A stretch of DNA of 37,392 bases from Acidocella aminolytica 101 = DSM 11237. Its GTDB lineage: Bacteria > Pseudomonadota > Alphaproteobacteria > Acetobacterales > Acetobacteraceae. Where the stretch lies: positions 1-37,392 of the forward strand of contig NZ_FQVJ01000037.1 of NCBI RefSeq assembly GCF_900129125.1, read 5' to 3'. Position numbers and translations under genes: made by a program. The stretch's first letter is position 1; every line of letters starts with the position of its first letter. Shown here in pieces: positions 1 to 37,392 of the stretch. Under the pieces are notes generated by a model. That model made no database searches, had not been told where the DNA came from, and saw only the letters and a list, made by a program, of their open reading frames with translations.

Positions 1-321
1 CTCATCATGGCTCAGCGGGGCAAAGACTGGATCGCCCCCATGCTGTTCGACACAAGCTGCACCCACCTGACCGTGACCGCATGGATCAAGGAAATGTTGC
101 TGCCGGCACTCAGGCCGGAAAGCTTGGTGATCATGGATAATGCGCCTTTCCACAACAAGCCCAAAATAGCCGAAATTCTCGACCAACACGGGCACAAGCT
201 ATTGCCGTTGCCCAGATACTCACCAGACTTCAATCCAATCGAGCAGGCTTTCGCGATCCTCAAACGGCAACGGAGCTTCTCAGGAAAATCCCTCGATGAA
301 TTAATAACGTCACACTCTTAA
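1..321 (+). mobile_element. IS630-family transposase, C-terminal part (starts before the window)
   Basis: The reading frame is open at base 1, so this is the 3' part of a longer gene. It carries the end of the DDE integrase-like catalytic domain: VIMDNAPFHN contains the second catalytic Asp and LPRYSPDFNPIEQAF contains the catalytic Glu, both characteristic of IS630/Tc1-type transposases, which insert at TA. The stop is TAA at 319-321. About 15 bases further on, at roughly 332-335 (CTATAATT), the sequence changes abruptly into the reading frame of a LysE-type exporter, which places the right end of the element there. Family assignment is secure; the exact terminal repeat cannot be set because the left end lies outside the window. 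The open frame suggests an element still intact at its 3' end. Confidence 0.85.
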
Positions 322-335
322 TGGAAATTACTATA

Positions 336-458
336 ATTACGGCGTCGGTGCCGTTGGGCCGGTTTTTGCGGCAGCCGCGCACGATTAGCGCGTTGGACCG
401 CGTGGCCGGGACGGTTTTTATTTTATTTGGGATAAAGCTGGCTTTTTCAAAAGCGTGA
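336..458 (+). pseudogene. LysE/RhtB-family exporter, C-terminal fragment cut by the IS630 element
   Basis: Reading in frame from 336 to the TGA at 456-458 gives about 40 residues that include PLGRFLRQPRTISALDRVAG followed by TVFILFGIKLAFSKA. A basic Arg-Pro-Arg stretch, then Leu-Asp-Arg and a final hydrophobic helix is how LysE/RhtB amino-acid exporters normally end. No start codon or ribosome site precedes it, and the frame begins exactly where the IS630-like sequence stops. I read it as the 3' end of an exporter interrupted by insertion. The 5' part should lie beyond the element, before base 1. The rest of the gap to 575 holds only a weak 5-bp hairpin (468-472 with 482-486). Confidence 0.65.
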
Positions 459-574
459 AATGAGGAAGGAGAAAATTTCAGTCTCCCCCTGATAAAAGGA
501 AAATAGTGGCTTACATATCGCTCACCCCGGCCGGGTGTTGGCTGGGTAACGATTTTATTCCCGGAGTTGAATTG

Positions 575-1423
575 ATGAGTAAAACGAATCATCCTGTTTG
601 GCTGATTACCGGATGTTCCACGGGGTTTGGCAGGGAATTGGCCCTGCGGATCGTGCAACGCGGCTGGAAGCTGGTGGTGACGGCGCGTAATTTGGAGCAG
701 GTCAGCGAAATTGCTGAAATGGACAAGGAAAATGTGCTGGCCTTGACGCTGGATGTGACCAAGCCTGCGCAGATTGATGCGGCGGTGAAGGCGGCGATGG
801 AAAAATTCGGGCGGATTGACGTGCTCGTGAATAATGCGGGCTATGGCTATCAAAGTTCGATCGAGGAAGGCGATGAAGCCGAGATCCGCGCGCAATTCGA
901 TACGAATGTGTTTGGATTATTCGCGCTGACGCGGGCGGTGCTTCCGGTGATGCGGGCGCAGAAGAGCGGGCATATTCTAAATATTACTTCTATGGCCGGG
1001 CTGATCGGCTTTCCAGGGTCGGGCTATTATGCCGCGTCGAAACATGCGGTGGAGGGGTGGTCTGATACGTTGCGGGCCGAGGTGGGACCGCTTGGGATTC
1101 AGGTGACTTGCGTGGAGCCTGGGCCGTTCCGGACGGATTGGGCTGGACGCTCCTTGAAACAGACGCCGAGCAAGATTGCCGATTACGCGGAAACCGTCGG
1201 GGCGCGGCTGGCGGGCACCAAGGCGCGCAGCGGAAACCAAGCGGGGGACCCTGTGCGGGCCAGCGATATTATGATCGAACTGACGCAGAAGCCCCAGGCG
1301 CCGCGCCATATTGTGCTGGGCGCATGGGGATTTGATGAGGTGACGCGGATGCTTCAGGTCCGACTGGAAGAGATCAGCGGCCAGAAGGACCTTTCTCTCA
1401 GCGCGGATTATCCGACGGGCTGA
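575..1423 (+). CDS. Short-chain dehydrogenase/reductase (classical SDR)
   Basis: A 282-residue NAD(P)-dependent oxidoreductase of the classical SDR fold. The cofactor motif is TGCSTGFG (residues 12-19), the NNAG motif is at 86-89, and the catalytic set is complete: Ser139 (NITSMAG), Tyr152 and Lys156 (YAASK). The ATG at 575 is preferred over an upstream start at 506 because GGAG (563-566) precedes it at good spacing and because the Rossmann strand then begins about eight residues in, as usual. The substrate is not predictable; the long C-terminal extension after the PGPFRTDW segment resembles SDRs often labelled 'oxidoreductase' near stress genes. It converges on ackA and their 3' ends overlap by 16 bp, with no terminator between them. 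Confidence 0.85.
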   Translation: MSKTNHPVWLITGCSTGFGRELALRIVQRGWKLVVTARNLEQVSEIAEMDKENVLALTLDVTKPAQIDAAVKAAMEKFGRIDVLVNNAGYGYQSSIEEGDEAEIRAQFDTNVFGLFALTRAVLPVMRAQKSGHILNITSMAGLIGFPGSGYYAASKHAVEGWSDTLRAEVGPLGIQVTCVEPGPFRTDWAGRSLKQTPSKIADYAETVGARLAGTKARSGNQAGDPVRASDIMIELTQKPQAPRHIVLGAWGFDEVTRMLQVRLEEISGQKDLSLSADYPTG

Positions 1424-2592
1424 GCGATTAAAGCGCGTGTGTGGGTAGCGATCATCAATTCTTCATCAGTGGGGATGACGCGGACCTCCACCGTGCTATC
1501 TGGTTCGCTGATGGCGGCCTCGTTGGCCTGATTGGCCTCGGAGCAGAGCTTGATGCCGAGCCAGGCGAGTTTGCTGCAGATGGCCGTGCGGATGGCGGGA
1601 GCGTGTTCGCCAATGCCAGCGGTGAAGATCAGACCGTCCAGCCCGCCTAGCGCGGTGACGAGGCCCGCCGCTTGTTTGGCGGCTTGGTAAGCGAAAAGGT
1701 CCAGGGCTTGCCGGGCGGGCTCTGAGCCGTCCTCCAGAAGGGTGCGGACATCGGCGGAGATGCCGGAGACGCCGAGCAGACCTGATTTTTTATAGAGCAG
1801 GGTGGTGAGGTCGTCGGCATTCATGCCATGGGACTGCATGAAATAGAGTAGCACCCCGGCATCTATAGTGCCGGAGCGGGTGCCCATGACCAGACCATCC
1901 AGGGCAGTGAAGCCCATTGTGGAGTCTATGGATTTTCCGTTTTTGACCGCGCACATGCTGGCGCCGTTGCCAAGATGCGCGATAATGACACGGCTTTTGG
2001 CGAGATTAGGAGCCAAGGTGGGCAGGCGGGAGGTAATGTATTCATAAGACAGGCCGTGAAAGCCGTAGCGGCGGACACCTTCATCGTGAAATGAACGCGG
2101 GATGGCGAAGCGTGTCGCGATCTCGGGCATGGTGTGGTGGAAGGATGTGTCGAAACAGCCTACTTGTTTTAAAGAGGGACGGAGTTTGAATAAAGCCTGT
2201 ACGGCGGCGCAATTATGAGGCTCATGCAAGGGGGCGAGATGGCTGAGGCGGGCAATGTCCGCGAGATGTGATTCATCCAGAAAAAGCGGTTTGGTAAAAG
2301 TGCTGCCGCCATGCACGATGCGGTGGCCGGCGGCGATGAGGCTGTCATTGCCCAGATGGGCTTCTACCCAAGCCAGAACTTCGCCCAGCAGATCCTCATG
2401 ATTCAAGGGGGCATGGTTGGGCCAGCGCTTTTCAAGCGCCACCTGATCGCCGGTTTTGATGAGCAGATGCGGTGCGGCGCCGATATTTTCAGCCATACCC
2501 TCGGCCGCGCAGACGAGGCTGCTTTGCAGCTCGAATAGCGCGAATTTGATGCTGGAGGAGCCTGCGTTGATGGTGAGGATCGCGTCAGCCAT
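1408..2592 (-). CDS. ackA: Acetate/propionate(/butyrate) kinase
   Basis: A 394-residue acetokinase-family enzyme (acyl phosphate + ADP to acid + ATP) of the ASKHA fold. Visible motifs are NAGSSSIKF near the N-terminus, GHRIVHGG, the FDTSFH signature, RRYGFHGLSYEYI, HLGNGASMCAVKNGKSIDST, MGTRSGTIDAG and FTAGIGEHAP, all in family order. An ATG at 2592 is chosen; a GTG two codons upstream (2598) is the alternative. It overlaps the end of the MaoC-phosphotransacylase gene by 8 bp, so the two are probably translationally coupled, as expected for enzymes that pass acyl phosphate. It is the last gene of the phaC operon. Acetate, propionate and butyrate kinases share these motifs, so the acyl chain used is open; the PHB context makes C4 plausible. 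Confidence 0.93.
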   Translation of the reverse strand: MADAILTINAGSSSIKFALFELQSSLVCAAEGMAENIGAAPHLLIKTGDQVALEKRWPNHAPLNHEDLLGEVLAWVEAHLGNDSLIAAGHRIVHGGSTFTKPLFLDESHLADIARLSHLAPLHEPHNCAAVQALFKLRPSLKQVGCFDTSFHHTMPEIATRFAIPRSFHDEGVRRYGFHGLSYEYITSRLPTLAPNLAKSRVIIAHLGNGASMCAVKNGKSIDSTMGFTALDGLVMGTRSGTIDAGVLLYFMQSHGMNADDLTTLLYKKSGLLGVSGISADVRTLLEDGSEPARQALDLFAYQAAKQAAGLVTALGGLDGLIFTAGIGEHAPAIRTAICSKLAWLGIKLCSEANQANEAAISEPDSTVEVRVIPTDEELMIATHTRALIAQPVG

Positions 2593-3976
2593 GGGCACCG
2601 GCCATCATCACGGCAATGGCGCAGGAGGCGAGGCGGGCGCGGTCGTTATCCGCGCGGCTGGTGAGGATGATGGGCACCGAGGCGCCGAGCACGATGCCTG
2701 CCGCGTCCGCATTAGCCAGAAAAGTAAGCTGCTTGGCTAGCATATTACCGGATTCAATGTCCGGCACGACCAGAATGTCCGCCTGACCGGCGACGGGGGA
2801 AATGATGTGTTTTTGCGCGGCGGCGGTAGCGCTGATGGCGTTGTCGAAGGCCAGGGGGCCGTCGAGAATGGCGCTGTTGATCTGGCCACGATCCGCCATT
2901 TTGCACAGGGCGGCGGCGTCCAGCGTGGCCTGCATGGCGGGGTTCACGGTTTCCACCGCGGCGAGGATAGCCACACGCGGTGTTTCAATGCCCAGAGAGT
3001 GGGCGAGGCTGATGGCGTTGAGGACGATGCTGTGTTTATCTTCAAGATCCGGCTGGATGTTGATGGCGGCATCGGTAATCAGAAGCGGTTTGGGGTAGGA
3101 TGGCACATCCATGACATAAACATGGCTGAGCCGATTGCCGGTGCGCAGGCCGGTACCGGGCTGGACGACTTCGTGCAGCAACTCATCAGTGTGCAGAGCG
3201 CCTTTCATCAGTGCTTTGGCGATGCCTTCATGAGCCAGGGCGACGGCGCGTTTGGCGGCGGCCGAGCTGGAGGCGGCTTCCTCTATACGGAAGGCGGAAA
3301 TGTCCAGCTTATATTCGGCAGCCTTGGCGGTGATAAGGGATGTGGGGCCCACCAGGATGGGTGTGATGAGGCCGCGCGCGGCGGCCTCTGTCACGGCGAG
3401 GAGGGAGGTTTCGTCACACGGATAGGCGATGGCGGTGGGCAGAGGCGTGTCTGACGTGGCCTTGGTGAGCAGGTTACGCAGGAATTCATGCCGCAGCAGA
3501 CGGACTTCCGGCAGGGCGATGGCGGGGCGGCTGATTTTCTCGGTTGGGGCCTGCACGGTGGCGGTACCGCTCAGCACGTCCTTGCCGTCTTGATTGAAGC
3601 AATGACAGTCTAGAATGACGCGGTGTTTTTCGGGGATCAACTCGGTGACGATGACTTTTGCGGTGATGGTGTCACCGGGGCTGACAGGGGCGTGGAATCT
3701 CAGCTCCTGCCCGAGATAGATGGTACCGGGGCCGGGGAGTTTGGTGCCCAGCACGGCGGAGATTAGCCCGGCGGTGAGTACGCCCTGCGCGATGATGTGA
3801 TGGAAAAGATCTGACGCGGCATAGTCTTTATCCAAATGAGCGGGGTTTACGTCGCCGGAAATATAGGAAAATAGCGCGATGTCATCGCTGCTTATGGTTT
3901 TGGAAAGGCTTGCGGAATCGCCCAGGGCGATTTCAGCGAAAATGCGATTCTCCAGGATTTCGGTATTGATGTCCAT
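2585..3976 (-). CDS. Bifunctional MaoC-type (R)-enoyl-CoA hydratase / phosphate acyltransferase
   Basis: A 463-residue two-domain fusion. Residues about 10-150 form a MaoC hot-dog hydratase with the R-specific hydratase signature SGDVNPAHLDKDYA: catalytic Asp42 and His47 are present. Residues about 165-463 form a phosphate acetyl/butyryltransferase domain, with LVGP, ALMKGALHTDELL and VYVMDVPSYPKPLLITDAA typical of the PTA/PTB family, ending in GASVPIILTSRAD. The hydratase interconverts 3-hydroxyacyl-CoA and enoyl-CoA; the transferase makes acyl phosphate from acyl-CoA for the kinase encoded next. The gene follows phaC by 12 bp and overlaps ackA. This fusion architecture is known in alphaproteobacteria; whether acetyl-, butyryl- or crotonyl-CoA is the real substrate is not established here. 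Confidence 0.9.
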   Translation of the reverse strand: MDINTEILENRIFAEIALGDSASLSKTISSDDIALFSYISGDVNPAHLDKDYAASDLFHHIIAQGVLTAGLISAVLGTKLPGPGTIYLGQELRFHAPVSPGDTITAKVIVTELIPEKHRVILDCHCFNQDGKDVLSGTATVQAPTEKISRPAIALPEVRLLRHEFLRNLLTKATSDTPLPTAIAYPCDETSLLAVTEAAARGLITPILVGPTSLITAKAAEYKLDISAFRIEEAASSSAAAKRAVALAHEGIAKALMKGALHTDELLHEVVQPGTGLRTGNRLSHVYVMDVPSYPKPLLITDAAINIQPDLEDKHSIVLNAISLAHSLGIETPRVAILAAVETVNPAMQATLDAAALCKMADRGQINSAILDGPLAFDNAISATAAAQKHIISPVAGQADILVVPDIESGNMLAKQLTFLANADAAGIVLGASVPIILTSRADNDRARLASCAIAVMMAGAHG

Positions 3977-3988
3977 GGCTCGGTTCCT

Positions 3989-5701
3989 TCAGCGCTGGAA
4001 GATATAGGTGCCGGGCGCGTGGCCAAGAGGCTTGTAGCCCGCTTTGGGAGCACCGGTTTGCGGCGGGTTAATGGGTGTACCGGAATGGTTAGCAAGCCAG
4101 GCCGCCCAGTCCGGCCACCAGGAGCCTTCCTCGCAATTTGCCTGGGATTGCCATTCATCCGGGGGGATGGAGAGGTCGCCGGGTTTGTGCTCCAGCTTGC
4201 GGAAATGGCGGTGGGGGTGGCCCGGCTCACTGACCACGCCCGCATTATGCCCCCCGGACGTGAGGACGAAGGTGATGTCTCCGCTATTGAGCTGCTGGAG
4301 CTTATAGACCGAGCGCCATGGGGCGATGTGGTCGGTTTCCGTGCCGATGACGAACAAGGGGACATGGATGTCAGCCAGGGAGATTTTGCGTCCGTCTGAC
4401 TCGAACCGGCCTTCCGCGAGGTCGTTATTGAGGAAGAGCTTGCGCAGATATTCCGAATGCATGCGGTAGGGCATGCGGGTGGCGTCCATGTTCCAGGACA
4501 TCAGGTCGTTCGGGTGGTCTTCCTCACCCAGATAATAGCGGCGGATCATTTGCGACCAGACGAGGTCGTTGGCGCGGAGCATCTGGAAGGCACCTGCCAT
4601 TTGCTGGGCGTCGAGATAGCCTTGAGACCACATGGCGTCGTCGAGGAAGTGGAGTTGCGCATCTGTGATGAACAGCTGCAATTCACCAGCCTCGGTAAAA
4701 TCCGTCTGGGCGGCGAGCAGAGTGACGGTGGCGAGGCGCTCATCATGATCTCGCGCCATGGTGGCGGCAGTGATGGAAAGTAGCGTGCCGCCGAGGCAAT
4801 AGCCGGTGGCGTGGATTTTTTTATCCGCGCCACAGATGGCGGTGATGGCATCCAGTGCTGCCATGGTGCCGAGGCGGCGGTAATCATCTAGTGAGACATC
4901 GCGCATGGAGGCGTCCGGGTTACGCCAGGAAATGCAGAAAACCGTGAAGCCTTGGCTGACCAGATAGTTCACCATCGAATTGTGCGGTGAAAGATCTAGG
5001 ATGTAATATTTCATGATCCAGGCGGGCACGATGAGAATAGGCTCGGGCCGGACGGACTCCGTGGCGGGAGCGTATTGGATGAGCTCCAGCAGGTCGTTAC
5101 GGAACACCACCTGGCCGGGTGTGATGGCGACATCCTTGCCCGGCTTCATAGGCAAAGGCTGGGTCTTGGTGTTACTGGCGCTGCGCAGATCCGCGACGAG
5201 ATTGCGCACACCTTGGCGCAGGCTTTCACCCGAGGTGGCTTGGGCCTTGGCAAGAACCTCGGGGTTGCAGCCGGGGAAGTTGGAGGGGGCGACGACATCC
5301 AGCATCTGGCGGGCGGTGAAATTCACGATCCGTTCATTCTTGCCGGAGACGCCTGCAGTGTCTTTGGTGGCAGTGTCCCAGAAGCGTTCCGCCCGCAGGA
5401 ATGCCTGCACAGCAAAAGCGGCGGGGCCTTGCTGCCAGCCGGGGTCTTTGAAGCGATGGTCCTGAGGTTCTGGGTTTAACGGCTTAAAGGGAAACCCCAG
5501 GGCCTGACGGGATAGTTCTGTCCAGTCCTGGGCGGCCTGGCGGGCGAGTTTCATTTGCTGGCCTGGCTGGTCGGCGATATGTAACGCCCAATCTGTCCAG
5601 GCGATGGCTAGGGCCGCCATGGAAAGCCCGCCCGTCAGCCGGGCCTGGGCAGCGTGCAACGCGCGGTCCAAAGTGTTGCACTGCTCTGTCTGGTCTGACA
5701 T
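3989..5701 (-). CDS. phaC: Class I poly(3-hydroxyalkanoate) synthase
   Basis: A 570-residue PHA synthase that polymerises (R)-3-hydroxyacyl-CoA on granule surfaces. The nucleophile box is GYCLGG, with the catalytic Cys near residue 302 replacing the Ser of lipases. The Asp (GTETDHIAPW) and His (TSGGHNAG) of the triad follow, and SWRNPD is the expected conserved segment. Length and layout fit class I, with an N-terminal helical region of about 200 residues before the alpha/beta-hydrolase core. AGAGGG precedes the ATG at 5701. It sits 37 bp after fabI and 12 bp before the MaoC-Pta gene in one minus-strand unit. No phaA or phaB occurs in the window, so this may be an additional synthase dedicated to this operon rather than the main storage enzyme. 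Confidence 0.93.
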   Translation of the reverse strand: MSDQTEQCNTLDRALHAAQARLTGGLSMAALAIAWTDWALHIADQPGQQMKLARQAAQDWTELSRQALGFPFKPLNPEPQDHRFKDPGWQQGPAAFAVQAFLRAERFWDTATKDTAGVSGKNERIVNFTARQMLDVVAPSNFPGCNPEVLAKAQATSGESLRQGVRNLVADLRSASNTKTQPLPMKPGKDVAITPGQVVFRNDLLELIQYAPATESVRPEPILIVPAWIMKYYILDLSPHNSMVNYLVSQGFTVFCISWRNPDASMRDVSLDDYRRLGTMAALDAITAICGADKKIHATGYCLGGTLLSITAATMARDHDERLATVTLLAAQTDFTEAGELQLFITDAQLHFLDDAMWSQGYLDAQQMAGAFQMLRANDLVWSQMIRRYYLGEEDHPNDLMSWNMDATRMPYRMHSEYLRKLFLNNDLAEGRFESDGRKISLADIHVPLFVIGTETDHIAPWRSVYKLQQLNSGDITFVLTSGGHNAGVVSEPGHPHRHFRKLEHKPGDLSIPPDEWQSQANCEEGSWWPDWAAWLANHSGTPINPPQTGAPKAGYKPLGHAPGTYIFQR

Positions 5702-5738
5702 TCAGAACCCTCTTGTGATCTTTGGTTTGGATGGCGGG

Positions 5739-6524
5739 CTATGCGCCCAGCAAATGTTCACCGCCATCAATCGGGATGATGGTGCCGGTGAGCATACGCG
5801 CGGCGTCACTGACAAGAAAGGCGGCCAAATCACCGCAGTCTTCAATCTTTACCAACTCTTTTTCCGGTGCTTCGCGCGCGGCCGTATCCAGAAGATCTGA
5901 AAAATGCTCGATCCCGCTGGCGGCCCGGGTAGCAATGGGGCCGGGAGAGATGGCGTTGACCCGGATTTTTTTTGGTCCCAGCTCAACGGCGGTGTAACGC
6001 ACGCAGCTTTCCAGCGCCGCTTTCACGGGACCCATGATGCCGTAATGCGGAATGACACGCTCAGAGCCGATATAGGTCATGGCAAGCAAAGTACCGCCCG
6101 CCACCATTAAAGGTTCCGCGAGCTTCGCTGTGCGCAGGAAGGAATGGCAAGAAACATCCATGGCGGTGGCGAAGCCTTGGGCGGAGCAATCCACCACCCG
6201 GCTGTGCAGATCCGCCGCCGGGGCAAAGGCGATGGAGTGCAGGACGAAATCCAGCTTACCCCAGCGTTGGGTTATGGCCTCAAAAACAGCTTCAAGCTGG
6301 CCTTCGGCCTGAACGTCACAGGGCATTAAAATGTCACAGGGCAAGGCGTCCGTGATGGTGGTGACAAACGGCCGCGCTTTCTCGTTAAGATAGGTCGCGG
6401 TCAACACGGCGCCAGCCTGGGCGAAAGCCCTAGCACAACCTGCCGCGATACTGTGTTCATTGGCAATACCGATGACAAGTCCGCGCTTGCCAGCAAGGCT
6501 TCCCGGCAAGGTGGAGATACTCAT
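5739..6524 (-). CDS. fabI: FabI-type enoyl-[ACP] reductase
   Basis: A 261-residue FabI-like divergent SDR that reduces enoyl thioesters with NAD(P)H. FabI-specific features are the glycine motif GIANEHSIAAG, HSIAFAP, and the active-site block MTYIGSERVIPHYGIMGP with Tyr151, Tyr161 and Lys168 in Y-x6-K spacing; the C-terminus has DGGEHLLG. Its start overlaps the preceding small gene by 4 bp (ATGA), indicating coupling. The location inside a phaC-phosphotransacylase-kinase operon is unusual for a housekeeping fatty-acid gene. It may be a paralogue acting on crotonyl-CoA or a related short enoyl thioester. That role is inference; a duplicate fatty-acid-synthesis FabI is the alternative. Confidence 0.88.
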   Translation of the reverse strand: MSISTLPGSLAGKRGLVIGIANEHSIAAGCARAFAQAGAVLTATYLNEKARPFVTTITDALPCDILMPCDVQAEGQLEAVFEAITQRWGKLDFVLHSIAFAPAADLHSRVVDCSAQGFATAMDVSCHSFLRTAKLAEPLMVAGGTLLAMTYIGSERVIPHYGIMGPVKAALESCVRYTAVELGPKKIRVNAISPGPIATRAASGIEHFSDLLDTAAREAPEKELVKIEDCGDLAAFLVSDAARMLTGTIIPIDGGEHLLGA

Positions 6525-6811
6525 TGGGCCGATACGTCCGGCCGGTGAGCCGCTTTGCTGGGCCGCTCGCCAACATTATTGTGATCTTGCGTATCCTTGA
6601 TGACGGGAAGGGCCCATAGCACGGCGAGCAAGGCAGCGTTGGCACGCATAACCGTTTGATTATAGGTGATCTGCGCTTGAGAAATGGTGTGCACCGTTTC
6701 CGCGAGTTGGCTGAGAACCTTGCCGGATGGAATGAATCTCTTTTGCGCCGCTTGCCAGTTTTCGAAAAAGCTATTGAAGCCAGCAAGATCCACGACTTGC
6801 TTTTCGCTCAT
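6521..6811 (-). CDS. Small phasin-like protein, first gene of the phaC operon
   Basis: A 96-residue protein of uncertain family. It has an N-terminal stretch with aromatic residues (FNSFFENWQAAQKRF), a predicted helical middle, and a hydrophobic segment at about residues 58-72 (ANAALLAVLWALP), then a charged hydrophilic tail. Phasins, the small helical proteins that coat PHB granules, have this sort of composition, and the adjacency to phaC favours that reading, but I see no diagnostic motif. The start is supported by AAGAGG nine bases upstream of the ATG at 6811. The stop overlaps the fabI start. An FNR/FixK-like box lies 62 bp upstream (6873-6886), so this gene probably leads the operon. 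Confidence 0.6.
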   Translation of the reverse strand: MSEKQVVDLAGFNSFFENWQAAQKRFIPSGKVLSQLAETVHTISQAQITYNQTVMRANAALLAVLWALPVIKDTQDHNNVGERPSKAAHRPDVSAQ

Positions 6812-6872
6812 GACACAAACCTCTTAATGATCAGCTTTCCGAGAGTTTGGCAGCGGCCGTACAAAAATGACA

Positions 6873-6886
6873 TTGACCTTCATCAA
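6873..6886 (-). promoter_or_regulatory. FNR/FixK-type box upstream of the phaC operon
   Basis: On the minus strand the sequence is TTGATGAAGGTCAA, nine of ten matches to the CRP/FNR-family consensus TTGAT-N4-ATCAA. Its centre is 68.5 bases before the start codon of the phasin-like gene. Placed at -41.5, the usual class II activator position, it would give a transcript start near 6838 and a leader of about 27 bases. No good -10 hexamer is evident at the matching position, which is common for activator-dependent promoters. Activation under low oxygen is inferred from the site. Confidence 0.6.
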
Positions 6887-7066
6887 ATACGCTGAATCTT
6901 AAACTGATCTTCATATTTTTTAGGCGTTGTTTACGCTGAATGAACGGTAAATTATTGGAAAAAAAGATGATTCTAGGGAAGAAATGAAATTAGCGTTTTT
7001 TAAACATTTCGCACGCTACTAGAAATGGGTTAATCGACTTCTTCCTTCTGTCTATAGGAAAATGCT

Positions 7067-9091
7067 GTGCAAAAAGAGCAGACGGCTGAGACTGCCCCAG
7101 CCGTGGCATGGCGTGTAATGCGCTGGATACGTGACTTGTTCGCTCTGCCGGAGGAAGATCCGGGGCTTGCATCGACACAGTTGATGGCTTTGGCGCAAAG
7201 GGTGCCAACACTTTATTGTGTCCTGATTTTTAATGTTACCGGCTTGGCCGAGACACATTACAGACATGCGCCCATTTTACTGACCGTAGTCGCACCGGTT
7301 CTGCTGGTGGTGATGGGCACGATCCGCTTGGCGGTGTGGCTTTACCGGCGTTCGCGGCTGACCCAGAATGTGGATGCGCTTATTAAACTCCGGCAAGCGC
7401 GGCGCGGGGTGGTTCTGCTGGGGGCGAGCGCGGGGGCCTGGGCGTTTTTGCTGCTGCCTTACGGCGATGAATATACGCGGTTCCAGGTGGAGATGACGGT
7501 CTCGTTGACCGTGATGACCTGTGCCTTTTGTCTGATTACGCTGCGCAGTGCCGCCATTTTACTGAGTGTTCTGGTTGGTGTGCCGTTCACACTGATATTT
7601 TTGCACATGCCCAGCCCGGCGATGCGCCTTGCAGGGGCGAGCGCGACGCTCGTGCTGTTTGTGATGGTGCAGAATTTATTGAAGAATGCGGCGGATTTTG
7701 TAGCGCTGAGTTTGTCTGAACGGGAGTTGAAAGCTCGTCAGCAGGAGACACAGCGCCTGTTGGATGAAAATTCGAGGCTGGCAAATCTTGACCCGCTGAC
7801 CAATCTACCCAACCGCCGCCGCTTTTTTTCCAGGCTGGAACATGACCTTGCCGATGCGGAAAAGAGCGGCGAGCGTTTGGCCGTGGCCCTGATGGATCTG
7901 GACCGGTTCAAAGGGGTGAATGATATTCATGGCCACGCAGCCGGAGACCGCCTCCTGATAGAGGTTGGAGACAGGCTGCGGCAGTTGGCCGAGAAAAATG
8001 TGTTTATCGCCCGACTGGGCGGGGATGAGTTTGGCGTTATTCTCACGGGCGCCAGGCTGGATGAGAGCATTGCGAAATTCTGCCAGGGAGTGAAGCAGGT
8101 TTTGGAAGGCCCATGCTTGGTAGGAGACAGGATGGCACTGATTTCATCCTCGGCCGGTGTGGCGGTTTATCCTGATGCGGCGGATACGGCAGAGATGCTT
8201 TTCGAACGGGCGGATTACGCGCTGTATCATGGCAAGCAAACCCGCAAAGGCGGTATGGTGCTATTTTCAGCCGAACATGAAACACGGATTCGGGCCGCAG
8301 CGCGGGTTGAGGAGGCGTTTCAAACGGCGGATCTTGAGGCGGAAATGTGGGTGGCGTTTCAGCCGATTGTGGATGTGAAGCGCGATCGGGTTGTGGCATT
8401 CGAGGCGTTGGCGAGATGGCAAAGCCGTGAACTAGGGCCCGTAAGCCCGGTTGTGTTTGTGCCGATTGCCGAGCGCTCGCAAATGATTGGTAAAATGACC
8501 CGCGTGCTTTTGAAAAAAGCATTGGATGCGGCGCGTCATTGGCCGAGCCATGTGAGTCTCTGTTTCAATCTTTCCGCACAGAATTTGGCTTCGCCGGATG
8601 GGATGGAGGTGATTCAGGATATGCTGCGCAATGCCGGGTTGTCGCCATGCCGGCTGGAATTTGAAGTCACGGAAACCGCTTTGTTGCATGATTTTGAACA
8701 GGCGTCAGCCTGCTTGCAGGCGTTGCGGGAGATTGGGGTGCGGATTGCCCTGGATGATTTCGGCACCGGGTTTTCCAGCTTGAGCTATGTGAACAAGCTG
8801 AAGCTGGACAAGATTAAGATTGATCGCAGCTTCGTGATTGATGTCGATGTAAGCCGGACCTCTGCGAATATTGTGAAGACGATTTTGGCGCTGTGCGAGA
8901 ATTTGAATCTAGATTGCATTGTGGAGGGGGTGGAGACGCAGGCGCAGCTGAAGGTGATTACATCTTTAGGATGTCGATTGATTCAGGGGTATTTGATTTC
9001 CAAGCCGGTGGCGGGAGACAAGATCGCTGGATTGGTGCGGCGCATTGAGCAGTTGGGGGAACGCGAAGAACAGCCTTATGGGGCGGTGTGA
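7067..9091 (+). CDS. Membrane-bound GGDEF-EAL cyclic-di-GMP protein
   Basis: A 674-residue protein. The first 200 or so residues contain about five to six hydrophobic helices without a recognisable sensor motif. A diguanylate cyclase domain (about 230-400) has an intact RLGGDEFG site near residue 317. A phosphodiesterase domain (about 420-665) has AFEALARW, FNLSAQN, EFEVTETAL, ALDDFGTGFSSL, KIDRSFV and EGVETQ, so the metal-binding and catalytic residues of active EAL enzymes all appear present. No RxxD inhibitory site precedes GGDEF. Start at GTG 7067, with AGGA at 7056-7059; an in-frame ATG at 7118 is possible. It is divergent from the phaC operon and may make or degrade c-di-GMP; the direction cannot be read from sequence. 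Confidence 0.9.
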   Translation: MQKEQTAETAPAVAWRVMRWIRDLFALPEEDPGLASTQLMALAQRVPTLYCVLIFNVTGLAETHYRHAPILLTVVAPVLLVVMGTIRLAVWLYRRSRLTQNVDALIKLRQARRGVVLLGASAGAWAFLLLPYGDEYTRFQVEMTVSLTVMTCAFCLITLRSAAILLSVLVGVPFTLIFLHMPSPAMRLAGASATLVLFVMVQNLLKNAADFVALSLSERELKARQQETQRLLDENSRLANLDPLTNLPNRRRFFSRLEHDLADAEKSGERLAVALMDLDRFKGVNDIHGHAAGDRLLIEVGDRLRQLAEKNVFIARLGGDEFGVILTGARLDESIAKFCQGVKQVLEGPCLVGDRMALISSSAGVAVYPDAADTAEMLFERADYALYHGKQTRKGGMVLFSAEHETRIRAAARVEEAFQTADLEAEMWVAFQPIVDVKRDRVVAFEALARWQSRELGPVSPVVFVPIAERSQMIGKMTRVLLKKALDAARHWPSHVSLCFNLSAQNLASPDGMEVIQDMLRNAGLSPCRLEFEVTETALLHDFEQASACLQALREIGVRIALDDFGTGFSSLSYVNKLKLDKIKIDRSFVIDVDVSRTSANIVKTILALCENLNLDCIVEGVETQAQLKVITSLGCRLIQGYLISKPVAGDKIAGLVRRIEQLGEREEQPYGAV

Positions 9092-9109
9092 GGCGCGTAC
9101 AACAAGAAC

Positions 9110-9142
9110 AAAAAACCCCGGCTTGGGCAAACCAAGCCGGGG
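9110..9142 (-). terminator. Rho-independent terminator after the acetate carrier gene
   Basis: CCCCGGCTTGG (9116-9126) pairs perfectly with CCAAGCCGGGG (9132-9142) around a 5-base loop. Read on the minus strand, the stem is followed by a run of T (9110-9115), so it ends the 9739-9161 gene. It may also stop the GGDEF-EAL transcript weakly; that side has no T run. Confidence 0.85.
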
Positions 9143-9160
9143 GTGTGTGAGCGTTTGGGG

Positions 9161-9739
9161 TTATTCGGCCGGTGCAGCGTTCATGCGGGACATCGGCATA
9201 CCGATGGGCAGAACTGTATGGCCGTGGGCTTCGTTGATGATCTCAGCAGCGCCCAGATAGAAAGCCAGCACTGCGGTGATGAGGCCAGCATAGCCACCCA
9301 GCGTGCCAAGGGACGGAACGCCCAGCAGGTCTGCGAAGCCAAGCAGGGCAAACGTAACCCACAGCGCCAGGAAGATCAGGAACAGGGTGCGGTTGAGGGC
9401 GAAGGTGCCGATCCACATGGCGAAGGTGAAAACACCCCAGACCAGCAGATACCAGCCAACAGCTGCGCCGGGAACGCCCTTGGCAAAGAACTCCACGAAC
9501 AGAGCGAAGCTCCACCAGAACGCGCCGTAAGAGCAGAACGCAACAAAACCAAAGCTGTTGCCTTTGGCCATTTCCATGAGTCCCGCAAAAAATTGCGCCG
9601 TGCCGCCATAAGCAAACGCCATACCGAGCACCAGCGGCACGGTTGTGCCGGGGAGCCAGCCCGCATTGACCATGGAAAGAAGCCACGTGGTGAGAGCAAA
9701 GCCAAACAGCCCAAGCGGGGCGGGATTTGCAAGCTTCAT
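9161..9739 (-). CDS. satP: GPR1/FUN34/YaaH-family acetate carrier (SatP-like)
   Basis: A 192-residue inner-membrane protein with about six hydrophobic helices. It begins with the family signature NPAPLGLFGFALTTW, and contains FAYGGTAQFFAGLMEMAKGN and a second-half GAFWWSFALF segment, all typical of AceTr/SatP acetate-succinate uptake channels. GGAGG lies eight bases before the ATG at 9739. It is a single-gene unit with its own terminator. An acetate carrier near an acetate/butyrate kinase operon suggests handling of weak acids, but the two are not co-transcribed. The upstream gap (9740-9958) contains an imperfect inverted repeat at 9851-9894. Confidence 0.9.
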   Translation of the reverse strand: MKLANPAPLGLFGFALTTWLLSMVNAGWLPGTTVPLVLGMAFAYGGTAQFFAGLMEMAKGNSFGFVAFCSYGAFWWSFALFVEFFAKGVPGAAVGWYLLVWGVFTFAMWIGTFALNRTLFLIFLALWVTFALLGFADLLGVPSLGTLGGYAGLITAVLAFYLGAAEIINEAHGHTVLPIGMPMSRMNAAPAE

Positions 9740-9850
9740 TCTTCTATTCCTCCAGAAGGATGTTGTTTTTGTCTTAGGGGCCGTTTTTTCCAGCCTTTCG
9801 CGTGTAGGTTATTGCATATTTTGAAGGGCTAAGGAAGTAATTTAGTGCAT

Positions 9851-9894
9851 GTCTCTTTTTAGGACGTTTCGTTAAACGCTTCTTTTAGAGAGAC
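9851..9894. repeat. Imperfect inverted repeat between the coupled SDR gene and satP
   Basis: GTCTCT (9851-9856) pairs with AGAGAC (9889-9894), and inside it CGTTT (9865-9869) pairs with AAACG (9874-9878) around a 4-base loop. It has no clear T run. It could terminate nothing obvious, since both flanking genes lie on the minus strand with satP upstream; an operator or mRNA-end role for the gap is possible. Confidence 0.4.
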
Positions 9895-9958
9895 TTATGA
9901 CTAATTTATGACGCTAAGATTGTGCCCGCCGGGTAATCTTCTTGCGGATTCAGAATTA

Positions 9959-10732
9959 TCAGATGACGGGGTTTTGCACGCCATCCATCGGCAGGATGGC
10001 GCCGTTAATATAGCTTGCCAAAGGCGAGGCCAGAAACAGTACGGTGCTGGCGATTTCCTCAGGTTTGGCGAAGCGGCCCGCCCGGATGTTGGCGACGCTG
10101 TCAGTCATCGCTTCTTCCACGGTGATACCTGCGGCTTTGGCGGTGGCGCGCATGCCTTCCTGTACGCGTCCGGTTTCCGTGAGGCCCGGATTGATGCCGT
10201 TGATACGCACGCCGGATTTTGCATAGGCGGCGGCAAGCCCGACGGTGGCCAGCATTAAAGCGGCGTTGGCCGCGCCGCCCGCAATATGTACCGGCGCAGC
10301 GACTTTGCCGCCCATGCCAATAATATTGACGATGGCGCCCTGTCCGCGTGCCACCATGCGTTTAATGGCGGGGTCGAGAATATTGATAGTGGAGAAATAT
10401 TTTGCGTCCATCGCCGCGCGCCAGGCAGCGGGGATTAAGTCTTCCGGAGGGGTGCGTTTGGCGGCGCCTGCGCTATTCACCAAAATATCCAGCGTTCCCA
10501 GCGCGGTTTCAACTTGATCAAGCAAAGCGGCTGCTTGGGCGGCGTCACATAAATCCGCCGTGAAGCCGGTAACGCCGGGAAGGTTGGTCAGGGCTGTGTC
10601 GATATTGGCTTGCGCGCGGGAGCAGATAGCCACGCGCGCGCCCGTCTCCAGAAACGCCTTGGCGCAGGCGAAGCCGATACCTTTTGAGCCGCCCGTGACC
10701 AGGACGGTTTTGCCGCTGAAATCGAACGGCAT
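9959..10732 (-). CDS. SDR-family protein lacking the Ser-Tyr-Lys catalytic residues
   Basis: A 257-residue protein with a complete NAD(P)-binding half: TGGSKGIG (13-20), an LVNSAG equivalent of NNAG, and a normal SDR C-terminal half. The active-site block reads VNIIGMGGKVAAPVHIAGG then AANAALM. Aligned to canonical SDRs, the catalytic Ser is Gly139, Tyr is Gly152 and Lys is Asn156, so classical hydride-transfer chemistry looks impossible or altered. Stop of hemA and start of this gene overlap as TGATG, implying translational coupling to ALA synthase. It may bind a nucleotide cofactor without reducing, or use different residues. The Rossmann fold is secure; the function is unknown. Confidence 0.85.
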   Translation of the reverse strand: MPFDFSGKTVLVTGGSKGIGFACAKAFLETGARVAICSRAQANIDTALTNLPGVTGFTADLCDAAQAAALLDQVETALGTLDILVNSAGAAKRTPPEDLIPAAWRAAMDAKYFSTINILDPAIKRMVARGQGAIVNIIGMGGKVAAPVHIAGGAANAALMLATVGLAAAYAKSGVRINGINPGLTETGRVQEGMRATAKAAGITVEEAMTDSVANIRAGRFAKPEEIASTVLFLASPLASYINGAILPMDGVQNPVI

Positions 10733-11946
10733 CAGGCGGTTTGCGTTTCGGCCGGCAGCAGGATCTGCTGGAGGGCTGTGACAAGATTGTTCATCATCTC
10801 GTCCGTATGTTTGGGACCGGGGGTGAAGCGCAGACGCTCCGTGCCGCGCGGTACGGTGGGATAATTGATGGGCGTTGCATACATGCCGAATTCGCGGATC
10901 AGGCGCATGGAGATTTCCGTGGCTTTCGCGGCGTCACCGATCATTAGCGGGACGATGTGGCTGTTGCTGTCCATGACCGGCAGACCGGCGGCGAGGAATT
11001 TGGCTTTCAGCGTTGCCGCGCGTTCAAACAGTTTGGTGCGGCGGGTGCTATCCTGTTTCAGTAGACGAATGGAGGTTAGCGCCGCCGCGACGGTGGGCGG
11101 GGGCAGTGCGGTGGTGAAAATGAACCCGGCGGCGACGGAACGTATATAGTCCAGTACCTTGAAGTCGCCGGTGATATAGCCGCCATGGCAGCCAAAGCCT
11201 TTGGCCAACGTGCCTTCAATGATGGTGATGCGGTCCGCCACGCCATCGCGCTCTGACACGCCGCCCCCATGGGGACCGTACATGCCGACAGCATGAACCT
11301 CGTCCAGATAGGTCATGGCGTTGTAGCGGTCCGCGAGGTCGCAGATTTGTTCCAGGGGAGCGATATCGCCGTCCATGGAATAGACGCTCTCGAACACGAT
11401 GAGCTTTGGCGCCTCGGCGGGGGCTTCGGCGAGCAGGCGCTCAAGGTCCGCCATGTCGTTATGTTTGAAGATATGCACCGTGGCGGTTTTGCCGCCTTTG
11501 ATGCCGACGATCATGGAATTATGGTTCTGCGCGTCCGAGAACACATGCCAGTCGGGCAGGGAGTTCAGAATGGCCGTGAGGGTGGCTTGGTTGGAGACAT
11601 AGCCGGAGGTGAAAAGCAGCGCGGCGTCTTTGCCGTGCAGGTCGGCCAGCTCTTCCTCCAGCGCCACATGCAGCGGTGATGAGCCTGCGATGTTCCGCGT
11701 GCCGCCCGCGCCCGCGCCGTAGCGGCGGGCGGCATCGGCGGAGGCTTCGATCACCTGCGGGTCTGTGCCCATAGCTAGATAATCGTTGGTAGACCAGACG
11801 AGAATGTCCCGCGTTCTGCCTTCCATGGTGACGGAGTAATAGGGGAAGCGGTCGGTTAGCTTCTCCAGCGCCACGAACCGGCGATAACGACCCTGAGATG
11901 AGATTTCCGTCAGGGCTTCATCGCATTTGGTAAGAAATTGATGCAT
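10732..11946 (-). CDS. hemA: 5-aminolevulinate synthase (Shemin pathway)
   Basis: A 404-residue PLP enzyme that condenses glycine and succinyl-CoA to 5-aminolevulinate, the first step of haem synthesis in alphaproteobacteria. Family hallmarks are [58 protein letters not shown] and the PLP-lysine segment [13 protein letters not shown] (Lys near 248), with [10 protein letters not shown] near the C-terminus. Start ATG at 11946, with AGG just upstream. It is coupled to the catalytic-residue-less SDR by a TGATG junction. The region 11947-12055 contains a palindrome, a hairpin and a degenerate FNR-like site. A 2-amino-3-ketobutyrate ligase is excluded by the ALAS-type C-terminus and motifs. Confidence 0.95.
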
Positions 11947-11961
11947 CTTGACCTGTGATCG

Positions 11962-11971
11962 CGAAATTTCG
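11962..11971. repeat. Perfect 10-bp palindrome in the hemA 5' region
   Basis: CGAAATTTCG is self-complementary and lies 16 bases before the hemA start, close enough to overlap the leader or ribosome-binding region. Function unknown; chance is possible for so short a palindrome. Confidence 0.4.
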
Positions 11972-12003
11972 GGCAGAGAAACGCTTAGTTCCCGTGCAAG
12001 TCA

Positions 12004-12017
12004 ATGACGCAAATCAA
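12004..12017 (-). promoter_or_regulatory. Degenerate FNR/FixK-like site upstream of hemA
   Basis: On the minus strand TTGATTTGCGTCAT has a perfect left half-site and a partial right half-site (eight of ten positions of TTGAT-N4-ATCAA). Its centre is 64.5 bases before the hemA start, almost the same geometry as the box in front of the phaC operon. Oxygen control of hemA through FNR-type proteins is known in Rhodobacter. The match is weaker here. Confidence 0.35.
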
Positions 12018-12034
12018 ACAGGCAGGTTTGCGTC
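12006..12034 (-). repeat. 8-bp hairpin between the CBS gene and hemA
   Basis: GACGCAAA (12006-12013) pairs perfectly with TTTGCGTC (12027-12034) around 13 bases. It follows the CBS gene on the minus strand but has no T run on that side, so it is a poor intrinsic terminator; it overlaps the candidate FNR-like site of hemA and might be an operator. Confidence 0.45.
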
Positions 12035-12055
12035 TTTTAGTGACAAATCTCTGTT

Positions 12056-12487
12056 TCAGACGCGCCCGGTGACGTAAGTGCGCAGTGTATCCACCTCGTG
12101 CTGGCTATGATCAATGCGGGCTTTGACCACGTCTCCGATGCTGACAAGCCCGGTCAGGTGGCCGTCTTCCATGATGGGGAGATGGCGGAAATGCCCGTCA
12201 GTCATCATTTCCATGGCTTGTTCCACGGTGGTCTCTGGCGTGGCGGTTTTGGGACCGCGTGTCATGAGGGCGCCAGCGGTCATGGTTAGTGTGTCCGTGG
12301 CGCGGGTGGCAAGGCTGCGGACAATGTCACGTTCGCTCAAAATGCCGATCAGCTCGGTATTTTCAACGACGAGTACGGCGCCGATGCGCTTTTCCGCGAG
12401 GATGTTGAGGACGCCGGCAATGGTCATGTCCGCCGGGACTGAGATGAAACCAGGGGGTTTGTTCTTCAGGATTGCCTTGATAAGCAT
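12056..12487 (-). CDS. Two-CBS-domain protein
   Basis: A 143-residue cytosolic protein made of two CBS motifs (about residues 8-60 and 75-130). Each shows the usual pattern of a helix, hydrophobic strands and a GIL/GLVS-(I/E)-x-D turn: GILSERDIVRSL in the first and GLVSIGDVVKARI in the second. CBS pairs bind adenine nucleotides and act as energy or redox sensors; here there is no attached catalytic domain. GGAGG is placed well before the ATG at 12487. It is divergent from feoAB, and precedes hemA on the same strand with a 109-base gap. No partner can be assigned. Confidence 0.88.
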   Translation of the reverse strand: MLIKAILKNKPPGFISVPADMTIAGVLNILAEKRIGAVLVVENTELIGILSERDIVRSLATRATDTLTMTAGALMTRGPKTATPETTVEQAMEMMTDGHFRHLPIMEDGHLTGLVSIGDVVKARIDHSQHEVDTLRTYVTGRV

Positions 12488-12637
12488 TTTAGTCCTCCAT
12501 TTTAAAAATTAGTATGGGTAAGGCTCCGCTCTGGTTCAAATGTTTTTTGAAACCGTACGGGAAATTCATAAGTCTGGGCCGCGAAACGGATTTTACCGCG
12601 GAAGAAGGAAGGCGGGATTTGATCCAGATCATTGTAA

Positions 12638-12670
12638 TTGACAAAAATTCTCATTGATATTAATTCTCAA
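12638..12670 (+). promoter_or_regulatory. feoAB promoter with two tandem Fur-like sites
   Basis: A consensus -35 TTGACA sits at 12638-12643. Overlapping it are two 15-mers in direct repeat exactly 16 bases apart: TGACAAAAATTCTCA (12639-12653) and TGATATTAATTCTCA (12655-12669). Each is an imperfect 7-1-7 palindrome of the TGA-N9-TCA type expected for Fur-family operators. They cover the -35 to -10 interval, the right place for iron-dependent repression. The -10 hexamer is poor (a candidate TAATTC at 12661, 17 bases from the -35). Confidence 0.6.
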
Positions 12671-12745
12671 TTAGATCGTGCAAGCAGGTGTCTGGTGTTA
12701 CGTCAGGATTCGTTGAGTTTTCGGGGGAATAAGCCCTCCCAGGCA

Positions 12746-13003
12746 ATGACGCTGGGCGAGGCTCGGCCTGGGTTTTCTGGCACTATTCTGGCGGTTGACG
12801 CGGCCGGGGTGGAAGGCAGCCTGCCAGCGGATGAGCTGGAGCGGCGGCTTTTGGAAATGGGGTTGATGGAAGGTGCCACGGTTGAGGTGCGCCACCAGGG
12901 CTTGATTAAGCGCGACCCGATTGCCGTGCGGATCAATGGTCAGGCCAGCTTTGCGCTGCGCCGCCGGGAAGCCGCCGCGATTTTTGTGATTTCAAACATT
13001 TAA
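12746..13003 (+). CDS. feoA: Ferrous iron transport protein A
   Basis: An 85-residue SH3-like FeoA domain protein: MTLGEARPGFSGTI at the start, the RLLEMGLMEGATVEV segment, and DPIAVRINGQASFALRR, which is the FeoA core. It acts in the cytoplasm as partner of FeoB. The ATG at 12746 gives the normal FeoA length. A longer frame from TTG 12638 is rejected because that triplet is the start of the -35 element. An in-frame GTG at 12695 with an upstream AGG is the serious alternative and would add 17 residues. It is followed by feoB after 10 bases and lies behind the tandem Fur-like sites. Confidence 0.85.
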   Translation: MTLGEARPGFSGTILAVDAAGVEGSLPADELERRLLEMGLMEGATVEVRHQGLIKRDPIAVRINGQASFALRRREAAAIFVISNI

Positions 13004-13013
13004 GTGAAGTGAA

Positions 13014-14930
13014 ATGAGCCACTGCGCTGACGCCCCGGAGCGGGCGGGTGAGGTCACGGGTGTGCAGGTTGCGCGGATTGCGCTGATCGGCAACCCGAAT
13101 TGCGGCAAGACCGCTTTGTTCAACGCGTTGACCGGCAGCCGTCAGCATGTGGCGAATTATCCGGGCGTGACGGTGGAGCGCAAAGCGGGGCTATTCACCA
13201 CGCCGGAAGGCCGGACGGTGCGGGTGCTGGACCTGCCGGGCACCTATTCGCTGCGCGCGCGCAGCCCGGATGAGGTGATTGCCCGCAATGTGGTTCTGGG
13301 TCGGGTGGCCAGTGAGGCGCTGCCGGAATTTCTGCTTTGTGTGGCGGATGCGACGGATCTGCGGCTTTCCTTGCGGCTGGCGCTGGAATTGCGGGCACTG
13401 GGCACGCCGATGGCGCTGGTGCTGAATATGGCGGATATCGCCCGGCATCGCGGTATTGTGATTGATGAGCAAAAGCTCGCGGCGGCGTTGGGGATGCCGG
13501 TTGTGTCCTCTGTGGCAGTGCGTAAGGCCGGGATGAAGGGGCTGCTGGCGTTTCTGGATGAAAAATTGTCCCGTCCCTTGCCTGAACCCGTGGCCGCTGC
13601 GGACTGGCAGGCGCCGGACCGGCATGGCTTGCGGGATTTGCAGCGCGAGGCGGACCGGCTAATTGCGGTCTGCGTGACATTGCCCGCCCAGACCTACAGC
13701 ACCACGGCGCGGATCGATAAGGTTTTGCTGCACCCCGTGGCGGGGTTGGTGGTGCTATTCGCGATTTTGTTCGTGATGTTCCAGGCCGTTTTCACCTGGG
13801 CGCAGGCGCCGATGGATCTGATCACGGATCTGTTCGACTGGCTGGGGGTTCTGGCCGCGCAATATCTCCCGCACGGGCCGGTGTTGAGTTTTATCCGGGA
13901 TGGGGTGCTGAACGGTGTGGGGTCCGTGGTGGTATTTTTGCCGCAGATTCTGATTTTGTTCTTCTTTATCCTGGTGTTGGAGGATTTTGGCTATATGGCG
14001 CGCGCCGCGTTCCTGATGGACAGGATCATGGGCGGGGCAGGGCTGCATGGGCGGGCCTTTATTCCGCTGCTCTCCAGCTTTGCCTGCGCCATTCCTGGGA
14101 TTATGGCGACGCGCGTGATTGATGGACGGCGGGACAGGCTGGCGACTATTCTGGTGGCCCCGCTGATGACGTGCTCGGCGCGGATTCCGGTTTATACGCT
14201 GATTATCGGGGCGTTTATCCCGGATAAAGACGTGTTCTGGGGCGTGCAGTTGCAGGGGCTGGTGATGTTCGGGCTGTATGCGCTGGGCATTGTGGCGGCG
14301 CTGGGGGTGTCGTTCATCATGAAGCGGCTGATTTGGCGTAAGGCGCAGCATGACCCGTTTTTGTTGCAACTGCCGGATTACAAGCTGCCGAGCCCGCGCA
14401 GTGTCGGGATTGGGCTGTATCAACGGGGCAAGGCGTTTTTGCACCGGGCCGGGACGACGATTTTCTCGATGATGATCGTGATCTGGGCGCTTTGCTCCTT
14501 ACCTTTGCCGCCGAAGGACACGGTGCGCCCCGCGATTGATTACAGCGCTGCGGCGTGGATTGGCCATGCGCTCGCGCCGGTTTTCGCGCCGATCGGGTTT
14601 AACTGGCAGATTAATGTGGCGCTGATTCCCGGCATGGCGGCGCGCGAGGTGGCGGTGGCGGCGCTGGGGACGGTGTATTCCATCTCGGCCTCCGCGGATG
14701 ATCCGGGGCATTTGGGCGGGGTGCTGGCGGCGCATTGGAGCATCGCGACGGCGCTGGCGTTGCTGGCTTGGTATGTGTTCTCGCCACAATGCGCCTCGAC
14801 GCTGGCGACCATCCGCCGGGAGACGGGCGGCTGGCGCTGGGCGGCCTTAGTGTTTGTTTACATGCTGGTGCTGGCCTATGGGTCCGCGTTTATCACATAT
14901 CAGGCGGCTTGTGCGTTTGGGCTGGGCTGA
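13014..14930 (+). CDS. feoB: Ferrous iron transporter FeoB
   Basis: A 638-residue GTPase-coupled Fe(II) uptake permease. The N-terminal G domain has G1 GNPNCGKT (26-33), the switch segment NYPGVTVERKAG, G3 DLPGTYSL, G4 NMAD and a G5-like SSVAV. After a short helical spacer the membrane part begins near residue 240 with about eight helices and the two conserved cores: FACAIPGIMATRVIDGRRD with LMTCSARIPVY, and MAAREVAVAALG with SPQCASTLATIRRET. The protein is shorter than the 770-residue E. coli enzyme but has all core segments. No feoC follows. Cotranscribed with feoA; iron repression is inferred from the upstream sites. Confidence 0.95.
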   Translation: MSHCADAPERAGEVTGVQVARIALIGNPNCGKTALFNALTGSRQHVANYPGVTVERKAGLFTTPEGRTVRVLDLPGTYSLRARSPDEVIARNVVLGRVASEALPEFLLCVADATDLRLSLRLALELRALGTPMALVLNMADIARHRGIVIDEQKLAAALGMPVVSSVAVRKAGMKGLLAFLDEKLSRPLPEPVAAADWQAPDRHGLRDLQREADRLIAVCVTLPAQTYSTTARIDKVLLHPVAGLVVLFAILFVMFQAVFTWAQAPMDLITDLFDWLGVLAAQYLPHGPVLSFIRDGVLNGVGSVVVFLPQILILFFFILVLEDFGYMARAAFLMDRIMGGAGLHGRAFIPLLSSFACAIPGIMATRVIDGRRDRLATILVAPLMTCSARIPVYTLIIGAFIPDKDVFWGVQLQGLVMFGLYALGIVAALGVSFIMKRLIWRKAQHDPFLLQLPDYKLPSPRSVGIGLYQRGKAFLHRAGTTIFSMMIVIWALCSLPLPPKDTVRPAIDYSAAAWIGHALAPVFAPIGFNWQINVALIPGMAAREVAVAALGTVYSISASADDPGHLGGVLAAHWSIATALALLAWYVFSPQCASTLATIRRETGGWRWAALVFVYMLVLAYGSAFITYQAACAFGLG

Positions 14931-14935
14931 ACATG

Positions 14936-14966
14936 AAAAAACCGCACCAGGATGCCCCGGCGCGGT
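14936..14966 (-). terminator. Rho-independent terminator after kup
   Basis: ACCGCACC (14941-14948) pairs with GGCGCGGT (14959-14966), including one G-T wobble. On the minus strand the stem is followed by a T run (14936-14940), so it serves kup; it also lies just after feoB on the other strand. Confidence 0.75.
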
Positions 14967-15000
14967 CGCTGTTTATGCAAAGACGCTTTGAAAAATGCGT

Positions 15001-16893
15001 TTAGACGGCGATGCGCACGCCGAGTTCAACCACGCGGTCCGAGGGAATGCGGAAAAACTCGGTGGCGGTGATGGCGTTGCGGGCCATGAACAGGAAAAGC
15101 CAGCGGCGAATGAAGCGCAGCTTGGGTACGGAAGCCGGGACCACGGTTTCGCGGCCCAGGAAGTAGCTGCTCTGCATGGCTTTGAACTCGATGCCCTGGC
15201 CGTTGAGACTTTCCAGCGCGCGGGGGACATTCGGGCTTTCCATAAAGCCGTAATAGAGCGCGACCTTGTAAATGCCTGGGGCGGCTTCTTCAACGCGTAC
15301 GCGTTCACCTGGGGCGGCCTGGGGGACTTCCAGGTTACGGACGGTGACGAAGAACACTTGTTCATGCAGCACTTTATTGTGCTTGAGGTTGTGCAGGAGG
15401 GCGTTGGGCACGAAGTCCAGATTGCCGGTCATGAATACCGCCGTGCCGGGGACACGCACAATGCGCGATTGCGGCAGGCGGTTGAGGAAGGTGGAAAGGG
15501 GTAGGCTGTCCTGCATCCAGCGGGCCATGATGAGGGAGCGGCCCCGCCGCCATGTGGTCATGATGAGGATGATGGTGAAGCCGATGGCCAGAGGCACCCA
15601 GCCGCCCTCGAAGATTTTAAGCGAATTGGCGCCGAAAAAGGCGAGGTCCACGATGCCGATGGCGCCGAACAGGCAGATGGTGGCGGTGCGGGACCAACCG
15701 AACTGGCGCCGGTACACGAAGGCCGCGAGCGTGTTGTCACAAAGGAAGGTGCCAGTGACCGCGATGCCGTAGGCCGAGGCCAAGGCGGCGGAGGATTTGA
15801 AGGTGAGCACCAGCAGCAGCACGCCGATAGCGAGAATGGTGTTGATCTGGGGAACGTAGATCTGGCCCTGCTCGGTCTCGCTTGTATGGCGGACCTCCAT
15901 GCGCGGCAGCAGGCCGAGCTGCACGCAGGTGCGTGAGACGGTGAAGGCGCCGGTGATGACGGCTTGGCTGGCGATGACGGTGGCCAGGGTAGCCAGCAGG
16001 ATCATCGGCACCTGCAGGACGTGCGGGACGAGATGGTAGAAGGGGTTACTCGCGGTCTCGGGATGGGCGATGACCAGCGCACCCTGGCCGTAATAATTCA
16101 ATACCAGGCAGGGGAGCACGAAGAACAACCAGGAGGTACGGATGGGGCGGCGGCCGAAGTGGCTCATATCCGCGTAGAGGGCCTCTGCGCCGGTGACGGC
16201 CAGAACCACGGCGCCCAGTGTGAGGAAGGCGATTTTGTCGTGCCGGAAGATGAAGCTGGCACCGAAATAGGGGTTGAGGGCGATGAAGACGTCGGGATGA
16301 TGGATGATCTGGCTGAGACCAAGAAGGCCGAGGCTGAGGAACCAGATTACCATGACTGGGCCGAACGCGCGCCCGACCATGGCCGTGCCGTGGCGCTGCA
16401 CCAGGAACAGTCCGGCGATGACCGCGACAGCGATGGGCAGAACGGCCTCGCTGAGTGAAGGGGCGACGACCTCGATGCCTTCAACGGCGGAGAGGATGGA
16501 GATGGCTGGTGTGATGACGCCGTCGCCAAAGAACAGCCCCGCGCCGACAATGCCGACCAGGCCAGCGGCGATACGCGTACGGTCGCTGCGGGCGACTCGG
16601 CTGGCCAGGGCCATTAGGGAGAGCGTGCCGCCCTCGCCGTTATTGTCTGCCCGCATGATGAAGGTGACGTATTTAATCGTCACGGTGATGACCAGGGCCC
16701 AGGTGATAAGCGAGAGAACGCCCAGAACATCCTCGGGCCGCAGCTTGGGGCCGTTGAAATAGGCGATGGAGGCTTGCAGCGCGTAAAGCGGGCTGGTGCC
16801 GATATCGCCATAAACAACGCCGAGAACGCCGATGAGAGCGGAAAGCCGGAGTTTCTCAGCCGCGCCGCCTTGTTGAACCGCGCTGGAGGTCAT
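15001..16893 (-). CDS. kup: Low-affinity K+ uptake permease of the Kup/HAK/KUP family
   Basis: A 630-residue potassium/proton symporter. The N-terminus has the Kup signature [15 protein letters not shown], followed by about 12 hydrophobic helices, with [30 protein letters not shown] and the [20 protein letters not shown] loop, then a cytoplasmic C-terminal domain from about residue 450. The ATG at 16893 is chosen because AAGGA lies seven bases before it; an upstream start at 16950 would run into the preceding hairpin. Kup proteins are favoured for K+ uptake at low pH, which suits an acid-tolerant host. Upstream on the same strand is mltA, separated by a strong hairpin, so kup probably has its own promoter between. 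Confidence 0.95.
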
Positions 16894-16944
16894 TTTAAAT
16901 TCCTTATTTCCATCGTGGCAGCCTGTAGCTGTTTGGCCAAAGGC

Positions 16945-16982
16945 CGACAAGGCAAGGCTCTATGACGAGCCTTGCCTTGTCG
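16945..16982 (-). terminator. Perfect 16-bp hairpin after mltA
   Basis: CGACAAGGCAAGGCTC (16945-16960) pairs without mismatch with 16967-16982 around a 6-base loop. It begins one base after the mltA stop on the minus strand. There is only a short T stretch after the stem, so it may be a terminator of reduced strength or an mRNA-stabilising 3' end separating mltA from kup. Confidence 0.7.
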
Positions 16983-16983
16983 A

Positions 16984-18084
16984 TTATTGCTGTGGGTGAA
17001 GCCGGGGCAGAAGCAGATAAAGCTTGCCAGGCTGGTGCATGGAGCCGGCGGTTTCCTCGGCATCCGGGCCAGCGCCGAAGAAAATGTCCGCCCGATCCGG
17101 GCCGTGGATGCCGCCGCCAGTGTCCTGCGTGATGGCGAGGAGGTTCATGGCGGTGCCGGTGATGGGGTCTGTGGTGGAGATAAAAAGTGGTGCGCCAAGC
17201 GGGATGACGGAACGGTCAACCGCGACAGAACGCTCCGCCGTGAGGGGTACGCCGAGGGCGCCGGGCGCGCCTTCGTTAAGGGGCAGCGGCCCAAGCGGGC
17301 GCATGTAAACGTAGCGGGCGTTCTGCTCCATGACGGATTTGGCTTCGCGCGGGTGGGCCTTCAGCCAGGCGGAGATGCTTTGATAGCTGATATCTTCCGG
17401 CTTGATGGCGCCCATTTGCTCAAGGATGCGGCCGATGGGGGTGTAGGGCTGGCCGTTCTGGCCGTCGAACCCGACGCGGAGGGTTTTGCCGTCCGGCAGG
17501 ATGATGCGGCCCGAGCCCTGGATTTGCAGCATGAAAGCGTCAACCGGGTTGGTGACATAGGCTGTGACTGGGGCCTTGCGGTAGAGGGCACCTTGGTCGA
17601 TGGCGGCGCGGGAGAGATTGGCCAGAGCCGGGACTGGCGGCTTGGCATAAAGCGGGACGCGGTAGCCGGGATGCTCGTTTTTGGAGCCTGGGACCTCAGG
17701 CTCGAAATAGCCGGTGACGAGGGCTTGGCCGGAAATGGCGAAGACGTTGAACCAGCTTTGGAAATATTGCCGCGCGGCGGGCTCGTTGCCTGGGGGCACG
17801 GCTTTGGCGGCGGTGCAGGCGGGTTGCCAGAGCCCGGCTTGGCCCGCGCGCTCCTTGGCGAGCCCGGTACCGCCGAGAGAGGTGTCTGGCGGCATCAGCA
17901 GGATGGCTTTGCAACTGCGTACGAAGCTCGCCAGGGCGGCGCTGGCATTGTCCTGCGGCCAGCCGGGCAGCGCGGTGAAAGAGGTTTCTGGCCCCGGGGC
18001 GGCGTTGGGGCCGGTTTGCGGATATTGCTGCATGGCGCATGCGGAGAGCGCCATGGCAGCGGCAAGAACGGTGAGACGGCGCAT
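16984..18084 (-). CDS. mltA: Membrane-bound lytic murein transglycosylase A
   Basis: A 366-residue outer-membrane lipoprotein that cleaves peptidoglycan to 1,6-anhydromuropeptides. The signal sequence ends in the lipobox LSAC (Cys16). The MltA barrel shows VTGYFEPEVPGS, DAFMLQIQGSGRI and ARYVYMRPL; the C-terminal 3D domain, named for its three Asp, contains SVIPLGAPLFI, ITQDTGGGIHGPDRADIFFG and GSMHQPGKLYLLLP. The gene begins 5 bases after the Tim44-like gene, so the two are an operon. Pairing of a Tim44-domain gene with mltA is recurrent in alphaproteobacteria. It ends at a perfect hairpin. Confidence 0.95.
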   Translation of the reverse strand: MRRLTVLAAAMALSACAMQQYPQTGPNAAPGPETSFTALPGWPQDNASAALASFVRSCKAILLMPPDTSLGGTGLAKERAGQAGLWQPACTAAKAVPPGNEPAARQYFQSWFNVFAISGQALVTGYFEPEVPGSKNEHPGYRVPLYAKPPVPALANLSRAAIDQGALYRKAPVTAYVTNPVDAFMLQIQGSGRIILPDGKTLRVGFDGQNGQPYTPIGRILEQMGAIKPEDISYQSISAWLKAHPREAKSVMEQNARYVYMRPLGPLPLNEGAPGALGVPLTAERSVAVDRSVIPLGAPLFISTTDPITGTAMNLLAITQDTGGGIHGPDRADIFFGAGPDAEETAGSMHQPGKLYLLLPRLHPQQ

Positions 18085-18089
18085 GGGGT

Positions 18090-18770
18090 TTAACCGCTGC
18101 GTGCCGCGGAAAGGCGCCAGACAGGGTCGCTGCCGGGAAGATTACGCTCGAAGGTCCAGAGGTCGTTGAGGTCGCCTTGTTCCTCGCTGCCGGGGATGGG
18201 GGCGCCTGAGGCGTCCAACCGCTGGTTGAGCTGGGCGGAGATGAAGCGGACTACGACGATGGCGGTGTCGCCCACGAGTTGTGCGTCTTCAATGACCACG
18301 GAGATGATGGATTTGATCTCGGTCTTTTGGCCTTCACCCGAGGCTTCGCGCGTAGCAATGGCTTGCTCGAAGGTTTGATAGACGTGGGGGGTGAGGAGAT
18401 TTTGCAGCGTCTTGCGGTCGCCGGCGGCGAAAGCGGTGACGATGGTGCGGAATGCGGTCTCGGCCTGAATGAGGAATTGCGGCGGGTCAAAATGCTGGTC
18501 GCGATTGACGATTTGCATCAGGCGCTGGCCGAGGGGGGAGCGTGGGTCTGGCACGGAACGGCCGGGGCCGGGTTCAGGCGGCAGGGCGCGCGCGTCGATC
18601 ACCGGGCCGTTGGGGCGCTGGGCGTTGCCCGGATGGACAGGAGGTTTTTCAAACCCGACACGTTTGCCGAGCACTGAGCGCAGGCGAAGAATGAGAAAAA
18701 TCGCGATGCCCGCGAAGATCACCAGCGCAACGGAAAAACCGCCGATAGATTGGAGCGTGTTGTTGACCAC
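18090..18770 (-). CDS. Tim44/TimA-domain membrane protein
   Basis: A 226-residue protein with one N-terminal membrane helix (about residues 6-28), a Pro-rich linker, and a C-terminal Tim44-like domain (about 90-225) that includes FLIQAETAFRTIVTAFAAGD and the final WTFERNL segment. The GTG at 18770 is chosen: AAGAGG precedes it at six bases and the membrane helix follows immediately; the frame is open further upstream, to 18908, without a comparable site. In mitochondria Tim44 tethers the import motor; the bacterial relatives are inner-membrane proteins whose role is not settled. Directly upstream of mltA. Confidence 0.85.
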   Translation of the reverse strand: MVNNTLQSIGGFSVALVIFAGIAIFLILRLRSVLGKRVGFEKPPVHPGNAQRPNGPVIDARALPPEPGPGRSVPDPRSPLGQRLMQIVNRDQHFDPPQFLIQAETAFRTIVTAFAAGDRKTLQNLLTPHVYQTFEQAIATREASGEGQKTEIKSIISVVIEDAQLVGDTAIVVVRFISAQLNQRLDASGAPIPGSEEQGDLNDLWTFERNLPGSDPVWRLSAARSG

Positions 18771-18942
18771 TATCGTCCTCTTACAGCTTCGAGACTGACG
18801 TAACCCGCCCATGAGTGCAAGCCGGAACCGGCGGCTCGGCTTGCCCAGGGGCGCAAATGCGCCAGACGCCTGTTGGCGTGGGACTAGACTTATGTTGCAA
18901 TGGGGCACGCCCGCAACCCAGGCTTAGTTGAAGGACGACTCA

Positions 18943-19497
18943 ATGTTTCTGCTCCGCCATGGGCAAAGCTATTTCAATCTGCATTTCACAGAGACCCGGC
19001 GCGACCCCGGGATAGAGGACCCTGAACTGACGCCACGGGGCCATGAACAGGCCCATGCGGCGGCTGAAACGCTAATGGATGCCCGGATTACGCGGGTGAT
19101 TGTGTCCCCTTATACGCGGGCATTGCAGACGGCGGAGCCGTTTTTGTGCCGGCCGGGGATACGGGTGGAGGTGCGCGATGAGGTGCGGGAACGGTGCGCG
19201 TTTTCCTGCGATATCGGCAGCCCCCCGGACCGGCTCGCCGATCGGTTTCCGCATCATGAATTTGGGCATCTTCCGGAGCGCTGGTGGCATGAGGCGGTGG
19301 AAAGCGAGGCGGAGGTAGAGGCGCGGGCGCGGACGTTTCATGAGTTTGTGCAAGAGCTGGACGATGCGGACAGTACGCTAGTGGTGAGCCATTGGGGGTT
19401 TATTCTGGCGCTGACCGGGCAGTCTTTGGCGAATGGGGAGTGGATTGCGTTTGATCCGGCGATGGCTGCACCGGAGCGGGTTAGCTGGCAATATTAA
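18943..19497 (+). CDS. Histidine phosphatase family protein
   Basis: A 184-residue branch-1 histidine phosphatase. LLRHGQS near the N-terminus carries the phosphorylated His6 and the binding Arg5; ELTPRGHEQA, SPYTRALQTAE and the second catalytic His in VVSHWGF follow in order. The ATG at 18943 has AAGGA at good spacing; an in-frame TTG at 18928 is less likely. The substrate is unknown; the family ranges from sugar phosphates to protein phosphohistidine. First gene of a four-gene run that continues with the formylglutamate hydrolase-like gene after 12 bases. Confidence 0.88.
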   Translation: MFLLRHGQSYFNLHFTETRRDPGIEDPELTPRGHEQAHAAAETLMDARITRVIVSPYTRALQTAEPFLCRPGIRVEVRDEVRERCAFSCDIGSPPDRLADRFPHHEFGHLPERWWHEAVESEAEVEARARTFHEFVQELDDADSTLVVSHWGFILALTGQSLANGEWIAFDPAMAAPERVSWQY

Positions 19498-19509
19498 AGG
19501 CAGGGAAGA

Positions 19510-20274
19510 ATGGGCTTGCTGCATGATGACGAGGCGTCGGTTTATGAGCTGTTGTGCGAAGGGGGCAAAAGCCCGTTCCTGTTGACGGCGGACCATGCTG
19601 GGCGGCTGGTGCCGCGTGCACTGGGGGATTTGGGCGTACCGCCTGCCGAGATGGACCGGCATATCGCATGGGACATAGGCATTGCCGGGGTGACGCGGCG
19701 GTTGAGCGCAGCGCTGGAGGCAACGGCGATTTTACAGGCTTATTCGCGGCTGGTGATTGACTGCAACCGGCAGCCGGATGTGGCCGGGGCGTTTCCTGAA
19801 GTGAGTGAGGCAACACCAGTGCCCGCCAATAAAGGGCTGGATGAGGCGGGGAAGGCGGCGCGGCGGGCGGCGATTTTTGACCCGTATCATGGCGCGATCG
19901 ACCGGTTGATCGAGACTAGGGCGCGCAGCGTGTATGTGGCCATGCATAGCTTCACGCCGGTTTATCTGGCGCAGGCGCGGCCGATGCATGTGGCGGTGCT
20001 ATATAACCGCAACCCCTGGCTCTCTAAGATTCTGGCGGATTTGCTGCGTGCGGAAGGCGGGCTGGTGGTGGGGGAAAATGCCCCTTACCGGGTGAGCGAT
20101 GAGACCGATTATGGTGTGCCGGTACATGCCGAGCGGCGCGGGTTGGATTATCTGGAAATCGAGATACGGCAGGATTTGATCGCCCATGAGGCAGGGCAGG
20201 CGGAATGGGCTATGCGCCTTGCCCGACTGTTGCCCGAGGCGTTGCAAAGGCTGGATGCGAGCACCGTGGCATGA
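19510..20274 (+). CDS. N-formylglutamate amidohydrolase family protein
   Basis: A 254-residue member of the family that includes HutG-type N-formylglutamate deformylase. Recognisable features are LLTADHAGRLVPRAL near the start, HIAWDIGIAG, DCNRQP, the VYVAMHSFTPVYL segment and GLDYLEIEIRQDLI near the end, the usual family order of metal and substrate residues. GGGAAGA precedes the ATG. No hut genes lie nearby, so histidine degradation is not supported by context and the substrate should be treated as an unknown N-acyl amide. The stop overlaps the next start by 4 bp. Confidence 0.85.
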   Translation: MGLLHDDEASVYELLCEGGKSPFLLTADHAGRLVPRALGDLGVPPAEMDRHIAWDIGIAGVTRRLSAALEATAILQAYSRLVIDCNRQPDVAGAFPEVSEATPVPANKGLDEAGKAARRAAIFDPYHGAIDRLIETRARSVYVAMHSFTPVYLAQARPMHVAVLYNRNPWLSKILADLLRAEGGLVVGENAPYRVSDETDYGVPVHAERRGLDYLEIEIRQDLIAHEAGQAEWAMRLARLLPEALQRLDASTVA

Positions 20275-20921
20275 AGGATTTTGGGCTGAGCCGGAATGTG
20301 CCGGTGGTGCCTGCCCAGACGGCGCTGCTGGTGATCGATGTGCAGAACTACACCATGGAGACGGGTGGTGAGTATGCTGGCATGGACCCGGCGGAGAAGG
20401 AGGCGACATATGGCTTCTTCTTCCGGGAAATGCGGCAGAGGGCGATTCCCAATATGCAGAAGCTGCTGAGCGCCTGCCGGGGCAAGGGGATTGAAACGGT
20501 TTATACCGTGATGGCGGCGCTGACCCGTGATGGGCGGGATTTGAGTCTGGATTACAAGATTACCGGCTTTTTCTGCCACAAGGATGACTGGGACGCACAG
20601 GTGATGGACGAGGTGGCGCCGGTGGGTGACGAAATTGTACTACCGAAAGGATCGTCATCTGTTTTTATTTCGACTCACATACATTATCTGCTGCGGAATA
20701 TGGGCACGACGCAGTTGATTATCGTGGGGGCGCTGACCGACCAGTGTGTGGATTCCGCTGTAAGGGATGCTTGTGACCTGGGGTATTTGGTGACGCTGCC
20801 GGTGGATGCCTGCGCGACGCAGAGTCAAGCGCGGCATGACTCCGCGCTTGCCAATAATAAGGGTTATTGCAGGCAGGTGACCACGGCGGATTTGCTCGTG
20901 GAGATCGCGGCGGCGGGGTGA
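20271..20921 (+). CDS. Isochorismatase-like cysteine hydrolase
   Basis: A 216-residue member of the isochorismatase superfamily. The Asp-Lys-Cys triad is visible: Asp23 in LLVIDVQNYTME, Lys in LPKGSSSVF, and Cys in GALTDQCVDSAVRDA. Such enzymes hydrolyse amides or ureas (nicotinamide, carbamoyl compounds, N-carbamoyl amines). The ATG at 20271 overlaps the preceding stop as ATGA; a longer frame from 20205 is rejected because it would run inside the previous gene. The following glycosyltransferase starts three bases after its stop. Neighbourhood with an N-acyl amidohydrolase suggests successive removal of an N-substituent, but that is inference. Confidence 0.88.
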   Translation: MKDFGLSRNVPVVPAQTALLVIDVQNYTMETGGEYAGMDPAEKEATYGFFFREMRQRAIPNMQKLLSACRGKGIETVYTVMAALTRDGRDLSLDYKITGFFCHKDDWDAQVMDEVAPVGDEIVLPKGSSSVFISTHIHYLLRNMGTTQLIIVGALTDQCVDSAVRDACDLGYLVTLPVDACATQSQARHDSALANNKGYCRQVTTADLLVEIAAAG

Positions 20922-20923
20922 AG

Positions 20924-23455
20924 ATGGCGCGCAAGACGGTGAATAAGGTGCCGGTGGTGAAGCCGGAGCGTAAGCTCCTGTGCTTCCTGGACCAGAGCGG
21001 CGGGGAGGAGATTGGCGGTTGGGCGATGGATTTCGATAGCCCGGCTGAAAGCCTGAAGATGCGAGTGGTGATCGACGGTGTGATCGAGGAGGTGATGACC
21101 TGCGATCTGCACCGCGAGGATAGCCGCTTGATGAATTTGGAGAATAGCCGGATTGGGTTCCGATACCGGATTCCAGACCGTTACAAGGATGGCATGCGCC
21201 ATGCTCTACGTTTTGCAACGCTGGATGGAGCGTTGGTGCCGATTGGCTCGCGCAGCGGCATGGCGCTGGAAGAATATAATTTTGTGCTGGAGAAACCCGC
21301 GCGGCTGATGGCCGTGGTGGACGGCATGGTGGATGGACTAATCCAGGGCTGGGTGCTGCGGGTGGACGATGAGGCGGGAACCAAGCTGGGCGGCGTGCGG
21401 GTGTTGGTGACCCATGATGGGCAGCCCGTGGCGGAATTGCTGGCGGACCAGTTCAGGGCTGATGTGGTTGAGGCGGTGGACGGCGACCCGGCTTGCGGCT
21501 TTGCCTTTGCCCTGCCCCCGGAACTGCGCCGCCGCGAACAGATCACATTGAAATTCTTCGCGATGCCGGAGCGTGAGGAGTTGCGCGGGAGCCCGCTCGA
21601 GATTTCCTTTCCTGGGGATTCGGCGCGGGAGAAGATCGAGACGCTGATTAAACGGACGGATGAGTTGTTCAGCTTTGCGTATCATTTGAAAAAAGAGCTG
21701 AAGGCGGCGATACCGCGTGAGCGTTATCTGCTGGCGGATTATCAGCGCTGGGCGTTGGACGCCCGTCCGCTGGTGCTGCCGCGGGCCAAGGCGCGTTATG
21801 GGGTGGCGGATGTTGCGACTGCTAAGGTCTCGATTATCTGCCCGGTTTACCGGCCGGCGGCAGGGGATTTTCTGGCGGCGGTGGAGTCTGTACGGGCGCA
21901 GACCCATGAGAACTGGGAACTACTGCTGGTTGACGATGCAAGCGGAGATAGGACCCTGACGGCGCTGATGAAGGATCTGGCGGCGATGGAGCCACGAATG
22001 AGGCTGATCAGCCGCAGGAAAAATGGTGGCATTGCCAGGGCCACGAATGATGGGCTGAAGGCGGCGAAGGGGGCATTTATCGTCTTTTTCGATCATGATG
22101 ACATGCTGGAGCCCTGTGCGCTGGAGGTGATGCTGCTGGCCCAGGCGGCGACTGGGGCGAAGCTACTTTACTCCGATGAGGACAAGGTGGAGCGTGGTGG
22201 GACTGTTAGTGAGCCGCACTTTAAGCCGGATTTCAATTACCGGTTTTTGTTGGATATCAATTATATCTGCCATTTGACGATGGTGGAGGCGGCGGCTTTG
22301 CGCGCGGCGGGCGGGTTGGACCCGGAGCTAGATGGCGCGCAGGACCATGATTTGCTGTTACGGCTGACGGAGAGCCTGGCGCCGGAGCAGATCCATCATG
22401 TGGCTGAGATTTTGTATCATTGGCGTAAGACGGCCAGTTCTACCGCTGCGGCAGGGACCGGAGCGAAGCCGAAGGCGGCTTTGGCGGGGGCGGAGGCGGT
22501 GCAGGCGCATCTGGCACGGCGCGGATTGCCTGCCAAGGTGGTGCCTCGCGGGAGTCTAACTTGCTATAAGGTCGATTGGAAATTTCCTGTGGCGCGGGTG
22601 AAGAAGGCGGGGGTTTCGATCCTGATTCCATACCGTGACCATGTGGACATGACGCGGGATTGTGTGGAGGCGATCAGGGCCCATACTAAGGGGGTGAATT
22701 ACGAGATTATCCTGCTGGATAACTGGTCTACCACTCCGGAGGCGGTGCGTTTCGCGGCGGAACAGGCGAATATTGAGGGCACCAAGGTGCTGCGGATTGC
22801 CGAACCATTCAATTACTCACGGATCAATAATCTGGGCGTGCGGGAGGCGCGGCAGGAATTTCTGCTTTTCATGAATAATGACGTGTTCGTGGACGAATCG
22901 GGCTGGTTGCGGCGGTTGCTCGACGAGGCGCTGGCGGAGGAGAACGTGGGCGCGGTCGGCGCCAAGCTGCTTTACCCGGATGGGACCGTGCAACATGCTG
23001 GTGTGGTGCTGGGTGTGGGCGGTGTGGCGGACCATGCCTTCAGGGGGCTGGACGGCGATGCGCCAGGCTATATGGCCCATGCGATGGCCGCGCAGGAGGT
23101 TTCAGCTGTGACGGCGGCCTGTATGCTGGTGCGTAAAACCGCCTTTGACATGGTGGGCGGATTTGATGAGCGGGAACTTTCCATCGCATTTAACGATGTG
23201 GATTTATGCGTGAAGCTACGTCAGGCTGGCATGAAAGTGATTTTCATGCCAGATGTCGTGGCGGAACATAGAGAAAGCATCAGCCGCGGTGATGATTTCG
23301 ATCATGGCAAGCTGGCGCGATTTATGTTTGAAAATGAAGTGATGCGACAGCGTTATGAAGTCGCGCTGCCGAATGATCCGTATTATAATCAGCATTTTTC
23401 CCGGGAAGGCGGTGTGTACCGGGATTTGCGGATGGTGCGCCCTGGCGAGAGCTGA
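20924..23455 (+). CDS. Large protein with two GT2 glycosyltransferase domains and a duplicated N-terminal domain
   Basis: An 843-residue protein. Residues about 14-110 and 125-240 look like two copies of one beta-rich domain: each has a G-x-I-x-GW turn, a V-x-x-DG strand, an Asp/Arg-rich turn, a GF-x-F/Y segment and a final 'GSP'-like or equivalent loop. GT2 domain one (about 300-515) begins VSIICPVYRP with the DDAS and FFDHDD metal-binding sites; GT2 domain two (about 562-800) begins VSILIPYRD with LLDNWS and MNNDVF, and ends in MVGGFDER and NDVDLCVKLRQAG. It most resembles O-antigen or rhamnan-type polysaccharide transferases. No signal peptide or membrane helix is visible. Last gene of its run; the tail abuts the XRE gene on the other strand with no gap. 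Confidence 0.9.
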   Translation: MARKTVNKVPVVKPERKLLCFLDQSGGEEIGGWAMDFDSPAESLKMRVVIDGVIEEVMTCDLHREDSRLMNLENSRIGFRYRIPDRYKDGMRHALRFATLDGALVPIGSRSGMALEEYNFVLEKPARLMAVVDGMVDGLIQGWVLRVDDEAGTKLGGVRVLVTHDGQPVAELLADQFRADVVEAVDGDPACGFAFALPPELRRREQITLKFFAMPEREELRGSPLEISFPGDSAREKIETLIKRTDELFSFAYHLKKELKAAIPRERYLLADYQRWALDARPLVLPRAKARYGVADVATAKVSIICPVYRPAAGDFLAAVESVRAQTHENWELLLVDDASGDRTLTALMKDLAAMEPRMRLISRRKNGGIARATNDGLKAAKGAFIVFFDHDDMLEPCALEVMLLAQAATGAKLLYSDEDKVERGGTVSEPHFKPDFNYRFLLDINYICHLTMVEAAALRAAGGLDPELDGAQDHDLLLRLTESLAPEQIHHVAEILYHWRKTASSTAAAGTGAKPKAALAGAEAVQAHLARRGLPAKVVPRGSLTCYKVDWKFPVARVKKAGVSILIPYRDHVDMTRDCVEAIRAHTKGVNYEIILLDNWSTTPEAVRFAAEQANIEGTKVLRIAEPFNYSRINNLGVREARQEFLLFMNNDVFVDESGWLRRLLDEALAEENVGAVGAKLLYPDGTVQHAGVVLGVGGVADHAFRGLDGDAPGYMAHAMAAQEVSAVTAACMLVRKTAFDMVGGFDERELSIAFNDVDLCVKLRQAGMKVIFMPDVVAEHRESISRGDDFDHGKLARFMFENEVMRQRYEVALPNDPYYNQHFSREGGVYRDLRMVRPGES

Positions 23456-23788
23456 TTAGCTTCGTGCCAGACGGCGGGCGGTTAGCAGGAGCATACGCCG
23501 GTCTTCCGGCGAGCAGGCGCGATAAAGGCGCATGAGGGCAAGCTCGTCTCCAACCAGGGAGCCGGTTTCTCCCGAGACGAGATAGCCAAGTGATGTGTCC
23601 AAGATCTTCGCGATTTTTTCCATGTTTTCACGGATTTGACCTGCACGATCGGTTTCCCACTGCGCGATTGCGGAGCGGGATACGTTTAATTTCGCCGCGA
23701 ATTCATCCTGCGTCATGTTGGCTGCGAGACGTAACGCTCTAATTCTGGCCCCGACGGTTTCAGCGGGGGACTGCTTTTTGGCTGGCAT
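23456..23788 (-). CDS. XRE-family helix-turn-helix transcriptional regulator
   Basis: A 110-residue DNA-binding protein. The HTH (about residues 12-68) includes RIRALRLAANMTQDEFAAKL and NVSRSAIAQWETDRAG, ending in IAKILDTSLGYLVSGE, a typical XRE/Cro fold. The 40-residue C-terminal tail is basic and helical, without a recognisable effector domain. The stop abuts the glycosyltransferase stop. A perfect AGTTATT-N3-AATAACT inverted repeat 57 bases upstream (23846-23862) is a candidate operator for autoregulation. Its target genes are not evident. Confidence 0.9.
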   Translation of the reverse strand: MPAKKQSPAETVGARIRALRLAANMTQDEFAAKLNVSRSAIAQWETDRAGQIRENMEKIAKILDTSLGYLVSGETGSLVGDELALMRLYRACSPEDRRMLLLTARRLARS

Positions 23789-23845
23789 ACAGTTTGTCTA
23801 ACACGATAACGGTCAAACGCAACGTTAGTATTTTTGGGCATAAAT

Positions 23846-23862
23846 AGTTATTTTGAATAACT
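23846..23862. promoter_or_regulatory. Inverted repeat, candidate XRE operator
   Basis: AGTTATT, 3-base spacer TTG, AATAACT: a perfect 7+3+7 palindrome in an AT-rich stretch 57 bases before the XRE start and 15 bases before the relic reading frame on the plus strand. Position between two divergent frames fits a regulator site. Confidence 0.5.
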
Positions 23863-23877
23863 GTTGGTGGCGTCGGA

Positions 23878-24180
23878 ATGGACGATGAGATGCGGCAGGC
23901 GAGGCTTTGGACGCAGGATACCGATAAGGTGATCTGTGACATGTAGGGCGTGAGGCTACATGGGCCGCGATTGGACAAGTGCTTGGATGGCGGGGAATAC
24001 ACCGATTGAGTGGAGCGGCGGTTGCGTGCGGAGGCCCCCTGCCTGGTGCCGGTAGAGAAAAGCCGGGATGATGACCGGCTGGATGACCCCAACGGGCCGT
24101 TGTTGCGGATGGTGTATCCGCTAACATGAGGCTTGCTGCCGGATGCACCGTTTCGTGAAGGAGATGAAGAATGATTTTCA
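23878..24180 (+). pseudogene. Relic plus-strand reading frame with in-frame stop codons
   Basis: From ATG 23878 one frame shows strong coding bias (third positions GC-rich, second positions low) but is broken by TAG at 23944, TGA at 24007 and a later TGA near 24127. Around the breaks it reads MDDEMRQARLWTQDTDKV, then GVRLHGPRLDKCLDGGEYTD, then VERRLRAEAPCLVPVEKSRD and DDRLDDPNGPLLRMVYPLT. I do not recognise a family; TGG-to-TGA and CAG-to-TAG changes would restore it. The 246-residue open frame on the opposite strand here (23760-24500) lacks that bias and is a fusion of an IS relic with antisense of this gene. It probably once continued toward 24180 before the IS5-type relic. Confidence 0.5.
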
Positions 24181-24204
24181 GGAAAAGCAAGCCTGAAAGC
24201 CCGA

Positions 24205-24670
24205 ATATCCGACACATCGGTATTGAGTCCGAGATGAACCTTACGCCATCGACGGCGATAGGACGCGCCGTGCTTACTGCTTTTCAATTCGCCTTCTCCC
24301 ATTATCTTGATGCCAGTGTTGTCCACCCGCAGATGCAGTCCGCCTGCACTCACGCGGCCAGAGAACGCCATTGAAAGACATTTCTGACGCCGGCATAAAG
24401 TCGTGTAATCCGGGGCATGCCAGCCGTGTCTCGCAAGCTTCAGTAGGCTTTCGACAAGCCCCGTTACCTGACGCAGGGCAACGCCAAATATGACCTTCAA
24501 CGTCAGGCAAATCTCAATCGCGCTATCAGAAAATCGTTAAGGACGGCCGGGCTGCCTGGGCGGCGCTGCAAACCAGTCATCAAAGGGTCAAATCATATAT
24601 CCAAAGACCCCTGCCGCTTCAACGACGTATTATAGGAACGCCAATTCGTCGTGCGGTAGTTCGGCTTCAT
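24205..24670 (-). pseudogene. IS5-family transposase pseudogene (IS903-like group)
   Basis: Starting at ATG 24670 on the minus strand the frame gives MKPNYRTTNWRSYNTSLKRQ, an IS5-family N-terminus, then a TGA in place of Trp, an apparent single-base deletion near 24580, and a TAA near 24537. After that it runs into SAIEICLTLKVIFGVALRQV, the ESLLKLARHGWHAPDYTTL region, LRVDNTGIKIMGEGELK (first catalytic Asp) and HGASYRRRWRKVHLGLNTDV. Identity to the family is lost after about 24205, so the C-terminal catalytic part is missing. At least two stops and one frameshift make it inactive. The upstream end of the element may lie near a GGGATTCCCC stretch at 24714-24723. Confidence 0.8.
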
Positions 24671-25041
24671 AGGCTTGGGGATAACAAACAGCTACCCCCT
24701 CAAACACAAATGGGGAATCCCAACCAATAATCAGATTTATGCAATATAGCTCTACTGAGAGCCACGCAAATGCGCGGGTTGGCATTGCCGACAGGTGGGT
24801 GGCTTAGCAAGGGGCAGGCGCTCCGGGTTCGAAACTAACCGAGAAGCCCACGCATAGGCGCCAGCAGTTTCAGGCGGCGTCTCCGAAATGGATTGGGAAA
24901 CCGATGCTTGGGGGATGACACCTTCTTAATAAAAAAAAGCTGAGAGGCTGATGAAGCCGGTGTCTTACAAATGGAGACCAGACGGTGGGCGGCGCGAAAA
25001 TGCTCGACCCCTTGGCAGGCAGATGGTGCCTCATTTGATAT
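24671..25041. other. Accessory gap without a recognisable gene
   Basis: About 370 bases of lower coding content after the IS5 relic. The only readable frames are short and have no family match that I can recognise. A poly-A tract occurs at 24930-24937. A TTCGAA motif near 24828 superficially resembles a tRNA T-loop but lacks the stem. Confidence 0.5.
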
Positions 25042-25278
25042 GTGGAATGGTGGCCATATCATATAGAAAGATGGAGCGGACGATGGCGCGGAGTTTTGTG
25101 CCAAGGCCTCGTCCAGGGGATTCCGTTAAAAGAACGATCCAGATTCGAAGAACTGAGAGCGGTGGCTGATGCTTTGGACGATTATTTCTTCAGGCACTCC
25201 CGGTTGCTCCGAGCTGATGGGAAAGGCTTTGATTTGCGGATCACCCGGCTCTGGGCTGGGCTGAAATTGCCGGGTTAG
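25042..25278 (+). CDS. Unrecognised small frame, possibly the 3' remnant of a gene
   Basis: A 78-codon frame whose last 45 codons look protein-like (FEELRAVADALDDYFFRHSR then LLRADGKGFDLRITRLWAGL), with charged and amphipathic character. The first 30 codons are poorer and there is no good ribosome site. The stop lies four bases into the recX stop on the other strand, the close tail-to-tail spacing expected of a real 3' end. No family is recognised; it may be a truncated gene left by rearrangement around the IS5 relic. Confidence 0.3.
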   Translation: MEWWPYHIERWSGRWRGVLCQGLVQGIPLKERSRFEELRAVADALDDYFFRHSRLLRADGKGFDLRITRLWAGLKLPG

Positions 25279-25829
25279 GTGGGGGGGGAGTCCAAGGATT
25301 TGATAAGCTGCTCGGCTTCCTTACGCTCAAGTGACATAGCATGGCGCGCGGTGGATTGGGAAAACCCCCCCCTTGCCATGGCGGCAAGGATCTTTTCGGT
25401 TGGCGTATCGCCAAATGGCCCGGCGCGGCGGCGGCGGAGATAAGCGCAGGCGGCGGCGAGTTCGCGCTGCGGGTCATCCGACAGGTCGGGTGAGGCGATG
25501 CCTTTTGCGGCCAAGTGGGCAAGGGTGGCGCGGCGGGATTTGCCCGCGCGGGTGAGGCGTTTGGCCCGAGAGGCGACGAAGGCGTCGTCGTTTAAGATGC
25601 CAAGCTCTTTCAGCCGGGCTAATATGCCGGGGATTTCAGCCTTGGCACGGCGGATGAGATTTGGGAGGTCCGCATTGTCTTCACCAAATTCAGCAACCTG
25701 CTTTTGGCCCCAGCGGTCGATCCGGCGGGAGAGAACGCGGGCCAGACCTGTTTCAGTGGCGGCATAGCGGGCCATATGGTTCATCGCGGCCTCGTACAGG
25801 CTGGCCGCATCGGGCGCTTTTCCTGGCAT
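25275..25829 (-). CDS. recX: RecX-family regulatory protein
   Basis: A 184-residue helical protein of the RecX family, which modulates RecA filaments. The recognisable core is LKELGILNDDAFVASRAKRL followed by GKSRRATLAHLAAKGI; another three-helix repeat precedes and follows it (YAATETGLARVLSRRIDRW, and the C-terminal GGFSQSTARHAMSLE). recA is not in the window, which is usual in many alphaproteobacteria. The ribosome site is weak. It is divergent from rpmI-rplT. Confidence 0.85.
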   Translation of the reverse strand: MPGKAPDAASLYEAAMNHMARYAATETGLARVLSRRIDRWGQKQVAEFGEDNADLPNLIRRAKAEIPGILARLKELGILNDDAFVASRAKRLTRAGKSRRATLAHLAAKGIASPDLSDDPQRELAAACAYLRRRRAGPFGDTPTEKILAAMARGGFSQSTARHAMSLERKEAEQLIKSLDSPPT

Positions 25830-25857
25830 AATGCGACTCTGCGCTGCTTTCAGGCTC

Positions 25858-25886
25858 TTGTCACGGGCGAGGAGTGGCCCTATAGC
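25858..25886 (+). promoter_or_regulatory. Sigma-70-type promoter of rpmI-rplT
   Basis: TTGTCA (25858-25863), a 17-base spacer, and TATAGC (25881-25886) match the -35/-10 consensus well. A start near 25893 would give a leader of about 113 bases before rpmI. Confidence 0.65.
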
Positions 25887-25887
25887 C

Positions 25888-25915
25888 GCGCCTTCACCTT
25901 TAGCGGTGAAGCGCG
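25888..25915 (+). promoter_or_regulatory. Hairpin at the start of the rpmI-rplT leader
   Basis: CTTCACC (25892-25898) pairs with GGTGAAG (25905-25911) around TTTAGC, extended by flanking GCGC with one bulge. It lies at the predicted transcript 5' end, and a second pairing (AGGCATGCCT, about 25932-25941) follows. In other bacteria L20 represses this operon through its leader; whether this structure is an L20 site is not shown. Confidence 0.45.
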
Positions 25916-26005
25916 CGTGTCCGGGCCTTTAGGCATGCCTGGCCGCCGCCCCGATTTCCGGGACCCTGCTCCGAAAGGGGTGGATTATGCGATCAGGAGA
26001 CTGAA

Positions 26006-26206
26006 ATGCCGAAGCTGAAGACCAAATCCTCGGTCAAGAAGCGCTTCAAGATCACCGCTACGGGCAAGGTTCTGGCCGGCCCGGGCAAGAAGCGCCACAA
26101 CCTTTATGCCCGTTCCCAGAAGGCGAAGCGCCAGAACCGCGGTAGCCAGACTCTGACCCATGCTGACGGCTTGACCGTGAAGCAGTGGGCCCCGTACGGC
26201 CTGTAA
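26006..26206 (+). CDS. rpmI: 50S ribosomal protein L35
   Basis: A 66-residue basic ribosomal protein beginning [17 protein letters not shown], with GKKRHNL and a C-terminal segment typical of L35. AGGAG precedes the ATG at seven bases. It is the first gene of the L35-L20 operon; infC is not upstream here, where recX is divergent instead. Secure. Confidence 0.97.
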
Positions 26207-26221
26207 GGGAGGAGATAAGAT

Positions 26222-26590
26222 ATGGCACGTGTGAAACGCGGCGTTACCACCCACGCCCGCCACAAGAAGGTTCTGGAACTCTCCAAGGGCTATGTTGGTC
26301 GTTCGTCGACCAATTACCGCATTGCGTTGGAGCGCCTGGAAAAGGCCCTGCGTTATGCCTATCGCGACCGCCGGGTCAAGAAGCGTGAATTCCGCTCTCT
26401 TTGGATTCAGCGTATTAACGCGGCCGTGCGTGAGCATGGGCTCACCTACAGCCAGTTCATCTTTGGCCTGAAGCAGGCTGGTCTTGAGTTGGACCGTAAG
26501 GTGCTCTCCGCCATTGCTTATGATGATCCGGCGTCTTTCGGCGAGATCGTGCAGGCTGTGAAGGGTGTTTCTGCCGCCGCCGCGGAGTGA
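26222..26590 (+). CDS. rplT: 50S ribosomal protein L20
   Basis: A 122-residue L20. It has the N-terminal [18 protein letters not shown] extension, the [19 protein letters not shown] helix, [19 protein letters not shown] and [13 protein letters not shown]. It binds 23S rRNA early in 50S assembly. GGAGG lies close before the ATG, 15 bases after rpmI. pheS and pheT, which usually follow rplT in related genomes, are absent; an EcsC-family gene comes next. Confidence 0.97.
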
Positions 26591-26645
26591 AATTTCCTTA
26601 AATTCTCTTGAGTCATGGCCAAGCTGAGCGCATCTCAGTTCGGCC

Positions 26646-27542
26646 ATGACCGTTTTACCTCCCTTTCCTGAGCATTTGGCGGAGCAGACCCGCTTTTTGA
26701 CCGACCACGAGAGGCGGGAGCTTTGGGAGGCTGCCATTTTGATGGCGGATTCACGTGGCCTGCTGGTGCGGTTGACGGCGTTGTTTGGCCGGCAGGTTGA
26801 GAGCATCCAAAGTGCCCTGGTTCAGACTGGCGAAAGACTAGGTGGGCAGGCTTGGACCGGGCTTATTCAAAAAGCACAAGACGTGGTGGAGGATGTGCTG
26901 TGGAACAGCTACCGCTATGCCACTTTTGGGCTGGAAGCCGCGCCAGGTTTTGTCAGGCCCCAGCACCCTCGTAAAAATTTGATGCACCGGTTGGCGACAA
27001 CAGCGAGTGGCGCCGCCTCGGGCTTTGTTGGATTGCCGGGGGCGTTTGTGGATATCCCCTTTACCACGGCTGCCATTTTGAGGTCGATCGCTGAGGTGGC
27101 GCGGGATTTTGGAGAGGATTTGTCCTCTGAGGATACGAGGCGCGCTTGTCTTGAGGTGCTGGCGTTCGGCAGTCCTGGCGGAAGCGGGGAAGAGACTGAG
27201 ATTGGCTACTGGGCAGCGCGGCTAGGGGTTAGCCATCTGACCATCAATCTGCTCATCCGTAGTGCGGCAGGTCAGTTTGGACTGGTTCTATCTGAGAAGT
27301 TTTTGGCGCAGGCGGTGCCGGTTGCCGGGGCGCTGACGGGCGGGCTGCTGAATTACAGCTTCACAGATTATTATCAGAGTATGGCCAAGGTGCATTTTTG
27401 CTTGCGGGCCTTGGAGTTGCGGATTGGCGATGAAGATGCGGTGAACCGCTCTTTCGAAGCGATGGTCCAGGCTGCGCGGGACAGGCGGCGGATTGGTCGC
27501 AGGCGGCGGGTTGTTATATCGGCATTGCTTCCCGGGAGGTAA
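26646..27542 (+). CDS. EcsC-family protein
   Basis: A 298-residue protein of the EcsC family. The diagnostic region is GFVGLPGAFVDIPFTTAAIL with RSIAEVARDFGEDLSSEDTR, and a C-terminal hydrophobic helix (GALTGGLLNYSFTDYY) in the usual place. It is probably membrane-associated. EcsC was named as the third gene of the B. subtilis ecs ABC transporter locus, but no ABC genes are near, and the role of stand-alone members is unknown. The start has no strong ribosome site; ATG 26646 is 55 bases after rplT. It ends in a bidirectional terminator. Confidence 0.85.
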   Translation: MTVLPPFPEHLAEQTRFLTDHERRELWEAAILMADSRGLLVRLTALFGRQVESIQSALVQTGERLGGQAWTGLIQKAQDVVEDVLWNSYRYATFGLEAAPGFVRPQHPRKNLMHRLATTASGAASGFVGLPGAFVDIPFTTAAILRSIAEVARDFGEDLSSEDTRRACLEVLAFGSPGGSGEETEIGYWAARLGVSHLTINLLIRSAAGQFGLVLSEKFLAQAVPVAGALTGGLLNYSFTDYYQSMAKVHFCLRALELRIGDEDAVNRSFEAMVQAARDRRRIGRRRRVVISALLPGR

Positions 27543-27566
27543 AAAGGGCTCCCAGGAGCCCTTTTT
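27541..27566. terminator. Bidirectional terminator between ecsC-like and FKBP genes
   Basis: AAAAAGGGCTC (27541-27551), loop CCAG, GAGCCCTTTTT (27556-27566). The perfect 11-bp stem has A and T runs on either side and so serves both convergent genes. Confidence 0.9.
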
Positions 27567-27570
27567 CCGG

Positions 27571-27936
27571 TTATTTGAAGCTGATCAGCTCCACATCGAA
27601 AATCAGGGTCGCGCCAGGCGGGATAACGGAGCCCGCGCCGCGCTGGCCGTAGCCGTGTTCCGGCGGCAGTATCAATGTGCGTTGACCGCTGGCCTGCATG
27701 GTGGACACGCCGATATCCCAACCGGAAATCACCTGTCCCACGCCGAGTTTGAATGTGAAAGGCTGGCCGCGGTCGCGTGAGGAGTCGAACTTCCGGCCTT
27801 TGGCGCCGTTCTCATCCAGCCAGCCGGTGTAATGAACCGTGACCATCTGGCCCGTTTTCGGTGTTTCACCGGTGCCGACAACATGGTCCTCGTATTTCAC
27901 GCCGGAGGGCAGGGTGACGATGTTGGTTTCGGCCAA
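27571..27936 (-). CDS. FKBP-type peptidyl-prolyl cis-trans isomerase
   Basis: A 121-residue single-domain FKBP. The family signature runs VTVHYTGWL, GRKFDSSRDRGQPFTFKLG, VGQVISGWDIGV and LPPEHGYGQRGAGSVIPPG, ending in LIFDVELISF; the aromatic pocket residues are present. No signal peptide, so it is cytosolic. It catalyses prolyl isomerisation during folding. It is a single gene with a shared terminator downstream. Confidence 0.95.
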   Translation of the reverse strand: MAETNIVTLPSGVKYEDHVVGTGETPKTGQMVTVHYTGWLDENGAKGRKFDSSRDRGQPFTFKLGVGQVISGWDIGVSTMQASGQRTLILPPEHGYGQRGAGSVIPPGATLIFDVELISFK

Positions 27937-28033
27937 GTTGATTTCCTTTCAAAATAATAGAGGGCGGTTTGTACAGCCCCGCTCTGTTTAATCAGTTCTT
28001 GGTTTGGTGGAAACCGGCTGCGTCCAGGACTGA

Positions 28034-28210
28034 CTAGCAAGCATAGGCGCTGTGTTTGCTTGGCTTGGTGTAGCCAGCGGGTTTGGTGGCGGGGGTCATG
28101 GAGCCGGAAGCGGTTGGATTGCCCGGTGCGGTTTAGGCCATGACTGGGAGGTTCAGCAGGCAGGCAAGACCTGCAGCAGGCGAAAGTTTCAAAACCTTTG
28201 TGGGGATCAT
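28034..28210 (-). pseudogene. Small secreted-protein gene with a stop codon at the signal-peptide junction
   Basis: From ATG 28210, preceded by GAGGG six bases away, the frame gives a signal-peptide-like stretch MIPTKVLKLSPAAGLACLLN with LPVMA, then TAA at codon 26 (28133-28135). In the same frame it continues TAPGNPTASGSMTPATKPAG and YTKPSKHSAYAC to TAG at 28034. Reading TAA as a mutated CAA (Gln) gives a classical Ala-x-Ala-like cleavage site and a 33-residue mature peptide rich in Thr, Pro, Ala and Lys. A gene with a good ribosome site, a signal and a Pro/Thr-rich tail is more likely than chance. It may be a real pseudogene or a sequencing difference. Confidence 0.45.
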
Positions 28211-28313
28211 TAAATGCCCTCAAAAACAACCTATAGTTGTGTTTTCTGCGATGGGTATTAAGGTGGAGCGGCTACCAGGGGGATGGTTTCCTGGTAATCC
28301 TATAAGCATTTGA

Positions 28314-29615
<1,302 letters not shown>

Positions 29616-29636
29616 GCGCGACAGTAAATGAAATTT

Positions 29637-29676
29637 GGAAAGAGGGGGCGGGGCCAGAAGGTCCTTCCCCTTTTTT
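29637..29676 (+). terminator. Rho-independent terminator after the aminotransferase
   Basis: AAAGAGGGG pairs with CCCCTTTTTT, with an inner GGGCC/GGTCC pairing and a loop of AGAA, followed by a T run at 29671-29676. Confidence 0.8.
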
Positions 29677-29685
29677 ACTCTTACA

Positions 29686-29761
29686 TGGTGCGCCGGGAGG
29701 GACTCGAACCCCCAACCAAACCGTTATGAGCGGTCCGCTCTAACCATTGAGCTACCAGCGC
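29686..29761 (-). tRNA. tRNA with CAU anticodon, probably tRNA-Ile2
   Basis: On the minus strand 29761 to 29686 folds as a complete 76-base tRNA with encoded CCA. The acceptor is GCGCTGG with CCGGCGC (one G-T), the D-arm is AGCTCAATGGTTAGAGC, and the T-arm GGGGGTTCGAGTCCCTC. The anticodon loop is CTCATAA, so the anticodon is CAU. The TTGGT-type variable region after the anticodon stem resembles the lysidine-modified Ile2 tRNA of E. coli, while elongator Met tRNA has GGGGTCA; initiator Met is ruled out by the acceptor and D-arm. Ile2 is therefore favoured, but a Met elongator cannot be excluded. Confidence 0.88.
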
Positions 29762-29891
29762 GTCGTGTTGCCTTGCTTTTAAGTGGCCGGAGCGCGCCGT
29801 CAACCATCAGAGTGCGGCAAAATGCCGCAAGCTGGCCAGTTTAGCGGCGGCGGGTTATATCCGGGCCGCCTTCAATCAGGGAGTTCTGGCA

Positions 29892-30416
29892 ATGGATGTG
29901 AGCAAGCTGTCGCCTGGCAAGGATGTGCCGCACGATATCAATGTTGTTGTGGAGATTCCGGCCGGTTCCGGCGTGAAATATGAGGTGGATAAGGAGAGTG
30001 GTGCCCTGGTGGTGGACCGCGTGGTGTTCACCCCGATGACCTATCCTGCCGCCTATGGCTTTATCCCCAACACTCTGGCCGATGACGGCGACCCTGCCGA
30101 CGCGCTGGTGTTGCTGCCCGCCCCGGTGGTGCCCGGCGCGGTGATCCGCTGCCGCCCGATTGGCATGCTGCAGATGGAAGACGAGTCCGGCCAGGATGAG
30201 AAGATTGTCTGCGTGCCGCACGATAAGGTGCATCCGCAATTCTCCGGCGTGAACGAGATTGCCGAGTTGCCGGAGATCACCCGTGACGTGATTAAGCACT
30301 TCTTCGAGCATTATAAGGATCTGGAGAAGGGCAAGTGGGTGAAGGTGACCGGCTGGGCCGACCGTGCCGCTGCCGAGGGTGCCATCTCCGCCAGCTTGAC
30401 ACGCGCCGCCAAATAA
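29892..30416 (+). CDS. ppa: Inorganic pyrophosphatase (family I)
   Basis: A 174-residue soluble pyrophosphatase that hydrolyses PPi. The active-site core [11 protein letters not shown] carries the three metal-binding Asp, and KYEVDKESG and [14 protein letters not shown] precede it as usual. GGGAG lies ten bases before the ATG. It is a single gene ending in a bidirectional terminator shared with pstA. Confidence 0.96.
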
Positions 30417-30430
30417 CGCGCTGACCTAAT

Positions 30431-30467
30431 AAAAAGGCCTTCCCGGTTGCCCAGGAAGGCCTTTTTT
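30431..30467. terminator. Bidirectional terminator between ppa and pstA
   Basis: AAAAAGGCCTTCC (30431-30443), a 10-base loop, and GGAAGGCCTTTTT (30454-30466) form a 13-bp perfect stem with A/T runs on both sides. Confidence 0.93.
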
Positions 30468-30487
30468 GTTTGTATGCTGCCCGTTAG

Positions 30488-31357
30488 TCAGGCGAATTTT
30501 TTGCGCCGGATGGCCACGCGGACCCCGATATTGATGACCAGTACCACGAGCATCACCAGGAAGGCCGCAGCGAATGCCAGGGCGTGAGATTTCGCGTCCG
30601 GTTGGTCAATGAAGGTCCAGATCACATAGGTCAGATACGCCATGGGCTCGTGGGTGAACTGCCCGGACCAGCTATAGTTGGACCAGCCGGCGGTATAGAT
30701 CAGCGGCGCGGTTTCACCTACGGAAATGGCCAGAGCCAGCAAGGCACCGGTCAACACGCCTGAGGAGGCGGCGGGCAGTACCACTTTGAAAACCACGTTC
30801 GAGTCCTTGGCGCCCAGGGCATAGGCCGCCTCACGCATGGAATTGGGCACTTGCTGGAGGGATAACTCCGTGATGCGCGCCAGATACGGCACGATCATGA
30901 TAGCCAGCGTGATGGAGGCGGCGATCAGCGAGAAGCCCCACCCGAAGCCAATGATCATCACGATATAAGAAAAATAGCCTAGCACGATCGAGGGGGTACC
31001 TGTGAGCGTGTCGGACATGAAGCGGATCGCGCTGGCCAGCTTGTCCTTGCCGTATTCAGACAGATGGATACCAGCCCCCACCCCAAGCGGCAGTGCAATC
31101 AGCATCGCGAAAAGAGTGATGACCAGCGTGCCTTCAATAGCGTTGTACAGCCCGCCATTGGCGCCGGTCGTGTTTTCAGTGAATAGATGCGGCGAGAACG
31201 CGGCAATGCCACGCCACCCAACCACAACCACGATATCAACAAGAGGGGCGAGAACCAGCACCAGCCCGGCGCCACAAAGCACCCAGCCAATTGCGCTTAT
31301 GATAAGCCGGCGGGTTTCCTGCGCCGAGCGTGGCATTTTAAGCGCGCTTACGGACAC
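30488..31357 (-). CDS. pstA: Phosphate ABC transporter permease PstA
   Basis: A 289-residue inner-membrane permease of the Pst phosphate importer with about six helices. The EAA-type loop that contacts the ATPase reads VPNSMREAAYALGAKDSN and VVFKVVLPAASSGV. The GTG at 31357 is chosen because AGGAG lies seven bases before it; the ATG at 31336 has none. The start overlaps the pstC stop by 20 bp. It ends at a strong terminator, and no pstB or phoU follows on this strand. Confidence 0.93.
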   Translation of the reverse strand: MSVSALKMPRSAQETRRLIISAIGWVLCGAGLVLVLAPLVDIVVVVGWRGIAAFSPHLFTENTTGANGGLYNAIEGTLVITLFAMLIALPLGVGAGIHLSEYGKDKLASAIRFMSDTLTGTPSIVLGYFSYIVMIIGFGWGFSLIAASITLAIMIVPYLARITELSLQQVPNSMREAAYALGAKDSNVVFKVVLPAASSGVLTGALLALAISVGETAPLIYTAGWSNYSWSGQFTHEPMAYLTYVIWTFIDQPDAKSHALAFAAAFLVMLVVLVINIGVRVAIRRKKFA

Positions 31358-32261
31358 GGAGAGCTCCTGAGGTTAGAAGTTTAGCGCAGGCATTCACGGC
31401 CAGTGTGATGAAGAAAAGCACTAGCGCGATCTCAGCTAGGGCGCGGACCGACATATTGGTGGGGTCGGTTTCGGCGCTATCGAGCTGCGAGGCAACGAAG
31501 GATGCGATGGTGGATATGGGGGAAAAAAGAGAGGTAGGCAGAATATTCAGCCCGCCGCCCGAGACCATCAGCACCGCCATGGTTTCACCCAACGCCCGGC
31601 CCAAGGCCAAAACGATACCGCCGATCAAGGTGGTGCGGACCATGGGCATCATCGCCTTGGCCACAACCTCGAAATGGGTGGCGCCGAGTGCAAAAGCGGA
31701 TTCACGGTTTTCCTTGGGCACCTGCAACAGTGCATCAAGCAGAGTGGAGGCGATGATCGGGGTGATCATCAGCGCCAGAACGATGGAGGCTGTTAGCAGC
31801 CCATAGCCGCTCCCGTTCGGCGCTAGATAATGCCCGATCAGGGGAACGAGGACCGCAATTCCCCAAAGCCCGAATACAACGGAAGGAACAACGGCAATCA
31901 GCTCTACCAACATGGAGAGCATGGGGCGGATTTTCTGCGGAATGATTTCCGCAAGGAAGATAGCGGCCCCCATGGCGAGGGGAACGGCAATGAGGATGGC
32001 AATGCCTGATGAGGCCAACGTACCGACAATAAAGACCAGCATGCCGTAATTGGCACCGGGCGGAACCTGGATTCCATGGACCACGACCGGGTCGCCGTAA
32101 AGATTGCCGAGGTTCCAGTTGATCTGAGTCAGGAAGTGCAAGCCATTGAAAAAAATGGCTTCTCCTGAATAAAGCACCAAAAACAAAACAACCGCGCAGA
32201 GCGCGGCGGGGATCAGCAGGCTAAGACCCAGAACGGCGAGACGGAAGGGGCGGAGTTTCAT
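31338..32261 (-). CDS. pstC: Phosphate ABC transporter permease PstC
   Basis: A 307-residue permease, partner of PstA in the phosphate channel. It has about six helices and the EAA loop KENRESAFALGATHFEVVAK, then a GRALGETMAVLM segment characteristic of PstC. AAGGG precedes the ATG at 32261 at eight bases. A strong hairpin (32278-32311) lies between pstS and pstC, and the gene overlaps pstA. Confidence 0.94.
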   Translation of the reverse strand: MKLRPFRLAVLGLSLLIPAALCAVVLFLVLYSGEAIFFNGLHFLTQINWNLGNLYGDPVVVHGIQVPPGANYGMLVFIVGTLASSGIAILIAVPLAMGAAIFLAEIIPQKIRPMLSMLVELIAVVPSVVFGLWGIAVLVPLIGHYLAPNGSGYGLLTASIVLALMITPIIASTLLDALLQVPKENRESAFALGATHFEVVAKAMMPMVRTTLIGGIVLALGRALGETMAVLMVSGGGLNILPTSLFSPISTIASFVASQLDSAETDPTNMSVRALAEIALVLFFITLAVNACAKLLTSGALRVRKRA

Positions 32262-32277
32262 GGATCACCCTTTACGC

Positions 32278-32311
32278 AAAAAGCCCCCTTCCAGGCTAGG
32301 CTGGAAGGGGG
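32278..32311 (-). terminator. Intercistronic terminator-like hairpin between pstS and pstC
   Basis: CCCCCTTCCAG (32284-32294) pairs with CTGGAAGGGGG (32301-32311) around a 6-base loop, and on the minus strand is followed by T residues (32282-32278). Partial termination here would make more binding protein than permease, as is common for such operons. Confidence 0.85.
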
Positions 32312-32321
32312 GTTAGGCAAA

Positions 32322-33380
32322 TTACTTGATCTTTGCGATCTGAGCCTTGGAGAGTTCAACCACGGCGGGGGGCAGCGCCGCGAAATGCACTTGCTTCAGG
32401 AAGCTCATGCTGTTGCCCTCGGTGATCGCCCAGGTCAGGAAGTGACGCAGGGCAGCGGCATCGGCCTTGGAAGGCTGCTTGGCGTTCACGATCGCATATT
32501 CGTAGTTCACGATCGGGTAGGCCATCTTGCCGGGAGAGAAGATCATGCTGATCCGCTCGTCAGCTGGGGTACTGTTGGCCACGCTCGCCGCGGCAGCGGA
32601 GATGGTCTCCGGGGTCGGCAGCACATAATTGCCAGCCTTGTTCAGCAACTCAGCCTGGCCGAGGCCAGCCTTGGCGGCCTGGTCAGCGAAAGATACGCCG
32701 ATATAAGCGATAGAGTACGGGTTAGCCTTGGCGGCGGCCAGCATACCCTGGTTGCCGTTAGCGCCAATGCCAGCGGACACAGCCGGCCAAGCCACGGAGG
32801 TGCCGTAGTGTACGGAGGAGGCCCAGCCCTTGTCAGAGTTGGTCAGATACTGGGTAAAGATAAAAGTATCACCGGACCCATCAAGACGGTGAACCGGGAT
32901 GATCTCGTGATCAGGCAGCTTTACGCCGGGGTTGGCGGCGGCGATGGCCGGATCGTTCCACTTGGTGATCTTGCCCTCATAGATGCCAGCCAGGATCGGT
33001 CCGGACAGCTTAAGGTGCGTAATGCCAGGAAGGTTGTAGTTGATGGCCTGCGAGGAGATGGCGAGCGGGATGCTCAGCATATCCGGGTGTGCCTTGACCA
33101 TCGCGTCAGACAGGTACGCATCGGAAGCACCTATGTTCACCAGACCCTTGATGGACTGCGCGATGCCGGTGCCGGAGCCAGTCGAGGTAGTCGTGATGCT
33201 GATGTTGGGGTGGCTGGCGGTGTAGGCCGGAACCCAGAGGTTGAAGAGCGGGTAAAGCAGGCTGGAGCCGGTTTCAACCAGCGGGACACTGGCGGCGTTA
33301 GCTTGAGCCGGGACAAAACCAGCGGCGGCGGAGATCGCCAGCACGGCGGCGCCGGTGCGGAGGAGGTTCATCATCTTCAC
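32322..33380 (-). CDS. pstS: Phosphate ABC transporter substrate-binding protein PstS
   Basis: A 352-residue periplasmic phosphate-binding protein. The signal peptide is Met-Lys-Met-Met-Asn followed by LLRTGAAVLAISAAAGF and ends near PAQANA. The mature part has ETGSSLLYPLFNLW, TGSGTGIAQSIKGLVNIGAS (phosphate-binding loop), and PVHRLDGSGDTFIFTQYL. GTG 33380 is chosen because AAAGGA lies eight bases upstream; ATG 33374 is an alternative. A longer upstream frame to 33686 is rejected because it would precede the signal peptide with unrelated residues. It leads the pst operon. Confidence 0.93.
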   Translation of the reverse strand: MKMMNLLRTGAAVLAISAAAGFVPAQANAASVPLVETGSSLLYPLFNLWVPAYTASHPNISITTTSTGSGTGIAQSIKGLVNIGASDAYLSDAMVKAHPDMLSIPLAISSQAINYNLPGITHLKLSGPILAGIYEGKITKWNDPAIAAANPGVKLPDHEIIPVHRLDGSGDTFIFTQYLTNSDKGWASSVHYGTSVAWPAVSAGIGANGNQGMLAAAKANPYSIAYIGVSFADQAAKAGLGQAELLNKAGNYVLPTPETISAAAASVANSTPADERISMIFSPGKMAYPIVNYEYAIVNAKQPSKADAAALRHFLTWAITEGNSMSFLKQVHFAALPPAVVELSKAQIAKIK

Positions 33381-33756
33381 GTTCGCGTTCCTTTTGTTAG
33401 GCCCCCTGAAGGGCACCCGTTTTGGCCTGCGTGGGAGAAGCCCTCCCAACGTGGCCCCGCAATAGTCGAACCATGTGACAATGGCGACGGTAATTGCGTT
33501 GCAATTCGATGACATTTCCTGGTGGAAACCTGCCGTTGAAAGTGTTTTGTTGAACTCGCTGCGGAGTAAGAAGGAGACAAGATCAAATGTTGTCACATAA
33601 CATATTGTCCATGCGGCATTTGGCTTATAAACGGCCAATTGCCTTTTAAGTCGCTCCTTAAGCCTGACTATGTATCGCTTTACCATGGTGACGAAACCGT
33701 CACATGAAATCTCAATGCCATGACCTACATGAGAGCTGTTGCTTTGGAGGGTTTAC
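33381..33756. other. Divergent intergenic region between pstS and acetoacetate decarboxylase
   Basis: This 376-base gap must hold both promoters. Visible elements are an inverted repeat AATTGC-GTT-GCAATT (33492-33506) and another, GTGACG-AAAC-CGTCAC (33688-33703), the latter 53 bases before the decarboxylase start. TGTCAT and TGTCAC words on the minus strand (near 33510 and 33480) recall Pho-box half-sites but are not in clean 11-base register, so I do not call a Pho box. Confidence 0.5.
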
Positions 33757-34500
33757 ATGACGCGAGAGGAAATTCTCAACGCTACCTCGATGCCGCTGGC
33801 CTCCCCAAGTTATCCAAAGGGGCCATTTCGCTTTTATAATCGGGAATATCTCCTGATCCATTACGAAACCGATCCTGAAATCATTCGGGCATTGTTGCCT
33901 GAACCATTGGAGCCTGACGGTAATGATGTGTTCTTCGAATGGATGAAGATGCCGGACTCAACCGGCTTTGGCGATTATGAAGAAAGCGGTTGTGGTATTT
34001 CCGCTCTCTATAACGGAATTCCCTGCAATTATTCAGTAATGATGTATCTCGATGATGAGGCGCCGACAACGGGTGGCCGCGAGATTTGGGGGTTTCCAAA
34101 AAAATATGGTGTTCCCCGGCTCAAGACCATTCACGAGACGCTGACCGGTACGCTGCATTACGATGATGAGCGCGTCGCCATGGGAACAATGACCTACAAG
34201 ACGAAGGCCCTTGATCCCAAGGCCGCCGTGGCGGGTATGGGCAAGCTGAGTGTGAATCTGAAATGGATTCCTGATGTGGATGGGTCACCCAAAGTGGCGC
34301 AACTGGTCGGTTATCAGATGCAGGAGATCGACCTTAAATTTGCCTATGAGGGCGAAGCGCGGCTGCACCTAGTTCCCCACGCCAACTGCCGATTGGCGGA
34401 TTTGCCGGTGCGTAAAATCCTTCGGGGGGCGCATCTTTGCGCGGACTTGACCCTGCCGTACGGGCGGGTGTTGCATGACTACCTCGCTGAACAGAAGTAG
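33757..34500 (+). CDS. adc: Acetoacetate decarboxylase
   Basis: A 247-residue acetoacetate decarboxylase (acetoacetate to acetone plus CO2). With this start the key residues fall at the Clostridium acetobutylicum numbering: Lys115 (Schiff base) and Lys116 in GREIWGFPKKYG, Arg29 and Glu76. Other conserved segments are GPFRFYNREYLLIHYETDP and YNGIPCNYSVMMYLDDEA. GGAGG precedes the ATG at 33757; the further-upstream start at 33739 lacks one. It is 11 bases before bdhA, so the two form an operon for acetoacetate metabolism. Some relatives in the superfamily have other activities, but full catalytic conservation supports the decarboxylase. Confidence 0.9.
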   Translation: MTREEILNATSMPLASPSYPKGPFRFYNREYLLIHYETDPEIIRALLPEPLEPDGNDVFFEWMKMPDSTGFGDYEESGCGISALYNGIPCNYSVMMYLDDEAPTTGGREIWGFPKKYGVPRLKTIHETLTGTLHYDDERVAMGTMTYKTKALDPKAAVAGMGKLSVNLKWIPDVDGSPKVAQLVGYQMQEIDLKFAYEGEARLHLVPHANCRLADLPVRKILRGAHLCADLTLPYGRVLHDYLAEQK

Positions 34501-34511
34501 GAGAGAAGTTT

Positions 34512-35297
34512 ATGGCCTTAAAAGGTAAGGTTGCTTTGGTCACCGGCTCGACCAGCGGCATTGGACTTGGCATTGCCCGGGCGCTGGCGGCGGAAGGTGC
34601 CAGCATCATGCTCAATGGGTTCGGCGATGCGGGGGAGATCGAGAAGCTTCGTGCTGATCTGGAAAAAGAATTTTCCGTGAAGGTTGCCTATGACGGGGCA
34701 GACCTTAGCAAGCCAGATCAAGTGGCCGTTCTTGTGCAAAAGACGCAGGATGCGCTGGGCGGCATTGATGTGCTGGTGAATAATGCCGGCATCCAGTTTA
34801 CCGCGCCGGTTGAGGAGTTTCCGGAGGCGAAGTGGGAAGCGATTATTTCCATCAACCTCTCAGCTGTTTTTTATGGCATGAAGGCCGCGATTCCTGCGAT
34901 GAAGAAGCAAGGATGGGGGCGTATTATCAACATCGCTTCCGCGCATGGTCTGGTCGCCAGCCCGCATAAGGTAGCTTATGTGGCGGCCAAGCATGGTGTG
35001 GTTGGTGCCACCAAGGTTGCGGCCATTGAGACCGCGAATGACGGCATTACCGTCAATGCGATTTGCCCCGGCTGGGTGCTGACCCCGCTGGTGCAGAAGC
35101 AGCTCGAGGACCGCGCCAAGGAAGCGGGTACGGATGTCGATACCGAAAAGAAGAAGATGCTTCAGGAAACTCAGCCGATGCTGAAATTTTCTACGCCAGA
35201 GGAGATTGGCGCGCTTGCCGTGTTCCTCTGCTCCGATGGTGCTGCGACGATCACGGGAACGCCTGTTTCCATCGATGGTGGTTGGGTTTCACATTAA
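34512..35297 (+). CDS. bdhA: D-3-hydroxybutyrate dehydrogenase
   Basis: A 261-residue classical SDR. The cofactor motif is TGSTSGIG (11-18), NNAG at 90-93, catalytic Ser143, Tyr156 and Lys160. Residues known to bind 3-hydroxybutyrate in Pseudomonas enzymes, Gln, His and Lys, are at Gln95, His145 and Lys153 (one place on from their numbering), which makes the substrate assignment strong. It interconverts 3-hydroxybutyrate and acetoacetate with NAD. It is co-transcribed with adc, so hydroxybutyrate could be drained through acetoacetate to acetone. An inverted-repeat pair follows the stop. Confidence 0.95.
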   Translation: MALKGKVALVTGSTSGIGLGIARALAAEGASIMLNGFGDAGEIEKLRADLEKEFSVKVAYDGADLSKPDQVAVLVQKTQDALGGIDVLVNNAGIQFTAPVEEFPEAKWEAIISINLSAVFYGMKAAIPAMKKQGWGRIINIASAHGLVASPHKVAYVAAKHGVVGATKVAAIETANDGITVNAICPGWVLTPLVQKQLEDRAKEAGTDVDTEKKKMLQETQPMLKFSTPEEIGALAVFLCSDGAATITGTPVSIDGGWVSH

Positions 35298-35328
35298 GGC
35301 CGTCAGCGACATTTTAGTTCATTATTTT

Positions 35329-35387
35329 ACAGCCGTTCCAGCTCTGCCGGGCGGCTGTAAGCTTATCTGAGGCTGGCGTATAAGCTT
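35329..35387. repeat. Two adjacent hairpins between bdhA and gmhA
   Basis: ACAGCCG (35329-35335) pairs with CGGCTGT (35352-35358), and immediately after it AAGCTTAT (35359-35366) pairs with ATAAGCTT (35380-35387). They could end the adc-bdhA transcript, although T runs are weak. Confidence 0.55.
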
Positions 35388-35420
35388 CGTTCATTGGATC
35401 AGGCGGAGCCGGATAGGTAT

Positions 35421-36008
35421 ATGAGAGATCAAGAAGCTGAGCGCTTTGCCGCGATGTTACGGCGGAGTGCGGAACTGAAGCAAGGGTTGGCCACTCAGAC
35501 CCCGCTGGTATTGGCGATTGTGGACGCATGCGAGCGTACGCTACGCAATGGCGGCAAGCTGATTTTCTGTGGCAATGGCGGCTCTGCTGCCGATGCCCAG
35601 CATCTTGCAACCGAGTTGGTGATCCGTTTGCGCGGGGCGGTGCCCCGGCCAAGCTGGCCCGCCATCACTCTGGCTCTGGATACTTCTGCTGTGACGGCGG
35701 CGGTCAATGATTTTGGGGTGGATGAAATGTTTTCCCGCCCTCTCTTGGGCTTGGGCCGGGCAGGGGATGTGCTGTTTGGCATTACTACCTCCGGCAAATC
35801 CCCGAATGTGTTGGGGGCGCTGAAGACTGCGCGTGAGATGGGTATTGTTTCTGTTGGTTTACTGGGAGGCGATGGCGGTCCGGCCTTGCCGCTGTGCGAT
35901 CTGTCGATTGTGGTGCCGGATAAAGAGACCGCGAGGGTGCAGGAATGTCACATCACCCTGGGCCACGCGATCCTCACTTTGTTGGAAGACAGGATGGTTG
36001 GCGCATGA
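35421..36008 (+). CDS. gmhA: SIS-domain phosphoheptose isomerase
   Basis: A 195-residue sedoheptulose-7-phosphate isomerase (first step of ADP-heptose synthesis for LPS). The SIS-domain signatures are FCGNGGSAADAQHLATEL and FGITTSGKSPNVLGALKTA, with the C-terminal QECHITLGHAIL metal/base His. ATG 35421 has AGG at five bases; a TTG at 35394 is less likely. The stop overlaps the next gene by 4 bp (ATGA). No other heptose genes are in the window. Confidence 0.92.
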   Translation: MRDQEAERFAAMLRRSAELKQGLATQTPLVLAIVDACERTLRNGGKLIFCGNGGSAADAQHLATELVIRLRGAVPRPSWPAITLALDTSAVTAAVNDFGVDEMFSRPLLGLGRAGDVLFGITTSGKSPNVLGALKTAREMGIVSVGLLGGDGGPALPLCDLSIVVPDKETARVQECHITLGHAILTLLEDRMVGA

Positions 36009-36973
36009 AAGTACTGGTGACCGGTGCAGCTGGGTTTGTTGGCTATCATATAAGTGAAGCCCTGCTGGCACGCGGGATCGAGGTAGTGGGGGTTGATAAC
36101 CTTAACCCTTATTACGATGTGAGCCTGAAGCAAGCTCGCCTGCGCCGCCTCGGGAAAGGATTCAGCTTTCATCAGCTAGATATTACCGACCATGAAGCTG
36201 TGCGGCGCGTGGGGGAAGGGGCTGAGGTTATTCTGCATGTCGCGGCGCAGGCGGGGGTACGGTATTCGTTGAAAAATCCGTTCGCCTATGCCGCTTCTAA
36301 TCTCACCGGCCATCTCTCAATCTTGGAGCTGGCGCGCCATAGTAAAAGCGTGAAACATCTTATCTATGCGAGTTCGTCGTCGGTTTACGGAACGGGCTCC
36401 ACGTTGCCATATGCAGAATCTGAACGGGCGGACCAGCCATCCTCCTTATATGCCGCAACAAAACGTGCGGATGAGTTGATGAGCGCGTCTTATACTCACC
36501 TCTTTGGGCTGAAGCAGACGGGCCTCCGGTTTTTCACGGTGTACGGTCCCTGGGGCCGGCCGGACATGGCTTATTTCGGGTTTGCGGAAGCAATCATGAC
36601 TGGGAAGCCGATCACGCTTTATGAAAACGGTACGTTGAAGCGGGATTTTACCTATATCGACGACATCATCGCCGGCATTTTGGGGGTATTTGACTGCCCG
36701 CCAAATGATAATCAACCGCACCGCGTATTTAATATTGGCAATCACCGGGCAGAATATGTCCGGGACCTGTTGGAGTTGCTGGAGCGCTATCTGGGTGTGC
36801 AGGCCCAGACGGTGAATCTTCCGAGGCCGGAAGCCGACCCGGTAGAGACCTGCGCAGATGTGTCGGCGCTTCATAGGCTGTGCGGCTATGTGCCGTCCAC
36901 GCGCTTGGATGAGGGCATTTCCCGCTTCGTGGAGTGGTATAGGGACTGGCGATTTCAGCGAGCAACTCTTTAA
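36005..36973 (+). CDS. NAD-dependent sugar epimerase, UDP-glucuronate 4-epimerase type
   Basis: A 322-residue extended SDR. The cofactor motif GAAGFVGYHI opens the protein, and DNLNPYYDVSLKQARLRRL is the distinctive UDP-glucuronate/galacturonate epimerase segment. The catalytic set is SSSSVYG with YAATKRADEL (Tyr-x3-Lys), and RFFTVYGPWGRPDMA follows. It probably makes UDP-galacturonate for surface polysaccharide. The related heptose 6-epimerase HldD is unlikely because of this segment, even though gmhA precedes it with a 4-bp overlap. Confidence 0.88.
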   Translation: MKVLVTGAAGFVGYHISEALLARGIEVVGVDNLNPYYDVSLKQARLRRLGKGFSFHQLDITDHEAVRRVGEGAEVILHVAAQAGVRYSLKNPFAYAASNLTGHLSILELARHSKSVKHLIYASSSSVYGTGSTLPYAESERADQPSSLYAATKRADELMSASYTHLFGLKQTGLRFFTVYGPWGRPDMAYFGFAEAIMTGKPITLYENGTLKRDFTYIDDIIAGILGVFDCPPNDNQPHRVFNIGNHRAEYVRDLLELLERYLGVQAQTVNLPRPEADPVETCADVSALHRLCGYVPSTRLDEGISRFVEWYRDWRFQRATL

Positions 36974-37052
36974 GGGCTGTGAGTATAAATTGTTTTATAA
37001 CAATGGCTTGTGTTTTTTTTGTCAAAAAATTGAAAAACTTTCCCTGGTTGAG

Positions 37053-37392
37053 TTGACGGCTCTCAATGCCTGGAATAGAAGCCCGTCCACCGGCGGCTGA
37101 CGAGGGGTTGATCTTCTGAGGTTGGGTGGTTAGATTGGACGGCCTTGCTGATGGACTGGTGTTCTGAAGTATGGTTGTTTGGTTTAGATCTTTGACAATT
37201 GCATAGGCTGGGAAGGGATACGCTGGTGGCGTTTCTGGCTTCGGATTTTGGACCATGATTGGTTTAGGATTTGGGGTTTCTGGATCTCGGATTTGGGATT
37301 TGGGTGATGATATTGAGGGGCAGGATTAGTTCTGTTTTTACCTCTGTCGTTTGGGAGCGTTTTTGGTGTATTTCTTTTGAAATTACGTACAG
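37053..37392 (+). promoter_or_regulatory. Candidate rRNA-operon promoter and leader
   Basis: TTGACG (37053-37058), a 17-base spacer and TAGAAG (37076-37081) form a good promoter. About 110 bases on, GATCTTTGACAATT (37187-37200) resembles the boxA antitermination element of alphaproteobacterial rrn leaders. A G/T-rich stretch with repeated GGATTTGGG-type words (about 37240-37305) follows. No reading frame is convincing. I infer that a 16S rRNA gene begins just beyond the window; the 16S start itself is not seen. Confidence 0.5.

Follow-up and report, generated by a model that had tools for sequence, protein, structure and literature searches.

A putative FNR/FixK-controlled operon joining FabI, PhaC, a MaoC-phosphotransacylase fusion and an acyl kinase in Acidocella aminolytica

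Gene content of the operon

We analyzed a 37,392-nucleotide stretch of Acidocella aminolytica DNA (contig NZ_FQVJ01000037.1; hereafter the window), in which five minus-strand open reading frames, running from 6811 to 1408, form a genuine operon. As stated in the first-pass annotation, the genes lie head to tail with overlaps or gaps below 40 bp; calculated from the coordinates, the junctions in gene order are a 4-bp overlap, a 37-bp gap, a 12-bp gap and a 14-bp overlap. The 3' end of the kinase gene overlaps a convergent plus-strand SDR gene (506–1423). The features are as follows:

6873–6886, no strand assigned: FNR/FixK-type palindromic box, TTGATGAAGGTCAA in the minus-strand reading, ending 61 bp upstream of the first gene
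6521–6811, minus strand: small conserved protein of 96 aa, first gene; "phasin-like" label not confirmed
5739–6524, minus strand: FabI-type reductase of 261 aa, PRK07533/NF005717 clade, catalytic Tyr and Lys retained
3989–5701, minus strand: PhaC of 570 aa, an accessory polyhydroxyalkanoate synthase resembling class I, with GYCLGG as its lipase box and a GGHNAG motif
2585–3976, minus strand: MaoC-phosphotransacylase fusion of 463 aa, with an N-terminal (R)-enoyl-CoA hydratase and a C-terminal PTA_PTB domain
1408–2598, minus strand: acetate/propionate-type acyl kinase of 396 aa, GTG start, with V95, L183 and A232 in the pocket

Profile scores agree with the labels FabI, PhaC, MaoC-phosphotransacylase and acetate-kinase-family kinase given earlier, but not with that of a phasin-like first gene, and the original observation of the operon is confirmed in this part. 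The 96-aa protein matched no Pfam profile at E-values up to 10 and no NCBIfam profile at E-values up to 1; among this protein and 11 homologues, one of the 12 matched Phasin_2 (E = 0.013). Two phasin-type proteins of the host were compared with it at profile level, giving probabilities of 0.6% and 0.1%. This is a weak test, since both partners entered as lone sequences, and one of them itself falls just below the Pfam phasin cut-off. With no family profile match, a phasin identity is not accepted for now.

PhaC matches PF07167 and scores 530.2 bits against the class I model TIGR01838 (cut-off 622.65). The lipase-box Cys and the catalytic Asp and His motifs are present. The Cys box and GGHNAG recur in 58/58 operon-type PhaC proteins, 29 of which fit a narrow Asp pattern (58 of 60 sequences were counted, the others being too short or having a stop in the matched stretch). 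The fusion protein scores 705.6 bits with NF006045 (cut-off 282), and its MaoC domain carries the (R)-hydratase signature GDVNPAH, in keeping with its earlier assignment as an (R)-3-hydroxybutyryl-CoA/crotonyl-CoA hydratase. The strict pattern G-D-x-N-P-x-H was found in 94 of 108 fusion proteins, these being the members of a set of 111 that were long enough and free of a stop in the matched stretch.

Regulatory box and distribution of the gene set

The pattern TTGAY-N4-RTCAA was sought in the 300 bp upstream of related loci. It is present at 18 of the 20 loci that begin with this small gene (0.02 expected; 17 of 19 after removal of one duplicated record), at 17 of 24 same-genus loci (0.14 expected) and at 12 of 75 usable loci of a wider set (0.57 expected); a control with 11 permuted half-sites gave 0. 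These counts cover 75/80 wider-set and 24/25 genus-set loci, the remainder having too little upstream sequence, and gene starts here and in the 111-locus survey described below are estimates from alignment. Only 1 of the 38 wider-set loci that begin with the fusion gene is preceded by a box, and most sphingomonad loci in the 111-locus survey are without one.

The 3.96-Mb host genome holds 31 box sites, whereas the reversed pattern occurs twice. Some of these sites stand 62 bp before narG and 76 bp before the gene for cytochrome bd oxidase I, and others precede an alcohol dehydrogenase, CBS proteins and each of the three accessory phaC loci; the contig bearing the best-scoring phaC of the host has no site. 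The genome also encodes a protein resembling FNR, with a Cys cluster, which is a candidate regulator. The operon has the sequence features expected of an FNR/FixK regulon member: a box ahead of it that is kept in related loci, and a candidate regulator encoded by the host. The box and its conservation agree with the low-oxygen role suggested earlier, which we favor on this sequence evidence, and FNR itself may be the regulator. In the portions of the reports bearing on it, the accessory phaC2 (bll6073) of B. diazoefficiens lies behind an FNR/FixK box, is a FixK2 target and is raised in microoxia, a comparison limited to phaC2 (PMC9104804, PMC6515984). In H. seropedicae without Fnr, phaC2 and phaC3 transcripts are reported to be down 100-fold and 60-fold, respectively.

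A gene-neighborhood survey, proposed with the first-pass annotation as a check on conservation, revealed that the set recurs in several orders across Alpha-, Beta- and Gammaproteobacteria, beyond chance. FabI or PhaC is missing at many loci, 41 of 111 carrying the fusion and kinase only (short contigs may hide some partners). The locus counts are not independent because many loci come from close relatives and three records are present twice (L009/L140, L010/L165, L011/L145). In Azospirillum lipoferum, the fusion and kinase genes sit among eno, pgk, gap and a formate/nitrite transporter gene. We also searched 69 wider-set loci of at least 10 kb for nine marker proteins. The commonest, a P-type ATPase, occurred in 9 loci only, universal stress protein in 4, alcohol dehydrogenases in 3 and 4, CydA in 2 and CydB in 1, and CBS, DUF3141 and YaaH-type proteins in 0/69; these counts are not used as evidence because they are control-free.

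The clostridial Ptb-Buk pathway, in which the reductase is an acyl-CoA dehydrogenase, differs from the present operon, which has an acetate-type kinase, a FabI reductase and an (R)-specific hydratase fused to the transferase. Both would convert an acyl-CoA through its phosphate into an acid with formation of ATP, as described for clostridia in PMC9706017, and the transferase is related to Ptb. A closer counterpart is the known phaC-MaoC/pta-ackA-fabI cluster, with which the operon shares a MaoC-transferase fusion adjoining ackA and phaC, together with a PRK07533-type fabI. The suspicion that the cluster might be known and its function unsettled was right on both points, as far as the relevant parts of two reports go (PMC8231600, PMC8686332). 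In those parts the cluster is interpreted as serving acetate use in Burkholderia sensu lato (phaC-phaJ/pta-ackA-fabI, phaC group D1; PMC8231600) and acetate and propionate use in Halomonas/Cobetia (phaC1-fabI-bi-pta-ackA; PMC8686332). The same four enzyme families, the same fusion gene and the phaC linkage are described there, whereas the window has the order small gene-fabI-phaC-fusion-kinase, an extra small first gene and the FNR-type box. The S. meliloti ORF-pta-ack-fabI operon is cited in a passage of PMC8231600 as a phosphate-starvation operon reported under PhoB, and we assume that a pSymA locus examined here is this operon. Transferase, kinase and FabI are likewise grouped there, but the transferase lacks the MaoC part and a DUF3141 gene lies where phaC would be. 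The joint pathway proposed below was not found described in the openly licensed literature searched; we do not claim that it is unpublished.

Substrate preferences of the reductase, transferase and kinase

The operon FabI scores 413.2 bits with NF005717 (cut-off 337). The NCBI name of this model is enoyl-ACP reductase. Operon FabIs form one separate clade (41/41, support 1.0). The protein in the window has E206, S209 and D210 in place of E. coli K201, R204 and K205, which we take to be a basic ACP-docking patch, and thus lacks that patch. Summed over these three residues, the charge is negative in 39 of 41 operon FabIs and zero in 2; it is +1 in 28 of 30 housekeeping FabIs, which lie near the host's because they were chosen as the best-matching from 56 genomes with a match (41 of 43 operon FabIs entered the comparison). 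The basic patch is not universal, most aligned housekeeping FabIs retaining Arg alone, and the host's own housekeeping FabI has G, S and Y there. Among genomes with a PRK07533-type FabI, 32 of 38 also have the transferase, compared with 70 of 398 overall (Fisher 8e-22, a value that ignores relatedness), and the two genes lie within 7 kb in 24 genomes. We chose the threshold of 355 bits because a gap lies there; with the curated 337 bits the count is 33 of 42. Absences in the scans of 398 genomes, assumed to be the same for both proteins, are soft because few best candidates per genome were scored under strict E-value limits. Clade, altered surface and linkage to the transferase bear out the FabI part of the earlier reading, in which CoA esters would be the substrate. 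The operon FabI surface is acidic, as is CoA, which counts against CoA as substrate.

The transferase domain scores 319.7 bits with the phosphotransbutyrylase equivalog TIGR02706, under the cut-off of 410.5, and 458.8 bits with the phosphate acetyltransferase model NF008852, over the cut-off of 413. The butyryl specificity proposed earlier is backed by the nearest solved transferase, a phosphate butyryltransferase (227.7 bits; the top-scoring chain annotated as phosphate acetyltransferase has 65.1), but opposed by the subfamily cut-off that the domain passes. In the alignment to the solved relative, Asn and Arg occupy the positions of Ser283 and Glu285, both listed as conserved in the residue listing of PMC9706017. 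Apart from the fusion, the host search for phosphotransacylases gave no more than weak hits in a pair of long ORFs (755 and 759 aa), which are probably malic enzymes.

The kinase belongs to the acetate kinase family (TIGR00016, 381.8 bits, cut-off 293.4) and is the only acetate-type kinase found in the host; the butyrate kinase family was rejected (TIGR02707, 61.4 bits, cut-off 289.1). The canonical AckA pocket, presumably comprising Val93, the Thr after FHG and Pro232, is incomplete in the operon enzyme, which retains V95 and has L183 and A232 where canonical kinases have Thr and Pro. Across operon kinases (98 of 101, the others being too short or having a stop in the matched stretch), the Val is retained in 98/98, the Thr position is Leu or Ile in 98/98 and the Pro232 equivalent is Ala in 94/98. 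Thr and Pro are present in five aligned solved chains (four enzymes) and in E. coli AckA. Both kinds of kinase occur at one locus. The Val, together with Ala181, is held to exclude butyrate in Salmonella AckA, in the part of PMC3475010 on the pocket. Butyrate as kinase substrate, as read earlier, is not supported, given the acetate-type family and retained Val, although two other pocket positions are altered.

Proposed pathway and alternative readings

Based on these observations, we propose, with a probability of about one half, that the operon is an FNR/FixK-regulon reductive branch off polyhydroxybutyrate metabolism, yielding a short-chain acid and ATP. Falling oxygen would lead an FNR-type regulator to bind the box at 6873–6886 and turn the operon on. 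PhaC would exchange (R)-3-hydroxybutyryl-CoA with the polymer, the MaoC domain would dehydrate this monomer to crotonyl-CoA, and the divergent FabI would reduce crotonyl-CoA with NAD(P)H to butyryl-CoA, thereby disposing of electrons. The phosphotransacylase domain would then replace CoA by phosphate, and the kinase would pass the phosphate to ADP, giving the acid and ATP. The product would most likely be butyrate, with acetate or propionate possible, and the transferase and kinase would on this account prefer C4 substrates. Since NADH reduction of crotonyl-CoA is strongly downhill, the direction is fixed if FabI takes CoA esters, and flux is presumably toward the acid.

The earlier interpretation of a polyhydroxybutyrate-linked fermentation route is thereby partly supported. 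Butyrate as product is the weak point of our reading because the kinase keeps the butyrate-barring Val. Acidocella are acidophiles, for which excreted acids would be harmful, and this also counts against it, as does PhaC2 of B. diazoefficiens, which in the published passages we draw on is without a demonstrated part in PHB synthesis. One synthase is enough there for polymer synthesis, as summarized in PMC10888616. We advance more tentatively, at somewhat below even odds, a broader proposal in which FNR-controlled, polymer-linked fermentation occurs in many polymer-storing Pseudomonadota, with FabI as a crotonyl-CoA reductase whose reversed docking surface would exclude ACP, the hydratase-transferase fusion channeling the C4 unit and a re-purposed acetate kinase making ATP from butyryl phosphate. 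These bacteria keep several PHA synthases. If the extra PhaC copies serve a low-oxygen acid route with ATP gain, the storage polymer would be a fermentable buffer of electrons and energy, and annotation of the FabI clade (enoyl-ACP reductase) and the kinase group (acetate kinase) would be corrected.

A possible though doubtful alternative is acetate overflow at low oxygen, in which the transferase and kinase convert acetyl-CoA to acetate and ATP while PhaC, MaoC and FabI separately absorb reducing power, the promoter being shared because both branches are needed as respiration slows. Apart from the weak ORF matches, no further enzymes of these two kinds turned up in the host, so the fusion and kinase may serve acetate; the kinase type and its Val, and the subfamily cut-off passed by the transferase, point the same way, and the FNR-box evidence fits equally. 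A phosphoketolase gene is among those linked to the S. meliloti transferase/kinase cluster, and the product of phosphoketolase is acetyl phosphate. Overflow also agrees with the proposal that a C. ljungdahlii fusion protein of this name is a stand-in phosphate acetyltransferase (PMC9004356) and with the roughly twofold acetate excretion of H. seropedicae without phaC1 (PMC5862806), both as given in excerpts of these reports. However, it leaves unexplained the fusion of the transferase to an (R)-enoyl-CoA hydratase, the genomic linkage between the transferase and a separate FabI clade, and the two kinase pocket changes; among solved transferases the nearest is a phosphate butyryltransferase.

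Assimilation, in which the kinase and transferase would supply polymer synthesis with acyl-CoA made from acetate, propionate or butyrate taken up from outside, is improbable. NADH-type enoyl reductases are scarcely reversible, so butyrate could not get to 3-hydroxybutyryl-CoA through FabI, and low-oxygen regulation is ill-suited to an ATP-costing uptake. An acidophile would benefit by removing organic acids, and a GPR1/FUN34/YaaH-family gene lies nearby (9161–9739), but this permease-like gene is separated from the operon by a divergent gene. Assimilation is also near the interpretations published for Burkholderia (acetate) and Halomonas/Cobetia (acetate, propionate) in the cluster sections of PMC8231600 and PMC8686332. 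Least probable is the view that FabI is a standard isozyme that acts on ACP substrates to adjust membrane lipids, metabolically unlinked to the other enzymes. The model name, the intact catalytic residues and the host housekeeping FabI, likewise without a basic triad, agree with such a role; against it stand the separate clade, the net negative docking positions in 39/41 and the transferase co-occurring in 32/38 genomes and lying within 7 kb in 24.

Operon architecture and distribution

The five-gene operon proposed in the first-pass annotation was confirmed on the minus strand, from 6811 down to 1408, with two of its junctions overlapping (by 4 and 14 bp) and two gapped (by 37 and 12 bp). Its last gene converges on an SDR gene (506–1423), and 6812–7066 forms the stretch between its first gene and a divergent gene. 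Family matches bore out four of the five labels:

Operon, minus strand: FabI of the PRK07533 type
Operon, minus strand: PhaC, class I-like, scoring under the class I cut-off
Operon, minus strand: fusion protein with an (R)-enoyl-CoA hydratase (MaoC) domain and a phosphotransacylase (transferase) domain
Operon, minus strand: acetate-type kinase

The remaining label, a phasin-like protein for the first, small gene (96-aa product), found no support: Pfam and NCBIfam searches gave no match, Phasin_2 matched one of 12 members of the small-gene family (E 0.013), and profile comparison with two phasin-type proteins of the host showed no similarity. The product belongs to a conserved small family. The following were observed around the operon:

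7–321, plus: ORF at the window edge resembling, by eye, an IS630-type transposase fragment
7067–9091, plus: the divergent 674-aa gene, a GGDEF-EAL protein by eye; the intergenic region with its FNR-type box is common to this gene and the operon
9161–9739, minus: member of the Gpr1/Fun34/YaaH (SatP-type) family and possible acetate/succinate permease, lying past the divergent gene some 2.3 kb upstream of the operon
9959–11946, minus: SDR gene overlapping an aminotransferase-fold gene that resembles 5-aminolevulinate synthase (named by eye)

Among named records, the nearest relatives of the fusion gene are in a proteobacterial metagenome bin (86%) and in Acidocella (74–78%). It is present at full length in 24 of 36 same-genus genomes searched and as a fragment in three more; at the limit used, 70 of 398 Pseudomonadota genomes contain the transferase family, and 32 the full-length fusion. 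The host has four PhaC genes and no acetate-type kinase besides that of the operon, and a search of it with the fusion protein gave no second phosphotransacylase, save weak matches in 755- and 759-aa ORFs that are probably malic enzymes.

We surveyed gene order in 111 loci (80 from a wider set of named records, 28 further relatives, two plasmids and the window; three records appear in duplicate). The commonest orders were fusion-kinase (41), phaC-fusion-kinase-fabI (20) and phaC-fusion-kinase (14), and the window order, small gene-fabI-phaC-fusion-kinase, occurred in nine; in these counts some partners may have been missed owing to short contigs and the 900-bp chaining limit. The set thus centres on the fusion-kinase pair, which phaC and fabI often accompany, and the window shows one variant of its order.

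The accessible text of the cited papers describes: (i) a phaC-phaJ/pta-ackA-fabI arrangement in Burkholderia, with acetate use proposed and an S. meliloti phosphate-starvation operon cited (PMC8231600), and the same arrangement in Halomonas and Cobetia, with use of acetate and propionate proposed (PMC8686332); (ii) a box at B. diazoefficiens phaC2, a FixK2 target that is up in microoxia (PMC9104804, PMC6515984), and PhaC1 as the only synthase needed for polymer there, with phaC2 supposed to be inactive (PMC10888616); (iii) strong Fnr dependence of H. seropedicae phaC2 and phaC3, and roughly twofold acetate excretion in a phaC1 mutant (PMC5862806); and (iv) a protein annotated as this fusion, suggested as a Pta replacement in C. 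ljungdahlii (PMC9004356). Both the cluster and low-oxygen control of accessory phaC genes are thus published, each on its own; the joint pathway did not appear in our literature searches.

FNR-type boxes in the operon and the host genome

The palindrome TTGATGAAGGTCAA lies at 6873–6886, its end 61 bp from the first start codon. We searched for such boxes (TTGAY-N4-RTCAA, at most 300 bp upstream) and took motif density elsewhere in the same loci as expectation. As judged by counts that close relatives inflate, the box is present in 12 of 75 usable wider-set loci (0.57 expected), in 17 of 24 same-genus loci, among them the window (0.14 expected), and in 18 of 20 loci beginning with the small gene (0.02 expected; 17 of 19 once a doubled record is removed), where it precedes the estimated start by 41–79 bp. 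Eleven permuted half-sites gave no match, and among 64 AT-rich half-sites the next best turned up in a single locus. Much of the surrounding sequence has changed across the genus, but the box persists. In the wider set it precedes 10 of 35 phaC-first loci versus one of 38 fusion-first loci; most sphingomonad loci lack it.

The whole host genome contains 31 box sites versus two for the pattern read backwards. Placed by mechanical ORF calls, the 30 outside the window comprise 20 intergenic sites no more than 450 bp from an ORF start, seven inside an ORF and three in neither position. Boxes precede narG (62 bp), cytochrome bd oxidase subunit I (76 bp), a zinc alcohol dehydrogenase (66 bp) and CBS-domain proteins (56 and 60 bp), as well as two P-type ATPases and a cytochrome b561. 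Genes without an obvious link to oxygen, among them those for an amino acid permease, an OmpA-type protein and a porin, also have one; six of 28 proteins scanned had no family match. On contig C8 (L171/L270), respiratory narG adjoins a Crp-type regulator, with the box between them.

Among the phaC genes, that on contig C38 has a box 55 bp before it, and that on C68 is flanked by two, 77 bp before the preceding phosphoribosyltransferase gene and 54 bp before the following SDR gene; the window phaC is the third accessory phaC with a box. Contig C84, with the best-scoring phaC, has none. About 0.01 sites are expected for four 300-bp stretches. The C68 locus (L281, 2651–7900) has three boxes in all, with CBS and host-attachment family genes following phosphoribosyltransferase-phaC-SDR. 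Among the host's proteins is an FNR-like regulator whose N-terminal cysteine cluster we take to be the mark of an oxygen sensor; on contig C42 (L276, 2503–2516) a box overlaps this gene's stop codon, 56 bp before a CBS-BON gene.

The proposed route and its alternatives

We assign a probability of roughly 0.5 to a reductive route from (R)-3-hydroxybutyryl-CoA polymer units to acid and ATP, of the PHB-linked kind suggested in the first-pass annotation. If FabI is active on CoA esters, the route would run towards reduction only, the direction of the crotonyl-CoA/butyryl-CoA couple against NADH, and the acyl phosphate would therefore go to ATP; each four carbons entering as (R)-3-hydroxybutyryl-CoA would oxidise one NADH and yield one ATP. 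Assimilation is a rather unlikely role. Acetate overflow beside the polymer sink is a possible but less probable reading; excreted acid is awkward for an acidophile, which weakens this and any other acid-producing reading in this host.

That FabI is an unrelated ACP isozyme appears very improbable. The PRK07533 type (at least 355 bits) occurs in 38 of the 398 genomes, and 32 of these also have the transferase, versus 70 of 398 overall (Fisher 8e-22, which ignores relatedness); the two lie within 7 kb in 24 genomes. Operon FabIs form one clade (41/41, support 1.0), which excludes E. coli FabI and the housekeeping FabIs of alphaproteobacteria. All 41 keep catalytic Tyr156 and Lys163, and 24 have Phe in place of Tyr146. 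At the positions of E. coli K201, R204 and K205, presumably the ACP-docking residues, 39 of 41 carry a net negative charge and two have a net charge of zero (the window protein has E206, S209 and D210), versus +3 in E. coli and +1 in 28 of the 30 best-matching housekeeping FabIs. Since the comparison set is the best-matching one, G, S and Y occupy these positions in the housekeeping FabI of the host itself and CoA is also acidic, this result argues against usual ACP docking more than for CoA.

The hydratase domain contains GDVNPAH, which we take to be the (R)-hydratase signature. Among solved structures the transferase is nearest to phosphate butyryltransferase (227.7 bits, versus 65.1 for the best chain named phosphate acetyltransferase); it scores 458.8 against an NCBI subfamily named phosphate acetyltransferase (cut-off 413) and 319.7, under the cut-off of 410.5, against the phosphate butyryltransferase model. 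Aligned to a solved relative, it keeps the Ser-Arg-Ala-Asp stretch of the clostridial enzyme and has Asn and Arg for Ser283 and Glu285, which the accessible text of PMC9706017 names as conserved.

For a butyrate product, the kinase poses the greatest problem. Butyrate is no substrate of Salmonella AckA, which modelling attributes to Val93 and Ala181 (PMC3475010, accessible text), and all 98 operon kinases counted retain the Val93 equivalent. Two nearby positions depart from canonical kinases: Leu or Ile replaces the Thr after FHG in all 98, and Ala stands at the Pro232 position in 94; both canonical residues are present in the five solved chains aligned (four enzymes) and in E. coli AckA. The pocket is thus altered, and would perhaps admit a larger acid. 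The betaproteobacterial locus L077 has two kinases, one of each kind.

Neighbourhoods in other genomes

The following are single examples with no control. The fusion-kinase pair stands among eno, pgk, gap and a formate/nitrite transporter in Azospirillum lipoferum, behind cydAB on a Paraburkholderia plasmid, and near universal stress proteins, an alcohol dehydrogenase and a c-type cytochrome on a Bosea plasmid; the other plasmid loci examined have no such neighbours. S. meliloti pSymA differs in having a set without MaoC, adjoining CBS, adhP and phosphoketolase genes. On pSymA of strain ml46 (L234, 7881–9054), a kinase gene between transferase and fabI is absent from the listed annotation and matches in two pieces.
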